Below, piece by piece: positions 1 through 64,000 of a DNA stretch of 64,000 bases (within the stretch, counting starts at the first letter, position 1; each line of letters opens with the position of its first letter). Under the pieces are notes generated by a model, which had not been told where the DNA came from, ran no database searches, and was given only the letters and a program-made list of their open reading frames with translations. Position numbers and translations under genes: made by a program. Where the stretch lies: the NCBI RefSeq assembly GCF_014199205.1, contig NZ_JACIJD010000009.1, forward strand, positions 124,001 to 188,000, given 5' to 3'. This DNA comes from Muricoccus pecuniae (GTDB lineage Bacteria; Pseudomonadota; Alphaproteobacteria; Acetobacterales; Acetobacteraceae).

Positions 1-458
1 GAGCGCGCGGCGGCCACCAGCGCGCCCCAGGGCTTCGCATGGGCCGCCGGCTCCCCCGTGCTGCCGGAGGTGAAGCCGATGGCGGCCACCCTCTCTTCGG
101 GCAGGTCGAAGTTCTCGCCGCCTCCCCGGCCCCAGGCGCCGGCCGTCACGGCGGGAATGACCGTCTCCACCCCGTCGGCGAGGGCGATGGTGCCGGGATA
201 GCGGGCGAGGAGCTCCCGCTGCCGGTGGGGCGAGCGGTCGGCGGAGAGCAGCGTGACCACGCCCCGGGCGAGGGCCGCGCCGAAGGCGACGAGGGCGAGG
301 TAGCGGTCCTCGCAGAGGTTCAGGGCGTAAGGGGCCCCGGGCAGCCGCGCGGCCAGAGCCGCCACGTCGGCGAGGTATTCCCCGGCCGTCACGGGCCGCG
401 CGCCGCGCCGGGCCAGGATCTCGCCGGGCGCGCGGTTCAGGAAGGGGATGTCAGCCAT
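1..458 (-). CDS. AMP-dependent acyl-CoA/acyl-ACP synthetase, N-terminal part (cut by window edge)
   Basis: Only about the first 152 residues lie in the window; the gene continues past the left edge. The phosphate-binding loop FTSGSTGEP of the ANL adenylating superfamily is visible near residue 130, so the protein should activate a carboxylic acid as its acyl-adenylate. The ATG overlaps the stop of the upstream membrane-protein gene by 8 bp, and an acyl carrier protein gene lies before that. This context suggests loading of an acyl group for a dedicated fatty-acid or aryl-polyene-like pathway rather than general beta-oxidation. Substrate cannot be told because the C-terminal half is missing. 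Confidence 0.8.
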   Translation of the reverse strand, partial: MADIPFLNRAPGEILARRGARPVTAGEYLADVAALAARLPGAPYALNLCEDRYLALVAFGAALARGVVTLLSADRSPHRQRELLARYPGTIALADGVETVIPAVTAGAWGRGGGENFDLPEERVAAIGFTSGSTGEPAAHAKPWGALVAAAR

Positions 459-957
459 GGCGCGCCCTCTCCGCCCGCATGATGGCCCGCAGCGTCTGGC
501 TGGGCCAAGCGATCCCGCCGGCGGGGAAGAGCAGGCTGCGCAACGCGTGCTCCCCGAGGAAGAGGGCGAGCAGCACCGCGTCCGGCCCCCAGCCGAGATC
601 CACCCCGCGCGCCACGGCCAGCAGGTCCGCCGCCGCCGCCAGGGCGAGGGCCACGGCCCAGAACAGCGTCAGCCTCCGCGCGTGGCCCGCGCATTCCGCC
701 GGGTCCTTCGTCTCGTCGAAGCGGTTGTAGCGCGCGATCACCGGCTCGTGCCCCGGGAGGAGGGAGCGGGCGAAGCCCAGGGCCATGCCGGCATAGGCCA
801 GCCCCGGCAGCACCGCCCAGAAGAGATCCACCGCCGCGCCCATCCCGCCCGGCCACGCATCGCCGGGCACCGCCCAGAGCAGCAGGAGCGGGGCGGAGGC
901 CGCCAGCCGCAACAAAGCCCTCCGCCGCGCCGCGCCGCCCGCCACGGGCACGCTCAC
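451..957 (-). CDS. Small integral membrane protein (COG4648-like) between ACP and AMP-ligase
   Basis: 168 residues with an arginine-rich N-terminus followed by about four to five hydrophobic stretches (roughly residues 18-35, 45-65, 98-115, 123-142). The GTG start overlaps the upstream ACP stop as GTGA, and the stop overlaps the next ATG by 8 bp, so the three genes are almost certainly translationally coupled. Small membrane proteins of this type (COG4648) are found beside ACP and AMP-ligase genes in aryl-polyene-like clusters; that family placement is from memory of the pattern. The biochemical role is unknown. Confidence 0.65.
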   Translation of the reverse strand: MSVPVAGGAARRRALLRLAASAPLLLLWAVPGDAWPGGMGAAVDLFWAVLPGLAYAGMALGFARSLLPGHEPVIARYNRFDETKDPAECAGHARRLTLFWAVALALAAAADLLAVARGVDLGWGPDAVLLALFLGEHALRSLLFPAGGIAWPSQTLRAIMRAERARHG

Positions 958-1211
958 CCCACCCGGTTCTTCTCGACATGCGCGGCGAGGCTGCGCAGGG
1001 AGGCGAAGATGCGCCCGTTGCGCTCGTCGTCCGATCGGAGCTGGAAGCCGTACTTGCGCGAGATGGCCAGCGCCATCTCCAGCGCGTCGATGCTGTCGAG
1101 CCCCAGCCCCTCGCCGAAGAGCGGCGCCTCCGGGTCGATCTCCTCGGGGGTTACCTCAAGCTGGAGGGCGCCGACGATCAGCGCCGCCAGCTCCGCCTCG
1201 AGGGCCGTCAT
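954..1211 (-). CDS. Acyl carrier protein (phosphopantetheine-binding)
   Basis: 85 residues, the usual ACP length. The motif GLDSIDALE places the phosphopantetheine attachment serine at residue 40. It is acidic with the expected helix pattern. It is first in a leftward three-gene unit with the COG4648-like membrane protein (GTGA overlap) and the AMP-ligase, so it is probably a specialised carrier for that pathway and not the housekeeping AcpP. The ATG at 1209-1211 is used; an in-frame upstream extension has no carrier-protein features. Confidence 0.85.
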   Translation of the reverse strand: MTALEAELAALIVGALQLEVTPEEIDPEAPLFGEGLGLDSIDALEMALAISRKYGFQLRSDDERNGRIFASLRSLAAHVEKNRVG

Positions 1212-1308
1212 CGCGGTCGTCGAACTCACGCCTGCTGTCCTCACCCTGGTCCCGAAAGCCACATACCGATAAAGCACACGGCATGGTGAAGCGCCGCAAG
1301 AATCTGCC

Positions 1309-2223
1309 ATGAGCGTGCGGCTTGGCAACAGGGGCTGGCCGGAAGGCCACATCCCCCCGTCCGCCCCCGGGCGCTGCGTCTTCGAGTCCGCACCGGAGCG
1401 GCTGACCTTCACCGCCGATATCGAGCCGAGCCCGACCGACCCCACCGGCAACCGCCATCTCGCCGCGACGGAGGCCCTGCTGGACCTGCTGGACGAGACA
1501 GGGGCGCGGGGCACCTTCTTCGTCCTGGGCGAGACGGCCGAGGCCGCGCCGGCGTTGGTGCGGGGCATCGCGGCGCGGGGGCACGAGATCGCCTCCCACA
1601 ACCACAGCCACCGCGCGCTGGAGGCCCTCGGCCCGGCCGGGCTGCTCGCCGAGGCTCGCCGCGCTCGCGCCCTGCTGCAGGACCTCTCGGGGCAGGCGGT
1701 GGCGGGCTTCCGCGCGCCCTACTTCTCCCTCACCCCGCGCACGGAATGGGCGGCGGAGGTCCTGCGGGAGGCCGGGCACGCCTATTCCTCCTCCGTCCTG
1801 CCCGCGCGCGGCTTCATGCACGGCCATCCCGGCGCGCCGCGGCGGCCCTTCGCCTGGCCCGGCGGGCTGGTCGAGCTTCCCGCCCCCGTCGCGCGCCTCG
1901 GCCCGATGCACCTGCCCGCGCTCGGGGGCATGTATCTCCGCTACATCCCGGGCTGGGACCTGCGCCGGATGCTCGCCCGGCTGGAGGGGCCGCTGGCCTG
2001 GACCTATTGCCACCCCTACGACATCGACGCGGCGGAGCCGCTGCGCCTCTCCCGGGAGGTCGGGGCGGTGAGCAGCCTCTTCCTCCTGATGAACCGCGGC
2101 GCGACGCTGCGGCGGCTGCGCGCGATGCTGCGCGGGCGCGTCTCGGTGCCGCTCGGAGAGAGGCTGGGCGAGGTTCAGTCGAACGGGTCCGCCGAGGAGG
2201 CGACCAGCCTCTCGGAGCGGTAG
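1309..2223 (+). CDS. Polysaccharide deacetylase (NodB-homology) family protein
   Basis: 304 residues. NodB-type motifs in order: FTADIEP (degenerate motif 1, Asp kept and the second acidic residue a Glu), SHNHSHRAL (metal-binding His pair), GFRAPYF (motif 3) and YCHPYDID near the C-terminus. The Asp-x-Glu version of motif 1 resembles the deacetylases associated with exopolysaccharide/exosortase loci. Metal-dependent removal of N- or O-acetyl groups from a glycan is likely. No clear signal peptide is seen. The 3' end overlaps the convergent outer-membrane protein gene by 49 bp on the opposite strand. Confidence 0.8.
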   Translation: MSVRLGNRGWPEGHIPPSAPGRCVFESAPERLTFTADIEPSPTDPTGNRHLAATEALLDLLDETGARGTFFVLGETAEAAPALVRGIAARGHEIASHNHSHRALEALGPAGLLAEARRARALLQDLSGQAVAGFRAPYFSLTPRTEWAAEVLREAGHAYSSSVLPARGFMHGHPGAPRRPFAWPGGLVELPAPVARLGPMHLPALGGMYLRYIPGWDLRRMLARLEGPLAWTYCHPYDIDAAEPLRLSREVGAVSSLFLLMNRGATLRRLRAMLRGRVSVPLGERLGEVQSNGSAEEATSLSER

Positions 2224-3086
2224 AGGGACCAGGCGAAGCCGAGGGCCACCGTGCCGTTCCAGTCCTGCCGGTGCAGGGGGCTGCGGTCATTGGCCGCGCC
2301 CGCGAAGTTCTCCACCCGCCCGCCGCCGACGAAGGAGATCCGCTCCGTGATCGGCACGCGATACGAGAATTGCAGCCGCGTCCCGAGATAGCCGCCCTCC
2401 GAGCGATAGGCCGGGCGGTCCGGCAGGGCGTATTGCGGGGCCACATCGTAGAAGTAGCGGTGCAGCCGGGCGGTGGCGAAGATCGGGCCGAGCCCGATGC
2501 GGAGCCGCGCGCCGGGGAAGCCGATCTCCCTGTCCTCGAAGGCCAGCTCGGGCGAGAGGACGAGGCCGCGATAGCTGACCGAGGAGAGGTCGCTGGAGAA
2601 GACGGCCCGGACGGGAAGCTCCAGGTTCACCCGCCGCGGATGCGCCCGGTCCCGCCAGAGGGTAAGGCGCAGGGCCGGCCCGACCTCCCCCTGCCAGTCC
2701 AGGTCCGGCATGCCGCGGCGGGCGCGGTTGTCGTCCGAGGATGAGGGGAAGGCGCCGGAGAAGGACAGGTCCAGCCCCAGCCGCTCCCCCCGGAGGACGC
2801 GGCCGCGCACGCCCTGGTCGTCGGCCCGCAGCACCTCGCCGCGATAGATGAGATAGGGCACGGCGATGCCGCGGAAGTGGTTCTGCCCGGCGGCGGGATA
2901 GTCGGGCAGCCAGCCGCCGCCGCCCGCCAGCCCGGCCTCGAACTCCGGCAGCCGGACCTCGGGCGCCGCCGGTGCGGCCTGCGCCATTCCCTGGGCCGCC
3001 CCCTGGGCCACGGCCGTCCGGGCGGGCAGGGCCAGAAGCGCGGCGAGCCCGGCCAGGAAGGGCCAGAGGAGAACCGGCCGCCTCAC
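2175..3086 (-). CDS. MipA/OmpV family outer-membrane protein
   Basis: About 303 residues. The N-terminus is a signal peptide (hydrophobic core LLWPFLAGLAALLAL, likely cleavage after AVA-Q). The mature part shows alternating aromatic and polar beta-strand patterns, a conserved surface-exposed GGGWLPDYPAA-type start, and ends with LGFAWSLYRSERLV, typical of MipA/OmpV beta-barrels that scaffold murein enzymes. The GTG start overlaps the upstream methyltransferase stop as GTGA, which decides the start. The 3' end runs 49 bp into the convergent deacetylase gene. Confidence 0.75.
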   Translation of the reverse strand: MRRPVLLWPFLAGLAALLALPARTAVAQGAAQGMAQAAPAAPEVRLPEFEAGLAGGGGWLPDYPAAGQNHFRGIAVPYLIYRGEVLRADDQGVRGRVLRGERLGLDLSFSGAFPSSSDDNRARRGMPDLDWQGEVGPALRLTLWRDRAHPRRVNLELPVRAVFSSDLSSVSYRGLVLSPELAFEDREIGFPGARLRIGLGPIFATARLHRYFYDVAPQYALPDRPAYRSEGGYLGTRLQFSYRVPITERISFVGGGRVENFAGAANDRSPLHRQDWNGTVALGFAWSLYRSERLVASSADPFD

Positions 3087-3760
3087 GCCCCGCGCTCCGC
3101 CACCAGCAGCACGTTGGGCAGCGGCGTCCCCGCCCAGCAGGGGGAGACGGTGCAGCGGAACCCGGCGGCCTCCAGCGGCGCGGCCACCTCGGCCACCCGC
3201 ATCGGCCGCACCGCGGCCCCGTCGCCCCGGATGGCGCGCCCGGCGTGCTCCATCGCCATACCGAACCGGCTGCGCCAGCCCCGCTCGGGGTCGAAGAGGC
3301 GGAGCACGGCGCGGCGGCGGGCGGCGCCGGCGATGCAGGCCAGCAGCGGCGCCTGGGCGGCTTCGGGAAGCTGGTAGAGCACGTCCACCATCAGCACCGT
3401 GTCGCAATCCGGCACCTCCGCCGCGGTGAGGTCGGCGCGGGCGAAATCCGCGGCAAGGCCGGCTCCGGCGGCCCGTGCCTCCGCGACCTTCGCGCCTTCG
3501 TAATCCAGCCCGGTGACACGGGAGGCGGCGCCGGAGAGCAGCAGCGCCAGGGCGAGCTGCCCCCGCCCGCAGCCGAGATCCGCCACATGGCCGAGTCCCC
3601 CCGCGCGCCCGGCCAGCGCCAGGATCGCCGCCGTCGAGGGGTCCCGCCGCAGCTTCGAGCCGACATAGCCCCGGGTGAAGCGCGAGGCCCCGGCATAGCG
3701 CGCAGCGACCGCCGCGATCAGGGCGCTGGGGTCGGGAGGGGTGGCGGCACCGTCCGGCAT
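3083..3760 (-). CDS. Class I SAM-dependent methyltransferase
   Basis: 225 residues. Motif I is VADLGCGRGQLAL, followed by an acidic end of strand 2 (GLDYEG) and the motif-IV-like region DTVLMVDVLYQLP, the normal Rossmann methyltransferase layout. The substrate is not indicated. It is translationally coupled (GTGA) to the downstream MipA-like outer-membrane gene, so a cell-envelope link is possible but inferred only from position. Confidence 0.75.
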   Translation of the reverse strand: MPDGAATPPDPSALIAAVAARYAGASRFTRGYVGSKLRRDPSTAAILALAGRAGGLGHVADLGCGRGQLALALLLSGAASRVTGLDYEGAKVAEARAAGAGLAADFARADLTAAEVPDCDTVLMVDVLYQLPEAAQAPLLACIAGAARRRAVLRLFDPERGWRSRFGMAMEHAGRAIRGDGAAVRPMRVAEVAAPLEAAGFRCTVSPCWAGTPLPNVLLVAERGA

Positions 3761-3865
3761 GGCGGGAGGATGCCGGGCGCGCCGCGCGCGGGCAACGCGC
3801 CGCCGCCCCCTTTCGCGAAGCGGGGCGCGGGGGCAGGCTGGCGCCGGGAAACGAGGGGCGCCGCC

Positions 3866-4654
3866 ATGGCCGAGAACGAACTGATCCACGAACTGCGCGA
3901 GGGCGGCATCCTGCTCACCACCCTCAACCGCCCGCAGGCGATGAACGCCTTCACCTTCGCCATGTATGAGGGCCTGGCCGCCAAGGCCGCCGAGATCGGG
4001 GAGGACCGCTCCATCCGCGCCTGGATCATCACCGGCGGCGGCGAGAAGGCCTTCGCGGCGGGCACGGATATCGGGCAGTTCACCAGCTTCACCACCGCCC
4101 AGCACGCGCTGGACTACGAGGAGCGCATCGGGCGCGTGCTCTCGGCCATCGAGGACTGCCCCAAGCCCACCATCGCCGCCATCAACGGCGCCTGCACCGG
4201 CGGCGGGGCGGGGGTGGCGGGGGTGTGCGACATCCGCATCGCCTCCGCTTCCATGCGCTTCGGCGTGCCCATCGCGCGCACGCTGGGGAACACCCTCTCG
4301 CTCGGTAACTACGCGCGCTTCTCCGCCCTGCTCGGCCCCGGGAGGCTGCTGGAGCTGATCTTCACCGCGCGGCTGGTGGAGGCGGAGGAGGCCAGGTCGC
4401 TGGGCCTCGTCACCGAGGTGCTGCCGGACCAGACGGCGCTGCTCGCCCGCGCCGAGGCCCTGGCCCGCACGATCGGCGGCCACGCGCCCCTCACCCTTCA
4501 GGCCGCGAAGACGACGCTCAAGCGCCTGCGGGAGAACGCGGTGAAGGGGGCGAATGCGGACGACATGGTGGCGCTGACCTTCACCAGCGCGGACTTTAAG
4601 GAGGGGGTCGCGGCCTTCCTGGAGAAGCGCAAGCCCGTCTGGCAGGGGCGCTGA
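3866..4654 (+). CDS. Crotonase-fold (enoyl-CoA hydratase/isomerase superfamily) protein lacking the usual catalytic Glu pair
   Basis: 262 residues, usual length. The CoA-binding/oxyanion segments FAAGTDIGQF and INGACTGGGAGVAG are present. At the positions of the two catalytic glutamates of classical enoyl-CoA hydratase (Glu144 in GGGCEL and Glu164 in FGQPE, rat numbering), this protein reads GGGAGV and FGVPIA, so both are missing. It therefore binds an acyl-CoA but probably catalyses something other than hydration. The start is the ATG at 3866. It ends before a shared bidirectional terminator with rpsO. Confidence 0.8.
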   Translation: MAENELIHELREGGILLTTLNRPQAMNAFTFAMYEGLAAKAAEIGEDRSIRAWIITGGGEKAFAAGTDIGQFTSFTTAQHALDYEERIGRVLSAIEDCPKPTIAAINGACTGGGAGVAGVCDIRIASASMRFGVPIARTLGNTLSLGNYARFSALLGPGRLLELIFTARLVEAEEARSLGLVTEVLPDQTALLARAEALARTIGGHAPLTLQAAKTTLKRLRENAVKGANADDMVALTFTSADFKEGVAAFLEKRKPVWQGR

Positions 4655-4671
4655 CGGGAGCGCTGAACGGA

Positions 4672-4703
4672 AAAGGGCCCCCGGCTCGCGCCGGAGGCCC
4701 TTT
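4672..4703. terminator. Bidirectional Rho-independent terminator between crotonase gene and rpsO
   Basis: AAAGGGCC and GGCCCTTT are outer arms, with CCGGC/GCCGG inside and a TCGC loop. The T-run is better on the minus strand (CCCTTTTCC), so it serves rpsO most clearly, but the plus strand also ends in TTT. It lies 17 bp past the crotonase stop and 40 bp past the rpsO stop. Confidence 0.8.
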
Positions 4704-4743
4704 CGAGGCGATGGCCCGGAGGCCCGTCCTCAGCGACCCGTTC

Positions 4744-5016
4744 TCAGCGACGCAGGCCGAGGCGGCCGATGAGGCTCTCGTAGCGCTGCTGGTTCTTGCG
4801 CTTCACATAGTCCAGCAGGCCGCGGCGCTGGCCGACGAGGACGAGGAGGCCGCGCCGGGAGTGGAAGTCCTTCGGATGGACCTTCATGTGCTCGGTGAGC
4901 GATGAGATGCGCTCGGAGAGAAGGGCGACCTGCACCTCCGGCGAGCCGGTGTCGCCCGGGGCGGTGGCGTATTCCTGGATGAGCGCGGCGCGGCGCTCAG
5001 GAGTGATCATCGACAT
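4744..5016 (-). CDS. rpsO: 30S ribosomal protein S15
   Basis: 90 residues, with the family signatures [17 protein letters not shown] and [20 protein letters not shown]. It binds the central domain of 16S rRNA and nucleates platform assembly. It follows truB by 23 bp in the usual truB-rpsO order. The pnp gene that normally comes next in alphaproteobacteria is absent here; a convergent crotonase gene takes its place. Confidence 0.98.
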
Positions 5017-5039
5017 CGGGATGTCCTAAGGAATGGGGT

Positions 5040-6005
5040 TCAGCGGTCGCTGCGGGCGAGCCAGCGTTCGGGGCGGAGAAGCCCCTCCCCCAGGCGGCAC
5101 AGTCCCATCAGGCGCTCCCCCGACAGCACGCGGACCAGGCCCCCATCGGGGTTGGCCGCCTGCGGAACCCGGCCCATGAACTCGACCAGGGAGAGATCCT
5201 GGCCGAAGGAGAGCCGGGCGGCCTCGGCTTCGGTGACGGCCAGGGCCGGGATGTCGTCCAGCGCGGTCGTCACCGGCAGCAGAAGCGCCGGGGAAGGGGG
5301 CGGGGTATCCTCCGTAACGACCAGCCTGTCCAGCGGAATCGCGTGGGACTCGTTGAAGGGTCCGACCCGCAGCCGGCGCAGGGCGGCGATATGGCCCACC
5401 GTGCCGCAGGCCCGTGCGAGGTCGCGCGCGAGGGAGCGCATGTACACCCCCTTGCCGCTCTGCACGTGGAAGACCGCGGTGTCGTCGTCCACCCGCTCCA
5501 CCAGCTCGAAACGGTCCACCCGCGCCGGGCGGGGCTGGAGCTCCACCACCTGCCCCTCGCGCGCGAGGTCGTAGGCGCGCTCACCGTTCACCTTGATGGC
5601 GGAGTAGATGGGCGGGACCTGCATGATGTCCCCGCGAAAGGCGGGCAGCGCCGCCTCGATCTGCTCGTTCGTCGGGCGGTGGTCGGAGGTGGCGATCGTC
5701 TTGCCGTCCGCGTCGTCCGAGTCGCGCTCGTCGCCCATCCTCAGGGTGAAGCGGTAGACCTTCGTGCTGTCCATGACATAGGGCACGGCCTTGGTGGCGG
5801 CACCGAAGGCGATGGGCAGGATGCCTGTGGCCAGCGGGTCCAGCGTGCCGCCATGGCCGACCTTCTGGGCCTCGAAGGCGCGCTTGAGCTTCGTGACCAC
5901 GTCGGTGGAGCCCATGCCGGTGGGCTTGTCCACGATGAGCCAGCCGTCCAGCGGCCGACCCTTCGGCTTGCGGTTCCCCCGACGGAACCCGTTCTGCCCT
6001 GCCAT
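5040..6005 (-). CDS. truB: tRNA pseudouridine(55) synthase TruB
   Basis: 321 residues. GWLIVDKPTGMGST opens the catalytic domain, and GGTLDPLATGILP holds the catalytic Asp that isomerises U55 in the tRNA T-loop. RVDRFELVE and the C-terminal PUA-like tail follow. A short Lys/Arg-rich extension (GFRRGNRKPKGR) precedes the domain. It is upstream of rpsO, as in most proteobacteria, but rbfA/infB are not upstream here; mltA lies there instead. Confidence 0.97.
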   Translation of the reverse strand: MAGQNGFRRGNRKPKGRPLDGWLIVDKPTGMGSTDVVTKLKRAFEAQKVGHGGTLDPLATGILPIAFGAATKAVPYVMDSTKVYRFTLRMGDERDSDDADGKTIATSDHRPTNEQIEAALPAFRGDIMQVPPIYSAIKVNGERAYDLAREGQVVELQPRPARVDRFELVERVDDDTAVFHVQSGKGVYMRSLARDLARACGTVGHIAALRRLRVGPFNESHAIPLDRLVVTEDTPPPSPALLLPVTTALDDIPALAVTEAEAARLSFGQDLSLVEFMGRVPQAANPDGGLVRVLSGERLMGLCRLGEGLLRPERWLARSDR

Positions 6006-6139
6006 GCGCGGCCCTTCCCCTGTGCTGCACCGGCGCGAACGCGGCCGTCTGCCCTCCCCGGCCGGGAGGGGCCGGGAGGGCGGGCGTCTAGCACCGGGCG
6101 CGGCGCGGCGCCCAGGGGGGAGGCGCGGAAAAAGGGTTC

Positions 6140-7126
6140 CTAGGGCGCGCGGGGCCGCATGACCCAGACGCGGCCGGTCTCGCGCATCCGCCCGGCGGCT
6201 GCCCCGGCCTCGTCGCCCCAGCCCCAGAAGAGGTCGGCCCGCGCCGGGCCGCGGATGGCGCCGCCCGTGTCCATGGCGACCACCAGCCGCTCCAGCCGCC
6301 GCCCCGTCACGGGGTCGCGCGTCGCGATCCAGAGGGGCGTGCCGAGGGGCGTGTGCGCCCGGTCCACCGCCACCGAGCGGCCGGGCACGAGCGGCGCGCC
6401 GAGCGTGCCGGCGGGGCCGCCCACGGCGGGCAAGTCATCTCGCCAGCGGAAGAAGACCCAGGAGGGGTTCGCCTCCATCAATGACCGCGCCTCGCCGGGC
6501 GGGGCCTCGCGGAGCCAGGCGCGGATGGACTGCATGGAGACCTCCTCCCGCGCCATCGCCCCGCGCTCGATCAGCAGCCGCCCCACGGGGACGTAGGGGT
6601 GGGCGTTCTTCCCCCCGTAGCCCAGGCGCCGCACCGTGCCGTCGGGGAAGACCGCGCGGCCGGAACCCTGGATCTGGAGGAAGAAGGCGTCCACCGGATC
6701 GGCCCAGGCGAGCACCTCGCCGGGCCAGGCGCCGCCCGCCACCGCCGCCTCGATCCCCGCGCGTTCGAGATCCGGGGCGCCGGGAGAGGGGGCGAGAAGG
6801 GGGGCCGTGAAGCCGGGCGCTGGGATGGGGGAGACGGCCAGGACCGGCTCGTAATAGCCGGTGATCAGCCCCTCGCCGGCGGGCGCCGGCTCGAAATGCC
6901 GGGCGAGGAAGGCGCGGGCGGCGCGCTCGTCGCCATCCGGCAGCCTCGCGGCCTCGGCGCAGGCGGCGGCCAGCGGGCCGGGATCGGCCATGGCGACGCA
7001 GCCCGCGCGGAAGGCGGGCAGCGCCTCGGAGACGCGGTCGCGCTCCCAGCCCGGCAGCCCGCCGCAGCCGGTGAGCAGCAGCAGGAGGGCGAGGCCGGGG
7101 GCGGCGTTGAGCCCGCGGGGGATCAG
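6140..7126 (-). CDS. mltA: Membrane-bound lytic murein transglycosylase A (MltA), lipoprotein
   Basis: About 328 residues when read from a CTG at 7124-7126 that overlaps the upstream stop as CTGA. Starting there gives a lipoprotein signal with a leucine-rich core and the lipobox LLTGC. The first in-frame ATG (6991) would delete the signal. Family motifs include LITGYYEP, FFLQIQGSGR, NPSWVFFRW and DTGGAIRGPARADLFWG, which holds the catalytic Asp. It cleaves peptidoglycan glycan strands to 1,6-anhydro products at the outer membrane. It is coupled to the Tim44-like gene, a conserved alphaproteobacterial pair. Confidence 0.9.
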   Translation of the reverse strand: MIPRGLNAAPGLALLLLLTGCGGLPGWERDRVSEALPAFRAGCVAMADPGPLAAACAEAARLPDGDERAARAFLARHFEPAPAGEGLITGYYEPVLAVSPIPAPGFTAPLLAPSPGAPDLERAGIEAAVAGGAWPGEVLAWADPVDAFFLQIQGSGRAVFPDGTVRRLGYGGKNAHPYVPVGRLLIERGAMAREEVSMQSIRAWLREAPPGEARSLMEANPSWVFFRWRDDLPAVGGPAGTLGAPLVPGRSVAVDRAHTPLGTPLWIATRDPVTGRRLERLVVAMDTGGAIRGPARADLFWGWGDEAGAAAGRMRETGRVWVMRPRAP

Positions 7127-7779
7127 GCGGAGCGGGTCCCCACGAGCTTCCAGGCGGGGTCGGGGCTCCGCACGTCGCGCTGGAAGGTCCAGATGTCGGT
7201 CAGCTCCGTCACGGCATCGGTGCCGGCGACCGGCTTGCCGGCGGAGTCGGTGGTCATGTTCACCTGGTCCGAGACGAAGCGCACGGTCACCTCGGCGATC
7301 GTGCCGCGAAGGTCCGCCGCCTCGATCGCCGCCTCGCGGATCTCGCGAAGCTCGGTCCGCTGCACCTCGCCGCGCGATTCGCGCTCGGTGATCGCCCGCT
7401 CGAAGCCGGCATAGGTCTCGTCCGAGAGGAGGTCGTGCAGCAGCTGGCGATTTCCGGCGGCGAAGCCCTCCACCACCATGCGGAAGGCGCCCTCGGCCCC
7501 GCCGAGGAAGCCCATGGGGTCGAAGTTCGGGTCCGCCCCGCGAATCCGCGCCAGCGCCTGGCCCACGGGGCCGCGCGCGTCCGGCACGCCCCGCTGCGGG
7601 GTGGCGGGCGCGGCGGGGACCGGCCCGGCCACGGGCGGCACGGGAAGCCCCGCGCGGTCGCCCGGCGGGCGTTCATAGCCTGTCCGGCGCCCCAGCACGC
7701 CGCGCAGGCGCAGCACCAGGAAGGCCGCAACCATCCCGAACAGGATCAGGTCAATCGGGAAGCCGCCGCCCTGCATCAT
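7123..7779 (-). CDS. Tim44-domain membrane-anchored protein (TimA-like)
   Basis: 218 residues. A single N-terminal transmembrane segment (IDLILFGMVAAFLVLRLR) is followed by a Pro/Gly-rich linker and a Tim44/mL45-type C-terminal domain (from about residue 75, including FDPMGFLGGAEGAFRMV and VTVRFVSDQVN). Bacterial homologues such as Caulobacter TimA are membrane proteins of uncertain function. Two ATGs are adjacent at the start; GAGGAGATC directly upstream fits the second slightly better. It is coupled to mltA. The customary partner secB is nearby but 3 kb away and on the other strand. Confidence 0.85.
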   Translation of the reverse strand: MMQGGGFPIDLILFGMVAAFLVLRLRGVLGRRTGYERPPGDRAGLPVPPVAGPVPAAPATPQRGVPDARGPVGQALARIRGADPNFDPMGFLGGAEGAFRMVVEGFAAGNRQLLHDLLSDETYAGFERAITERESRGEVQRTELREIREAAIEAADLRGTIAEVTVRFVSDQVNMTTDSAGKPVAGTDAVTELTDIWTFQRDVRSPDPAWKLVGTRSA

Positions 7780-7897
7780 GATCTCCTCATGACAGGACAG
7801 TTAGGCGCGGCAGGGCGGGACCGCAACAGCCGGGGCGCCCCTCATTGCGGGTAGCGCACCTTGCCTCTACCTCAGGCGGGAGATCCCGGAGGCGTTG

Positions 7898-8455
7898 ATG
7901 ATCCTGCTTCGGCACGGCCAGAGCGAGTTCAACCTGCATTTCAGCGCCACGCGCCGCGACCCCGGCATCGAGGACCCGCGCCTGACCCCCCTCGGCCACC
8001 AGCAGGCCGAGGCCGCCGCCGAGGCGCTGGCCGAGGAGGGGGTGAAGCACATCATGGCCAGCCCCTACACCCGCGCGCTGCAGACCGCCGCCCCGCTGGC
8101 CCGCCGCCTGGGGGTTCCCGTGCATGTGCAGCCGCTGGTGCGGGAGCGCTTCGCCTTCGCCTGCGACATCGGCTCCCACCGGGACGCCCTCGCCGAGGCC
8201 TGGCCCGAGCACGACTTCGCCCATCTGGAAGCCGTGTGGTGGCCGGAGAGGGAGGAGAGCGCGGACTCCATCATCTCCCGCGCGAGGCTCTTCCGCCAGG
8301 AGATGCGGGAGAGGCCGGACTGGGCCCACACCGTCGTCGTCTGCCACTGGGGCTTCATCCTGGCGATGACGGGCCAGTCGCTGATGAACGGGCAGTGGGT
8401 GCGGGTGGACCCGATGGAGGAGGGGCCGGAGAGCGTGAACTGGCACCACGGATAG
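7898..8455 (+). CDS. Histidine phosphatase family protein (phosphoglycerate-mutase fold)
   Basis: 185 residues. It begins MILLRHGQSEFN with the catalytic RHG motif near the N-terminus; SPYTRALQTA and the late VVVCHWGFI (second catalytic His) complete the pocket. The ATG at 7898 is preferred over the TTG one codon earlier because GGAGG at 7888-7892 is five bases from it. Substrate unknown; small phosphomonoesters or phosphoproteins are possible. It stands alone, divergent from the Tim44-like/mltA pair. Confidence 0.85.
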   Translation: MILLRHGQSEFNLHFSATRRDPGIEDPRLTPLGHQQAEAAAEALAEEGVKHIMASPYTRALQTAAPLARRLGVPVHVQPLVRERFAFACDIGSHRDALAEAWPEHDFAHLEAVWWPEREESADSIISRARLFRQEMRERPDWAHTVVVCHWGFILAMTGQSLMNGQWVRVDPMEEGPESVNWHHG

Positions 8456-8541
8456 GGGCCGACCGCTCTTCCCGTTTACGACTGTGAAACGGATGGCTCC
8501 GTAAGCCCCCGCCCGGTTCGATCACCCAGGCGGGAGTCCTC

Positions 8542-10668
8542 ATGTCCACTGCAACCTCTTCCATGCCGGGCCGGCGCGGGCTGTCGATCCGCGCCTCCCT
8601 GCTCGGGGCGGTCACGGCGCTCTCCGTCCTGGCCGCCGGCGCCTTCGGCTGGCTCGTCGCGCGGGACACGGCCGCTCTCCATGAGGCCGAGGCCGCGCGG
8701 GAGGCCGACCAGGGCGCGAACCGCTTCGCCGCCGGGCTGTTCGAGGTGCTGATGGAGCGCCTGGCCACCAACAACGCCCTCCAGGCCCCGGCACCCGCCG
8801 GCCCGGAGGTGCTGCGCGAGATCGAGGCCCGCCGCGCCGCCGTGGCCGCCAACTTCGCCCCCGGCCTCGAAACCCTCGCCGCCCAGGACTTCCCTAACCG
8901 CGACGCCCTGCTCGGCAAGCTGCGCGCCGCGCTGGACCGCGCAGATGACTTCCGCCGCCGCGCCGACGCCGCCCTCCGCCTTCCCCGCGAGCAGCGCGAC
9001 GAGGCGCTGCGCCGTGACTTCATCCCCACGATCTCCGCCTCGGTGGAGGCGGCGCTGGCCGTCTGGTTCCCCGCCTCCCACGCCGTCGCGGCGAGCGACC
9101 CGGTCCTCGCCCGCCTCGCCGTGGTGAAGGAGATCGGCTGGCGCCTGCGGGACGTCGCTGGCGCCGAGCGCTCCAATGTTTCGTCGGCGATGAGCGCGGG
9201 GCAGCCCGTGGCGCCCGACAGGGTCGCCCAGAACGCCACCATCCGCGCCCGGGTGGACCTGCTCTGGAACATGCTCGGCAACCTCGCCAACGAGACGGAT
9301 CCCGCCACCCACGCGGCCCTCGTCGAGGCGGTCGCCACCGCGAAGAGGGAGTACTTCACCGGCTTCCGCAACCTGGCCGACGAGATGGTCCGCGCCGGCG
9401 CCGTCATGGGCAGCTATCCCATGGAGCCTGCCCGCTTCGTGGAGACCACCACCGCCCAGCTCGGCACGCTGCTCCAGGTGATGCACGCGGCGGGGCGCGC
9501 GAGCGAGGCCCGGGCCACCGCGATCGTCGCCGAGGAGAGGGGCCGCGTCTCCCTCGCCCTTGCGCTTCTCGCCCTTGCCCTGGCGGTTGCCGCGGGCACC
9601 GGCTGGATCGTGCTCCGCCGCGTCACCGGCCCGCTCTCGGCCCTGGCCGACGCGACCGACCGCCTCGCCGCCGGGGAGCTGGAAACCGAGCTTCCCGCCA
9701 CGGGCCGCGCCGACGAGGTCGGCCGCCTCGCCTCCGCCCTTCTTGTCCTGCGGGACGCCTCGCGCCAGGCGCGCGCGCTGGAGCAGGAGGCCGCGGCCCT
9801 TCGCGCCCGGGGAGAGGGGGAGCGCCGCCAGGCCCAGCTCGCCCTGGCCGAGGAGGTGGAGCGCTCGCTCGGCGGGGTCGCGGCCTCCCTCGTCGCCTCC
9901 GCCGCCGTCATGCGGCGCTCCTCCGGCACGGTCTCCGAGAACGCGCAGCACACCGCCGCCCAGGCCGGCGCCGCCGCCATCGGCGCGGGCGAGGCCAGCG
10001 GCAATGTCGGCGCCGTGGCCGCCGCGGCCGAGGAGATGGCCGCCAGCGTCGGCGAGATCACCCGGCAGGTGGGCGAGGCCGCGAGCGTCGCCCAGCGCGC
10101 CGCCGCCGAGGCCAGCGCCAGCGACGCCACCATCCGCGGGCTCAGCGAGGCCGCCCAGCGCATCGGCGACGTGGTGCGGCTGATCGGGGACATCGCGGGT
10201 CAGACGAACCTGCTGGCGCTCAACGCCACGATCGAGGCGGCGCGGGCGGGCGAGGCCGGCAAGGGCTTCGCCGTGGTGGCGAGCGAGGTGAAGTCCCTCG
10301 CCAGCCAGACCGCCAAGGCCACCGAGGAGATCAGCCGCCAGATCGCCGAGATGCAGACCGTCACGGGTTCCGCGGTGGAGGCCATCCGGGGCATCGGCGC
10401 CACGGTGGACCGGTCCAGCGAGATCGCGGCCGCCATTGCCGGCGCGGTGGAGCAGCAGGGCGCGACGACGCAGGAGATCGCCCGCAACGTGGCCCAGGCC
10501 GCCCGCGGCACGAGCGAGGTCTCGGATGCGGTGGTCCAGCTCGGCCAGGGCGCGGAGAAGACCACCGCCGCCGCCTCCGAGCTGCACGGGGCCGCCGAGG
10601 AGGTCTCCCGCCAGGGCGAGGCCCTGCGCGACGCCGTCGGGAGCCTCGCGGCACGGCTGCGGGCCTGA
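8542..10668 (+). CDS. Methyl-accepting chemotaxis protein with large periplasmic sensor
   Basis: 708 residues. TM1 lies at about 17-38, a helical periplasmic sensor of about 295 residues follows, and TM2 lies at about 336-356. HAMP follows ([18 protein letters not shown]), then a long methyl-accepting coiled coil. The hairpin tip [20 protein letters not shown] that contacts CheA/CheW is intact. GGCGGGAG precedes the ATG. The ligand is not indicated. No che genes are in the window, so it must couple to a remote array. Very high GC and Ala content are normal for this genome. Confidence 0.95.
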
Positions 10669-10807
10669 GCGGGCCGGCGCGGGCCCTATCGGGGGCCGCG
10701 CCACCCTCCGGGGGGGGGCGGTCCCCGCCTGACAGCGCGTGCCGCGCGTGCTACCCCGCCGCGCCACGCCACCACCCGCCCACGCCAGACCAGCAAGGCC
10801 CGATCCC

Positions 10808-11329
10808 ATGTCCGACCTGCCGCCGCCCGCCAACCTTCCCAACGGCGACCCGGGCCAGCCCCAGGCGCCGCTGGTGGTGAACCTGCAATATGTGAAGGAC
10901 CTCTCCTTCGAGGTGCCCGGCGCGCCGGAGATCTACACCACGATGCGCGAGCAGCCGCGGATCGACGTGGCGCTCGACGTGCAGGCCCGCGCCCTGCAGG
11001 AGGGCGGCAACCTCTTCGAGGTGACGCTGCAGATCCGGGCTGACGCCAAGACGGGCGACGGCGCCACCGCCTTCATCGCGGAGCTGGCCTATGCCGGCCT
11101 GTTCACCATCAACGTCCAGCCGGACGTGCTGGAGCCCGTGCTGCTGGTGGAGTGCCCGCGCCTGCTCTTCCCCTTCGCGCGCAACATCCTCTCCGACGTC
11201 ACGCGGGACGGCGGCTTCATGCCCGTGGCGCTGACGCCGATCGACTTCGTGGCGCTGTGGCAGTCCCGCCGCGGCCAGGGCGCCGGCGGGTCCCAGGGCG
11301 GGGCGCCCGGCGGCACGATGCTTTCCTGA
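10808..11329 (+). CDS. secB: Protein-export chaperone SecB
   Basis: 173 residues. Conserved SecB segments include NLQYVKDLSFEVPGAPEIY, FIAELAYAGLF, LLVECPRLLFPFARNI and LTPIDFVALW. It is a tetrameric cytosolic chaperone that holds preproteins unfolded and delivers them to SecA. A Gly-rich tail replaces the acidic tail of enterobacterial SecB. The ATG at 10808 gives the standard N-terminus; an in-frame extension upstream is non-conserved. In many alphaproteobacteria secB sits beside the Tim44-like gene; here an inserted phosphatase and chemoreceptor separate them. Confidence 0.95.
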   Translation: MSDLPPPANLPNGDPGQPQAPLVVNLQYVKDLSFEVPGAPEIYTTMREQPRIDVALDVQARALQEGGNLFEVTLQIRADAKTGDGATAFIAELAYAGLFTINVQPDVLEPVLLVECPRLLFPFARNILSDVTRDGGFMPVALTPIDFVALWQSRRGQGAGGSQGGAPGGTMLS

Positions 11330-11394
11330 GGGCTCCTGACGGCTCCCTCAGGGCAGCCATTCCGAAAGGCGGGGCGGCGCGCTAGATAGGGGGG

Positions 11395-12822
11395 ATGGTC
11401 GCGCTCACCTCCCCCGATTTCAAGCGTCGCGCCGCCCGCGCCCTGGCCGACCCGCAGCTTCAGAAAGCCCTGAAGCGGGGCGGGTCGGGCTTCCATTCCA
11501 AGCGCGCCCAGGCGGTCGCGGCCCTGCCCGAGTTCGAGCGGCTGCGCGAGATCGGGCGCGACATCAAGAACCACGCCCTCGCCCATCTCGACCACTACCT
11601 CGAGACCTTCGAGCGGAACGTGATCGCCAATGGCGGCCAGGTCCACTGGTGCCGGGACGCCGAGGAGGCGCGGGCGACCGTGCTGCGAATCTGCCGGGAG
11701 GCGGATGCGCGCACCGTCACCAAGGGCAAGTCCATGATCTCCGAGGAGATCGGGATCAACGAGCACCTGGAGAGGAACGGGATCACCCCCGTCGAGACCG
11801 ATCTCGGCGAGTACATCCTCCAGCTCGTGGACGAGCCGCCCTCCCACATCATCGCCCCCGCCTTCCACCTGAACCGGGAGGACTGGGAGAAGCGCTTCCG
11901 CGCCGCGCATACCGACCTGCCGAAGGACCGCGTCTTCAACGAGCGGCGGGACATCATGGCCGAGGCGCGGGCGAAGCTGCGGCAGCGCTTCCTGGCCGCC
12001 GATGTCGGCATCACCGGCGCCAACTTCCTCATCGCCGAGACCGGCACCTCCGTCATCGTGACGAACGAGGGCAACGGGGACCTGACGCAGACGCTGCCGC
12101 GCGTCCACATCGCGCTGGCCAGCATCGAGAAGGTCGTGCCGACGCTGGAGGACTGCACCTCCCTGCTGCGGCTGCTCGCGCGCAGCGCCACGGGCCAGGA
12201 CTTCTCCGTCTACACCACCTTCTCCACCGGCGTGCGCCGCGCGGGCGACCTCGACGGGCCCGAGGCCTACCACGTCGTGCTCATCGACAACGGTCGCTCG
12301 AACATGGTGGGCACGGAGTTCGGCGAGATGCTCCGCTGCATCCGCTGCGCCGCCTGCATGAACCACTGCCCCGTCTACGGCGTCACGGGCGGGCACGCCT
12401 ATGGCTGGGTCTATCCGGGGCCGATGGGGTCGGTGCTGACGCCCTCCCTCGTCGGGGTGGACAAGGCGGGGCACCTGCCCAACGCCTCCACCTTCTGCGG
12501 CCGCTGCGAGAGCGTCTGCCCCGTGAAGATCCCGCTGCCCAAGATGATGCGCCACTGGCGGGAGAGGGAGTTCGAGCGGCACCTGACGCCCTCGACCATC
12601 CGCAACGGGCTGGGCGTCTGGGCCTTCTTCGCCAAGCGCCCGTCTCTGTACCGCGCGGCCTCGCGCCTCGGCATGGGGGCGCTCGCCCTGCTCGGCCGGG
12701 GCCGCGGGCGCTTCCGCAGCCTGCCGCTGGCCGGGGGCTGGACCCGCGGGCGGGACCTGCCGGCGCCGGAGCCCGGCGGCACCTTCATGGCACGCTACGC
12801 CGCGCAGCAGAGGCACCGATGA
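11395..12822 (+). CDS. lutB: L-lactate utilisation iron-sulfur protein LutB
   Basis: 475 residues. There is an N-terminal LUD domain, then two 4Fe-4S clusters in CIRCAACMNHCP and CGRCESVCP. LutB is the electron-carrying subunit of the LutABC L-lactate dehydrogenase. The next gene, lutC, starts in an ATGA overlap. No lutA (CCG-domain subunit) is present on either side: secB precedes and smr follows. It may be supplied from another locus. Confidence 0.93.
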   Translation: MVALTSPDFKRRAARALADPQLQKALKRGGSGFHSKRAQAVAALPEFERLREIGRDIKNHALAHLDHYLETFERNVIANGGQVHWCRDAEEARATVLRICREADARTVTKGKSMISEEIGINEHLERNGITPVETDLGEYILQLVDEPPSHIIAPAFHLNREDWEKRFRAAHTDLPKDRVFNERRDIMAEARAKLRQRFLAADVGITGANFLIAETGTSVIVTNEGNGDLTQTLPRVHIALASIEKVVPTLEDCTSLLRLLARSATGQDFSVYTTFSTGVRRAGDLDGPEAYHVVLIDNGRSNMVGTEFGEMLRCIRCAACMNHCPVYGVTGGHAYGWVYPGPMGSVLTPSLVGVDKAGHLPNASTFCGRCESVCPVKIPLPKMMRHWREREFERHLTPSTIRNGLGVWAFFAKRPSLYRAASRLGMGALALLGRGRGRFRSLPLAGGWTRGRDLPAPEPGGTFMARYAAQQRHR

Positions 12823-13610
12823 GCAGCCGCGAGGGCATCCTCGGCGCCATCCGGCGCGGGCTGAAGCGCGGGCCGCTGCCGGCGGACCAGAGGGCCATGC
12901 TGGACGGGCGGCTCGCCACCCATCCGCGCCACCTCATCCCCGCCCGCTCCCGCGTCCCGCGGGCCGAGCAGATCGCGCTCTTCGTGCGCAACGTGGAGAA
13001 GGAGTTCGGCACGATCGAGCGCGTGCCGGACGCCGCCTCCGTCCCCGCCGCCGTCGCCGACTACCTCGCCGCCCAGAACCTGGAGCCGCGCTTCGTCATG
13101 GCGCCGCATCCGGAGCTGACGGAGCTGCCCTGGTCCGAGCGCCCGATGCTCGCCTTCGAGACGCGCCGCGCCCGGGCGGACGACGCCGTCTCCGTCCAGC
13201 ACGCCTGGGCGGCGGTGGCCGAGACGGGGACGCTGCTCTTCCCCTCCGACCCCACCCGCCCGACGACGCTGAACCTGCTGCCCGAGACGGAGATCGCGGT
13301 GATCCGCGCCTCGGCCATCGTCGGCGCCTATGAGGAGGCCTGGGACCGGCTGCGGGCGGAGCGCGCGGGGGCGGAACCCTCGGGCGGCTTCATGCCGCGC
13401 AACATCATGTTCGTCACCGGCCCCTCCCGCTCGGCCGATATCGAGCAGACGCTGGAGCTCGGCGCCCACGGCCCGCGCCGCCTGCATGTCGTGCTGGTGG
13501 AGGACGAACCCGCCGCCCGCACGATCCTTTCCGAGATCGCGGACCCCCGCCCGGAGGCGGCGCGGGAGCCCGTGGCGCGGCCGGGCGAGATCGCCAACCC
13601 GGCGGACTGA
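12819..13610 (+). CDS. lutC: L-lactate utilisation protein LutC (LUD domain)
   Basis: 263 residues. The LUD domain includes AVAETGTLLFPSDPTRPTTL and FVTGPSRSADIEQTLELGAH, diagnostic of LutC/YkgG. It works with LutA and LutB to oxidise L-lactate. It overlaps lutB by ATGA and shares one base with the next gene (TGATGG), so it is within one translationally coupled unit. Confidence 0.92.
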   Translation: MSSREGILGAIRRGLKRGPLPADQRAMLDGRLATHPRHLIPARSRVPRAEQIALFVRNVEKEFGTIERVPDAASVPAAVADYLAAQNLEPRFVMAPHPELTELPWSERPMLAFETRRARADDAVSVQHAWAAVAETGTLLFPSDPTRPTTLNLLPETEIAVIRASAIVGAYEEAWDRLRAERAGAEPSGGFMPRNIMFVTGPSRSADIEQTLELGAHGPRRLHVVLVEDEPAARTILSEIADPRPEAAREPVARPGEIANPAD

Positions 13611-14149
13611 TGGCGCGCCGCCCCCGCAACGTCACGGCCTCGGAGCGGGCGCTCTGGCACGCCTATCTCTCGCTGAACGCGGTGGAGGCGCTGCCCGGGC
13701 GCGACGCGCCGCCGCCGCCCGCGCCCCCGCCGCCCGATGCCTCCCCCGCGCCGCCCGCCCCGGCGGAGGCCGCGCCGGCCCCGCGCGCCCGCCTCGCCGC
13801 CCCGGTGCCGGCCCTCGCCGTGGGCCAGCCCGGCGCGGGGATGGACGAGCGCCGCTGGCGCGACCTCCGGCGCGGCAAGACCCGGCCGGAGCGCACGCTG
13901 GACCTGCACGGCCGCCGGGCCGAGGAAGCGCATGGCGCCACCCTCGCCTTCCTCCGCAACGCCCATGCGGACGGCGTGCGCTGCGTCGCCATCGTCACGG
14001 GCAAGGGCGGCGGGGAGGGCGGCATTCTCAGGCGGGAGCTGCCGCACTGGCTGAACCTGCCCTCGCTGCGCCCGCTCATCCTCGGGGCGGCGCATCCGCA
14101 CCGGGCGAATACGGGGGCCGTCCATCTCCTGCTGCGCCGGCGGCGGTGA
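13610..14149 (+). CDS. Smr-domain protein
   Basis: 179 residues. A short N-terminal helix is followed by a Pro/Ala-rich linker (about residues 26-70) and a C-terminal Smr domain with LDLHGRRAEEAH, IVTGKGGGEGG and LGAAHPHRANTGAVHLLL. Smr domains are small endonuclease-type domains in mismatch repair and RNA surveillance proteins. The gene usually follows mltA in alphaproteobacteria; here it is in the lutBC transcript. Its stop overlaps the next start as GTGA. Confidence 0.9.
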   Translation: MARRPRNVTASERALWHAYLSLNAVEALPGRDAPPPPAPPPPDASPAPPAPAEAAPAPRARLAAPVPALAVGQPGAGMDERRWRDLRRGKTRPERTLDLHGRRAEEAHGATLAFLRNAHADGVRCVAIVTGKGGGEGGILRRELPHWLNLPSLRPLILGAAHPHRANTGAVHLLLRRRR

Positions 14150-14514
14150 CGCCCTTCGGTGCGCGGCTGCGGCGCTGGCGGGCGGAGCGCGGCGTCACCC
14201 TCGCCCAGATGGCCGCGGCCATGCAGGTTTCGGCCGCCTATCTCTCGGCGCTGGAGCACGGGCGGCGCGGCGCGCCCTCGGTGGGGCTGGTGCACCAGGT
14301 CTGCGAGTATCTCGGCCTCATCTGGGACGATGCGGACGAGCTGACGCGGCTGGCCCGGCTCTCCCGCCCCCGGGTGGTGCTGGACACGGCGGGCCTCCCG
14401 CCGGAGGTGACGGAGCTGGCCAACCGGCTGGCCGATTCGATCCGGGCGCTGCCGCCCGAGGCGGTGACGGAGATGCGGGCGGTGCTGGAGAGAGGCGGGC
14501 GTGAGGGACGCTGA
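14146..14514 (+). CDS. XRE-family helix-turn-helix regulator
   Basis: 122 residues starting at a GTG that overlaps the smr stop (GTGA). The helix-turn-helix lies in GVTLAQMAAAMQVSAAYLSA and is followed by LEHGRRGAPS. The C-terminal half is a helical region with no recognised ligand domain. The smr-xre order is common in alphaproteobacteria. It overlaps the following hydrolase gene by 14 bp in another frame. Confidence 0.85.
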   Translation: MTPFGARLRRWRAERGVTLAQMAAAMQVSAAYLSALEHGRRGAPSVGLVHQVCEYLGLIWDDADELTRLARLSRPRVVLDTAGLPPEVTELANRLADSIRALPPEAVTEMRAVLERGGREGR

Positions 14515-15217
14515 GGCATACGACGCCATTCTCTCCCGGCACGAGCGCCGCCTCGGCGCGATCCCCTACGTGCATCTGGCGCGCGAGGGGGATGAGGGCG
14601 CGCCGCGCCTGCTCGTGACGATGGCCACCCACAAGAACGGCGAGCGCTACGCCGCGCTGGAGACGGCGGAGCGGTCCTGGAAGGGCGACCTGCTGGCGCT
14701 GCGCGACCCCGCCAACAGCTTCTACCTCGGCGAGGACGCGGGGGCGGGATACGACGCGGTGGTGGAGGGCGTGCTCGCGGGCTACGCGCCAGAGAAGGTG
14801 GTGTTCTTCGGCTCCTCCATGGCGGGCTATGCCGCGCTGCGCTGGGCGCTCCGCTGGAACGCGAACGCGCTGGTGAGCAACCCGCAGGTGAACCTGGACG
14901 CCGCGGCGGCGCTGGGCTGGCCGGAGCTGCGCGCGAACATCCTCCGTATCCCCCGGCGCGTGAACCTGGACGAGGGGGTCTACGGCGCGCGGTCCTGCTC
15001 CATCGCCTGGCTGCACGGGCGGCACCCGATGGACGTGGACGCGCTGCGCCGCTTCATGGAGGTGTGGCTGGCCTCCCCGGGGATGACGCTGAACCTGCAG
15101 CACCACCCCGAATCGGCGCACCGCTACCTCGTGAATGACGGCCGCCACTTCTTCGCCCTGCTGGAGGGCGTGCTGGCCGAGCGGGCGATGCGGGAGGGAA
15201 CGCAGCGCCTGGAATAG
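14501..15217 (+). CDS. Alpha/beta-hydrolase-like protein, function unknown
   Basis: 238 residues. The strand-turn-helix KVVFFGSSMAGYAALRWAL contains a G-x-S-x-x-G nucleophile elbow with Ser near residue 108. A late NDGRHFF supplies a candidate catalytic His. The N-terminal half does not look like a standard esterase. The GTG start lies 14 bp inside the upstream xre gene, making it the fifth gene in the lutB-lutC-smr-xre chain. The family is not recognised with confidence; a serine hydrolase on a cell-surface or carbohydrate substrate is a guess. Confidence 0.6.
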   Translation: MRDAEAYDAILSRHERRLGAIPYVHLAREGDEGAPRLLVTMATHKNGERYAALETAERSWKGDLLALRDPANSFYLGEDAGAGYDAVVEGVLAGYAPEKVVFFGSSMAGYAALRWALRWNANALVSNPQVNLDAAAALGWPELRANILRIPRRVNLDEGVYGARSCSIAWLHGRHPMDVDALRRFMEVWLASPGMTLNLQHHPESAHRYLVNDGRHFFALLEGVLAERAMREGTQRLE

Positions 15218-15223
15218 GCGGGG

Positions 15224-15664
15224 TCAGGCGCGCCGCTGCACGCGCGCCATGAAGCGCGGCGCCGCCGGGGTGAAGGGAAGCGGGCGGTAGGGTCCGGGCT
15301 GGGAGGGGTAGATCACCGCCAGCTTGGCCGCCTGCGCGCGCCGCAGCACGGCCCAGAGGCGGTCCAGCTCTGCCGGCTCCGCCCCGGCGCGCGAGGCCGC
15401 CTTGTAGGCGTCGAGGGCGGCGCGGATGGGGTCGTCGTATTCGGGGGTGTAGGACACCCACCAGGGCTCGATGCAGATCGGCCGGGGATGCAGCGGCACC
15501 CGGATCCCGCGCCGCCGGGCCTCCTCCATCAGAACGTCCCGCCGCGAGTGGAGGAGCGCAATGTTCTGGGCCTCCAGCGCCCGTTCCGACGCGGCGTCGA
15601 GGGCCTCGAAAGCGTCCCGGATCGCCTCCTGCAAGGCATCGTTGGAGAGTGCGCGCGGACTCAT
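15224..15664 (-). CDS. Conserved-looking hypothetical protein
   Basis: 146 residues, soluble and helix-rich at the N-terminus (DAFEALDAASERALEAQNIAL), followed by a distinctive segment IEPWWVSYTPEYDDP and a Tyr/Pro-rich stretch. No signal peptide, membrane segment or catalytic motif is seen. It converges with the hydrolase gene, only 6 bp from its stop. The ATG at 15662-15664 is used; the upstream in-frame extension is low-complexity. Confidence 0.55.
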   Translation of the reverse strand: MSPRALSNDALQEAIRDAFEALDAASERALEAQNIALLHSRRDVLMEEARRRGIRVPLHPRPICIEPWWVSYTPEYDDPIRAALDAYKAASRAGAEPAELDRLWAVLRRAQAAKLAVIYPSQPGPYRPLPFTPAAPRFMARVQRRA

Positions 15665-15773
15665 GCGCCCAGGGTGCCACGGGAAGGCGGCGGGCGGGAT
15701 AGATTTCGCGTGGGCAACCGTGCCGTGGAGCCCCGGCGCGGCGCCCCGACCGGCCACCGGCCCGCCCTGGGCA

Positions 15774-16352
15774 TCAGCCGTGCGAGGCGCGCTCGTCCGC
15801 GGTGATGGTCCGGATGACGCGGCAGGGATTGCCCGCCGCGAAGACCCCGGCCGGGATGTCGCGCGTCACGACGCTGCCCGCCCCGATCACGCTGCCCGAT
15901 CCGACCGTCACGCCGGGCAGGATGAGCGCCCCCGCCCCGACCCACACGTCCGACCCGATCTCGACCGGCTTGCCGTATTCCTGCTGGCGGCGGAGGGCCG
16001 CATCCATCGGGTGCATCGGCGTGAGGATCTGAACGGCGGGGCCGAAGAAGGTGTAGGCGCCGATTCGGACGCGGCAGACATCGAGGACCACGCAGTTGAA
16101 GTTGAAGAAGACGCGCTCGCCCAGTTCGATGTTGGTGCCGTAGTCGCAGTAGAAGGGCGGCTGCATCCAGACCGTGTCCCCGCCCTGGCCGAAGATCCTC
16201 CGGCAGAGGTCCCGGCGCAGCTCCTCCTCCGCCTCGCGGGAGGCGTTGAGCCGCTGGCAGAGGTCCCGGACCCTGGCCCTGTCCGCGACGAGGCCGGGGT
16301 CGAGGGCATCGTAGAGCTCTCCGGCCAGCATCTTCTCGCGTTCGGTGCGCAT
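15774..16352 (-). CDS. Maa-family sugar O-acetyltransferase (left-handed beta-helix)
   Basis: 192 residues. It begins MRTEREKMLAGELYDALDP, the Mac (maltose acetyltransferase) N-terminal motif. The hexapeptide-repeat core follows, with DYGTNIELGERVFFNFNC, the catalytic-His region TPMHPMDA, and WVGAGALILPGVTVGSGSVI. It transfers acetyl from acetyl-CoA to sugars or related alcohols. GGAGAAGGA lies eight bases before the ATG at 16352. Confidence 0.9.
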   Translation of the reverse strand: MRTEREKMLAGELYDALDPGLVADRARVRDLCQRLNASREAEEELRRDLCRRIFGQGGDTVWMQPPFYCDYGTNIELGERVFFNFNCVVLDVCRVRIGAYTFFGPAVQILTPMHPMDAALRRQQEYGKPVEIGSDVWVGAGALILPGVTVGSGSVIGAGSVVTRDIPAGVFAAGNPCRVIRTITADERASHG

Positions 16353-16395
16353 GGCCGTCCTTCTCCTTCCCCGCTCGCCGGAGTGTTCCCCGGAT

Positions 16396-16536
16396 GCGTA
16401 CAAGCGTCCATCTCGGCGGGAGGACCGCCGGGAACATGCGGCTGGTGCTGGATGCCCTCATCGAAGGGCTGATGATCCATCGGTCGGTGGAGCGGCCGAG
16501 ATCCGGGCCACCGTGCAGCGCCTGAACCGGCCCTGA
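16396..16536 (+). pseudogene. Decayed C-terminal fragment of a TetR-type regulator
   Basis: In one frame the DNA reads NMRLVLDALIEGLMIHRSV and then loses sense. Moving one frame near 16485, it continues as AAEIRATVQRLNRP followed by a stop. Together these match the usual last two helices of a TetR-family regulator (a GL-rich helix then an acidic start and R-x-L-x-R-L end). No start, no DNA-binding domain and at least one frameshift are seen. This reading is an inference from sequence style. Confidence 0.45.
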
Positions 16537-16650
16537 GCCTGTCCGCGCGGGGCCGGGACAGGCCACCGTCCCGAGGCCGTGCATTCCCGTCCGCGCTCGG
16601 GGAGGGCCGGATTTTCGGATGACGGGTTTCCACCGCCACACCGGTTCCCG

Positions 16651-18303
16651 CTAAGCCGCCGGCGCCGCGCGCAGCCGGCTGACGCGCAGCATTCCCTCCC
16701 GTTCCAGCACGGGGTGGCCGACCGCCGCCAGATGCCCGGCGATGCCCTTGAGGTCGCGCGTCACATCCAGCGCCAGCCGGGCCGTGGCGGCGGAGGCGTC
16801 GTCGGTGCAGGCGCCGAGGCGGGCCGCGGCGGCGCGCTCGGCTAGGCGCCAGCTCTCCTTCTCCTCCACCAGCCCCCGCGCCGCGGCCGCGTCCCCGCCC
16901 ATGAAGACCGCGACGGCGAGGCGGAGCTGGGCGATGGCCCGGCCGTGCAGCCCGACCAGCTCCTCGGCGAGACCGGGGGGCAGGGCGGTGCCGCGCCGGG
17001 CGGCGCGGGTCGCGTGGCGGGCAAGGCCGCGCTCCACCATGTCGCCCACATGCTCCAGCAGGATGGCGACGTCGCGGATCTCCTCCAGCCGCGCAACCTC
17101 GGCGGGGGAGAGGTCCTCGCGCGGGAGGCCGGCGAGATAGGCGTGGACGGCGCGGTGCAGCCCGTCCACCACGTCGTCCCGCCGGGCGGTCGCGCGGGCG
17201 CGGTCGATATCGGCGCGGCGGAGGGCGGCCGAGGCGTCCCGCAGCATGGCCTCCACCTCGTCCGCGATCCGCAGCACCTCCCGCGCGGCGTTGGAGAGGG
17301 CGACCGCCGGGGTGGAGACGGCCCCGGGGTCGAGGTAGCGCGGCGCCGCGGCATCGGCGGCCGCGGGCGGCGGGGGCAGCAGCCGCTCCAGCCCGCGGGC
17401 GAGCGGCCCGAGCAGGGGCAGGGTCGCGAGGGCGAGGACGAGGTTGAAGCCGAGATGCGCGTTGGCCACCAGCCGCGCGGGGGAGGGGTCCAGCGCCCGC
17501 AGCGCCTCGGCCAGCGGGCCGAGAAGCGCGAGCGCCAGCAGCGCCCCGGCGAGGCGGTTGAGCAGGTTGCCGAGCGGCAGGCGCAGTCGCGAGGGGTCCC
17601 GCGCCTCCCCTCGCGCGGCCAGCACGGGGGTGACAGCGCTGCCGAGATTCGCGCCCACCACCATGGCCAGCGCCGCCTGCGGCCCGATCGCCCCCGTGCC
17701 GGCGAGCGAGCCCACCAGCAGCACCGCCGCCACCGAGGAGTGCATGGCCCAGGCGAGCAGCGCGGCGGCCAGGAGGCTCGGGAAGGGCGATCCCTCCAGC
17801 AGGTGCAGCGCCTCGCGGAAGGTGGGGGAGGCGGCGAGGGGTGCCATGCTGTCCAGCATCAGGTGCAGCGCGGCGAGCATGAGGCCGAGCCCCATCACGG
17901 CCCGCCCCGCCTCCCTCTGCCGCACGGCCGGGCGGCGGAAGGCCATCCAGCCGAGCAGCAGCAGCGCCGGGAAGACCGCCCGCACGTCGAAGGAGAGGAG
18001 CTGGATGATGAGCGCGGTGCCGACATTGGCGCCGAGCATGGCGGCCAGCGCCGGCCCCAGCGCCAGCGCGCCCTGGGCGGCCAGCCCGCCCATCATCAGC
18101 GCGGCGGCGGTGCTGCTCTGGAGCGCGGCGGTGAGGCCGAGCCCGGCGAGGAAGGCGCGCAGCCGCGACCCCAGCGCCACCCGCACCACGCGGCGGAGCC
18201 CCGCCCCGAAGGCGCGCTCGACGCCCCGCTGCACGAGATGCAGCCCGAAGAGGAGGAGCGCCGCCTCCCCCGCCAGCTCGATGAGAAGCCGCGCCGCGTC
18301 CAA
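16651..18303 (-). CDS. Na/Pi cotransporter family protein with PhoU-like C-terminal domain
   Basis: About 550 residues. The N-terminal half has two inverted repeats of transmembrane helices with the paired substrate motifs LQSSTAAAL and AMHSSVAAV, typical of SLC34/NptA-type sodium-phosphate symporters. From about residue 315 a cytosolic helical PhoU-like region follows (VLRIADEVEAMLRDA, EHVGDMVERGL). The start is taken as TTG at 18301-18303 with GGAGG 6-7 bases upstream; an ATG at 18357 would add an unlikely N-terminal tail. It should import phosphate or a related anion. Confidence 0.88.
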   Translation of the reverse strand: MDAARLLIELAGEAALLLFGLHLVQRGVERAFGAGLRRVVRVALGSRLRAFLAGLGLTAALQSSTAAALMMGGLAAQGALALGPALAAMLGANVGTALIIQLLSFDVRAVFPALLLLGWMAFRRPAVRQREAGRAVMGLGLMLAALHLMLDSMAPLAASPTFREALHLLEGSPFPSLLAAALLAWAMHSSVAAVLLVGSLAGTGAIGPQAALAMVVGANLGSAVTPVLAARGEARDPSRLRLPLGNLLNRLAGALLALALLGPLAEALRALDPSPARLVANAHLGFNLVLALATLPLLGPLARGLERLLPPPPAAADAAAPRYLDPGAVSTPAVALSNAAREVLRIADEVEAMLRDASAALRRADIDRARATARRDDVVDGLHRAVHAYLAGLPREDLSPAEVARLEEIRDVAILLEHVGDMVERGLARHATRAARRGTALPPGLAEELVGLHGRAIAQLRLAVAVFMGGDAAAARGLVEEKESWRLAERAAAARLGACTDDASAATARLALDVTRDLKGIAGHLAAVGHPVLEREGMLRVSRLRAAPAA

Positions 18304-18479
18304 CGCTACCCTCCGCCCGAAGCCCTCATAACAGGCCCTGGGGAGGTGGGGTTGCAAGCGCTTTGTGGAGGGCCGGGCATTCCTGCGTGGAGGGTCGCAA
18401 CCGGGCTCGCGGGGCCGGGTGGCTGGACATCGCGCGCCGTCCGTCGCATCCCGGAAGCCTTCTGCGGAGGGGGCCCGGC

Positions 18480-19679
18480 ATGGTCGAGACGGTGATGAAG
18501 AGCGCGGCCTATGGGGAGGCGCTGCGCCACCTCGCCGCCGGCCACGAGCGCTTCGTGGAGGAGACCATCCGCCTGACGGAGATCCCCGCCCCCTTCTTCT
18601 GCGAGGAGGAGCGCGGCCGGGCCTATCTGGAGATGCTGCGCGAGGCCGGGCTGGAGGAGTGCGAGATGGATGCGGAGGGCAACGTCATGGGCCTCCGCCG
18701 CGGCACGGGCAACGGCTCCCTCATCGTCCTCGCCGCGCATCTCGACACCGTCTTCCCGCCCGGCACCGACCTGAAGGTGCGGCGGGAGGGCACGCGGCTC
18801 TACGCGCCGGGCATCGGGGACGACACGCGCTCCCTCGCGATGAACCTCGCCTTCCTCCGCGCCATGGACGCGGCCGGGATCCGCACGCGGCACGACATCC
18901 TCTTCGTCGGCAATGTGGGCGAGGAAGGGCTGGGCGACCTGCGCGGCATCCGCTTCCTGTTCACCAAGGGGCGCTATGCCGGGCGGATCGGCGCCTTCAT
19001 CTCGGTCGAGGGGCCGATGGGGATGGGCACCATCGTCTCCGGCGCCACGGGCTCGCTTCGCTACCGCGTGACCTTCCGGGGCCCCGGCGGGCACAGCTTC
19101 ATGGATTTCGGCCTCGTCAGCCCCTCCTTCGCCCTCGCCGAGGCGATCGCCGGCCTCTCCCGCATGGAGGTGCCGCGCGAGCCCCGCACGACCTTCAGCG
19201 CGAGCGTGATCGGCGGCGGCACCTCGGTGAACTCCATCCCGAACGAGGTGTGGCTGGAGGTGGACCTGCGCTCGGATTCCGCGCAGGAACTCGCCCGCAT
19301 CGACCACGCCTTCAAGGGCATCGTGGCGCGCGCGGTGGAGGCGGAGAACGCGGCGCGCAGCACCGCCAAGGGCGCCGTCACCGCGGAGTGGAAGAAGATC
19401 GGCGACCGCCCTGCCGGCGCGATCGACCGGGCGAGCGAGCTGGTCGCCAACGCCGCCGCCGCCGCCCGCGCCCTCGGTTTCACGCCCAAGACCGTCGCCA
19501 GCTCCACCGATGCGAGCATCCCCATCTCGCTGGGCATCCCCGGCATCGCCCTCAGCGCGGGCGCCGGGGCGGGGGCGCACTCGCTGGACGAGTGGGTGGA
19601 TGTGGAGCCCGAGCGCACGCTGCACGACATGCAGCTCGCCTTCGCGACGCTGCTGCAGACCGCGGGGATGGAGGTGTGA
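18480..19679 (+). CDS. M20-family metallopeptidase
   Basis: 399 residues. The metal site is built from AAHLDTVFP (HxD), GIGDDTR, GNVGEEGLGD (Glu-Glu) and the late GAGAHSLDEW. The dimerisation domain contains TFRGPGGHSFMDFG. The family includes peptidase T-like aminopeptidases, carboxypeptidases and N-acyl-amino-acid hydrolases. It is cytosolic, with no signal peptide. It stands alone; a two-hairpin repeat lies 63 bp downstream. Confidence 0.88.
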   Translation: MVETVMKSAAYGEALRHLAAGHERFVEETIRLTEIPAPFFCEEERGRAYLEMLREAGLEECEMDAEGNVMGLRRGTGNGSLIVLAAHLDTVFPPGTDLKVRREGTRLYAPGIGDDTRSLAMNLAFLRAMDAAGIRTRHDILFVGNVGEEGLGDLRGIRFLFTKGRYAGRIGAFISVEGPMGMGTIVSGATGSLRYRVTFRGPGGHSFMDFGLVSPSFALAEAIAGLSRMEVPREPRTTFSASVIGGGTSVNSIPNEVWLEVDLRSDSAQELARIDHAFKGIVARAVEAENAARSTAKGAVTAEWKKIGDRPAGAIDRASELVANAAAAARALGFTPKTVASSTDASIPISLGIPGIALSAGAGAGAHSLDEWVDVEPERTLHDMQLAFATLLQTAGMEV

Positions 19680-19742
19680 CCTGATCGCGGGGGCTCCGGC
19701 GGCGGGCCTGCCCGCCGCCGGGCCGCGCCGGCGGGTGCCGCC

Positions 19743-19850
19743 CTAGAGCGGTTTCCGTTCGCCGTGGCTCACGGCAACCGCTCCCGCCTCTTGCTTTGTC
19801 GCATTTTCCGAGGCGCCGGGTGACTCCACCCGGCATTGAGAGTGACCTAG
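19743..19850. repeat. Two-hairpin intergenic repeat, copy A
   Basis: The first half is an inverted repeat opening CTAGAGCGGTTTCCGT and closing ACGGCAACCGCTC, with an inner GCCGTG/CACGGC stem. The second half holds TTGCTTTGTCGCATTTTCCG and a GCCGGGTG/CACCCGGC stem. Copies B (29822) and C (53828) share the first half. This copy is the most worn: its right outer arm ends CTCCCG instead of CTCTAG. It sits between the converging M20 peptidase and secreted-protein genes. Confidence 0.9.
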
Positions 19851-20266
19851 CGCTGCCGCCGCTGCGCCGCGAGCGACCCGGGCGGCGCCTCCGCACGCGT
19901 GGCCTGGTCGTCCCGCGCGCCGGTGATGTTGGCCGCGCAGGTGCCGTTCCCCACCATCTGCCGGTAGCCCGAGGCGGTGCGGCCGCAGGCGCGGAGAAGG
20001 TTGTCGCGATGCGCGCCGCGGGCGTCGAACACGTCGCGCACGAACTTGTCCACCTCGGTATTCGCCTGGACCTTGTCCGGCGCCGGCTTGGGCGAGGCGG
20101 CGATGCAGGCGCGCCAAGCGGAGGCGGCCTCGTCGCAGCCCGCATCCCCGGTCGAGCGCGGCGTGACACCCCTGGCGACCGCGCGGGACTGCACCTCCTC
20201 CTGCGCGAGGGCGGCGGGCGCGAGGAGGGGGAGAAGGGCCGGCAGGGCCAGCAGCAGGGGGCGCAT
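19847..20266 (-). CDS. Small secreted protein of unknown function
   Basis: 139 residues. A textbook signal peptide (MRPLLLALPALLPLLAPAALA, cleavage before QEE) is followed by a roughly 115-residue periplasmic part with four cysteines, probably two disulfides (GCDEAASAWRACIAA, LLRACGRTASG, NGTCAANI). No known domain is recognised. The stop codon lies at the edge of repeat copy A. Confidence 0.6.
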   Translation of the reverse strand: MRPLLLALPALLPLLAPAALAQEEVQSRAVARGVTPRSTGDAGCDEAASAWRACIAASPKPAPDKVQANTEVDKFVRDVFDARGAHRDNLLRACGRTASGYRQMVGNGTCAANITGARDDQATRAEAPPGSLAAQRRQR

Positions 20267-20464
20267 GGGCTTTTCCCGACGAGGGTGTCCGGCGCGGCGG
20301 GGAGGAGCGGATCGCCCGCCCGCCCCGGCCGCGGCGGGCGACGTCATACCGGGCGGCGCGGCGCCGTGTCACGTAGGCCGTGATGAGCGGCCCTGATCGC
20401 CCGCCCTGGCCGCCGGTCATGGCCGCCCCTGGCGCGGACGGGCGGCCTCGCGCATAGAGCGGGC

Positions 20465-21592
20465 ATGGCAAGCCCCGAGCCACCCCCCGCCTCCCCGATC
20501 CCGCCCGGCGCCGCCGCGCAGCCCGCCGCTCCTTCCGCCCCTGCGGCACGGCCCTGGGATGCGGCGCCCCCCGGGAACGCCCCGCGGCCGGACGTGACCC
20601 CGCGGCCCGGAACCGGCGGGCTGGAGGCGGACCTGCTGCTCGACCGCCGCCGTCTGAAGCGCAGCCGGGGCCTCTGGCGGGCGCTCGCCGTGCTCGCCCT
20701 CCTCGGCGGGCTGGCCCTCGCCTTCGGCAGCAGGGGCGGGGAGGCGGGCGGCTTCGTTGCCCTGCGCGGCCCGCACCTGCTGCGCCTCACCGTCTCCGGC
20801 ACCATCACCGACGATCGCCGTCTGGTGGAGGCGATCGACCGCGCCGCCAAGGCCTCGAACGTCCGCGGCATGGTGCTGGCGGTGGACAGCCCCGGCGGCA
20901 CGGTGGCCGGCGGGGAAGGGCTGCACGCCGCGCTCACCCGCTTCCGCCGGGCCAAGCCGCTCGTCGCCGTCTTCGGCGGCACCGCCGCCTCGGCCGGCTA
21001 CATGATCGCCATGCCGGCCGAGCGCATCTTCGCCCGCGAGGGCAGCGTGACCGGCTCCATCGGCGTGCTCCTCCAGTCCTTCGACGGGCAGGAGGCGCTG
21101 CGCTCGCTCGGGGTGCGGGCGGAGGCGATCACCTCCGGCCCGCTGAAGGATCAGCCCAGCCCCTTCCGCCCGCTGACCGACGAGGGCCGCGCCGCGCTGC
21201 GCGCCGTGGTGGAGGACCTGCACGCGGGGTTCGTGCGCATGGTGGCCGAGGGCCGCCGGATGCCGGAGGAGCGGGTGCGCGCCATCGCGGACGGCCGCAT
21301 CATGACTGGCCGCCAGGCCCTCGCCGCCGGGCTGGTGGACGCGATCGGGGGCGAGCCGGAGGCGCGCGCCCATCTCGCCTCAGCCCACGGAATCGAGGAG
21401 GACCTGCCCGTGCGGGACCTCCGGGCGCGGGACCTGACCGATCGCGGCCTGGGCGACCTGGTGGGGGAGAGTCTCGGGACCGCCCTCGGGGCCACCCTCG
21501 GGGCCACCCTGGCCGAATCGCTGAAAAGCCTTCTTTCAGAAGGACTTCGCGTTGACGGCGCCTGGGCGCTTTGGCAGCCTGCGCGGCAGTAG
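20465..21592 (+). CDS. sppA: Signal peptide peptidase SppA (S49 family, short type)
   Basis: 375 residues. A Pro/Ala-rich N-terminal tail of about 65 residues is followed by one transmembrane helix ([15 protein letters not shown]). A single S49 domain then has the nucleophile in [11 protein letters not shown] and the general-base Lys in [12 protein letters not shown]. It degrades cleaved signal peptides at the inner membrane. The C-terminus has a short repeat ([15 protein letters not shown]). It is 26 bp upstream of ihfB, the sppA-ihfB order being common in alphaproteobacteria. Confidence 0.92.
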
Positions 21593-21618
21593 CGAGGGTT
21601 GGGGATGACGCGCGCCGG

Positions 21619-21942
21619 ATGACCAAGTCGGAACTCATCGCGGCCCTGGCGGCGGCCAACCCGCATCTGCGGCAGCCCGACGTCGAGCTGATCGTGGCGA
21701 CGATCTTCGAGGAGATCACCGCCGCGCTCTCGCGCGGGGACCGGGTGGAGCTGCGCGGCTTCGGCGCCTTCTCCGCGAAGAAGCGCGACCCGCGCACGGG
21801 CCGCAACCCCCGCACCGGCGAGTCCGTTGCGGTGTCCGGCAAGGCCGTTCCCTATTTCAAGCCGGGCAAGGAGCTGCGCGAGCGGGTGAATGGCGGCCCG
21901 CTGCAGCAGTCCCGGGGCGGAAGCACCGCCTCCAACGGCTGA
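21619..21942 (+). CDS. ihfB: Integration host factor subunit beta
   Basis: 107 residues. It begins [17 protein letters not shown] and has the DNA-bending arm [17 protein letters not shown] with the conserved Arg-Asn-Pro tip, then [15 protein letters not shown] short Gly/Ser tail follows. It forms a heterodimer with IHF-alpha to bend DNA in transcription, replication and recombination. It lies between sppA and lapA. Confidence 0.96.
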
Positions 21943-21962
21943 CACCACAGGAGTTCCGCCCC

Positions 21963-22328
21963 ATGTGGCGCTGGTTGCTGATCCTCCCGCTGATGCTCGT
22001 GCTCGTGCTCTTCGCCGTGTCGAACATGCAGCCCGTCTCGGTCGGGTTCTGGCCCTTCGACCTGACCTGGCAGACGCCGCTGGCGCTGGCCGTGCTGCTC
22101 GTCTCGGCGCTCGCCTTCCTGCTCGGCGCCTTCATCTCCTGGGCGGCCGGCGGGCCGGGTCGCCGCCGCGCGCGGGCGCGCATCCGCGTCGGCGAAGCCG
22201 CGCAGGCGGAGCTGCAGACGCTCCGCGCCCGCGAGGCGAAGCGGGTGGAGGCGGAGACGGTCGCCCGCGATCAGGCCATGTATTCCGGCACGGGCAGCCG
22301 GGCCGTGCGGGTCATCAACGCGAGCTGA
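21963..22328 (+). CDS. lapA: LapA-domain (DUF1049) inner-membrane protein
   Basis: 121 residues. Two transmembrane helices (WLLILPLMLVLVLFAVSN and LALAVLLVSALAFLLGAFIS) flank the conserved NMQPVSVGFWPF loop, and a basic cytosolic tail follows. Homologous LapA works with LapB in LPS-assembly regulation in enterobacteria. An AGGAG sequence precedes the ATG. Position after ihfB is standard. Confidence 0.88.
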   Translation: MWRWLLILPLMLVLVLFAVSNMQPVSVGFWPFDLTWQTPLALAVLLVSALAFLLGAFISWAAGGPGRRRARARIRVGEAAQAELQTLRAREAKRVEAETVARDQAMYSGTGSRAVRVINAS

Positions 22329-22330
22329 TC

Positions 22331-22350
22331 GCCTGAGGCGATAAATCGCC
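22331..22350. terminator. Alternating hairpin at the lapA/folC convergent junction
   Basis: ATCGCC, GGCGAT and ATCGCC occur in series, so two alternative 6-bp hairpins can form directly after the lapA stop. A second dyad GAGCGG/CCGCTC follows near 22358-22372. There is no clear T-run, so a role as terminator is only likely. Confidence 0.4.
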
Positions 22351-22414
22351 GGGGGAGAGCGGAACCCGCTCGGGCCGGGGCCGGGGTCTGCCCTTCCGGA
22401 GCGGCCGCGTTCCC

Positions 22415-23797
22415 CTACTCCGGCAGGCTCCCGTCCGCCTTCAGCACCTCGCCCGCGAGATAGAGGCTGCCGCAGATCAGTGCGCGCCCCGGCGGCCCCG
22501 GAAGCGCGGCCAGCGCCTCCGCCACGCGCGGCCCTACCCGCGCCACACCGCCGGAGGCCGCGACGATCTCCTCCGGCGGGACGGCGAGGTGCTGGCCGGG
22601 CTCGGCCACGGCCCAGAGCGCCGCGGCATGGGGCAGCAGCGGGGCGAGGAAGTCCGCCACCGCCTTCGACTTCTTCATCCCGACGATCAGGTGCAGCGGC
22701 CGGTCCCCCCAGGCACGGAGCTGCCCGGCCAGGGCCTCGCCCGCCCCGGCATTGTGGCCGCCATCCAGCCACAACTCCCAGCCCTCGGGCAGGCGGGCCG
22801 CCAGGGCGCCGTGCAGCCGCTGCAGCCGGGCGGGCCAGCTTGCCGAGGCGATTCCCCGCGCCAGGGCCTCATCGGTCAGCCAGGGCGGGTTCCAGGCGCG
22901 CAGGGCGGCGAGGGCGATGCCGGCGTTGTCGGCCTGGTGCGGGCCGGGCAGGGAGGGGCGGGGCAGGCGGAGGGTGCCGCGGGCGTCGCGGAAGAGAAGG
23001 CCCTCGCCCTCCCACTCCGCCCACCAGTCGCGGCCGCGGGCCAGCAGGGGGGCGCCGCGGGCGGCCGCCTCGGCCTCGAGCACCGCCATCGCCTCGGGGC
23101 GCTGGTCGCCGGTTGCCACGGGGATGCCGGGCTTGATGATGCCCGCCTTCTCCCCCGCGATCGCCTCCAGCCGGTCGCCGAGGAAATCCGTGTGGTCCAT
23201 GGAGATGGAGGCGATGCAGCAGGCCGCCGGGCGGTCCACCACATTCGTCGCGTCGAAACGTCCGCCGAGCCCGACCTCCAGCACCAGCAGGTCGGCGGGC
23301 ACCCGGCTGAAAAGTAGCAGGGCGACGGCGGTGGTGATCTCGAAGACGGTGATCGGCTGGCCGGCATTGGCCGCCTCCACCTCCTCCAGCGCGGCGGCCA
23401 GGACATCCTCCTCCACCAGCCGTCCGGCGAGGCGGATGCGCTCGTGGAAGCGCACGAGATGGGGGGAGGTGTAGGCGTGCACGCGCTGCCCCGCGGCCTC
23501 GGCCACCGCGCGGAGGAAGGCGCAGGTGCTGCCCTTGCCGTTGGTGCCGGCGACATGGACCACGGGCGGCAGGCGCCGCTCGGGATTGCCCATGGCGTCC
23601 AGCAGGCGCCGCAGCCGGTCGAGGCTGAGGTCGATCAGCCTGGGGTGGAGCGCGTGCAGCCGGTCGATGATCGCCTCGGACCGGCCGGCACCGGGCGCGG
23701 CGCGGAGCCCGGCGGGGGCGCCCCAGGGAGTGTCGCCCGGGGTGCCGCCAGAGATGCCCGGGCTGGTGTCCTGGGAGGTAGCGGAGGCATCGGCCAT
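22415..23797 (-). CDS. folC: Bifunctional folylpolyglutamate synthase/dihydrofolate synthase
   Basis: 460 residues. A Gly/Pro-rich N-terminal extension of about 35 residues precedes the Mur-ligase-like core with the P-loop HVAGTNGKGSTCAFLRA, the SPHLVRFHERIR folate loop, VGLGGRFDATNV and SISMDHTDFLG. WLDGGHNAGAGEAL begins the C-terminal domain. It adds glutamate to dihydropteroate and folates. It follows accD by 71 bp on the same strand, the conserved accD-folC pair. Confidence 0.95.
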   Translation of the reverse strand: MADASATSQDTSPGISGGTPGDTPWGAPAGLRAAPGAGRSEAIIDRLHALHPRLIDLSLDRLRRLLDAMGNPERRLPPVVHVAGTNGKGSTCAFLRAVAEAAGQRVHAYTSPHLVRFHERIRLAGRLVEEDVLAAALEEVEAANAGQPITVFEITTAVALLLFSRVPADLLVLEVGLGGRFDATNVVDRPAACCIASISMDHTDFLGDRLEAIAGEKAGIIKPGIPVATGDQRPEAMAVLEAEAAARGAPLLARGRDWWAEWEGEGLLFRDARGTLRLPRPSLPGPHQADNAGIALAALRAWNPPWLTDEALARGIASASWPARLQRLHGALAARLPEGWELWLDGGHNAGAGEALAGQLRAWGDRPLHLIVGMKKSKAVADFLAPLLPHAAALWAVAEPGQHLAVPPEEIVAASGGVARVGPRVAEALAALPGPPGRALICGSLYLAGEVLKADGSLPE

Positions 23798-23868
23798 GGA
23801 CGGGTGTCCGGGTCAGAGGGGCCGGCGCGCCCCGGCCGGGGCCGCCCCCGGGGCGGGGGCGGGGCTCG

Positions 23869-24777
23869 CTACTCCGCCGCCGGGACGGGCGGCGGGGGCG
23901 GGGCGACCTCCTCGGCCAGCGGCGCGGGGGCGGGCGGGCGGAGGAAGCCGATCAGCCGGGCGAGGGTGGCGCGCATCTCCTGGCGGCGCACCACCATGTC
24001 GAGGATGCCGTGCTCCAGCAGGTACTCCGCGCGCTGGAAGCCCTCGGGCAGCTTCTCGCGCACGGTCTGCTCGATCACGCGGGCGCCGGCGAAGCCGATC
24101 AGCGCGCCGGGCTCGGCGATCTGGATGTCGCCCAGCATGGCGAAGCTCGCGGTCACGCCGCCCGTCGTGGGGTCGCAGAGCACCACGATGAAGGGCAGCC
24201 CGGCCTCCTTCACCATGCGCGTCGCGATCACCGTGCGCGGCATCTGCATGAGGGAGACCGCGCCCTCCTGCATCCGCGCCCCGCCGGAGGCGGTGAAGAC
24301 GATCAGCGGCGCGTCCTGCAGCACGGCCAGCCGCGCGGCGGTGACGATGCCCTCGCCCACGCCCGCGCCCATGGAGCCGCCCATGAAGGAGAACTCGAAG
24401 GCGGCGGCGACGGCGGGGTGGCCCTCGATCATGCCGTGGGCGACGGCGATCGCGTCGTCCATGCCGGATTTCTGCTGCGCCTCCCGCAACCGGTCGCCGT
24501 AGCGGCGCTGGTCGCGGAAGCGGAGGGGGTCGGCGGGCGCGCGGGGAAGCTCGATGCGCTGCCAGCCGGGATCGAAGGTGTAGTCCAGGCGGCGCGCGGC
24601 CTCGATCCGCATGTGGTGCCCGCATTTCGGGCAGACATGCAGGTTCCGCTCGAGATCCTGGTGGAAGATCATCTCCCCGCAATGGGGGCACTTGATCCAG
24701 AGGTTCTCCGGCACGTCGCGCTTGGCGCCGAACAGCGTCTGTATCTTGGGCAGCGCCCAGTCGGAGATCCAGTTCAT
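23869..24777 (-). CDS. accD: Acetyl-CoA carboxylase carboxyltransferase subunit beta
   Basis: 302 residues from the ATG at 24775-24777 ([17 protein letters not shown]). The zinc ribbon is CPHCGEM...CPKCGHH, and the carboxyltransferase core includes [30 protein letters not shown] and [16 protein letters not shown]. The C-terminus is Pro-rich. With AccA it moves the carboxyl group from biotin to acetyl-CoA, the first step in fatty-acid synthesis. In many alphaproteobacteria trpA lies just upstream; here repeats and other genes intervene. Confidence 0.97.
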
Positions 24778-24917
24778 CCCAAGCCCTATCCGCCGGCCCG
24801 TCGGGGTGCCGGCGGGCGGAGGTAGTCGCGTCCGGCCGCGGCGCGCAAGAGGCAGGCGGCATGGCAGGCCTCCCGGCAGCCATGCAGCGGCCCTTCGGGC
24901 GGTCGCGCCCTGTCCCC

Positions 24918-25004
24918 GGGCGGGCCATGCACCCGTCCTCCCGACCGCCACGCACCCGTCCTCCGGGCGGCCACGCACCCGCCCTCTGGGCGGCCACGCA
25001 GAGG
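24918..25004. repeat. 23-bp tandem repeat upstream of accD
   Basis: About 3.7 units of 23 bp with the core CCACGCACCCGTCCTC. Units start near 24918, 24942, 24965 and 24988; the second and third are 23 bp and differ at a few positions. It lies in the 284-bp divergent gap between accD and the HAD phosphatase gene. No other gene or RNA is seen in the gap. Confidence 0.75.
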
Positions 25005-25061
25005 TGAGGCGCCTCCCTGCGCGCCGTCGCGTTACGCCGGATGCAACGGGAGTTCAGGGCC

Positions 25062-25730
25062 ATGGTCCGTGCCGCCATTTTCGACGTCGATGGAACCCTG
25101 GTCGATTCCGTCGACCTCCACGCCCATGCCTGGCAGGACGCCTTCCGCGACTTCGGCCACGACGTCGGCTTCGACGAGGTCCGCGGCCAGATCGGCAAGG
25201 GCGGGGACCAGCTCATGCCCGTCTTCCTCGGGCCGGAAGAGCTGGAGGCCAGGGGGAAGGATCTGGAGAAGCACCGCTCGGAGGTGATGAAGACCCGCTA
25301 CCTCCCCGAGGTCCGCGGCTTCCCCGGCGTGCGGGAACTGTTCCTCCGCCTGCGGGAGAGGGGCATCCGCATCGCCCTCGCCTCCTCCGCCAAGGCCGAG
25401 GAGCTGCAGACCTACAAGGAGCGGGCCGGCATCACGGACCTCGTGGACATCGAGACCTCCTCCGACGATGCCGAGCGCTCGAAGCCCTTCCCCGATATTT
25501 TCCAGGCCGCCCTGTCGCGGCTGGAGGGGATCGAGGCCTCCGAGGCGGTCGTCATCGGCGACACGCCCTATGACGCGGAGGCGGCGGGCAAGGCGGGGCT
25601 TCGCAGCATCGGCGTGCTCTGCGGCGGTTTCCCCGAAGCGGATCTGCGCGCGGCCGGCTGCGTGGCGATCTACAAGGACCCCGCCGACCTGCTGGCCCGC
25701 CTCGACGAGTCCCCGCTCGCCGGCGGCTGA
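25062..25730 (+). CDS. HAD-superfamily phosphatase (beta-phosphoglucomutase/phosphoglycolate type)
   Basis: 222 residues. Motif I is FDVDGTLVDS, motif II IALASSAK, motif III the Lys in ERSKPFPDIF, and motif IV VIGDTPYDAEAA. An alpha-helical cap (about residues 15-80) places it in subfamily IA. The substrate is not clear. The ATG at 25062 has GGGAG nine bases upstream and is preferred to the ATG at 25041. Confidence 0.85.
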   Translation: MVRAAIFDVDGTLVDSVDLHAHAWQDAFRDFGHDVGFDEVRGQIGKGGDQLMPVFLGPEELEARGKDLEKHRSEVMKTRYLPEVRGFPGVRELFLRLRERGIRIALASSAKAEELQTYKERAGITDLVDIETSSDDAERSKPFPDIFQAALSRLEGIEASEAVVIGDTPYDAEAAGKAGLRSIGVLCGGFPEADLRAAGCVAIYKDPADLLARLDESPLAGG

Positions 25731-25781
25731 GGCCCGGCCCCCCATGGACCGGGGCGGGGTGTTGGGCGTTATCTTCCCGCC

Positions 25782-26756
25782 ATGGCGTCGGACGATCCCT
25801 ACCAGACCCTCGGCGTGAGCCGGACCGCGAGCGCGGAGGAGATCCGCCGCGCCTTCCGCGCGATCGCGAAGAGGAACCACCCCGACCTCAATCCCGGCGA
25901 CGCCGCGGCCGAGGCGCGGTTCAAGGCGGCCAACGCCGCGCACGACCTCCTCTCGGACCCGGAGAAGCGCGCGCGCTACGACCGCGGCGAGATCGATGCG
26001 AGCGGGCAGGAGGTGCCCCCGCGCGGCTACTACCGCGACTATGCCGAGGGCGCGCAGGGCGCCCGCTACCGTGCGGGGGCGGGTGCGGGGGCCGGCGCGG
26101 GTGCCGGGCCCTTCGGCGGGGGCGGCTGGTCCGGCGAGGCGGGCGGCCTCGACCCCGACGAGCTGGAGGAGATCCTCGGCATGTTCCGCACCGGCGGCAC
26201 CGGGGCGGGCCCGCGCCGGGGGCGGGACGCGCACTACCGGCTGGCGGTGGACTTCCTCGACGCCGTGAACGGCGCCACCCGCCGCCTCAACCTGCCGGAC
26301 GGGCGGGACCTCGATGTCCGCATTCCCCCGGGGCTGGAGGACGGGCAGGTGCTGCGCCTGCGCGGCCGGGGCTCCCCCGGCAGCGGCGGCGGGCCGGACG
26401 GGGACGCGCTGATCGAGGTGGCGGTCGGCCCCCACCCCTTCTTCGAGCGGGACGGCCGCGACCTCCGGATGAGGCTGCCCGTCACGCTCCGCGAGGCGGT
26501 GCTGGGCGCAAGGGTTCCCGTGCCGACGCCTCGGGGCGAGGTGATGCTCACCGTCCCGCCCCGCTCCGATGCCGGCACGCAGCTTCGCCTGCGCGGGCGG
26601 GGCGTTGCCGAAGCGGGCGGGACGCCGGCGGGCGACCTGACCGTGACGCTCCGCCTCGTCCTCGGCCCCGTGGACGGGCGGCTGGAGGAGTTCCTGCGGG
26701 GCTGGGAGCCCGAGCGGCCCTTCGACCCCCGCGCATCCATGCGGAGGGAGGCATGA
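25782..26756 (+). CDS. cbpA: CbpA-like J-domain co-chaperone
   Basis: 324 residues. The J domain (residues 5-70) has the HPD motif in RNHPDLNPGD. A low-complexity Gly/Ala stretch (alternating GA about residues 91-105) links to two beta-rich C-terminal substrate-binding domains. The DnaJ zinc finger is absent, as in CbpA. It stimulates DnaK ATPase activity and may bind DNA. The next gene, the modulator CbpM, begins in an ATGA overlap, supporting the assignment. Confidence 0.9.
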   Translation: MASDDPYQTLGVSRTASAEEIRRAFRAIAKRNHPDLNPGDAAAEARFKAANAAHDLLSDPEKRARYDRGEIDASGQEVPPRGYYRDYAEGAQGARYRAGAGAGAGAGAGPFGGGGWSGEAGGLDPDELEEILGMFRTGGTGAGPRRGRDAHYRLAVDFLDAVNGATRRLNLPDGRDLDVRIPPGLEDGQVLRLRGRGSPGSGGGPDGDALIEVAVGPHPFFERDGRDLRMRLPVTLREAVLGARVPVPTPRGEVMLTVPPRSDAGTQLRLRGRGVAEAGGTPAGDLTVTLRLVLGPVDGRLEEFLRGWEPERPFDPRASMRREA

Positions 26757-27058
26757 TCAGCTTCGAGGCGGTGCTGGCGCGCGTCTCGGGCCTGGACGCC
26801 GCGCGGCTGGAGGCCTGGGTCGGCGAGGGCTGGGTGCGGCCGGACCGGCGGGCCGGGCGCCTCCTGTTCCAGGAGATCGACGTGGCGCGCTGCCGCCTGA
26901 TCCTGGAGCTGGAGGAGGAGATGGAGGTGGGCGAATCGGCCATGCCCGTGGTGCTCGGCCTGCTCGACCAGCTTCACCAGACCCGCCGGCAACTCCGCCG
27001 CCTGGCCGAGGCGCTGGAGCGTGGGGGTGGCGCCCCCGGCCCCGCCGGCAATGGCTGA
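26753..27058 (+). CDS. cbpM: CbpM-like chaperone modulator
   Basis: 101 residues. A MerR-type N-terminal helix-turn-helix-like region (WVGEGWVRPDRRAGRLLFQEIDVAR) and a C-terminal coiled coil (LLDQLHQTRRQLRRLAEALERG) are present, matching CbpM, which binds the J domain of CbpA and inhibits it. It overlaps cbpA by ATGA and its stop overlaps the next gene's ATG by 8 bp. Confidence 0.85.
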   Translation: MISFEAVLARVSGLDAARLEAWVGEGWVRPDRRAGRLLFQEIDVARCRLILELEEEMEVGESAMPVVLGLLDQLHQTRRQLRRLAEALERGGGAPGPAGNG

Positions 27059-28097
27059 AGCGGGGGGGGCTGAAGCGGGGGGGGCTGAAGCGGCGGGGGC
27101 TGAAGCGGCGGGCCTGCCGGACCTGTCCGGCAGCGTCGGCGCGCTGAGCGCCGCGGTGCTGGGCACGGCCCTCGACGTCGCGGGCCTCGCCGTCGTCATC
27201 ACCGACGCGCCGCTCGACCCGCCGGGGCCGGTCATCCGCTACGTCAACGCGCAGTTCGAGGGGGTCACGGGCTATCCGGCGGCCGAGCTTCTCGGCCGCA
27301 CGCCCCGCATCCTCCAGGGGGAGCGGACCGACAGGGCCGAGCTGGACCGGCTGCGGCGGGAGCTGGACGAGCGGCGGAGCTTCATCGGCGCCACGATGAA
27401 CTACCGGCGGGACGGCACGGCCTATCTCAACGAGTGGATCGTGCTGCCGGTCCTCGGGCCCGATGGGGCGGTGACGCACTGGCTCTCCATCCAGCGCGAC
27501 GCGACGAGGGGAGGCGGCCCCCACCCGCGCGCCGAGGCGCTGCGCGAGAGCACCCGCGCCCTGCTCGGCACGCTGCGCGCCATCGCCGCGCGCGGCCTCG
27601 CCTCGCCCGAGGAGGGGCGCGCGGTGGAGGACCGGCTGGCCGCCCTCGGCCGCGCCCGCAGCCTTCCCGCCGGGGCGGGAATCGGGCTGGAGACCCTGCT
27701 GCTGGAGGAGATCGCCTCGCTCGGCGGCGCCGGGGAGGGAACCGTGCTGGAGGGGCCGCCCGTCCTCCTGCCGCCAGGGATGGCCGAGCCGCTCGCCCTG
27801 GCGCTGCACGAGCTGGCCGCGAATGCCGCGCGCCGGGGCGCCCTCGCCTCCCCCGCCGGGCGGCTCCGCGTGGCCTGGGCCGTGGAGGGGCAGGGGGCGG
27901 AGCGCCGCCTGCTGATCGACTGGCAGGAGAGAGGGGCGCCGCGCCCGGAGGCGCCGGGCGAGTGGCAGGGCTTCGGCTGGGACGTGATCGAGAGGACGCT
28001 CGCCTTCGCCCTGGGCGGGGAGACGGGCATCGAGCTCCGTCCCGACGGCCTGTCCTGCCGGATCGCCCTGCCGCTCGCCCCGCCGTTTGCCGGGTGA
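27051..28097 (+). CDS. PAS (LOV-like) sensor with degenerate HWE/HisKA_2 kinase
   Basis: 348 residues. An Ala/Glu/Gly repeat at residues 2-20 precedes a PAS domain whose core reads GRTPRILQGE where LOV photoreceptors have GRNCRFLQ, so the flavin-reactive Cys is replaced. The kinase part has the N-box LALHELAANAARRGALAS, but the phospho-acceptor box that normally reads HRVKN is ESTRALLG, so the histidine is absent. The ATP-lid end GFGWDVIERTLAFALGG is recognisable. It is probably a signalling pseudokinase, coupled to cbpA-cbpM. Confidence 0.75.
   Translation: MAEAGGAEAGGAEAAGAEAAGLPDLSGSVGALSAAVLGTALDVAGLAVVITDAPLDPPGPVIRYVNAQFEGVTGYPAAELLGRTPRILQGERTDRAELDRLRRELDERRSFIGATMNYRRDGTAYLNEWIVLPVLGPDGAVTHWLSIQRDATRGGGPHPRAEALRESTRALLGTLRAIAARGLASPEEGRAVEDRLAALGRARSLPAGAGIGLETLLLEEIASLGGAGEGTVLEGPPVLLPPGMAEPLALALHELAANAARRGALASPAGRLRVAWAVEGQGAERRLLIDWQERGAPRPEAPGEWQGFGWDVIERTLAFALGGETGIELRPDGLSCRIALPLAPPFAG
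27054..27113 (+). repeat. 15-bp in-frame tandem repeat at the start of the PAS protein
   Basis: Four units of GCTGAAGCGG plus five G/C-rich bases run from 27054 to 27113 and encode AEAGG/AEAAG. The two first units contain runs of eight G. Because the unit is a multiple of three, copy changes would not shift the frame, though single-base slippage in the G runs would. Confidence 0.8.
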
Positions 28098-28106
28098 AGC
28101 GAGCCG

Positions 28107-28982
28107 CTAGTTCGCCGCGCGCCGCGTGCCGAGATAGTCGCGCACCGTCGCCCAGGCGACGGACTGGAGGAAGCGCGCCGTCTCCGGCTCCAGCCCGGCG
28201 GTGTAGCGGTTGCCCTCGGGCGAGGCGGCGAAGATCGCCGCATAGGTGGTGGCCGCCGCGAGATAGGTGCCGGCAAGGCTCGGATGCCGCTTGTCCGAGA
28301 CGTAGAGGTTCAGCTCGGGCCGCTCCTTCACGCTGCGGGCGAAGGCGAGGCCGGCGGGGATGACGAGCGCGTTGTTGTCGTTGCCCGCGCGGGTATAGGC
28401 CTCGGCGAGCTGCTCGGTCATCTCCGGCTTGTCGGCATAGGCCCAGGACATGAACAGCACCGGCTTCGCGCCGTGGCGCCGCACGGTGTCGCTGTGGCGC
28501 TTCGCGTAGTCGGTGAAGACCGAGGACAGGCGCGGATGGATCGGGCACTGGCTGCAATCCATCATCACAGCGATGTCGAACAGCCGGGCGCGGTTGTTGA
28601 AGACGATGTTGTTGCTCTCGTCGAAGCTGTAGCCGCCCACCGCGTTCGGGCGGAAATAGGACTCGACGTCGTGCCAGTCGAAGCCCGAGCCGCTGATGGT
28701 GACGGAGACGCCCGAGAAGGGCCGCGTGTCGCCCGCGCCCGTGATGAGGCTGCGCAGGTGACCGTGCATGGAGTTGTTGTAGTAGAAGAAGCTGTTGCCG
28801 ATGAAGATCGCCGTCGCCGGGCGCTCCTCCAGCGCCGTCACGGCGGGGCGGGGCGATTGGGCTTGCGACGGGGCTTGCGACTGGGCCTGGGCACTGGTGC
28901 CGCCCAGAGCGAACGCGGCGGCGAGGGCGAGCCCGCGCAGAGCCTTGATGGGGGCGGCGACGGCGGTGCTGAGGCTGGACAT
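28107..28982 (-). CDS. Secreted SGNH-hydrolase-like protein
   Basis: 291 residues. The signal peptide ends near GGTSAQA-Q, and a Gln/Ser/Ala linker follows. FIGNSFFYYNNSMHGH is a G-N-S nucleophile block like the GDS block of SGNH esterases, and DKRHPSLAGTYLAA supplies the C-terminal Asp and His. A mid-protein MMDCSQCPIHP holds two Cys. Hydrolysis of an ester or acyl group in the periplasm is likely; the substrate is unknown. The ATG at 28982 has GGAAAG upstream. Confidence 0.65.
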   Translation of the reverse strand: MSSLSTAVAAPIKALRGLALAAAFALGGTSAQAQSQAPSQAQSPRPAVTALEERPATAIFIGNSFFYYNNSMHGHLRSLITGAGDTRPFSGVSVTISGSGFDWHDVESYFRPNAVGGYSFDESNNIVFNNRARLFDIAVMMDCSQCPIHPRLSSVFTDYAKRHSDTVRRHGAKPVLFMSWAYADKPEMTEQLAEAYTRAGNDNNALVIPAGLAFARSVKERPELNLYVSDKRHPSLAGTYLAAATTYAAIFAASPEGNRYTAGLEPETARFLQSVAWATVRDYLGTRRAAN

Positions 28983-29165
28983 GGCGCTTTCCTTCCCGGG
29001 CACGCCGCATCCTCGGCGCGCGTCGCGGGATTAAGCGGGCCCCGCGGGCGGCCGTCCAGCCCGTGAGGGAGAGGGCTTGCGAGGCCCGGCCGCCGCCCGC
29101 CATGGTCGGCGCTGCGGGGCCGGCGCCCCGGCGATCACTCCCCGGCCGCCACGAGGTGCCCGCCC

Positions 29166-29825
29166 ATGCCCCAGCCCCTGCGCGTCCTCGTCGTCGGCCA
29201 GGCGCCGCGGCCGGAGGTGGAGCGGCAGATCGCGCTCGCCGTGCCGGGCCTGCCCATCCGCCTGGAGGGCGCGCTGGACGGCATGACGCGGGACGCGATC
29301 GCGCGGGACGCCGCGCCGCGGGGCGATGCCGACACGCTCTTCACCGTGCTCCCCTCGGGCGAGACGGCGAAGATCTCCAAGGCCGCCGTCACCGAGCGCC
29401 TGGCCGGGAGGCTGGGGGATGGCGGCCCCGCGCTGCTCCTCTGCACCGGCGCCTTCCCCGGCCTGCCGCGGCGGGCCGGCCTCGTCCTGCCCTCGGAGGT
29501 GCTGAACGCCCTCTCCGCCGTGTTGCTGCCCGCGGGGCGCCTCGGCCTCTTCGTGCCGGTGGAGGAGCAGGTGCCCGTGCTGACGGCCGGGCGCGCCCGG
29601 CCGGGGCTGGAGGTGGTGGCCCTGCCCCTCACCCCGCTCTCGGAAGAGGAGGCGGTCGAGGCGGCGGCGCGGGACATGGCGGCCCGCGGCCCCGACCTCG
29701 TGGTGCTGGACTGCATGTCCTACCGGCGGGAGGACAAGGCGGTCATGGCCCGCCACCTCCGCTGCCCGATCCTCCTCTCCATCGAGGTCGCGGCGCGGGT
29801 GGCGGCGAGCCTGCTGTCGGGCTAG
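29166..29825 (+). CDS. aroM: AroM family protein
   Basis: 219 residues. It shows AroM family features: VVGQAPRPEVERQ at the N-terminus, LLLCTGAFPGL mid-protein and VVLDCMSYRREDK near the end. The family belongs to the Asp/Glu racemase-like fold and its function is not established. The TAG stop is part of the CTAGAG boundary of repeat copy B. Confidence 0.85.
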   Translation: MPQPLRVLVVGQAPRPEVERQIALAVPGLPIRLEGALDGMTRDAIARDAAPRGDADTLFTVLPSGETAKISKAAVTERLAGRLGDGGPALLLCTGAFPGLPRRAGLVLPSEVLNALSAVLLPAGRLGLFVPVEEQVPVLTAGRARPGLEVVALPLTPLSEEEAVEAAARDMAARGPDLVVLDCMSYRREDKAVMARHLRCPILLSIEVAARVAASLLSG

Positions 29826-29929
29826 AGCGTTTTCCGTTCGCCCTGGCTCACGGCAACCGCTCTAGCCTCTTGCTTTGTCGCATTTTCCGAGCCGCCGGGT
29901 GTTTCCACCCGGCTTGAAAATGCTCTGGC
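29822..29929. repeat. Two-hairpin intergenic repeat, copy B
   Basis: This is the best preserved of the A/B type. First hairpin: CTAGAGCG with CGCTCTAG as outer arms. Second hairpin: GCATTTTC/GAAAATGC outside and GCCGGGTG/CACCCGGC inside, loop TTTC. It fills the gap between the convergent aroM and trpA genes, and its first bases CTAG include the aroM stop. Confidence 0.92.
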
Positions 29930-29931
29930 CC

Positions 29932-30797
29932 CTACTCCCGCGCGCCGCGCACGCCCTCGGCGAGCGCCCGCACGCCGTCGAGCACCGCGCGCACCGTGCC
30001 CTTCGTCGCGCGCCCCTGGTCATCCAGCGTCCCCACCAGGATCTCGATGAGGGAGGAGGCGACGACGGCGCCGTCCGCCGCGCGTACCGCCTCCGCCGCC
30101 TGCTGCGGCGTGCGCACGCCGAAGCCGATGGCCACGGGGAGATCGGTCGCCGCCCGCACGCGCGGGATGGCGGCGGCGAGGTCGGCGGCCTCGGCCGAGC
30201 GCGTGCCGGTGATGCCGGTGATGGCGACGTAGTAGATGAAGCCGCTCGCGCCATCGAGCACGGTGGGCAGGCGGGATTCGAGGGTGGTGGGCGCCACCAG
30301 CCGGACCATGTCCAGCCCCTGCGCGTAGGGCTGCAGCTCCTCCGCCTCCTCCGGCGGCATGTCCACGACGATCAGCCCGTCCACGCCGGAGCAGCGGCAG
30401 TCCTCGCAGAAGCGCTCGGGGCCGTAGGCGAGGATGGGGTTGAGATAGCCCATCAGGATGAGGGGCGTGTCCTCGTCGTCGCGCCGGAAGTCCCTGACCA
30501 TGGCGAGCGCGCCGGCGAGCGAGCCGCCCGCCTTCAGCGCCCGCTGCCCCGCCTTCTGCACCGTGGGCCCGTCGGCCGCGGGGTCGGTGAAGGGAACGCC
30601 GATCTCGATCAGGTCCGCCCCCGCCCCCGGCATGCCGCGCAGGATGGCGAGGCTGGTCGCGGGATCGGGGTCGTAGGCCATGAGGAAGGGCATCAGCGCC
30701 CCGCGGCCCTCGGCCCTGAGATCGGCGAAGCGCCGGGCGATGCGCCCGCCCGGCACCGGCTCCACGCAGCCCTTGGCCGCCGGCTCGGCCGTCTCGC

Positions 30798-30801
<4 letters not shown>
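29932..30801 (-). CDS. trpA: Tryptophan synthase subunit alpha
   Basis: 289 residues. [19 protein letters not shown] carries the catalytic Glu and Asp of the indole-3-glycerol-phosphate aldolase site; [26 protein letters not shown] and [10 protein letters not shown] complete the TIM barrel. The GTG start overlaps the trpB stop (GTGA). Products pass indole to TrpB. Confidence 0.97.
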
Positions 30802-32015
<1,214 letters not shown>

Positions 32016-32102
32016 GGCGGGGGTTTCCCGTGTCTGGTTGGCCCATGGCGGAGGCGGGCGGGCGTGTCTTAGCGCGCGGCGGGGGCGCGGTCACGCCACC
32101 TC

Positions 32103-32179
32103 CGCCCCGGGCGGTCATTACCGCCCCGGGCGGTTACGACCGCCCCCGGACGGTGTTACCGGCCCCGGGCGGTTGCTAC
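32103..32179. repeat. 19-bp palindromic tandem repeat upstream of trpB
   Basis: Four units based on CGCCCCGGGCGGTNATTAC start at 32103, 32122, 32141 and 32160 (the last is 20 bp), and a fifth partial unit follows. Each unit contains the palindrome CCGCCCCGGGCGG. It occupies the gap between the EamA transporter stop and the trpB start, so it would be in the trpB leader or the transporter's 3' region. Confidence 0.8.
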
Positions 32180-32227
32180 CGGCCCGGCGGTGACGGCCGC
32201 CTGGGGCGGCAACGCCGCCTGCGGCAG

Positions 32228-33115
32228 TTATGACGGTTTCGGGCGTTTGCGAGTCCCCCAGGGCAGGGCCGTGACGGCCAGCCCCGCCAGCACCAGCGCC
32301 ATGCCCGCCAGCCGCACCGCCCCGAACCCCTCCCCCAGCACGAGGGCGGCGGAGGCGGCGCCGGTGATCGGCACCAGCATGGCGAAGGGCGCGACCGTGG
32401 TGGCGGGATAGCGGGCCATGAGGAACCCCCAGATGCCGTAGCCGATGGAGGTAGCGGCCACCGCGACGTAGAGCACCGCCGCGATTCCCCCCGGCCGGGG
32501 ATGGGCCAGGGCATGCGCGACCGCGGAGGGGCCCTCGATCGCCAGGGACAGGGCGAAGAGCGGCAGGATGGGCACGAGGCTGAGCCAGGACATGAAGGCG
32601 AGCGCCCCGCCCGGCGAGGAGCCGGCCCCGCGCAGCAGCACGTTGCCCATCGCCCAGCAGGCCGCGCTGCCGAGGCAGAGGGCGAGCCCCGTCCCCGTCA
32701 CCCCGCCCCCGCCCGCGGTGGTGGCGATGAGGAGGAGGCCGGCGAAGGCCACCGCCATGCCGGCGAGGGCGCGGCCCCGCAGCCGCTCGCGCAGCAGCAG
32801 CGCGGCGAAGAGGCCGGTGATGAAGGCCTGGGACTGCTGCACCACCGAGGTGAGCCCGGGCGGCATCCCCGCCTGCATGCCGGTGAAGAGCAGGGCGAAC
32901 TGCCCGACGAAGAGGAAGAGCCCGATCGCGACGAGTCGGCGCGACGCGATCTTCGGGCGGGGCAGCCAGAGCGCGGGAAGCGCGGCCACGACGAAGCGCA
33001 GCGCGGCCATCAGCAGGGGCGGCAGCCCGCTCTCCAGCCCGATTCGGATCATGACGAAGTTGAAGCCCCACAGCATCGTCGTCAGCAGCGCGAGGGCGAG
33101 ATGGGCGGGGCTCAC
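32228..33115 (-). CDS. EamA/DMT-family transporter
   Basis: 295 residues with about ten hydrophobic helices in two EamA repeats (first ends near GLLLIATTAGGGG; second ends with GMALVLAGLAVTALPWG). The N-terminal signature TMLWGFNFVMIRIG and the helix RFVVAALPALWLPRP are typical. It is a small-molecule or metabolite exporter of unknown substrate. The GTG at 33113-33115 is preferred because the in-frame upstream extension is low-complexity and hydrophilic. Confidence 0.85.
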   Translation of the reverse strand: MSPAHLALALLTTMLWGFNFVMIRIGLESGLPPLLMAALRFVVAALPALWLPRPKIASRRLVAIGLFLFVGQFALLFTGMQAGMPPGLTSVVQQSQAFITGLFAALLLRERLRGRALAGMAVAFAGLLLIATTAGGGGVTGTGLALCLGSAACWAMGNVLLRGAGSSPGGALAFMSWLSLVPILPLFALSLAIEGPSAVAHALAHPRPGGIAAVLYVAVAATSIGYGIWGFLMARYPATTVAPFAMLVPITGAASAALVLGEGFGAVRLAGMALVLAGLAVTALPWGTRKRPKPS

Positions 33116-33193
33116 CGGCCGCCCCGGGGCGGTTCGGCGGCCGGGGGAAGGGGGCCAGTCACCCCCACCGCCTAGCCCAGGCCGGGGGAAGCG

Positions 33194-33244
33194 TCCACGC
33201 CGGGGGGACGAGGGGGAGGGGGAAGTGTGTCCCCCCGGCGTGGA
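33194..33244. repeat. Perfect 16-bp inverted repeat upstream of the EamA gene
   Basis: TCCACGCCGGGGGGAC (33194-33209) and its exact reverse complement (33229-33244) flank a 19-nt purine-rich loop. There is no T-run on either side, so it is not a standard terminator. Confidence 0.85.
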
Positions 33245-33548
33245 AGCGGGCACCGCCCGCTCTCGGGGCCCTCTCGCGCCTTGGCCCGGGTCGGGCCGCG
33301 CGATCGGGCGATCTACAACTCATGGCCGGCAGGATATCCGTCCCGGCCTGGGATGGGACTCGGCCTCATCCTCAAAGTTTGGAATTAACGTGCTCTGTTC
33401 CCAAGAATGATTCGTTATCCCTGGAATGAACAGCGTTTCGGGGCGTTAACCCGGACACGTTCGCGTGAAAGTCGTGAACGTCGGGCAGCACTCGTCCTTT
33501 CGGAGGAGTGCCGGCCGGTGCTTCGCGATCGTTATAGATAACGCCGGG
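33245..33548. other. Non-coding gap between EamA and trpF genes with two further dyads
   Basis: No gene is supported here. The stretch 33370-33480 is AT-richer than its surroundings and probably holds the transporter promoter. GCACTCGTCC/GGAGGAGTGC (33488-33511, one mismatch) forms a hairpin, and CGTTATAGATAACG (33530-33543) is an AT-rich palindrome just past the trpF stop. Confidence 0.6.
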
Positions 33549-34211
33549 CTAGCCGGCCGCATCTTCCTCGGCCGCCCGGACCGCCTCGGCGAAGGCGGCG
33601 ATCAGGGCGGGGTCCTTGCGGCCCCGTGCCGCCTCCACCCCGGAGGACACGTCCACCCCCTCTGGCCGCGTCGCGCGGATGGCGGCGGCCACGTTCCCCG
33701 GCGTCAGCCCGCCCGCCAGCAGCCAGGGGCGCGGCACGGCGCGGCCGGCGAGGAGCGACCAGTCGAAGGACAGGGCATTGCCGCCGGGAAGGCTGGCCCC
33801 CGGCGGCGGCTTGGCGTCCAGCAGAAAGCGGTCCACCGCCCCGGCATAGGCCGGCAGCAGCGCCAGGTCCTCCGCCGAGGCGATGCCGAGCGCCTTCATC
33901 ACGGGCAGGCCGAAGCGCGCGCGGATCGCGGCGCTGCGCGCGGGGCTCTCCTCCCCGTGGAGCTGGAGGATGTCGAGCGGAGCCCTGGCGAGCACGCCCG
34001 CGATCTCGTCGTCCGTCGCGTCGACGAAGAGGCCGACGCGGCGTGGCCCTCCCTCCCCAGGCACGCGGGAGAGAAGAGCCGCCGCCTGCGCCGGGGTGAC
34101 ATGGCGCGGGGAGGGCGGGAAGAAGACGAGGCCGATCATCGCCGCCCCCGCCGCCACCGCGGCCTCCAGCCCCGCCGTGTCGTTCAGCCCGCAGAACTTC
34201 ACCGCGGTCAC
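33549..34211 (-). CDS. trpF: Phosphoribosylanthranilate isomerase
   Basis: 220 residues. VKFCGLN carries the catalytic Cys at the end of strand 1; [17 protein letters not shown], and [12 protein letters not shown] are standard family segments. It converts phosphoribosylanthranilate to CdRP in tryptophan synthesis. The GTG start overlaps the pyrF stop (GTGA). Confidence 0.95.
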
Positions 34212-34918
34212 GCCGCGATCTCCGCCGCGATGGCCGCCGCCGCTGCCGCCGGATCGGGGGCGGTGGTGATCGGCCGCCCGATGACGAGCCAGCTCGCCCC
34301 GGCCGCCGCGGCCTCGGCGGGCGTCGCGACGCGCGACTGGTCGTCCCGCGCGCTGCCGGCCGGGCGCACCCCGGGCACGACGAGCAGCGGCCCCGGCCCG
34401 TGCGCCGCGCGCAGCGGCGCGACCTCCGGCGGGGCGCAGACCAGCCCGTCCGCCCCGGCATCGAGGGCGAGGCGCGCGAGGTGGAGGACCTGCGCGGCGG
34501 GATCGGCCGGCACCCCCGTCGCGGCCAGGGTGGCGGCGTCCGTGCTGGTGAGAACGGTGACGGCGAGGATGGCCGGCCGCCCCGCACCGCCCTCCGCCTC
34601 GGCCGCCCGCCGCGCCGCCTCGATCATCGGCGCGCCGCCGGAGGCGTGGACCGTCAGCATGGCCGGGCGCAGGGCGCAGGCGGAGCGCACGGCCCCGGCC
34701 ACCGTGTTCGGGATGTCGTGGAACTTCAGGTCGAGGAAGAGCGGCGCGTGCCGGGCGATGCGGGCGACGGCGGCGGGGCCGTGCGCCACGAAGAACTCCA
34801 GCCCGAGCTTCAGGCAGCCGACATGCGGGGCGAGGGCCGCGGCCCAGGCCTCCGCCCTCTCCACCGCCCCTGTATCGAGCGCGGCGATGATGCCGGCCCG
34901 GCCCGGGCGGGGGATCAC
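34208..34918 (-). CDS. pyrF: Orotidine 5'-phosphate decarboxylase
   Basis: 236 residues. [13 protein letters not shown] contains the catalytic Asp-x-Lys-x-x-Asp set; VHASGGAPM and [18 protein letters not shown] (phosphate loop) follow. It makes UMP. The GTG at 34918 is six bases past GGAGG. pyrF-trpF pairing is common in alphaproteobacteria. Confidence 0.96.
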
Positions 34919-34967
34919 GCCGCGCCTCCGAACCCGCCCACCCGGCCGGGCAGGGAAGCAAGCGCCC

Positions 34968-34994
34968 CCCCGCGCGCGGCGGCCGCGCGCGGGG
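34968..34994. terminator. GC-only hairpin between argG and pyrF
   Basis: CCCCGCGCGCGGC and GCCGCGCGCGGGG are perfect 13-bp arms around one base. It is placed just after the argG stop in the leftward direction and before the pyrF ribosome-binding site. It has no T-run, so it may be a pause or a Rho-assisted end. Confidence 0.45.
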
Positions 34995-35021
34995 CGCGCC
35001 CGCCGGAGAGGCGCGCGGGGA

Positions 35022-36257
35022 TCAGAGCGCCCCGCCCTTGCGCCCGGCCATGGCGCCGAGGCGCAGCCGGAGCGCGTTGAGCTTGATGAACCCTTGGGCG
35101 TCGAACTGGTCGTAGGCGCCCTGGTCCTCCTCGAAGGTCACGTGCTTCATCGAGTAGAGGGAGTTGGGGCTGCGGCGGCCGGTGACGATGGTGTTGCCCT
35201 TGTAGAGCTTCAGCCGCACCTCGCCCGTCACGCTCGCCTGGCTGGCATCGGCCATGGCCTGCAGCATCCGGCGCTCCGGGCTGAACCAGAAGCCGTTGTA
35301 GATCAGCTCGGCATAGCGCGGCATCAGGCTGTCCTTCAGATGCGCGGCCTCGCGGTCGAGCGTGATGGACTCGATCGCGCGGTGGGCGACATAGAGGATG
35401 GTGCCGCCCGGCGTCTCATAGGCGCCGCGGGACTTCATGCCGACGAAGCGGTTCTCGACGAGGTCCAGCCGGCCGATGCCGTTCTCCTTGCCCAGCGCGT
35501 TCAGGCGGGTGAGCAGGGCCGCGGGCGACAGGCGCTCGCCGTTGATGCCCACCGCGTCGCCGCGCTCGAACTCGATGACGATCTCCGTCACCTTGTCCGG
35601 AGCGTCCACCGGGGAGACGGTGCGCTGCCAGACGATCTCGGGCGGCTCGTCCCAGGGCTCCTCCAGGACCTTGCCCTCGCTGCTGCTGTGCAGGAGGTTC
35701 GCGTCCACGCTGAAGGGGCTCTCGCCGCGCTTGTCCTTCGCGATGGGGATCTGGTGCTCCTCGGCGAAGGCGATGAGCCGCGTGCGGGACGTCAGGTCCC
35801 ATTCGCGCCAGGGGGCGATGACCTTCACCTCGGGCTTGAGGGCGTAGTAGGCGATCTCGAACCGGACCTGGTCGTTGCCCTTGCCCGTGGCGCCGTGGGA
35901 GACGGCGTCCGCCCCCACCTGTTCCGCGATCTCGATCTGGCGCTTGGCGATCAGCGGCCGCGCGATGGAGGTGCCGAGCAGGTAGCAGCCCTCGTAGAGC
36001 GCGTTCATCCGGAACATCGGGAAGACGAAGTCCCGCGTGAACTCCTCACGCAGGTCGTCCATGAAGATGTTCTCCTCCTTGATGCCGAGGAGGCGGGCCT
36101 TGTCCCGGGCCGGGCCGAGCTCCTCGCCCTGGCCGAGATCGGCGGTGAAGGTGACGACCTCCGCGCCATAGGCCGTCTGGAGCCATTTGAGGATGACGGA
36201 GGTGTCGAGGCCGCCGGAATAGGCGAGGACAACCTTCTTCACGTCTTTCACACGCAT
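35022..36257 (-). CDS. argG: Argininosuccinate synthase
   Basis: 411 residues. [19 protein letters not shown] is the ATP-pyrophosphatase loop, and [15 protein letters not shown] the citrulline/aspartate site. It joins citrulline and aspartate in arginine synthesis. The start is the ATG at 36257, the N-terminus being [14 protein letters not shown]. It is separated from pyrF by about 100 bp including a GC hairpin. Confidence 0.97.
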
Positions 36258-36396
36258 CGCGGGAGGGACCTTCCGGAATTTCTTCGCGGACCGGGGCGCG
36301 TGGCGCGAGGGCGTGGCTGGGCGAGCCCTTGCGGGGGCGCTGGCGCGTTCCGCTGTGGGCCGGGTGTGCCGCAGCGGGGCGGCGGGGGCAAGGTGG

Positions 36397-36987
36397 TCAC
36401 GGCCATGCGAGGCGGACGAGGCGCGGGATGCGGCGCCGGCCCAGCGCGGCCCGGGCGAGCCAGGAGAGGCTCCCGAGCCTCTGCCGGGCGGCCTCCAGCT
36501 CCGCCCTCGTGCGCGGCGCGGGGGGCATGGGGGCCCGGCGGAGGGTTTCGGACAAAAGCGGGTCGGGGAGCAGCCAGGGCGGCCCGTTCAGCGCCGTGCG
36601 CAGCCCGAGCTTCCGGATGAGGAGCAGGAGAGGCATCCCGCCGAGGCGCGCGGCCCGGCGCGTGGCGCGACAGATGGCGTACTCGATCCCGCGCAGGGGA
36701 TGGTTCGGGCCGCACTCGGCAAGGGCTTCGAGGAGGCGGTGCCAGAGGCCGGCATGCGTCAGGCGCCGGAAGAAGCGGGCCACCGTCCCGGGCCGGCCGT
36801 AGGCTTCGGGGAGGAGGCGCCAGGGATCGCCCGGGGTGGAGGCGAGGTGGAAGATCGCGTCCATGCGGTGGCGGAGATCGGCGATGCGCCGGCCCTGGGG
36901 CGCGCGGGGCAGGACGTAGGGGGCGAGGGCGTGCCACTGGAGGTCGGTGAGCGGCGACCAGGGCCGGGGCGGGGTGAGGCGGGACAT
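36397..36987 (-). CDS. Orphan IS5-type transposase N-terminal domain protein
   Basis: 196 residues. Residues 10-90 match the DUF4096 (IS5/IS4-type transposase) DNA-binding region: [54 protein letters not shown]. The RNase-H-like DDE catalytic domain is absent; instead there is a basic helical tail ending [13 protein letters not shown]. No terminal inverted repeats or target duplication are seen. It has its own promoter and a good ribosome-binding site, so it looks expressed and perhaps domesticated as a DNA-binding protein. Confidence 0.7.
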
Positions 36988-36990
36988 GGT

Positions 36991-37046
36991 GGCTGCACCT
37001 CCGCGGTAGGGGGTGCAACCTAGAGGAATACTTTCCTTGTTGTCAA
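36991..37046 (-). promoter_or_regulatory. Promoter and RBS-masking dyad for the IS5-like orphan
   Basis: On the minus strand a consensus -35 TTGACA (37041-37046) is 18 bp from -10 TAGGTT (37017-37022). Downstream, a 9-bp dyad GGTTGCACC/GGTGCAGCC (37012-37020 and 36991-36999) encloses the GGAGG ribosome-binding site. As RNA this would hide the site; as DNA it could be an operator for the protein itself. Confidence 0.6.
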
Positions 37047-37094
37047 GATCATCCTCGGCGGCCGCCCCCGCGCGGGAGGGCGGCCGCCGCGGGA

Positions 37095-38780
37095 TCAGGC
37101 GGCGCGGACCTCCGCGACGAAGCCCTTCACCTCGCCCGTGAGCCCCTCCGCCTGGCGGGACAGCTCGGAGGCGGCGGAGAGGACCTGGGCGGCGGCGGCG
37201 CCCGTCTCGTTCGCGCCCTCGCTCACCGCGCCGATGTTCTGCGTCACCGCGCCCGTGGCCTGGGCGGTGTTCTGCACGGTGCGGGCGATCTCGGCGGTGG
37301 CCGCGCTCTGCTCCTCCACCGCCGCGGCGATGGTGACGGTGATGGCGCTCACCTCGTCGATCGTCAGCGCGATGCCCCCGATCGCGCTCACCGCCTCCTG
37401 GGTCGCGGCCTGGATGCCGGCGATCTGGGCGCCGATCTCCTCCGTCGCCTTGGCGGTCTGCTGGGCGAGGCTCTTCACCTCCGAGGCGACGACCGCGAAG
37501 CCCTTGCCCGCATCGCCCGCCCGCGCGGCCTCGATCGTGGCGTTGAGCGCCAGCAGGTTCGTCTGGCCGGCGATGCTGGTGATGAGCTGCACGACCTCGC
37601 CGATCCGGCTCGCGCCCTCGGCCAGCACGCGCACGGTGGCGTCGGTCTGGCGCGCGTTGCTCACGGCGCGCTGGGCCACGCCCGAGGCCTGGGTCACCTG
37701 GCGGCTGATCTCGGTGATCGAGGCGCTCAGCTCCTCGGCCGCCGAGGCCACGGTCTGCACGCCGTCCCCCGCCTGCTCGGCGGCGGCCAGCACCTCGCCG
37801 GCGCGGGTGCTGCCCTGCTCGGCGATGCCCGACATGCTGCGGGCGGTCGCCTCCAGCTCGGTCGAGGCGGAGGAGAGGATGCCGACCATGCCGCTCACCC
37901 GCTCCTCGAAGCCGCGCACCAGCGTGTCCACCTGGGCGGCCCGCTTCTCGCGCGCGGCCCGCGCCTCCGCGCTCTCGGCGGCGAGGCGGTCGGCGGCGAT
38001 CAGGCCCTCGCGGAACATCTCGACCGCGGCGGCCATCGCGCCCACCTCGTCATGCCGGCCGGTGCCGGGGATGGGGGAGGTCTTGTCGCCCGCCTCGAGC
38101 TCGCGCATCCGCGCCGAGAGGGCGATGATCGGCCGCGACACGCCGGACTGCATGAGGAGCAGGGCGAGGCCCGCCGAGACCAGCGCGCCGAGGCCGGCGG
38201 CGATCAGCAGGTTGCGATAGGTCGCCTGGCTCGCCTCCCCGGTCGCCTCCGCAACCGAGTCCATGCGCTCCTGCAGCCGGTTAAGCTGCGCGATGAGGAA
38301 GTCGCGGGCCTCGGCCTGGGCGGGGTTGTAGCGCTCGGTGACGAGGCTGGCCGCCTCCGCGTCGCGGTTCTCCGTCGCGGCCTTGATCACCTCCCCGCTG
38401 ATCTCCCGGCCGCGGGCGAGGGCCGCGCGGAAGGGGACCAGCTCCGCGGTCAGTTCCGGCATGGCCTTCTCGGCCTTCGCCAGGCGCTCGTCCATCGTGC
38501 GCCGCACGCCCATGAGATCCTGGGTGACCTTGGCGATGCGGGCGGGGTCGTCCTCCAGCACCATAAGGGCGAGGAGCCGCGGGGCGTCCGTGTAGGCGGT
38601 GTTGGCGCGGGAGAGCCAGATCGTCGCGTCCGCCTCCCGATCGAGCAGGCCACGATAAAGCGCATCGGTCGCGAGGAGGCTTCGCCCGCCGTACCAGGCC
38701 GTGCCGAGGCAGGCGAGGAAGGTGAGGGAGAGGGCGATGAGGAGCTTGTGGGCGATCTTCAGGTTGGCGAGGAGGGACAT
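37095..38780 (-). CDS. Methyl-accepting chemotaxis protein (4HB-type sensor)
   Basis: 561 residues. TM1 is at about 10-30, a four-helix-bundle periplasmic sensor runs from about 31 to 189, and TM2 is at about 190-212. HAMP follows with [17 protein letters not shown], then the signalling domain with tip [20 protein letters not shown] intact. It differs from the chemoreceptor at 8542 in sensor type and size. No che genes accompany it. Confidence 0.95.
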
Positions 38781-39243
38781 GGTTGGGGACTCGGCGTTGC
38801 GTCCGCAAAAGAATGATCCCGTGCCGTAAATGCTGGATTAAGGGCCCCGTCCCGGCCGCGGCTCCCGCCGGCCCCTATCTCCGGTGCCAGGACCTGACGG
38901 GGGCCGGCCGTCCCGGCTCCTTGGCCGGTGCAGCGCGGCCGGGGTCCCCGCCTTCAGCGAGGGGGAGGTAGGCCACGCGATTGTCAGTGGACCAATGCCG
39001 GGAAATGCAACGAAAGCTGTTCCCGACAATTAAGAACAAACGGCAGCGGCGTGTTGCAGTAACCTGACGGGGAAGGGAGATCGTCTCAAAATGAGAACTA
39101 TACCATTTTTTCTACGCGATCTCGCTCTCTGGCTTCGTGCGCCCCGCCATTCCCGTCCACTGTGGCGTGAGCGCTGGTAGCGAACACAAGGCTACATTGT
39201 ATGGCCCTGCCCTTTCTCGCGGGAAGCGGGCGGCCGGGCCGCT
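38781..39243. other. 463-bp gap between the chemoreceptor gene and rlmN
   Basis: No gene is seen. It should hold the rlmN 3' end (GCGGCC/GGCCGC dyad at 39230-39242) and the chemoreceptor promoter. An AT-rich island at 39077-39123 has nested inverted repeats: outer GAGATCG/CGATCTC and inner TCTCA/TGAGA, suggesting an operator. Confidence 0.5.
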
Positions 39244-40443
39244 TCAGGCAGCCGGGGCTGCCGTCTTCCGGGCGCGCTCGCTCTCGGTCTTGAGCTGGCC
39301 GCAGGCGGCCATGATGTCCTTGCCACGCGGGCGGCGGACGGGGGAGGAGAGGCCGGACTCGTTCAGGATGGCCGCGAAGCGCTCGATCCGGGCCCGCTTG
39401 GAGGTGGCGTAGGGGCTGCCGGGCCAGGGGTTGAAGGGGATGAGGTTCACCTTCGCCGGCAGGCCGTCGAGCAGGCGGACGAGTTCCCGCGCCTCGGCGT
39501 CCGAATCGTTCACCCCGTCGAGCATGACGTACTCGAAGGTGATGCGGCGCGCGTTGCTCGCGCCGGGATAGCGGCGGCAGGCCGCGATTAGCTCCGCGAT
39601 CGGGTACTTGCGGTTCAGCGGCACGATCTCGTCGCGCAGCTCGTTCGTCACGGCGTGCAGCGAGACGGCGAGGTTCACGCCGAGTTCCGCCCCTGCCCGG
39701 TCCATCATCGGCACGACGCCGGAGGTGGAGAGGGTGATGCGGCGGCGGGAGAGGCCGATGCCCTCCCCGTCCATGGCGATCTTCAGCGCTGCGGCCACGG
39801 CCTCGTAGTTGTAGAGGGGCTCGCCCATGCCCATGACGACGATGTTCGAGAGCAGCCGCGTCTCCGACTGCGGGCTCGGCCACTCGCCGTAGCTGTCCCG
39901 CGCCGCCATGAACTGCCCGACGATCTCGCCGGCCGAGAGGTTGCGCACCAGGCGCTGCGTGCCGGTGTGGCAGAAGCGGCAGGAGAGGGTGCAGCCGACC
40001 TGGGTGGAGATGCAGACCGCGCCGCGGTCGTCATCGGGGATGTAGACGGTCTCCACCTGCTGGCCGTCCCGCATGCGGAGGAGCCATTTCCGCGTGCCGT
40101 CCGTGCTCGTCTGCTCCGTCGTCACGCCCGGGCGGCCGATGGTGAAGCGCTCGGCCAGCTTCGCCTGCATCGGCCTGGCGATGCTCGACATCTGCGCGAA
40201 GTCGCGCGCGCCCTGGTGGTAGATCCAGTGCCAGATCTGCTTCGCCCGGAACGGCTTCTCCCCGAACCCGACGACCGCCTCCGTCAGTTCCTCCCGCGTG
40301 AGGCCGACGAGGTCGCGCCGGCCCGATTCGTCCACCTGCGCCGGGGGCGCGAAGATCGCGGACTTGGCCAGGATGCGGGCGCGCTCGCCCTCGGTGAGGG
40401 TCTCGGCCGCAATGGGGGCCGCGCTGGGGAGGATGGCGTTCAC
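39244..40443 (-). CDS. rlmN: 23S rRNA/tRNA adenine-C2 methyltransferase RlmN
   Basis: 399 residues from the GTG at 40441-40443. The radical SAM cluster motif is [14 protein letters not shown], and [13 protein letters not shown] contains the second conserved Cys used as methyl shuttle. [13 protein letters not shown] binds SAM. It methylates A2503 of 23S rRNA and A37 of tRNAs. The gene starts 10 bp after ialB. Confidence 0.97.
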
Positions 40444-40453
40444 GGGGTTCCGT

Positions 40454-41053
40454 TCAGCGGCGCGGCGCGGCGCCGGCGGGGCACTCGCGGGAGATCGCCT
40501 CGTAGGCGGCGGTGAAGCCGGCGAGGGGGAAGGTCTCGGTCGTGCTGCGGTTGTTGGCGGCCGGGCTCTTCGCCTCGGCCTCGCGGCCGCCGCGGAAGGC
40601 GGCAACGGCGGCGCGGCCGTCGCGGGCGAAGGCGTTGTCCCCGGCGGTGTAGAAGTCGAGCTCGCGGTTGCCGACATCGACCTTCACCTCCGCGTTGCGC
40701 GGGAAGGGGCGGCCGATCTTCAGCGCCACCTGGTCCCGCCCCTGCGGGCGGTGGGTGACGGTGAGCAGGGCGTTGTTGCGCCCCTCGATCCGGGTGAAGG
40801 CGTAGCAGACCTTGCCGCCGCTCTCCTGATGCGTCGCGGCCGTCCATTCCCCGAAGCTGCCCAGGCGCTGCGGGCCGTTCGAGGCCGCCGCGCCCTGGTT
40901 CTGGGCCTGGGCCGGCTGGTTCTGGGCGGCCTGGTTCTGGGCGGGCTGGGCGCGCTGCTGCGCGAGTGCCGGGGCGGCGGCGAGGGACGCCGCGGCGGCG
41001 CTGAGCGCTACGGCAGCGCACAGCGCTGCGGGGACGAGGGCATGGCGGATCAT
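40454..41053 (-). CDS. Invasion-associated locus B (IalB) family secreted protein
   Basis: 199 residues. The signal peptide (cleavage after APALA) is followed by a Gln/Ala/Asn-rich linker and a beta-rich IalB domain with [18 protein letters not shown] and the terminal [15 protein letters not shown]; two conserved Cys probably form a disulfide. Such proteins are periplasmic or outer-membrane associated in alphaproteobacteria; the name does not imply pathogenicity. It is upstream of rlmN. Confidence 0.8.
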
Positions 41054-41217
41054 GGCCCGCAGATAGTCCTCACCCCGCCCCCGCTTCAACCGTTCTTGCC
41101 GCATGCCCGGCCCCCATTCGCCGGAAGGCAGGGGCATCATTCCGGAAGCCGGGCGAAAACGCACCGCGCCTCGCCGCGTTGATCCCCTCTATCGCCTGCA
41201 ACGAGGAGGAGGACGCT

Positions 41218-41589
41218 ATGGCAGCTCCGGACATCGACGCCACGGAACGCGAGGGCCGCATCATCGTCTCGGGTCACCAGACGGATGTGGGCGAGGCCCT
41301 GCGCTCCCACGCGACGGAGCAGGCGACGAGGCTCTCCGCGAAGTACTTCAACGGGGCGGAGGACATCACCATCACCTTCTCCCCCAACAGCAAGGGGGCG
41401 GGCTTCGGCTGCAATGTCCGGGTTCATGCCGGGCGCAACCTGTTCTTCGACGGCCATGGGGAGGACCCCCGCAACGCCTACACCGCCTTCTCCATGGCGC
41501 TGGAGCGGGTGGCGAAGCAGCTCCGCCGGCAGAAGCGCGCGCTGCGCGAGGACAAGCCGGTCAACGCGACGAAGGAGGGGCTGCTCTAG
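41218..41589 (+). CDS. hpf: Ribosome hibernation promoting factor, short form
   Basis: 123 residues. The S30AE domain is seen in IIVSGHQTDVGEALRSHATE and NAYTAFSMALERVAKQLRRQKR. The C-terminal dimerisation domain of long HPF is absent; the protein ends soon after the basic helix. It binds the 30S decoding region and promotes inactive ribosomes in stationary phase. GAGGAGGAGG precedes the ATG. Confidence 0.85.
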   Translation: MAAPDIDATEREGRIIVSGHQTDVGEALRSHATEQATRLSAKYFNGAEDITITFSPNSKGAGFGCNVRVHAGRNLFFDGHGEDPRNAYTAFSMALERVAKQLRRQKRALREDKPVNATKEGLL

Positions 41590-41664
41590 CCGCCCGCCCT
41601 TCCGAAGAGGCCGGACAGGAGGGCGGCGGACGCGAGGGCCAGGGGAGCCGGCACGGGCGGCGCC

Positions 41665-42744
41665 TCAGGCCTGTCCGGCCGGTGAGAGTCCCAGTGTCTC
41701 CGCCGCCAGCCTGCGGGTCAGTTCGCCCGCGGGCATCTCCCGCCCCAGCGCCGCCGTCTGGCCCGCCCAGAGGCTCATGAAGTCGCCCAGCCCGAGCGCC
41801 TCCGTGTGGCTCCGCAGCGGGGCCATCGAGCCACCAGCGCCCGGGAAGGCCGGGGCGAGGGGCGAGATCGGGCCGAGCTCCCGCATGGCGCGGTTCAGGA
41901 TGCCGCGGGCCGGGCGGCCGGTGAAGATGTTGGTCAGGGCCGTCTCGTGCTCCCCCGCCCGGCGCAGCGCCTCGCGGTGGACGGGCGGCACCTTGGCCTC
42001 CGGCGTGAACAGGTAGGCGGTGCCGATCTGCACGGCCGAGGCCCCGAGGGCCAGGGCGGCGCGGATGCCCCGCGCGTCGCCGATGCCGCCCGCCGCGATC
42101 ACCGGCACGCGCACGGCGTCGGCCACCTGCGGCACCAGGGCGAAGGTGCCGAGCTGCGACGTCATGCTCTCCGTCAGGAAGTTGCCGCGATGGCCGCCCG
42201 CCTCCAGCCCCATGGCGATCACGGCGTCGCAGCCCCGCTCCTCCAGCCAGCGCGCCTCGGCCACCGTGGTCGCGGAGGAGATGACGCGGGCGCCGGTGCG
42301 CCGCACGCGCTCCAGCAGGGAGGGCTCCGGCAGCCCGAAGTGGAAGCTGCACACCGCCGGGCGGACCTCCTCCACGACGGCGCAGAACGCCTCGTCGAAG
42401 GGCGCGCGGCCGCTGGCGGGCGGCGGCGCGTCGGGGTCCAGGCCGAATTCGAGGTAGTAGCGCTCCAGCGCCTTGTGCCAGGCCGCCGCGCGGGCCGGGT
42501 CCGGCTCCGGCGAGGCGTGGCAGAAGAAGTTGATGTTGAACGGCCGCGACGTGCGGGCCCTGACCCTCTGCACGGCCTCGCGCGCCCCCTCCGGCGTGTA
42601 CTGGGCGCAGGCCAGCGAGCCGAGGCCGCCCGCCTCGCTCACCGCCGCGGCCATCTCGGGCGTCGTGGGCCCGGACATGGGGGCCTGGACGATGGGTAGC
42701 TCGATGCCGAACAGGTCCAGGATGCGGCGGTCCGTCCAGGTCAT
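41665..42744 (-). CDS. Nitronate monooxygenase family FMN protein
   Basis: 359 residues. It starts with ELPIVQAPMSGPTTPEMA, and the FMN site is built by EAGGHRGNF, IAAGGIGDARGIRAALALGA and VQIGTAYLFTPEA. Members oxidise alkyl nitronates such as propionate-3-nitronate. It ends an apparent operon with hmp and an 84-residue ORF, so a detoxification role in nitrosative or nitro stress is reasonable. Confidence 0.87.
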   Translation of the reverse strand: MTWTDRRILDLFGIELPIVQAPMSGPTTPEMAAAVSEAGGLGSLACAQYTPEGAREAVQRVRARTSRPFNINFFCHASPEPDPARAAAWHKALERYYLEFGLDPDAPPPASGRAPFDEAFCAVVEEVRPAVCSFHFGLPEPSLLERVRRTGARVISSATTVAEARWLEERGCDAVIAMGLEAGGHRGNFLTESMTSQLGTFALVPQVADAVRVPVIAAGGIGDARGIRAALALGASAVQIGTAYLFTPEAKVPPVHREALRRAGEHETALTNIFTGRPARGILNRAMRELGPISPLAPAFPGAGGSMAPLRSHTEALGLGDFMSLWAGQTAALGREMPAGELTRRLAAETLGLSPAGQA

Positions 42745-42995
42745 GCTGGGTTCCTTCGAGGCGACAGGCGGGAATCGAGGGCGGCGCCCGGGGCGAGCAT
42801 GCCCGAGGCGGTGGGGAGCGATAGGGCAGGGCCCGCCCGGCTGTCGCGCGCCACGGCGGCCAGCCATGCCACCATGGGCGGACGGGCGATCCGCCCGGTC
42901 CCGCGGAGAGCGACGAGCAGGCCCGCGAGCCGCGCGGCGCAGCCGCCCTTCGCCGGCACCGCCCGGAGGTCGATGCCGGCGAAGGGCAGGATCAC
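42741..42995 (-). CDS. Small ORF tiled between hmp and the nitronate monooxygenase gene
   Basis: 84 residues. It begins with a GTG that overlaps the hmp stop (GTGA) and ends with a TGA that overlaps the following ATG (ATGA). It therefore fills the gap exactly in one frame. The sequence begins ILPFAGIDLRAVPAKGG and has one short hydrophobic stretch (ARLAGLLVAL); no domain is recognised. The double coupling is the main evidence that it is translated; composition alone is weak. Confidence 0.45.
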   Translation of the reverse strand: MILPFAGIDLRAVPAKGGCAARLAGLLVALRGTGRIARPPMVAWLAAVARDSRAGPALSLPTASGMLAPGAALDSRLSPRRNPA

Positions 42996-44203
42996 GCCGC
43001 CAGCAGCTCGTCCGCCGGCCCGAAGAACTCGTAGTGGATGCGCGAGGCCGGCACACCGAGCCGCGCGAGGCCGCCCGCGAAGATCCGCAGGAACTCGCGC
43101 GGGCCGCAGAGGTAGTACTCCGCCTCCCCGACCGGGGTGTTGGCGCGAAGCCAGTCCGGGGTGATCCGGCCGGCCAGGTCGTAGTCGCGCCCCTGCCGGT
43201 CCGCCGCGCCCGGGGCCTCGTAGAAGGTCGTGGTGGTGATCCGGCCGCCCGAGGCCGCGGCCAGGTCGCGCGCCTCCGCCCCCAGCGCGTGGGTGGCGCC
43301 GGAGAGGGTGCCGTGGACGAACTGCGCGGTCGCGCCGGGGCGGGCGGCGATGGCGTGCATCATGCTCACCAGCGGCGTCTGGCCCACCCCGCCGCTGAGC
43401 AGCACGACCGGGCCCTCGGGGCGGTCGGGCAGGAAGAACTCGCCCGCCGGCGCGGCGACCTTCAGCCGGGCGCCCGGCCCGACGGCATCGTGCAGCCAGT
43501 TCGAGGCGATGCCCTGCGGCTCGCGCTTCACGGTGATCCGGTAATGCGCGTCATCCGGCGCGGAGGAGATGCTGTAGTTCCGCTTCAGCGGCGGGCGGCC
43601 CGGGATTTCCAGCCAGAAGGTCAGGTACTGGCCGGGCCGGTGCCGCAGCACGGCGCCGCCATCGGCCGGGGCGAGGGTGAAGGAGGTGATGATCCCGCTC
43701 TCGGCCTTCTTCTCCGTGACGGTGAAGTCCCGCCAGCCGCTCCAGCCGCCGGGGGCGGTGGCGTGCTCGGCGTAGATCTGCTGTTCACGCCCGATCAGCA
43801 CGTCCGCGAGGAACCAGTAGGCCTCTCCCCAGGCCGCCAGGATCTCGGGCGTCGCCGCCTCGCCCAGCACGTCCTCGATGGCGCCGAGCAGGGCCTCGGC
43901 CACGTAGGGGTAGTGCTCGGGCAGGATGTTCAGCCCGACATGCTTCTGCGCGATCCGCTCCACCGCAGCGGAGAGCACGCCGAGATTGTCGATGTTCCGG
44001 GCATAGGCGAGCACGGCGCCGGCCAGGGCCTTGGGCTGGGAGCCGGTCTCGCCGTGATGGGACTGGTTGAACAGGTCCCGGATCGACTCGTTCCGGAACA
44101 TGCGCTCGTACATGCGGCGGGTGATGTCGAGGCCGTGGGCCTCCAGGGCCGGGACCGTGGCCTTCACCACCGAGATCGTGTGGTCGCTGAGCTGGCGGGG
44201 CAT
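42992..44203 (-). CDS. hmp: Nitric oxide dioxygenase (flavohemoglobin)
   Basis: 403 residues. The globin domain (1-140) has the proximal His in AQKHVGLNILPEHY. The FAD domain contains KRNYSISSAP, and the NAD domain contains LLSGGVGQTPLVSM and YYLCGPREFL. It oxidises NO to nitrate with NAD(P)H and O2. nsrR is divergent and two palindromes lie in the shared gap, giving a self-contained NO-response module. Confidence 0.96.
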   Translation of the reverse strand: MPRQLSDHTISVVKATVPALEAHGLDITRRMYERMFRNESIRDLFNQSHHGETGSQPKALAGAVLAYARNIDNLGVLSAAVERIAQKHVGLNILPEHYPYVAEALLGAIEDVLGEAATPEILAAWGEAYWFLADVLIGREQQIYAEHATAPGGWSGWRDFTVTEKKAESGIITSFTLAPADGGAVLRHRPGQYLTFWLEIPGRPPLKRNYSISSAPDDAHYRITVKREPQGIASNWLHDAVGPGARLKVAAPAGEFFLPDRPEGPVVLLSGGVGQTPLVSMMHAIAARPGATAQFVHGTLSGATHALGAEARDLAAASGGRITTTTFYEAPGAADRQGRDYDLAGRITPDWLRANTPVGEAEYYLCGPREFLRIFAGGLARLGVPASRIHYEFFGPADELLAA

Positions 44204-44216
44204 TCTTTGCCTCTGT

Positions 44217-44237
44217 AGGTGTACGAACGAGACACCT
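44217..44237. promoter_or_regulatory. NsrR-like operator, hmp-proximal
   Basis: AGGTGT and ACACCT are perfect arms around a 9-nt spacer, 14 bp upstream of hmp. Arm spacing is the same as in the site at 44255. It is a weaker match to the AAGATG-type NsrR consensus. Confidence 0.55.
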
Positions 44238-44254
44238 TATGAAGCCCTGGCGCG

Positions 44255-44277
44255 AAGATGTAAACGATCTACATCTT
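44255..44277. promoter_or_regulatory. NsrR operator, nsrR-proximal
   Basis: AAGATGTA and TACATCTT are perfect 8-bp arms around 7 nt. This matches the enterobacterial NsrR consensus, which has AAGATG and CATCTT ends. It ends 4 bp before the nsrR ATG, so binding would also block nsrR itself, consistent with autorepression. Confidence 0.75.
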
Positions 44278-44281
44278 TTCC

Positions 44282-44776
44282 ATGCGCCTCACCCTCCACA
44301 CCGACTACGCCCTGCGCGCCCTGATCTATCTCGGCCTGCGCCGGGAACGCCGCGTCTCCATCCGGGAGATCGCCGAGGCGCACCGCATCTCGGAGAACCA
44401 CCTGGTGAAGGTGGTGCACAATCTCGGCCGCGGCGGCTTCGTGGAGACGACGCGCGGGAAGGGGGGCGGGCTCCGCCTCGCCCGGCCGCCCGAGGAGATC
44501 CGGGTGGGCGATGTCGTGCGCTACGCCGAAGAGGACATGGCCCTCGTCGCCTGCTTCCAGCCGCCGGGCGAGGGCGGGGGCTGCGCGCTGATCGATGCCT
44601 GCCGGCTGCAATCCCTGCTGGGCGAGGCGCTGGGCGCCTTCATGGCCGTGCTCGACGCCCGCAGCCTGGCCGACCTGCTGGCCCCGCCCAGCCGCGAGGC
44701 CATGGCGGCGCGGCTCGGCCTCGCCCTTTCCCCTCCGCCCGATGGGGCGCCGCCGGTCGCCATGGCCGGCGGGTGA
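44282..44776 (+). CDS. nsrR: Rrf2-family nitric-oxide-sensing repressor NsrR
   Basis: 164 residues. It starts MRLTLHTDYALRALIYLG, the NsrR/IscR winged helix; ISENHLVKVVHNLGRGGFVETTRGKGGG is split over the recognition helix and wing. Three Cys (ACFQPP, GGGCALIDACRLQ) ligate the Fe-S cluster that NO attacks. The tail is Pro/Ala-rich. It is divergent from hmp with two operator-like sites between. Confidence 0.92.
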   Translation: MRLTLHTDYALRALIYLGLRRERRVSIREIAEAHRISENHLVKVVHNLGRGGFVETTRGKGGGLRLARPPEEIRVGDVVRYAEEDMALVACFQPPGEGGGCALIDACRLQSLLGEALGAFMAVLDARSLADLLAPPSREAMAARLGLALSPPPDGAPPVAMAGG

Positions 44777-44906
44777 CGCGCGGCCGCGCGGCTCGCGCCG
44801 GTCTGATGGGGGGCGCCCTCCCCAGCCCCGGCCGCCTCCTCTAGGCTCCGCCCCCTTATCCCGGGCCGCCCGCCGCGGACCGGACCGCAGCCCGGAAGGA
44901 TCAGCA

Positions 44907-45782
44907 ATGGCCGACGCGCCCGCCTACACGCCGCCGAAGGTCTGGACCCCGAACAAGGAGAGCGGCGGACGCTTCGCCAGCATCAACCGCCCGGTCTCCG
45001 GCCCCACGCATGAGAAGGAGCTGCCGGTCGGGCGGCACCCGCTCCAGCTCTACTCCCTCGCCACGCCCAACGGGCAGAAGGTGACGATCCTGCTGGAGGA
45101 GCTGCTCGCCCTCGGCCATGCGGGGGCGGAGTACGACGCCTGGCTCATCCGCATCGGCGAGGGGGACCAGTTCGGCAGCGGCTTCGTCGCGGCGAACCCG
45201 AACTCGAAGATCCCCGCGCTGGTGGACCGCAGCGGGGCGGAGCCCGTGCGCGTCTTCGAATCCGGCGCGATCCTCACCTATCTCGCGGAGAAGTTCGGCG
45301 CCTTCCTGCCCGCCGGCGGCGCGGCGCGGGCCGAGTGCCTGTCCTGGCTGTTCTGGCAGATGGGCAGCGCGCCCTATCTCGGCGGCGGCTTCGGCCATTT
45401 CTACGCCTACGCGCCGACGAAGATCGAGTACGCGATCGACCGCTTCGCCATGGAGACGAAGCGCCTGCTCGACGTGCTCGACAAGCGCCTGGGGGAGAGC
45501 GAGTACGTGGCGGGGCCGGACTACACGATCGCGGACATGGCGATCTGGCCCTGGTACGGCGGGCTGGCCAAGGGCTGGCTCTACGACGCCGCCGAGTTCC
45601 TCTCGGTGCAGGATTACAGGAACGTGCAGCGCTGGGCCGATGCGGTATACGCGCGGCCCGCGGTGAAGCGCGGGCGCATGGTCAACCGCGTCTCCGGCGA
45701 CCCCGCGAGCCAGCTCCACGAGCGGCATGAGGCAGGCGACTTCGAGACGAGGACGCAGGACAAGCTCGCCCCGCCAGGGTGA
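44907..45782 (+). CDS. yghU: YghU-type glutathione S-transferase
   Basis: 291 residues. The N-terminal extension VWTPNKESGGRFASINRP is specific to the YghU/Nu-class. The thioredoxin-fold domain includes YSLATPNGQKVTILLEE and ESGAILTYLAEKFG, and the helical domain contains YTIADMAIWPWYG. Nu-class enzymes reduce organic hydroperoxides with glutathione. Start ATG at 44907 follows GGAAGGA. Confidence 0.93.
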   Translation: MADAPAYTPPKVWTPNKESGGRFASINRPVSGPTHEKELPVGRHPLQLYSLATPNGQKVTILLEELLALGHAGAEYDAWLIRIGEGDQFGSGFVAANPNSKIPALVDRSGAEPVRVFESGAILTYLAEKFGAFLPAGGAARAECLSWLFWQMGSAPYLGGGFGHFYAYAPTKIEYAIDRFAMETKRLLDVLDKRLGESEYVAGPDYTIADMAIWPWYGGLAKGWLYDAAEFLSVQDYRNVQRWADAVYARPAVKRGRMVNRVSGDPASQLHERHEAGDFETRTQDKLAPPG

Positions 45783-45839
45783 GCACCCCGGGGTGAAGTC
45801 CCCGGGTGAGCACCCGGGGTGAAGTTCCCGGGGTGAGCC
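45778..45839. repeat. 26-bp tandem repeat at the end of yghU
   Basis: Two units of 26 bp (starting 45778 and 45804) based on GGGTGAGCACCCGGGGTGAA, then a partial third. The first unit overlaps the yghU stop codon. It lies in the tail-to-tail junction with the Crp/Fnr gene. Confidence 0.75.
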
Positions 45840-45867
45840 CGCCCGGGCGCGGCCCGGGCGCGCCCTT

Positions 45868-46593
45868 CTACCCCCGCGGGGCCCCGAGCAGCTTCTCGAA
45901 CTGGTGGCGGACGGTGCCGTAGCACTCGCAGGCCGCCCCCTCGAGCCCCTCGCGGTCCATGATCCTCATCTGGCCCTGGCCGTAGCGGATGAGCCCGGCC
46001 TGCTGGAACAGCCGCGCCGCGAGGGTCACTCCGGGGCGGTGGACGCAGAGCATCATGGCCAGGAATTCCTGGGTCATCGGGAACTCGTCGCCCTCCGCCC
46101 GGTCATGCGCGATCAGCAGCCAGCGCGCGAGGCGCTGGTCCAGCGCGTGATTGCCGTTGCAGGCCGCCGTCTGAGCCACCTGCTGCTGGAAGGCCAGGGT
46201 GTAGCGGAGCAGGAGCGTCCTGAGGGCCGGGATCTCGTCCAGGGCACGCCGGAACGCGCCCGCCTCCAGCTTCAGCACCGTGCCGGGGCACTGGACCATG
46301 GCCTCCACGCTGCTGGTGTCGCTGCCGAGCAGGAGCGGCAGGCCGACCATGCCCTCGCTGCCGACCACCCCGACCTCCGCCGATCGTCCGTCAGCGAGGA
46401 GGGCCAGCATCGAGACCCAGCCGGTCTCGGGGAAGTAGACGGCCGTGATCGGCTCGTCCGGCGCCTGGAGGATCTGGCGCACCGGAAAGTCGAACGGCTC
46501 GAGCTGCGGCCGGAGGTGGGCAAGGTCCTCGGGCGGCAGGGCGGCGAGCAGGCGGTTGCGCGGCGCCGTGATGGCGGATTGCGGATAGGCCAA
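45868..46593 (-). CDS. Crp/Fnr-family regulator
   Basis: 241 residues from a TTG at 46591-46593 with GGGAG six bases upstream. The cyclic-nucleotide-binding-like beta-roll spans about 25-140 (AVYFPETGWVSMLALLADG, VGSEGMVGLPLLLG). The helix-turn-helix (about 170-225) contains MTQEFLAMMLCVHRPGVT. A C-terminal CECYG motif is typical of this group, whose signal is not known. It lacks the N-terminal Fe-S cysteines of Fnr. It is divergent from the HWE kinase gene. Confidence 0.85.
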   Translation of the reverse strand: MAYPQSAITAPRNRLLAALPPEDLAHLRPQLEPFDFPVRQILQAPDEPITAVYFPETGWVSMLALLADGRSAEVGVVGSEGMVGLPLLLGSDTSSVEAMVQCPGTVLKLEAGAFRRALDEIPALRTLLLRYTLAFQQQVAQTAACNGNHALDQRLARWLLIAHDRAEGDEFPMTQEFLAMMLCVHRPGVTLAARLFQQAGLIRYGQGQMRIMDREGLEGAACECYGTVRHQFEKLLGAPRG

Positions 46594-46832
46594 GGAAGGC
46601 TCCCGGACATGATGTCGGCGGGAGCACAAGGATCTCTCAGCCGCCCGCGCCGAAAACCGCGGCGGGCGATATGCATCATCTGGGGCCGCGCGAGCGCGCG
46701 TACAACACGACATCGTGCATGCCGGTGATGCGGGGAGGCGCGCGGCCGCCACCCGCCTGTACGGGACCCGACAGCATGGCCGGGCGGCCTCGGCCAGAAG
46801 GCCTGCTTTCACCGAGAGGTCAGGAAGCGGCC

Positions 46833-47978
46833 ATGTCATCCGAGGCCCGGTGCCGCCCTGGACAGGGTGGCGACAGCACCGACTTCCCGGACCGCCCCGG
46901 ACCCCCCATGGCGCGGCCGGACGGCGCGGCGGAGGGCTGCGGTCCGACCGGCGCGGAGCGGCGGATCGCGGAGCTGGAGGCGGAGAACGGGGCGCTGCGG
47001 GCCGAGGCCGAGCGGCTCCGGCGCGTGATGGACAGCGCCACGGACCACGCCATCATCCCCCTCAACCTCGAGGGCAGGATCACCGGCTGGAACGAGGGCG
47101 CCCGCGCCATCCTCGGCTACGGCGATGCCGAGATCCTGGGCCGCTCGGGCGAGGTGTTCTTCCCCGCCGAGGACCGGGACAGGGGCGTGTTCGTGCAGGA
47201 GCTGTGCCTCGCCCTGGAGAATGGCCGCGCGCCCAACGAGCGCTGGCACCTCCGGCGCGACGGCAGCCGCTTCTGGGCCAGCGGGGCGATGCTGCCGCTG
47301 CTGGACGAGGAGGGGCAGCCGGCGGGCTTCCTCAACATCATGCGGGACAACACCGAGGCCCGCGCCGAGGAGGAGCGCCGGGCGTTGCTGCTGGCCGAGA
47401 TGGGCCACCGGGTGAAGAACACCCTCGCCACGGCCCAGGCGGTCGCCCTCCAGACGCTGCACCGCGCCGGCGTGCCGCCCGGCGTCCAGGCGGCCTTCAC
47501 CGACCGGCTGATCTGCCTCGCGCGCTCCCACGACCTGCTGCTGCGCGGCGGGTGGGAAGGCGCGGCGCTGGCCGATGTCGTGGAGCGGGCGCTGTCGCCC
47601 TATGTCGATGGCGACCGGGCGCGGCTGGGCGGCCCGCCCGTGCGGCTGCCGGCGCATGCGGTGGAGATCCTCGGCCTCGCCTTCCACGAGCTGGCCACCA
47701 ACGCCGCCAAGTACGGCGCCCTCTCCGTGGCGGAGGGACGGGTGGAGGTCGAGTGGAGCCTGCGGCGGGGCAGGAGCGGCACCCGGCTCGTGGAGATCGG
47801 CTGGCGCGAGAGCGGCGGGCCGCCCGTGGCGCCGCCCGCGAGCCGGGGCTTCGGCTCGCGGCTGCTGGAGCGGGGGCTGACGCATGACTTCGGCGGCACG
47901 GTGAAGCTCGACTTTCGCCCCGAGGGCCTGGAATGCCGCATCTGCCTGCCGATCGCGCCGGGCAAGGACGGGGGCTGA
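46833..47978 (+). CDS. PAS domain HWE/HisKA_2 histidine kinase
   Basis: 381 residues. A short coiled coil (about 45-70) precedes a PAS domain (ATDHAIIPLNLEGRITGWNE). The phospho-acceptor box MGHRVKNTLATAQAVALQTL is intact, and the kinase N-box is FHELATNAAKYGALS. It is soluble. No adjacent response regulator was found. Unlike the PAS kinase at 27051, all catalytic elements are present. The ATG at 46833 follows AGGAAG. Confidence 0.9.
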   Translation: MSSEARCRPGQGGDSTDFPDRPGPPMARPDGAAEGCGPTGAERRIAELEAENGALRAEAERLRRVMDSATDHAIIPLNLEGRITGWNEGARAILGYGDAEILGRSGEVFFPAEDRDRGVFVQELCLALENGRAPNERWHLRRDGSRFWASGAMLPLLDEEGQPAGFLNIMRDNTEARAEEERRALLLAEMGHRVKNTLATAQAVALQTLHRAGVPPGVQAAFTDRLICLARSHDLLLRGGWEGAALADVVERALSPYVDGDRARLGGPPVRLPAHAVEILGLAFHELATNAAKYGALSVAEGRVEVEWSLRRGRSGTRLVEIGWRESGGPPVAPPASRGFGSRLLERGLTHDFGGTVKLDFRPEGLECRICLPIAPGKDGG

Positions 47979-48092
47979 GGCGGGGAGCGCGGGGCGGAGT
48001 GGGGGCTGGCCCGGCCATCGCCGGGCGGCTTCTCCCCGGACCGGTGCCGTCGGTTCGGGGCGGGGCCGCTGCCCGCCCCGCCGGCGGGCGCC

Positions 48093-49064
48093 TCAACCCC
48101 GGAGTTGCGGCAGGACGCGCTCCCCGCAGGCCGCGATGAAGGCGCGCTGGTCGCCGCCGACCTGATGCAGGTCGATGCTCTCGAAGCCGAGCGCGGCGAG
48201 GGCGGCAATCCGGTCCGCCACCTCCGCCGGGTCGGCCGAGACGAGCACGGCCCCGCGCATGTCCTCCGGCCTGACGAAGCGGGCGGCGGCCTCGAACTGC
48301 GCGGGGGTGCGCAGTTCCCAGTTCACGTCGCCGCCGAGAAGGTTGAAGCGCCAGCCCTCATGGGCCTGACGCAGCGCCTCCTCCTCCGTGCGCGCGAGGC
48401 ACAGGTCGGCCTTGAGGTAGATCGGCTTCCCCTCGCCGCCGCCGCGCCGGAAGGCCTCGACCGTGCGCGCGAGCGTCCCGGGATCGGTGCCGACGGTGAG
48501 CAAGCCGTCCGCCCAGCTTCCGAGCCATTCCGCCGTCCTCTCGCTCGTCGCGGCGCCGACGAGGCGGGTGGGCTGTTCCGGGCGCGACCAGATGCGGGCG
48601 TTCACCACGCTCACCCGGCCATGATGCGTGACCGTCTCCCCCGCCAGCAGGGCGCGCATGATCTCGGCCCCCTCGCGCAGCCGGGCGTTGCGCTCCTCCT
48701 TCTCGGGCCAGGGCCCGCCCGTCACGGCCTCGTTCATCGCCTGGCCGCTGCCGAGGGCGATCCAGGGCAGGCGGCCCGGGAACATCTGCCCAAGCGTGGC
48801 GACGGCCTGCGCCAGCACCGCCGGGCTGTAGCGCCAGCCGCCGGGCACGCTGATGGCGCCGAAGCGCAGCCGCGCCGCGCTCGCCATGGCGGCGCCGAGC
48901 CAGGCCCAGGCGAAGCCGGACTGCCCCTGGGAGGGGGACCAGGGCTGGAGGTGGTCGGAGGAGAAGGCGGCGTCGAAGCCGGCGGCCTCGGCCTCCCGGA
49001 CGAGGGAGAGGAGGTCGCGCGGGGAGAACTGCTCGTGCGAGACGTGGTAGCTGAAAAGGGTCAT
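48093..49064 (-). CDS. LLM-class flavin-dependent oxidoreductase (non-F420 TIGR03885 type)
   Basis: 323 residues. The luciferase-like TIM barrel begins LFSYHVSHEQFSPRDLLSLV and has the FSSDHLQPWSP region and LPWIALGSGQAMNEAVTG. It uses FMN or a similar flavin; the substrate is unknown. TIGR03885 is named from the N-terminal and GQSGFAWAWLGAA pattern and is a reasoned match, not a search result. Confidence 0.75.
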   Translation of the reverse strand: MTLFSYHVSHEQFSPRDLLSLVREAEAAGFDAAFSSDHLQPWSPSQGQSGFAWAWLGAAMASAARLRFGAISVPGGWRYSPAVLAQAVATLGQMFPGRLPWIALGSGQAMNEAVTGGPWPEKEERNARLREGAEIMRALLAGETVTHHGRVSVVNARIWSRPEQPTRLVGAATSERTAEWLGSWADGLLTVGTDPGTLARTVEAFRRGGGEGKPIYLKADLCLARTEEEALRQAHEGWRFNLLGGDVNWELRTPAQFEAAARFVRPEDMRGAVLVSADPAEVADRIAALAALGFESIDLHQVGGDQRAFIAACGERVLPQLRG

Positions 49065-49246
49065 GGGCTTCCCCTGCTGCGCCCCGGCCGGCGCTGCCGG
49101 GCCGCGAAGGGCTGAGCGTCTGTCACGCCGCGGCGTTGCCCGCACCAGCCTATGAGGGGGCCGCGCGCCGGGCGCGGCACGCGGCGCGCGGGGAAGGCGG
49201 CGATGCCCGCTTCCGCTCACCGCCCGCTCCCCCTATTCCCCCGCCC

Positions 49247-50500
49247 ATGTCCGACGCGACCGACGCCCAGCTCGCCGCCCAGTACGAGGCGCTTCCCTAT
49301 CCCGCCCGCGACCCGCGGGACGAGGCGAAGCGGCTGGTGGTGGGCAGCCCCTCGCACCTGCTGGAGGTGGACCACTGGGTCTTCGGGGCGAGGCGCCCGG
49401 CCTCGGAGCCGCTGCGCGCGCTGGTGGCCGGGGGCGGCACGGGGGACGGGGCGATCATGCTCGCCCAGCAGTTGGCGTGGGCCGGGCGGCCGGGCGAGGT
49501 GGTCTGGCTGGACCGCTCCGGCGCCGCGCGCCGCGTGGCCGAGGCGCGGGCGGCGGCGCGGGGACTGGGGAACATCCGCTTCGTCGAGGGCTCGATCCTC
49601 GACCTCCCGGAGATCGGGAAGTTCGACTACGTCGATTGCTGCGGCGTGCTGCACCACCTGCCGGACCCGCTGGCCGGGCTGCGGAGCCTCTCCTCCGTGC
49701 TGGCGCCGGGGGGCGGCATGGGGATCATGGTCTATGCCCCGCACGGGCGGACGGGCGTCTACATGCTGCAGGACGCGCTGCGGCTGATCGCCCCGGTGGA
49801 GGAGCCGCCGGCCGCGCGGGTGGACCTGGCCAAGCGCGTGATGCGCCACCTGCCCGAGACCGCCTGGCTGCGGAAGAACCCCTGGATCACCGACCACCTT
49901 CCCCTGCCGCAGGGGGGCGGCGATCCCGGCCTCTACGACCTCCTGCTGAACCCGCGCGACGTCTCCTTCACCGTGCCGCAGCTCGACGCGCTGGTGCGGG
50001 ATGCCGGGATGCGGATCACCCTTCTCGTCGAGCCCGTGCGCTACGACCCCGACCCCCTGCTGCCCGACCCCCGGCTGCGCGCGCGCACGGCCGCCATGGG
50101 CATGGTCGAGCGCGCCGCCCTGGCCGAGGCGCTGGCGGGGAACATGGGCATCCACATCGCCTATCTCTCCCGCGCGGAGGAGCCCGCCCCGCGCGCCGAC
50201 TGGGAGGACCCGGACGCCGTGCCCGTGCTGCGCGGGGGCGACGGCGCGACCTGGGCGAAGGGCATCCGGGGCGGCAGCCTGCCGATCACCTATGACGGGC
50301 TGAGGATCGCGGTGCCCGTGCCGCCGCTCGCCGCCGCCATCCTCACCCGCATCGACGGGGTGCGGACGCTCGCCGAGATCGCGCGGGCGGTGGAGGAGGG
50401 CGGGGCCGCCCCCGCCGCCGTGGCGCGGGACATGGCGGCGCTGCGCGCGGCGATGGAGCCGGTGAACCGCCTCCTCCTCTCCGCTCCCCGCGCCCGATGA
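49247..50500 (+). CDS. SAM-dependent methyltransferase with C-terminal helical domain
   Basis: 417 residues. An N-terminal QYEALPYPARDPRDEA motif precedes the methyltransferase core with VAGGGTGDGAIMLAQ (motif I), WLDRSG, and DYVDCCGVLHHLPDPLAGL (motif IV). The last 80 residues form a winged-helix-like segment (ILTRIDGVRTLAEIARAVEE). Homologues occur in several proteobacteria; the substrate is unknown. It overlaps the ydcF-like gene by ATGA. Confidence 0.78.
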   Translation: MSDATDAQLAAQYEALPYPARDPRDEAKRLVVGSPSHLLEVDHWVFGARRPASEPLRALVAGGGTGDGAIMLAQQLAWAGRPGEVVWLDRSGAARRVAEARAAARGLGNIRFVEGSILDLPEIGKFDYVDCCGVLHHLPDPLAGLRSLSSVLAPGGGMGIMVYAPHGRTGVYMLQDALRLIAPVEEPPAARVDLAKRVMRHLPETAWLRKNPWITDHLPLPQGGGDPGLYDLLLNPRDVSFTVPQLDALVRDAGMRITLLVEPVRYDPDPLLPDPRLRARTAAMGMVERAALAEALAGNMGIHIAYLSRAEEPAPRADWEDPDAVPVLRGGDGATWAKGIRGGSLPITYDGLRIAVPVPPLAAAILTRIDGVRTLAEIARAVEEGGAAPAAVARDMAALRAAMEPVNRLLLSAPRAR

Positions 50501-51027
50501 GCGGCGCCTCCCGCCCCCCGTCCCGCCCGGCCATCGTCATCTTCGGCGCCGCCGTGCGCCCGGACAGCCGCCCGAGCGAGACGATGCGCCGGCGCGTGAC
50601 GGCCGCGGTGGAGCTGGGGGAGATGCTGGGCGGGAACGCGCTCTTCGTGCCCACGGGCGGGGAGGGAAGGCACGGGCCGGCGGAATCGGCCGTGATGGCG
50701 AAGCTGCTGCGGGACTGGGGGATCGATCCCGACCGCATCCTGGAGGAGCCGACGGGCACCGACACCCTCTCCTCCGCCCGCGCCGTGGCCGCGCTGCTGC
50801 GGGGATGGGAGGGGCGGGTCCACCCGGTCTCCTCGGGCTACCACCTGCCGCGCTGCGGGCTGCTGCTGCGGCTCATGGGGCTGCGGCTCGGGCGCGGGCG
50901 CGCGGCCCATGCCGGGCCCGGCTTCGCCGAGTGGCGCTGGCGGCTGCGGGAGATGCCCGCGCTGCCCTATGACGCGGCGCTCGCCCTGTGGCACCGGGCG
51001 CGGGGGCGGCGGCGGCCCCAGGGGTGA
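50497..51027 (+). CDS. YdcF-family (DUF218) protein
   Basis: 176 residues. The DUF218 pattern is AIVIFGAAVRPDSRPSETMRRR, PTGGEGRHGPAESAVMAKLL and EEPTGTDTLSSARAVA. Members bind nucleotide or SAM-like ligands and include ElyC-type envelope factors; this one lacks an obvious transmembrane anchor. Coupled to the methyltransferase. Confidence 0.85.
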   Translation: MSGASRPPSRPAIVIFGAAVRPDSRPSETMRRRVTAAVELGEMLGGNALFVPTGGEGRHGPAESAVMAKLLRDWGIDPDRILEEPTGTDTLSSARAVAALLRGWEGRVHPVSSGYHLPRCGLLLRLMGLRLGRGRAAHAGPGFAEWRWRLREMPALPYDAALALWHRARGRRRPQG

Positions 51028-51263
51028 GGCGTTGCCTCCCCCTGACCCCCCTACACCGGGGAGCCAGCGGGCTCCCCGGACCCCGCGTCGGGGCTGCCGC
51101 GGATACGATGATCGAAGGGTAGACTCTGGGCAGCACGGGCTGCGGTGACAGTCGCCTGAGATCACGGACCTCAGGCGCGCTGCCAGCGTAACCGCCGAAC
51201 AGATGGTGGGGTCCGGGGAGCCTCCAGGCTCCCCGGTGGAGGGGCAGGGGGAGGCGTCGCCTC
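51026..51263. mobile_element. MITE-like element with long inverted terminal arms
   Basis: Arms 51026-51086 and 51206-51263 are imperfect reverse complements of about 60 bp; each also has an inner CCGGGGAGCC/GGCTCCCCGG stem and a GAGGC/GCCTC end. The 119-bp core carries no gene and has a CGCCTGAG/CTCAGGCG hairpin. It sits in the gap between the converging ydcF and FYDLN genes. A non-autonomous element or a folded RNA/DNA structure are both possible. Confidence 0.65.
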
Positions 51264-51304
51264 CCCCGGGGCAACCCGCGCCGCGCGTGGCGCGGGAGAG
51301 GGCC

Positions 51305-51625
51305 TCAGCTCTCCTCGTCTTCCCCGGTCTCGACGCCGATCTCCTCGCCGAGATCCTCGTCCTCGTCCAGGTCGTCCGTGTCCTCCGCCACGTCGGCGTC
51401 GGCGTCGTCCACCTCAACCTCATCCGTGTCGGCGCCCTCCACCGCGGCGGGGCGCTTGCGGACCTTCTCCTCCGGCAGCGGGGCGGCCGCGCGGCGGGCG
51501 CGGGGCTGCTCGGCGGGCTGCTCGGTGCCGCATTTCGGGCAGACGGCAGGGTTCTTGGTCAGGTCGTAGAAGCGGGCACCGCAGGCGACGCAGGTCCGCT
51601 TGAGGCCGAGTTCGGCAAGGGCCAT
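51305..51625 (-). CDS. FYDLN acid family protein (TIGR02300)
   Basis: 106 residues. The zinc-ribbon-like start [24 protein letters not shown] is split as CxxC and CxxC around FYDL; the last 45 residues are nearly all Asp/Glu. The family is alphaproteobacterial, found next to aroA and cmk, and its function is unknown. It is divergent from aroA here. Confidence 0.9.
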
Positions 51626-51752
51626 CAGGGAAGCCTCGAAGGGGTCCGGGCGGGCCGCGGACCGGGGGTGTGCGAAAGGGCGGCGCCGATTGCCATGGGG
51701 GGCGGGGCGTGTCAAACGCCGCGGCACCTCTTTCCTGACGCAAGGGCTGCCG

Positions 51753-53153
51753 ATGCCCCATCTCCCCGCGCCGACGGCGCCCCATCCGGGCGCGGCGCCC
51801 GCGCCGGCCCCCATGCGCTCCGCCGCGCCGGGCCGGGGCCTGAAGGGGCGGATCGGCGTTCCCGGCGACAAGTCCGTCTCCCACCGCGCGCTGATGTTCG
51901 GGGCGCTCGCGGTCGGCACCACCGAGATCACGGGGCTGCTGGAGGGGGAGGACGTGCTCCGCACCGCCGCCGCCATGCGGGCGCTCGGCGCCGAGGTGGA
52001 GCGGCTGGGGGAGGGCCACTGGCGCGTCGCGGGCCGCGGCGTGGGCGGGCTGGTCGAGCCGGCCGACGTGCTGGACATGGGCAATTCCGGCACCGCCGCG
52101 CGGCTGATCTGCGGCCTCCTGGCCGGGCACCCCCTCTTCGCCGTGCTGACGGGCGACGCCTCCCTCCGGCGCCGCCCGATGCGGCGGGTGACGGAGCCGC
52201 TGCTGGCGACCGGCGCGCGCTTCACCGGCCGCGCGGGCGGGCGCCTGCCGCTGGCGGTGGAGGGGGCGGCCGAGCCCATGCCGCTCGACTACGAGGTTCC
52301 CGTGCCCTCCGCCCAGGTGAAGTCGGCCCTGCTGCTGGCCGGGCTCTGCGCCCGCGGCACCACGCGGGTGACCGAGCGCGAGGCGACCCGCGACCACACG
52401 GAGAACATGCTGCGCCATTTCGGCGCGACCGTGCGCGTGGCGGCAGAGGGCAACCGCCGGGTGATCGAGCTGGAGGGGCAGCCGGAGCTGCGCGCCGCCC
52501 CCGTGGCCGTGCCCGCCGACCCGTCCTCGGCCGCCTTCCCGCTCGTGGCCGCCCTCCTCGTGCCGGGATCGGAGGTGACGGTGGCGGGCGTCGGGCTGAA
52601 CCCCCTCCGCACCGGGCTGTTCGACACGCTGCGCGAGATGGGGGGCGGCCTCTCCGTCACGAATGCGCGGGTGGAGGGCGGGGAGCCCGTGGGGGACCTC
52701 ACGGCCAGCTTCTCCGCCCTGCGAGGGGTGGACGTGCCGGCCTCACGCGCGCCCTCCATGATCGACGAGTATCCCGTGCTGGCGGTGGCCGCCGCCTTCG
52801 CGCGCGGGACCAGCCGCTTCCGGGGCCTGGCGGAGTTGCGGGTGAAGGAGAGCGACCGGCTGGCCGCGACCGTCGCCCTGCTCGCCGCGAACGGCGTGCG
52901 GGCGGAGGTGGAGGGCGACGACCTCATCATCGCGCGCGACGGCGCCCCCGCCCCCGGCGGCGGGACGGTGGAGACCCATATGGACCACCGCATCGCCATG
53001 TCGGCCCTGGTGATGGGGCTGGCCTCGACGCGGCCGGTGGCAGTTGACGACACCGGCTTCATCGACACCTCCTTCCCCGGCTTCACCGGCCTGATGAACG
53101 GGCTGGCCGGCGGGCCGGCCATCGCCGCGCCGCCGTCAGGGTTGAGGGAGTAG
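51753..53153 (+). CDS. aroA: 3-phosphoshikimate 1-carboxyvinyltransferase (EPSP synthase)
   Basis: 466 residues. [67 protein letters not shown] and [11 protein letters not shown] are all family signatures. The pattern is closest to class II (CP4-like). At the position of CP4 Ala100, this enzyme has Gly (MGNSGT). The N-terminal 20 residues are Pro/Ala-rich; translation could also begin at the ATG at 51813. It is 3 bp before cmk. Confidence 0.96.
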
Positions 53154-53156
53154 GGC

Positions 53157-53831
53157 ATGAGCGAGAGCGCCCCCGGAGCCACCCCACCCGAGGGGCTGAC
53201 CGAGCCCGTCGTCATCGCGGTGGACGGGCCGGCGGCCGCGGGCAAGGGCACGCTGGCCCGGCGCCTCGCGGCCGAGCTGGGCCTGCCCTATCTCGACACC
53301 GGCCTGCTCTACCGCGCCGTCGCCCGCCGCGTGCTGCTGGAGGGCGGCCTGCCGACCGACCCCGCCGCCGCCGAGGCCGCCGCCCGCGCCCTCACCCCCG
53401 CCGACCTGGAGCGCACCGACCTCCGCGGCCCCGATGTGGACCAGGGCGCGAGCCAGGTGGCCGCCCAGCCCGCCGTGCGCGCGGCGCTGCTCGACTTCCA
53501 GCGCGGCTTCGCCGCCCGCCACGGCGGAGTGATGGACGGGCGCGACATCGGCACGGTGGTCTGCCCCGATGCCCGGGTGAAGCTCTTCGTCACCGCCTCG
53601 CCCGAGGCCCGCGCCCGCCGCCGCTGGCTGGAGCGGCAGGCGCGCGGCGAGGCGATCCCGCTGGAGGAGGTGGCGGCCGAGATGGCCGTGCGCGACGCCC
53701 GCGACGCCGCCCGCGACGTGGCCCCCATGCGCCCGGCCGAGGACGCGGCCCTGCTGGACACGACGGCGCTGGACGCGGAGGCGGCCTTCGGGGAGGCGAT
53801 GACGCTCGTGCAGGCGAAGCTGGGGGTCTAG
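53157..53831 (+). CDS. cmk: Cytidylate kinase
   Basis: 224 residues. The P-loop is [32 protein letters not shown] and [15 protein letters not shown] bind nucleotide and phosphate. It phosphorylates (d)CMP. Order aroA-cmk-rpsA is typical, but here small genes lie between cmk and rpsA. The TAG stop is inside repeat copy C. Confidence 0.96.
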
Positions 53832-53934
53832 AGCGGTTTCCGTTCGCCGTGGCTCACGGCAACCGCTCTAGCATGTTGTCTGAAAAGCCGATTCACCCAT
53901 CCCGGTGATCCCACCGGAACGGGATCGGCTCTAG
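53828..53934. repeat. Two-hairpin intergenic repeat, copy C (variant second half)
   Basis: The first half CTAGAGCGGTTTCCGTTC to AACCGCTCTAG is nearly identical to copies A and B. The second half differs: AGCCGAT/ATCGGCT outer arms, CATCCCG/CGGGAT and CCGGTG/CACCGG inner arms. It includes the cmk stop and fills the convergent junction with the 70-residue ORF. Confidence 0.9.
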
Positions 53935-53950
53935 GGCCTGCCCGCCCCCT

Positions 53951-54163
53951 CTAGCCCGGCAGGTCCCCGGGGCTTTCCTCGGCCGGGTGGCCTTCCTCCC
54001 GCAGGTCCCTGCGGATGCGCCGGAGCTGGTCCGCCACGAGGCTCAGGGCGAGGTTGGCCCGCTCGGGATTCCCCTCGTGCAGGGCGTGGCGGCACTCGTC
54101 GAGCGGCCCGGAGAGCACGTCGAGGATGGCGTCCGCCGCCCGGCTCGCTGCGTCATGCGCCAT
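53951..54163 (-). CDS. Small helical protein, 70 residues
   Basis: The protein is charged and helical throughout (DAILDVLSGPLDECRHALHE, SLVADQLRRIRRDLREE). It has no signal or membrane segment. It starts 3 bp after the DUF1488-like gene, so they are likely one transcript. Function unknown. Confidence 0.6.
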   Translation of the reverse strand: MAHDAASRAADAILDVLSGPLDECRHALHEGNPERANLALSLVADQLRRIRRDLREEGHPAEESPGDLPG

Positions 54164-54166
54164 GGT

Positions 54167-54487
54167 TCAGGACGGAACCCCTGGGGCCGCGGCCTGGACG
54201 GGCGCCATCGGCTCCTCCTCCAGGTCGCTGGACCAGATGTGGAGCACCCCGGTCACGGCCGAGCGGGAGCGGAGCTTCTGGAGGGCGGCGAGCATGATCC
54301 GGTCCTGCATATGGACGAACTGTGCCAGCAGCGCGCCGGGGAGACCCGTCCGGCACCCGCTCGCATCCTGGATGGCCGCCCGGGAGACCGAGCACGCGAC
54401 GGCCTCGCCCTGGTTCTCGACCTCGAACAGCACGCAGCCCTGGCCCGAGCGCGGCGCGGCGAGGATGATCTTGCCTGCCTCGGTCAC
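54167..54487 (-). CDS. DUF1488-like protein
   Basis: 106 residues. GCVLFEVENQGEAVACSVSR and FVHMQDRIMLAALQKLRSR resemble DUF1488 (a small protein family with FEV...V-C-VSREAL and a helical end). The GTG start overlaps the upstream 48-residue ORF stop (GTGA). The DUF call is a pattern match made by eye. Confidence 0.55.
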   Translation of the reverse strand: MTEAGKIILAAPRSGQGCVLFEVENQGEAVACSVSRAAIQDASGCRTGLPGALLAQFVHMQDRIMLAALQKLRSRSAVTGVLHIWSSDLEEEPMAPVQAAAPGVPS

Positions 54488-54630
54488 GGCGTCATCAGGC
54501 CAGCGAGGATGAGCACCGCGAGCGCACCGCCCAGCAGGCCGAGCACCGGCAGCGTGTTCACGGCGAAGGCACGCTTCGCGGCGCGCAGCCAGTGGAGGAT
54601 CGGTATGGCGGCCTGTGACGTCTGGAACAT
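54484..54630 (-). CDS. Small membrane protein, 48 residues
   Basis: It reads MFQTSQAAIPILHWLRAA, then a basic KR stretch, then one transmembrane helix (LPVLGLLGGALAVLILAGL). It ends TGA in a GTGA overlap with the DUF1488-like gene. Coupling and a proper inside-positive, outside-hydrophobic layout support it being real. It heads a three-gene operon of unknown role. Confidence 0.5.
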   Translation of the reverse strand: MFQTSQAAIPILHWLRAAKRAFAVNTLPVLGLLGGALAVLILAGLMTP

Positions 54631-54746
54631 CGATCAACCTAGCACGCGCCGGGCCAGCGCGGGCGCATGTTGGACGCACGTTACCGGCATGAGGCGCCGG
54701 GCATGGAGCGGGGAGCCGCGCCCGGTCGCGCTTTCGTGCCTTGTCA

Positions 54747-54761
54747 TGCTGCAGTGCAGCA
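54747..54761. promoter_or_regulatory. 15-bp palindrome in a divergent gap
   Basis: TGCTGCA-G-TGCAGCA is perfect. It lies between the leftward 48-residue membrane-protein operon and the rightward 40-residue ORF and may be an operator. Confidence 0.4.
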
Positions 54762-54810
54762 CAACCTGTCCGGACGGGATTGGGGAGGATCAACAGTGAG
54801 GATCCAACCC

Positions 54811-54933
54811 ATGTTCGAAGCCGTCTTCCTCTCCTCCATCGCCCTGCTCGCCGTCGCCCAGGTCGCGACCCGCCGTGCCCTGGACAGGTCGCCCGGTCTG
54901 TCCCGCATGCTCCATCGAGCCCCGGCGGAGTGA
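54811..54933 (+). CDS. Possible 40-residue membrane protein
   Basis: It starts MFEAVFLSSIALLAVAQVAT, one hydrophobic helix, then a basic tail RRALDRSPGLSRMLHRA. GAGGAT precedes the ATG by nine bases. Small size and lack of coupling make it uncertain. Confidence 0.35.
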   Translation: MFEAVFLSSIALLAVAQVATRRALDRSPGLSRMLHRAPAE

Positions 54934-55052
54934 GCCCGGGGGCCTCCCCGGCCTCAGCATCCCAGGTTCCGTCGGGCGCGCGGGCGGGCGCGCGGGCGAT
55001 CGTGGCCGCCGGGGCGCGCCGCGGCCCTGGCGCCCCCGGGCCCACGCGGCCC

Positions 55053-55081
55053 TTGCGATTTCCCGCCTCCCCGGGATAAAA
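55053..55081 (+). promoter_or_regulatory. rpsA promoter
   Basis: TTGCGA (55053-55058) and ATAAAA (55076-55081) are spaced 17 bp, a good sigma-70-type match in a GC-rich setting. Confidence 0.65.
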
Positions 55082-55088
55082 GCACCCT

Positions 55089-55117
55089 CGCGGCCGGGGG
55101 TTCTGCTCCCGGCCGCG
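55089..55117 (+). promoter_or_regulatory. rpsA leader hairpin
   Basis: CGCGGCCGGG and CCCGGCCGCG make a perfect 10-bp stem with a 9-nt loop just after the promoter. There is no U-run, so it is a leader structure and not a terminator. Confidence 0.6.
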
Positions 55118-55276
55118 CACCCGTATCAGGGGTGCATCCCCCATGGGCCCGGGCATCCCGGGCAAGACGTGCCATCCCGGCCAGCCAGGACACCTCGGAA
55201 GAGGGGGCGGCCCGGCGGATGGGGCGCAGACCCCCGGCGGTGCCCTTCGCGCCGCCTCTCAGGAACACATCGCTAC

Positions 55277-56995
55277 ATGGCTTCTGCCACCACCCTCGAC
55301 CGCGGCGCTGCCGCCGGCGAGGACTTCGCCTCCCTCCTCGACGCCACGCTGGGCGCCGACACCGGCTTCGCCGGCTCGGTCGTCACGGGCAAGGTGATCC
55401 GCATCGACGACGACGTCGCGGTCGTCGATGTCGGCCTCAAGAGCGAGGGGCGCGTGCCGCTTCGCGAGTTCGCTCCCCAGGGCCAGAAGCCCGAGGTGAA
55501 GCCGGGCGACCTGATCGAGCTCTTCGTCGAGCGCTACGAGGACCGTGACGGCTCCATCGTGCTCTCGCGCGAGAAGGCCCGCCGCGAGGAGGCCTGGACC
55601 AACCTGGAGAAGCAGTTCCAGGCCGGCGTCCGCGTCAACGGCGTGATCTTCGGCCGCGTGAAGGGCGGCTTCACCGTCGACCTCGGCGGCGCGGTGGCCT
55701 TCCTTCCCGGCTCCCAGGTCGATATCCGCCCCGTGCGCGATGTCGGGCCGCTGATGGGCTCGCCCCAGCCCTTCCAGATCCTGAAGATGGACCGCGCCCG
55801 CGGGAACATCGTGGTGTCGCGCCGCGCCGTTCTCGAGGAGACGCGCGCCGAGCAGCGCTCCGAGCTGATCCAGGGCCTCAAGGAAGGCATGGTGCTCGAC
55901 GGCGTGGTGAAGAACATCACCGACTACGGCGCCTTCGTGGACCTCGGCGGCGTCGATGGCCTGCTGCACGTGACCGACATCGCCTGGCGCCGCATCAACC
56001 ACCCGAGCGAGGCCCTGACCATCGGCCAGCCCGTGAAGGTGCAGGTGATCCGCTTCAACCCGGAGACCCAGCGCATCAGCCTCGGCATGAAGCAGCTGAT
56101 GGCCGATCCGTGGGAGGGCGTGGCCGCCAAGTACCCCGTGCAGGGCAAGTTCTCCGGCCGCGTGACGAACATCACCGACTACGGCGCCTTCGTGGAGCTG
56201 GAGCCGGGCGTCGAGGGCCTCGTCCATGTGAGCGAGATGTCCTGGACGAAGAAGAACGTCCATCCTGGCAAGATCGTCGCCACTTCGCAGGAAGTGGAGG
56301 TGGTGATCCTCGACGTGGACGAGCCGAAGCGCCGCATCTCGCTCGGCCTGAAGCAGGCCCAGGGCAATCCCTGGGAGGTCTTCATGGAGCAGAACCCGCC
56401 CGGCACGATCGTCGAGGGCGAGATCCGCAACATCACCGAGTTCGGTCTCTTCGTGGGCCTGGCCCCGGAGATCGACGGCATGGTCCACATGTCCGACCTG
56501 TCGTGGGACCTGTCGCCGGAGCAGGCGATGGCGAACTACAACAAGGGCGACACCGTCAAGGCCAAGGTGCTCGACATCGATATCGAGAAGGAGCGCATCT
56601 CCCTCGGCATCAAGCAGCTCGAGGCCGACCCGGCCGCCGAGGTGCTGGATCGCGTCCGCAAGGGCGAGGTCGTGACCTGCGTCGTGACGAAGGTCGAGGC
56701 CAACGGCATCGAGGTGAAGGTCGATGAGGTCCTCACCGGCTTCATCCGCCGCGCCGAGCTGGCCCGCGACCGCAACGACCAGCGGCCCGAGAAGTTCGCG
56801 ATCGGCGAGAAGGTCGATGCGAAGGTGACGGCCGTGGACCGCGCCGCCCGCCGCCTGGCCCTGACGATCAAGGGCAAGGAGATCGAGGAGGAGCGCGAGG
56901 CGGTGAAGGAGTTCGGCACCTCCGACAGCGGCGCCTCGCTGGGCGACATCCTCGGCGCGGCCATCCGCCGCCGGAACCTGTCCTCGGACGAGTGA
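55277..56995 (+). CDS. rpsA: 30S ribosomal protein S1
   Basis: 572 residues with six S1 RNA-binding repeats (starting near residues 33, 118, 203, 288, 375 and 460), with the repeated ITDYGAFVDL/ITEFGLFVGL core. It binds mRNA leaders and brings them to the 30S subunit. AGGAA precedes the ATG. It lies downstream of aroA-cmk but with small genes between; ihfB, usually next, is 34 kb away here. Confidence 0.98.
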   Translation: MASATTLDRGAAAGEDFASLLDATLGADTGFAGSVVTGKVIRIDDDVAVVDVGLKSEGRVPLREFAPQGQKPEVKPGDLIELFVERYEDRDGSIVLSREKARREEAWTNLEKQFQAGVRVNGVIFGRVKGGFTVDLGGAVAFLPGSQVDIRPVRDVGPLMGSPQPFQILKMDRARGNIVVSRRAVLEETRAEQRSELIQGLKEGMVLDGVVKNITDYGAFVDLGGVDGLLHVTDIAWRRINHPSEALTIGQPVKVQVIRFNPETQRISLGMKQLMADPWEGVAAKYPVQGKFSGRVTNITDYGAFVELEPGVEGLVHVSEMSWTKKNVHPGKIVATSQEVEVVILDVDEPKRRISLGLKQAQGNPWEVFMEQNPPGTIVEGEIRNITEFGLFVGLAPEIDGMVHMSDLSWDLSPEQAMANYNKGDTVKAKVLDIDIEKERISLGIKQLEADPAAEVLDRVRKGEVVTCVVTKVEANGIEVKVDEVLTGFIRRAELARDRNDQRPEKFAIGEKVDAKVTAVDRAARRLALTIKGKEIEEEREAVKEFGTSDSGASLGDILGAAIRRRNLSSDE

Positions 56996-57031
56996 TCCTC
57001 CCGGCCCGCAAGGGCCAGGAGAAAGAGAGAG

Positions 57032-57061
57032 AGGGCCGTCCCGTTCGGGGCGGCCCTTTTT
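57032..57061 (+). terminator. Rho-independent terminator of rpsA
   Basis: GAGGGCCGTCCCG, TTCG loop, GGGGCGGCCC, then TTTTT. It is 36 bp past the rpsA stop and is the cleanest terminator in the window. Confidence 0.92.
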
Positions 57062-57307
57062 CGTTGAGCGCCCCCGGCGCGGGCCCCCGGCGCGGGAGGG
57101 TGAAGGTCCGCCCGGTGCCGGGACGCCGGGAGGGGGTTGGCGAGGAAGGCGCGCCGATTCCTGGCGGCGCGGGGCGGGCCCCTCCCTGCCCCTGCCACGC
57201 CCGCGGCCCACGAGTTCGCCACGAGAGGTCAGGCGGCTGCGCCATCCCGGTTCCGCGGAAGGGGGCGGGTGCCCGGTGGCGGCACCCACCCGGCGTGGCG
57301 GCGAAAG
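57062..57307. other. Gap between the two convergent terminators
   Basis: About 250 bp without a supported gene or RNA. Open frames here are antisense shadows of the GC-rich composition. Confidence 0.5.
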
Positions 57308-57335
57308 AAAAGGGCCGCCCCCGACGGGACGGCCC
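57308..57335 (-). terminator. Rho-independent terminator of the adenylation/acyltransferase gene
   Basis: On the minus strand AGGGCCGTCCC, GTC, GGGGGCGGCCC is followed by TTTTCTTT, 28 bp past the stop at 57363. Its sequence is nearly the same as the rpsA terminator at 57032. Confidence 0.88.
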
Positions 57336-57362
57336 TCTGCCTCTCGGCCTTTCCGCCCGTCC

Positions 57363-60170
57363 TCAGGCCTTGAGGACGGGGAGGGAACCTGCCCCGTCCC
57401 GCACCGGGGCGGCCGGGCCGCGGCGGCCCCGCGCGACGCCGGTGAAGAGCAGCATCGTCACCGGGTTGCGGGAGACGACCGCGTGGAAGCCGAGCGACAG
57501 GGCGAGGGTGGCGGGGACGATGATCGCGAATTCGAGCAGGACGGGCAGGTCCAGCCGGGCGAAGCCCGCGCCGAGGAACACCACGAAGACGAGGTGGACG
57601 AGGTAGATCGTCATCGAGGCGTCCACGAGCCGGCGGCCCCAGCGCGTCGAGCGGTCGAACCAGCGCAGCGCCACGTAGAGCACGATCCGCGCCCAGAAGA
57701 GGCCCGCCATGGGGGAGAGGAAGAAGCTCAGCGCGCGGAAGAGCGTCTCCTCCCGGTAGCGGATCGCCACCAGCACCGCCGTGGAGGCCAGGGCCACCGC
57801 CACGGTCCACAGGTCCGCCGAGGCGAAGCGCCCGATCAGGTCCCGCCGCGCGGCCAGGAGGCAGCCCATTGCGAAGGCGGGAAAGAGGGAGACCATCTCG
57901 CTGAGATAGAGTGAGTCCCAGAGGATGAAGGTGAGGCCGAGGGCCTTCAGAACCGCCACGCCGAGCACGGTGACGAGGCCGGCCGCCATGGTGGTGAGGG
58001 TGAAGCTCGCCCCGCTCGACAGGATGATGTCGGCCGCCGAGGCCGCGTCCCGCATGATCGACCGCCGCCGCCACAGGCTGCAGGCCCAGGCGAAGGCGCC
58101 GTAATAGGCGATGAGGAAGACGAGGAACCAGACATGCACGATCCAGTGCTCGCCCGGCCGGGCTAGCTGGGCCAGCCAGTTCGCCATCACCTGGTCGTCG
58201 GCGCCCATGTTGAGCGCGTGGGCCAGCATGATGAGGGGGTTGAGCAGCAGCATCGTGGCGGCCAGCGGGATGCCGAGCTGGATCGCGCGGTTGCGCCACC
58301 ACGGCCCCGGCCTCTCGCGGTCGATGAACATCATCGCGAAGAAGCCGGCCAGCACGAAGAAGCCGGGCATGCGGAAGGTGTTGAGGACCTCCGCGAAGAG
58401 GGTGAGGGGGGTGGAGACCGGGCCCGCCTTCACGATCCAGGGGTAGTCCATATAGGCCAGGGCGGCATGGTAGGGGATGCCGAGCAGCATCAGCCCCGTC
58501 CGCGCCTGGTCGAGGAAGAACAGGCGGGACTGGCCGGCCGGCCTCGCCTCGGGCATGCGGGGCGGGATGGCGGAGAGCTCGCCCAGGCTCATCCGCTCCC
58601 ATCCCTCGGGCACGAAGCCCAGCCGCTCCTCCACCAGGAGGGAGGCGTTGATGAAGTTGAGGGAGTCGCCGCCCGCCGAGGAGAAGGAATCCTCCGCCTT
58701 GAGGCCGGGCTGGCCGAGCAGCTCGGCGAAGGCGTCCTGCAGGGAGAGGTGGCCGGCGGGCAGGCCGGTATCGGTGGCGGCGAAGCTGCCGCGCAGCCCG
58801 GCATAGTCGATCTTGCCCGAGGCGAGGCGCGGCAGCTCGGAGAGCTGGAGCACCCGCACGCTCGCGGGGGAGACGGGATAGCGGCCGAGCACGGCCTCCA
58901 GCACCGCCTCCGTCCGTGCGGGGGCGACGACGGCGATCTGCAGCCCGTCGTCATTGCCCGTGGCCGCGGCCTCGATCCCGGCCGCGCGCAGCAGGGCCTC
59001 GACATCGTCCAGCCCGATGCGGAGGCCGAAGGGCTTGATGAAGCGGCTCTTGCGCCCGGTGATGGTGAAGAGCCCCTCCGTGCCGAGCACGGCGAGGTCC
59101 CCCGTGCGCAGCTCCGTCAGCTCCGCGCCGCGGGCGAGGTCCTCCCGCTGGGTGGCGTAGCCCATCATCACGTTCGGGCCGGAATAGACGAGTTCCCCCT
59201 CCACCCCCGGCGCCTCGATGCGCCGGCCGCGCTCGTCCAGCAGGGTGATCCGCCCGCCCGGCACGGGCAGGCCGATCGCGCCGGGATGCTGGCGGAGCAG
59301 GGCGGGCGGGACATAGGCGATGCGCGGGGCGGCCTCGGTCTGGCCGTACATGACGTAGAAGCGGCGCCCCTCGCCTTCGGCGAAATCGGCGAAGCGCAGC
59401 ACCCGCTCCTCCGGCAGCCGCCCGCCGGCCTGGGTGAAGTAGCGCAGCGAGGGCGGCGCGGGGCGGGAGAGGAAGCCCGAGCGCTCCAGCAGGGCAAAGC
59501 TGTGGGGCACGCCGGCGAAGCTCGTCGCCCCATGCGCCTCGAAGCAGGCCCAGAAGGCGGGCTCGGCGACGGAATCCTCGTTCAGGATCAGCGCGTGCCC
59601 CGTCGCGAGGTGCGAGTTGATGACGGACATGCCGTAGGAATAGTGGAAGGGCAGGGTGGTGATGGCCCGCTCGCCCGGGGCGAGCTCCAGGTATTCCGCG
59701 ATGGCGAGCGCGTTGGAGCGGACATTCTCCACGGAGAGGCGGACGAGCTTCGGCTCGCCCGTGGAGCCGGAGGTGGCGAGCAGGACGGAGAGGTCGGGAT
59801 GCAGCCCGCCCGCCGGGACGCCGCCGGCCAGGGCGCGCCAGCCCTCTCCCGCATGCAGGAAGTCCGGCCGGAAGCGCGCGAGCAGGGGGGAGTTCTCCTC
59901 GGCCTCGCCGAGGAGGAGCACGGCATGGCCCCCGCGCAGCGCGCCGACATAGGCGGCCAGCGCCCCCAGCCCGTTCGCCGCCCGAAGGGCGACGAGGCAG
60001 CGCTGCCGGGGCAGGGCCGCGCATTCCGCATCGGCCAGGGCGGCGAATTCGGCATGGGACCAGGGGCGGCCGGTCTCGTCGATGACGGCGAGGGCGTCCC
60101 CATGGCTCTCGAGCGCGTCGAAGAGGCCGCGCAGCCTCTCCATCGTGCCGTCCGGTTGTGTCCCGACCAT
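57363..60170 (-). CDS. Adenylation domain - carrier domain - membrane acyltransferase-3 fusion protein
   Basis: 935 residues. (1) ANL adenylation domain, about 1-445: LLATSGSTGEPKLVRL (P-loop, near 130), YVMYGQTEAAPR, LRTGDLAVLG, GRKSRFIKPFGLRI and LASGKID (catalytic Lys). (2) Carrier domain, about 465-535, with the phosphopantetheine Ser in AGGDSLNFINAS (near 502). (3) Acyltransferase-3/OpgC-like domain, about 550-905, with about ten membrane helices and the R-x10-H motif ARTGLMLLGIPYHA, then FRMPGFFVLAGFF. In order these would activate an acid, tether it and pass it across or onto a glycan or other acceptor. The gene stands alone, divergent from trxA. Confidence 0.85.
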   Translation of the reverse strand: MVGTQPDGTMERLRGLFDALESHGDALAVIDETGRPWSHAEFAALADAECAALPRQRCLVALRAANGLGALAAYVGALRGGHAVLLLGEAEENSPLLARFRPDFLHAGEGWRALAGGVPAGGLHPDLSVLLATSGSTGEPKLVRLSVENVRSNALAIAEYLELAPGERAITTLPFHYSYGMSVINSHLATGHALILNEDSVAEPAFWACFEAHGATSFAGVPHSFALLERSGFLSRPAPPSLRYFTQAGGRLPEERVLRFADFAEGEGRRFYVMYGQTEAAPRIAYVPPALLRQHPGAIGLPVPGGRITLLDERGRRIEAPGVEGELVYSGPNVMMGYATQREDLARGAELTELRTGDLAVLGTEGLFTITGRKSRFIKPFGLRIGLDDVEALLRAAGIEAAATGNDDGLQIAVVAPARTEAVLEAVLGRYPVSPASVRVLQLSELPRLASGKIDYAGLRGSFAATDTGLPAGHLSLQDAFAELLGQPGLKAEDSFSSAGGDSLNFINASLLVEERLGFVPEGWERMSLGELSAIPPRMPEARPAGQSRLFFLDQARTGLMLLGIPYHAALAYMDYPWIVKAGPVSTPLTLFAEVLNTFRMPGFFVLAGFFAMMFIDRERPGPWWRNRAIQLGIPLAATMLLLNPLIMLAHALNMGADDQVMANWLAQLARPGEHWIVHVWFLVFLIAYYGAFAWACSLWRRRSIMRDAASAADIILSSGASFTLTTMAAGLVTVLGVAVLKALGLTFILWDSLYLSEMVSLFPAFAMGCLLAARRDLIGRFASADLWTVAVALASTAVLVAIRYREETLFRALSFFLSPMAGLFWARIVLYVALRWFDRSTRWGRRLVDASMTIYLVHLVFVVFLGAGFARLDLPVLLEFAIIVPATLALSLGFHAVVSRNPVTMLLFTGVARGRRGPAAPVRDGAGSLPVLKA

Positions 60171-60254
60171 CCCAACTCCTCCGGACCTACAACCCGCTCG
60201 ATATGAACAAGCCCGGTCTTTCTTCTTCCCAGGCTAATGCCGCCATTATTTCCC

Positions 60255-60320
60255 AATTTGGAGACGCGATTGGTGAATAGGTTGTGATGTTAACATTATA
60301 TAAGAATTCAGAAAACTCGA
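60255..60320. promoter_or_regulatory. AT-rich divergent promoter region of the fusion gene and trxA
   Basis: It is strikingly AT-rich. A perfect TATAAT on the minus strand (60295-60300) and the palindrome ATGTTAACAT (60287-60296) overlap. TTGGTG and TTGTGA are possible plus-strand -35 elements for trxA. The fusion gene leader would be about 115 nt. Confidence 0.5.
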
Positions 60321-60456
60321 TCTCCAGTCATGTAATTGAGACACCCTCCCTGCGTGCCCTGCCCGCCCCGTGCTCCGCGATGGCCCCGCCTTGACCGCGG
60401 CCCCGAGCATGCCGACCTTCCCCCGCGACACCCCCATTCACGGGACGCAGGACGAG

Positions 60457-60789
60457 ATGAGCGAGAACACCAAGGCCGTCAGCGACGAGACCTTCCAGAC
60501 GGACGTGCTCCAGGCCCCCGGCCCCGTGCTGGTGGACTTCTGGGCGGAGTGGTGCGGCCCCTGCCGCATGGTGGGCCCGATCCTCGACGAGATCGGCAAG
60601 GATTATGCGGGCAAGCTGACGGTCGCGAAGGTGAACATCGACGAGAACCCGATGACGCCGAACCAGTACGCCGTGCGCGGCATCCCCACCATGATCCTGT
60701 TCAAGGACGGCAAGCCCGTGGACATGAAGGTGGGCGCCATGCCCCGCGGCCAGCTCCGGGCCTGGGTGGACCAGGCGCTCGGGGCCTGA
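60457..60789 (+). CDS. trxA: Thioredoxin
   Basis: 110 residues. VLVDFWAEWCGPCRMVGP holds the active-site CGPC, and GIPTMILFKDGKPV holds the cis-Pro. It reduces protein disulfides in the cytosol. The ATG at 60457 gives a normal length; an in-frame upstream extension is non-conserved. trxA usually follows folC in alphaproteobacteria; here it is 36 kb away. Confidence 0.96.
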   Translation: MSENTKAVSDETFQTDVLQAPGPVLVDFWAEWCGPCRMVGPILDEIGKDYAGKLTVAKVNIDENPMTPNQYAVRGIPTMILFKDGKPVDMKVGAMPRGQLRAWVDQALGA

Positions 60790-60794
60790 GCCGC

Positions 60795-61934
60795 TTGGCC
60801 GGCGCGCGCTCCCTCGCCCTCCTCCTGGGGTGGGGGCTGGCCGCCTGTGCCGCTCCCGTCGCCTCGCAGGAGGTGGTGCGGAGCGAGCGCGCCGCCTTCC
60901 GCGTGCGGGACTTCGCCACCGGGCTCGACCGTCCCTGGGGCGCCGCCTTCCTGCCGGACGGGCGGCTGCTGGTGACGGAGCGGCCCGGGCGGCTGCGGAT
61001 CGTCGGGCGGGACGGGGCGGTCTCGCCCCCGCTGCCCGGCGTGCCGGAGGTTGTGGCCGCCGGCCAGGGCGGGCTGCTGGACGTGGCGCTGGCCCCTGAC
61101 TTCGCCGCCACGCGCGAGGTCTATCTCTGCCACTCCGCCCCCGCCGGCGGCGGGGCGTTGACGCGGCTGTCGCGCGCGACCCTCTCGGCCGATGCCACCC
61201 GGCTGGAGGGCACGCGGGCGCTGCTGGACGCGGCGCCGGCCCAGTCCTCCGGACGGAACCACTTCGGCTGCCGCATCGCCTTCGGGCGGGACGGCAAGCT
61301 CTTTCTCTCCACCGGCGACCGCTACAACGACAAGGAGCGGGCGCAGCGCCTGGGCGACCTCGCGGGCAAGGTGCTGCGGCTGGAGCGGGACGGACGGCCG
61401 GCGGAGGGCAACCCCTTCCTCGGGCGCACGGGCGCGCGGCCGGAAATCTTCTCCTATGGCCATCGCAACCCCCAGGGGCTGGCGGTGAACCCCGCCACGG
61501 GCTCGCTGATCGAGATCGAGTTCGGCGCGCGCGGCGGCGACGAGGTGAACCTCCTGCGCGCCGGCGCGAATTACGGCTGGCCCCTCGTCTCCTACGGCAC
61601 GGATTACGACGGCAGCGCGATCGGCACGGGCAAGGCGAGCGCGCCGGGGATCGAGGAGCCGCTGCGCCACTGGACCCCGGCGGTGAGTCCGTCGGGCGGG
61701 AACTTCCTCACCGGCGATGCCTTTCCCGGCTGGAAGGGGAACCTCTTCCTCGCGGCGCTTCGGCCCCCCGGGCTGGTGCGGCTGACGATGGAGGGGGACC
61801 GCATCCTGGGGGAGGAACGGCTTCTCTGGGGGCGCACGCGCTTCCGGCAGGTGCTCGGCGGGCCGGACGGGCTGCTCTACGTCCTGACGGACGAGGATCG
61901 CGGCCGGGTGCTGCGGCTGGAGCCGGCGGAATGA
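60795..61934 (+). CDS. PQQ-dependent aldose sugar dehydrogenase-like lipoprotein
   Basis: About 379 residues. The TTG start at 60795 gives a signal with a lipobox-like LAAC near residue 18. The six-bladed propeller of the soluble glucose dehydrogenase (YliI/Asd) family is indicated by GLDRPWGAAFLPDGRLLVTERPG (split), GRNHFGCRIAFGRDGKLFLS, FSYGHRNPQGLAV and GANYGWPLVSYG. It oxidises sugars in the periplasm. It starts 5 bp after trxA and overlaps gpx by ATGA. Confidence 0.85.
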   Translation: MAGARSLALLLGWGLAACAAPVASQEVVRSERAAFRVRDFATGLDRPWGAAFLPDGRLLVTERPGRLRIVGRDGAVSPPLPGVPEVVAAGQGGLLDVALAPDFAATREVYLCHSAPAGGGALTRLSRATLSADATRLEGTRALLDAAPAQSSGRNHFGCRIAFGRDGKLFLSTGDRYNDKERAQRLGDLAGKVLRLERDGRPAEGNPFLGRTGARPEIFSYGHRNPQGLAVNPATGSLIEIEFGARGGDEVNLLRAGANYGWPLVSYGTDYDGSAIGTGKASAPGIEEPLRHWTPAVSPSGGNFLTGDAFPGWKGNLFLAALRPPGLVRLTMEGDRILGEERLLWGRTRFRQVLGGPDGLLYVLTDEDRGRVLRLEPAE

Positions 61935-62416
61935 GCGGGCTGCTGGACCTCTCGGCGCCGCTCCCCGGGGGCGGGGCGCAGCCGCTCTCGGATTACCGTG
62001 GCAAGGTGCTGCTGGTCGTCAACACGGCCAGCCGCTGCGGCTTCACCCCGCAATACGAGGGGCTGGAGGCCCTGCGGCGGCGCTTCGGGCCGCGCGGCTT
62101 CGAGGTGCTGGCCTTTCCCTGCAACCAGTTCGGCAAGCAGGAGCCGGGCGACGCGGCGGAGATCGCCAACTTCTGCACCACGAAATACGACGTCACCTTC
62201 CCCGTCTTCGCCAAGGTGGAGGTGAACGGGGCCGGGGCGGAGCCGGTGTTCCGGCTGCTGAAGAAGGCGGCGCCGGGCGCGCTCGGGACGGAGGCGGTGA
62301 AGTGGAACTTCACCAAGTTCCTCGTGGACCGCGAGGGGCGGGTGGTGGCGCGCTACGCGCCGGCCACCGCGCCGGAGAAGCTGGCGGGGGAGATCGAGCG
62401 CCTGCTCGGCGCCTGA
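61931..62416 (+). CDS. Glutathione peroxidase
   Basis: 161 residues. The catalytic Cys lies in VNTASRCGFTPQY; FPCNQFGKQEPG and KWNFTKFLVDREG complete the Cys-Gln-Trp site. It reduces H2O2 and organic hydroperoxides, probably with thioredoxin, consistent with trxA two genes upstream. ATGA overlap with the sugar dehydrogenase. Confidence 0.93.
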   Translation: MSGLLDLSAPLPGGGAQPLSDYRGKVLLVVNTASRCGFTPQYEGLEALRRRFGPRGFEVLAFPCNQFGKQEPGDAAEIANFCTTKYDVTFPVFAKVEVNGAGAEPVFRLLKKAAPGALGTEAVKWNFTKFLVDREGRVVARYAPATAPEKLAGEIERLLGA

Positions 62417-62433
62417 GGCCCCCGCCTGTTCCC

Positions 62434-62658
62434 TCAGCCCAGCCGGCCGCCCGGGCGCGGGACGGAGAGGACGAAGAGGCGGTGGTTCGCGATGTCGATG
62501 TTGCGGCGCGCCTTCTCGTTCCACACGCGGTCGGCCGTCTTCACGTCGTGATAGGGGCCGTAGCTCTCCTCCGTGCCGGGCTCCAGCTCGGAGAAGGAGG
62601 CGTCGGTGAAGATGCCGCCCCAGATGAAGTGGAGCTGGGGATAGGTGTTGTCGGGCAT
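62434..62658 (-). CDS. DUF4170 protein
   Basis: 74 residues. The pattern HFIWGGIFTDASFSELEPGT and VWNEKARRNIDIANHRLFVL match the small alphaproteobacterial DUF4170 family. Function unknown. It converges with gpx. Confidence 0.85.
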   Translation of the reverse strand: MPDNTYPQLHFIWGGIFTDASFSELEPGTEESYGPYHDVKTADRVWNEKARRNIDIANHRLFVLSVPRPGGRLG

Positions 62659-62813
62659 GGACCTCGGCTCGGCTGGTGATGCGTCGCAGCACATAGCGCC
62701 GCGGGGGTGATTCCCCAAGCCCGGGGCGGGTTCCGCGGCCCCGTTCGTTCCCCTTTCGTGCTTGCCCGCGGGCCGGGATGACCCCATATCCCGGAACCAT
62801 CCGGAGGCGTGAC

Positions 62814-64000
62814 GTGGAGCTGCGCGAGAAGCTCGAGATCCTGGCCGATGCGGCGAAGTACGACGCCTCCTGCGCCTCCTCCGGCACGGAGAAGCGGGAC
62901 AGCCGGGAGGGCGGGCTCGGCAGCACCGAGGGCATGGGGATCTGCCACGCCTACGCGCCGGACGGCCGCTGCATCTCGCTGCTGAAGGTGCTGCTGACGA
63001 ATGCCTGCGTCTTCGACTGCGCCTACTGCATCAACCGCGCCTCCTCCAACGTGCGGCGGGCGCGCTTCTCCGTGCGGGAGATCGTGAACCTCACGCTCGA
63101 CTTCTACCGCCGGAACTACATCGAGGGGCTGTTCCTCTCCTCCGGCATCATCCGCTCCCCCGACTACACGATGGAGCAGCTCGTCCGCGTGGCGCGGGAG
63201 CTGCGGGAGACGCACGGCTTCCGCGGCTACATCCACCTCAAGACCATCCCCGACGCCGACCCCGCCCTGCTGGCCGAGGCCGGGCGCCACGCCGACCGCC
63301 TCTCGATCAACGTGGAGCTGCCGGCGGCCGAGAGCCTGAAGGCGCTCGCGCCGGAGAAGGACGGGGCGCGCATCCGGGTCGCCATGGCCGGGCTGCGCTC
63401 GCGCATCGAGGAGGCGAAGGAGGCGCGGGCGGAGGCGGCGAAGGTGAGGGTGGCGATGTCGGGCGGCCCGCGCGCCGCGGCCCCCCGCTTCGCGCCCGCC
63501 GGGCAGTCCACCCAGATGATCGTCGGCGCCGATGCCTCGACCGACGAGACCGTGCTGAACACGAGCGCGACGCTCTACGGCTCCTACCGCCTCAGGCGCG
63601 TCTACTTCTCCGCCTACTCGCCCATCCCCGACGCCGCCGCCATCCTGCCGCCCGTGGCCCCGCCGCTGGTGCGGGAGCACCGGCTCTACCAGGCGGACTG
63701 GCTGCTGCGCTTCTACGGCTTCAGCGCCGCCGAGGTGATCTCGGGCGGGGAGGGCGGGATGCTCGACCTGGAGCTGGACCCCAAGCTCGCCTGGGCGCTG
63801 AAGAACCGCTGGATCTTCCCGCTGGACGTGAACCGGGTGGATCGCGAGGCGCTGCTGCGCGTACCCGGCCTCGGCGCGAAGACGGTGGAGAAGATCCTGT
63901 CGGCCCGTCGCGTGCGGTCGTTCCGCATGGCCGACCTCGCCCGCCTCCGGGTGAATCTGAGGAAGGTCGCGCCCTTCATCACGGCCGCCGACCACCGCCC
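62814..64000 (+). CDS. Putative DNA-modification/repair radical SAM protein (TIGR03916 type), truncated by window edge
   Basis: At least 395 residues from the GTG at 62814 (GGAGG 7 bp before). The radical SAM cluster motif is TNACVFDCAYCINRASS. The C-terminal part has the helix-hairpin-helix RVPGLGAKTVEKIL, a DNA-binding unit. The family has been named a putative DNA modification/repair enzyme and is usually adjacent to a TIGR03915 partner, which would lie beyond the right edge. Confidence 0.85.
   Translation, partial: MELREKLEILADAAKYDASCASSGTEKRDSREGGLGSTEGMGICHAYAPDGRCISLLKVLLTNACVFDCAYCINRASSNVRRARFSVREIVNLTLDFYRRNYIEGLFLSSGIIRSPDYTMEQLVRVARELRETHGFRGYIHLKTIPDADPALLAEAGRHADRLSINVELPAAESLKALAPEKDGARIRVAMAGLRSRIEEAKEARAEAAKVRVAMSGGPRAAAPRFAPAGQSTQMIVGADASTDETVLNTSATLYGSYRLRRVYFSAYSPIPDAAAILPPVAPPLVREHRLYQADWLLRFYGFSAAEVISGGEGGMLDLELDPKLAWALKNRWIFPLDVNRVDREALLRVPGLGAKTVEKILSARRVRSFRMADLARLRVNLRKVAPFITAADHR

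Follow-up and report, generated by a model that had tools for sequence, protein, structure and literature searches.

What might a bacterium do with a protein that joins an acid-activating ligase, a carrier domain and a transmembrane acyltransferase in one chain? We took up this question for a gene of Muricoccus pecuniae that lies in a 64,000-nucleotide stretch of DNA; the whole stretch is called the window here. The sequence-only reading of the window had proposed a one-chain counterpart of the Dlt system, in which an acyltransferase-3 (AT3) domain stands in for the MBOAT protein DltB and an amino or other acid is put on an envelope glycan.

The fusion gene and where it occurs

The gene is an exact open reading frame at 57363..60170 on the minus strand (stop codon 57363-57365) and codes for a single protein of 935 residues, as that reading had reported; the strand was absent from it. 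The ATG is preceded by GGAGGA, and the intergenic region at 60171..60369, which holds the promoter of the gene, is shared with a trxA-like gene in divergent orientation, which begins at 60370. The coordinates of the gene, its promoter region and its domains all refer to the minus strand. The neighbours are frames that we take to be rpsA-, trxA-, sugar-dehydrogenase- and glutathione-peroxidase-like.

Residues 1-466 (58773..60170) form an adenylation (ANL) domain, assigned by the Pfam AMP-binding match (PF00501, 142.4 bits against a cut-off of 29.9, residues 126-338) and by conserved core residues. Its core motifs are intact, as previously claimed: SGSTGEPK, YGQTE279, TGD358 and K453, the last being the catalytic A10 lysine by motif and alignment (Lys453, 58812..58814). 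The carrier (PCP) domain follows at residues 467-535 (58566..58772). Its PP-binding match is barely above the cut-off (PF00550, 21.2 versus 20.8 bits, residues 477-519), and motif and alignment identify the phosphopantetheine attachment serine expected of it in GGDSL (GGDS503; Ser503, 58662..58664). Residues 536-935 (57366..58565) make up the AT3 transmembrane acyltransferase domain (Acyl_transf_3, PF01757, 79.5 bits versus a cut-off of 31, residues 552-895), so that all three matches in the domain search suggested earlier exceeded their Pfam cut-offs.

Within the AT3 domain, the R-x10-H motif noted before is part of DxxRx10H, which occurs once in the protein, from residue 554 (D554; Arg557, 58500..58502; His568, 58467..58469), and which the available portion of PMC12423673 places in TMH1. 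In a simple hydropathy scan nine helices came out strongly, and the helix that carries the motif (about 557-575) stayed under the threshold; the ten helices claimed previously are these nine plus the motif helix. Arg557 and His568 are kept in 31/31 fusions (alignment A3). Other conserved TmAT positions given in the same portion of PMC12423673 are also found, namely FxxxxG of TMH2 (Phe604, Gly609) and SxxxY of TMH9 (Ser852, Tyr856). For RxxR of TMH3, Arg628 is present and the second position is Gln631; that source describes only the first arginine as conserved in most members.

The fusion is not the product of a sequencing or assembly join, because two full-length orthologues in another genus are 66% and 65% identical to the window protein over nearly the full length. 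GC3 lies between 0.94 and 0.97 in the adenylation, carrier and AT3 parts, with no step at the joints. Moreover, Ser503, Arg557 and His568, whose loss in close homologues had been considered, and Lys453 are identical across the window protein, both orthologues and two Asticcacaulis fusions.

Of the 299 genomes surveyed in the order, 11 gave a match at 1e-40 and three contain the whole fusion (the window's genome and two of another genus in the same family). The survey of Acetobacteraceae that had been suggested gave five matches among 200 genomes, only the window's being fused, and in its own genus 4/15 genomes matched, again with only the window's fused. These counts, together with the orthologue identities, describe a fusion that few close relatives carry but that is conserved wherever it is present; its rarity in its own family was absent from the sequence-only reading. 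Matches were found in 11 of 385 genomes of the class (judged by open-frame length, four of these are fused, counting the window's own), in 26 of 398 of the phylum (eight fused by open-frame length, plus one split form) and in 9 of 248 of the family labelled f23, where most frames were 848-905 amino acids long. Among plasmids, 231 records matched and none covered 80% of the query. A scan of named genomes returned at least 594 stretches, of which at least 587 were confirmed; we took the best 80, a choice that favours the most window-like, and in all 80 the adenylation-carrier module is in one frame and at its start. One of the 80 (L095) ends at its contig edge. Gene neighbours differ between the window and the orthologue examined in detail, and tblastx recognised no neighbours shared by the window and its two orthologues among the matches listed. 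No description of an adenylation-carrier-AT3 fusion was found in the searched literature, the scope of which left most subscription papers outside.

The predicted acid and the membrane partners

Mapping on EntF and EntE returned the specificity code SYSATAMPRK for the window protein and both orthologues. The same mapping gave DVWHFSLVDK for EntF and NYSAQGVVNK for EntE, which we take to be their known codes. In amino-acid-activating domains, Asp235 binds the amino group. The window protein has Ser178 at this position, and the 80 fused relatives, the best of at least 587 confirmed stretches, have Cys (52) or Ser (28), which gives no support to an alpha-amino acid as the substrate; on this ground an alpha-amino acid or D-alanine was rejected. 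All of these 80 relatives carry Ser at position 239, Ala at 301, Met at 322 and Arg at 331 (Arg283 of the window protein by alignment with EntF and EntE, 59322..59324), and the arginine recurs in 9/11 stand-alone relatives. Core adenylation residues are likewise conserved in 80/80, and the carrier serine is present in all 76 that have a letter there. Specificity residues held in common by 80 fused relatives make one kind of substrate likely throughout.

The top solved match of the window adenylation domain is the beta-amino-acid adenylation enzyme VinN (3wvn, E = 6e-27), which also has an arginine at position 331, reported to bind the alpha-carboxylate in the available parts of PMC7756342 and PMC12186527. 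VinN differs in having Asp230 for the amino group where the window protein has Ser178 (VinN residues as given in the accessible text of PMC11253843), and in acting on a free-standing carrier. With Asp235 replaced by serine and an arginine in the pocket, the loaded acid would lack an alpha-amino group and is most likely anionic, such as a hydroxycarboxylic or dicarboxylic acid, our guesses being malate, citrate and succinate.

As for the membrane partners of this loading module, the window AT3 part reached 205.9 bits with the NCBIfam MdoC model (NF003014), short of the model's cut-off at 338, and a comparison of this part with solved-structure sequences gave no match at E up to 1. In the AT3 tree the window domain nests among stand-alone OpgC-like proteins (support 100/99), nearest to a stand-alone protein of its own family at 41% identity; by this placement the window AT3 is OpgC-like, a point that the sequence-only reading lacked. 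A single clade for all fused AT3s was rejected (p-AU 6.7e-38 with 43 rows; 0.013 in a reduced set with long rows removed). Tree placement and the rejected single clade show that the loading module has met several membrane acyltransferases. One clade for the window and Asticcacaulis AT3s was also rejected (p-AU 0.006 and 0.022). The adenylation tree is compatible with one origin of the window and Asticcacaulis fusions, and in a quick tree of 68 rows the adenylation domains of fused forms fall on one side of a branch with support 98.

Pfam was run on 19 of the best 80 relatives and on the earlier fusions. The usual C-terminal partner is an AT3 domain, often under the Pfam cut-off; in one relative (L038), LuxE is joined to the adenylation-carrier module. 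In relatives from Photobacterium (L058) and Massilia (L072), a GDSL/SGNH lipase lies behind one transmembrane helix (TM-SGNH), and an MBOAT gene comes next, directly after the stop codon in one case and 10 bases after it in the other (PF03062, 83.0 and 81.5 bits). In NCBIfam the closest model to these MBOATs is DltB, at 165.6 and 159.4 bits where the cut-off is 375; both proteins end in FIYFQF, which we took for the acyl-Tyr hexapeptide described in the available part of PMC12148441. In one further genome (G803) the AT3 has a frame of its own, which overlaps the adenylation-carrier frame at its end; an assembly frameshift is possible there. By descent, then, the partners comprise a divergent AT3, the OpgC-like AT3 of the window, a more canonical AT3 and an MBOAT. 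The split AT3 form with its overlapping frames and the TM-SGNH form with its MBOAT indicate that carrier and transmembrane acyltransferase are coupled more than once, which supports the DltA-DltC-DltB logic, with AT3 for MBOAT, first proposed for the window protein.

Iron boxes and ferric-type importers beside related fusions

The best 80 of the at least 587 loci comprise 52 from Actinomycetota, 25 from Pseudomonadota and three others. In 46 of the 52 actinobacterial loci, some of the 52 being closely related (a hit occurs under 25 of the 28 genus labels), the best match of the locus to the IdeR/DmdR1 box (TTAGGTTAGGCTAACCTAA) lies at the promoter of the transcription unit; counting the fusion's own promoter only, this holds for 33/52. 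As controls for the larger figure, the mean over 300 permuted palindromes was 9.1 and the highest count 45; with 300 full shuffles the count reached 28 at most. Among the misses, L074, L102 and L105 have a site elsewhere, beside the fusion or the importer, and L112, L114 and L134 gave no support for such a box. At all four further actinobacterial loci on plasmids, the top box site falls before the fusion or the importer.

TGA-N9-TCA, the RirA box according to the available text of PMC6386902 and PMC8822346, lies upstream of the fusion in 13 of 15 rhizobial promoters, which are not independent of each other, against a background of 0.124 per 290 bases; other spacers gave 0-2. In S. meliloti the fusion is three genes before ndk, which is SMc00595, and by gene counting from ndk it would be SMc00592. 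The accessible part of PMC2848241 (Table 2) gives SMc00592 as a hypothetical transmembrane protein with the same pattern of expression as hmu, fhu and exb genes under swarming conditions.

Near the fusion, 30 of the 52 actinobacterial loci among the best 80 also have a ferric-type substrate-binding protein like that of Catellatospora; it was found at none of the 25 Pseudomonadota loci and none of the three others. The actinobacterial importer is placed upstream in one operon, divergent, downstream or convergent. Two of these substrate-binding proteins were compared with solved sequences, and both came closest to ferric-binding proteins (E = 1.9e-81 and 9e-69); the HYY motif is kept in more than 85% of the 30. 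For the importer parts, the best NCBIfam names point to 2-aminoethylphosphonate and polyamine types, each scoring under its cut-off; NCBI annotation gives 'iron ABC transporter' at three of the four further plasmid loci and none at the fourth. FbpA-type importers, as known for solved relatives, bind bare Fe3+ and not a ferric-siderophore. Collectively, this evidence from sequence suggests that the wider fusion family is linked to iron, which the earlier reading did not raise, and we regard an iron role for the family as probable. Since both the position of the gene and its regulation are those of an iron-uptake gene, the family's product would most likely serve ferric-iron capture.

The window gene has no adjoining iron gene (its neighbours are rpsA- and trxA-like) and no adjacent ferric importer. 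The best ICE-like palindrome of the window (12/16 to the consensus, 60297-60313) is not separable from the A+T content of the promoter, and it makes no convincing iron box for this gene. No box common to the promoters of the window gene and its two orthologues was found, and the orthologues' neighbours also differ. An iron role for the window protein itself is carried over by analogy from relatives whose specificity residues are the same; we would put it at about evenly balanced, and it may fail for the OpgC branch.

A proposed mechanism and its alternatives

We infer a mechanism, and with it the acid, the acceptor and any iron role in the window organism, as follows. The N-terminal domain would adenylate an anionic carboxylic acid without an alpha-amino group and load it onto the phosphopantetheine of its own carrier domain. 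The carrier would deliver the acyl thioester, replacing acyl-CoA, to the AT3 pore at its cytosolic opening, and the AT3 would pass the acyl group to an acceptor beyond the cytoplasm. A Sfp-like frame of 251 amino acids and an ACPS-family frame of 165 in the same genome count in favour of carrier loading. Against it, AT3 enzymes are described as acyl-CoA users in the available parts of PMC9558356 and PMC12423673, and the former, a review, argues against an ACP donor for the AT3 proteins studied. The Dlt-like mechanism on its own seems to us quite likely. Our estimate is balanced for the fuller proposal, a self-loading transmembrane acyltransferase that would serve ferric-iron capture. More tentatively, these proteins might be one-protein self-loading acyltransferases of several phyla, made under iron starvation, that fix a hydroxy-polycarboxylate to the surface as a bound siderophore; its chelating groups would be left free, FbpA-type importers would take ferric iron from it, and the window protein would belong to an OpgC-type branch.

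In our view it is rather unlikely that the protein is a Dlt analogue without any particular iron tie, which would modify an envelope glycan to alter charge or surface properties. The window's OpgC-like AT3 would then put a succinate-like group on a periplasmic or surface glycan, as its nesting with stand-alone OpgC-like proteins, its MdoC score and the absence of an adjoining iron gene would allow. The nearest stand-alone adenylation relatives examined also sit in glycan clusters, beside ACP, SDR, LuxE and LuxC genes among the genes listed (Pfam was run at two of these loci). The window gene, however, lies outside any glycan cluster, and the actinobacterial and rhizobial relatives with iron boxes and importers have specificity residues in common with it. 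Furthermore, the classical OpgC acceptor requires OpgG, for which a PF04349 search gave no match in the window's own genome while it was positive for the E. coli control, and classical OPG succinylation was rejected on this result.

It is improbable that the fusion makes a small siderophore, with the AT3 acylating a small outside acceptor or acting as a release or export domain, given a single activation domain, no condensation domain by Pfam, and importers of the type for bare Fe3+. Actinobacteria are not known to have the periplasmic glucans on which OpgC acts, which we count for this alternative. It would also fit the iron-box control and importer linkage, which are as for siderophore genes (DmdR1 sites occur in siderophore clusters in the available part of PMC7174319). 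That the joined AT3 is inactive as an acyltransferase and only anchors the loading module is very hard to credit, with Arg557 and His568 kept in all aligned fusions and Phe604, Gly609, Ser852 and Tyr856 at the positions given in the accessible part of PMC12423673, even though TMH3 reads Arg628-x-x-Gln631 and not full RxxR and the AT3 activity is a predicted one.

The proposed self-loading acyltransferase resembles Dlt (DltA, DltC, DltB, DltX, DltD; teichoic acid D-alanylation) in ATP-dependent activation, carrier loading and a transmembrane acyltransferase. The phosphopantetheine serine of the Dlt carrier is matched by Ser503, and the Photobacterium and Massilia relatives have both an MBOAT nearest DltB and an SGNH part. 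Unlike Dlt, the window protein is one chain with AT3 for MBOAT (an MBOAT stands only beside the two distant relatives), its ligase has Ser178 and not the Asp for an amino group, and its relatives show an iron tie. Epsilon-poly-lysine and delta-poly-ornithine synthetases also hold adenylation, carrier and membrane parts in one chain, but they activate diamino acids, polymerise them and are not known to have an AT3 domain. The OpgC/MdoC succinyltransferases belong to the same group as the window C-terminal domain; OpgC is stand-alone and thought to use succinyl-CoA, whereas the window donor would come from the joined carrier, and the sub-threshold MdoC score and the search of the genome without a match for OpgG set the two further apart. 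OatA, OafB and PatAB (AT3-SGNH, MBOAT-SGNH) likewise transfer acyl groups across the membrane to an outside acceptor. MBOAT/SGNH pathways other than Dlt are without a carrier protein according to the available text of PMC12148441 (2025), whereas the TM-SGNH relatives found here have one built in.

Carrier-fed acyl transfer across the membrane is already established for Dlt. The loading module is attached to at least two AT3 lineages, and in other relatives to SGNH beside an MBOAT gene, so such transfer would be a scheme of general use with exchangeable parts. Should the iron link prove true, rhizobia, Streptomyces, Arthrobacter and mycobacteria would have an unrecognised gene in their response to iron starvation; in the plasmid records examined, the fusion is annotated only as 'AMP-binding protein'.

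Split, doubled and second AT3 genes

The adenylation-carrier module and AT3, the transmembrane acyltransferase domain, are found on separate frames at locus L136 (6295-9268), where the end of the adenylation-carrier frame overlaps a divergent AT3 frame. The Rhizorhapis locus L063 (5914-9635) carries the fusion and a second AT3 gene; the latter (361 aa, more canonical) lies immediately after the fusion. The only AT3 domain found in the window's own genome besides that of the fusion lies at 194819-195850 of contig C9 (locus L052), within a 691-aa frame. It is located on the same contig as the gene under study, ~13 kb beyond it and outside the window.

Related modules with other partners

In Photobacterium (L058, 5998-10068) and Massilia (L072, 5974-10123), an adenylation-carrier-TM-SGNH fusion is directly followed by an MBOAT gene, the C-terminal end of which reads FIYFQF at both loci. 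Judged by sequence, these loci encode a putative carrier-fed MBOAT/SGNH system outside Dlt. Stand-alone adenylation relatives were found within glycan clusters at L139 (5870-10546), L137, L141, L147, L148 and L149. Their neighbours are small ACP, SDR, LuxE-like and LuxC-like frames, and L148 combines adenylation and LuxE in a single chain.

Adjoining genes and antisense frames

AAA ATPase, YcaO-like and TfuA-like genes (L049, 10536-17407) adjoin a Rhizobium phaseoli fusion, and perhaps constitute an unrelated peptide cluster. Long antisense frames are numerous at 49136-63995 of the window, as expected with 74% G+C, and were left out of the gene set.
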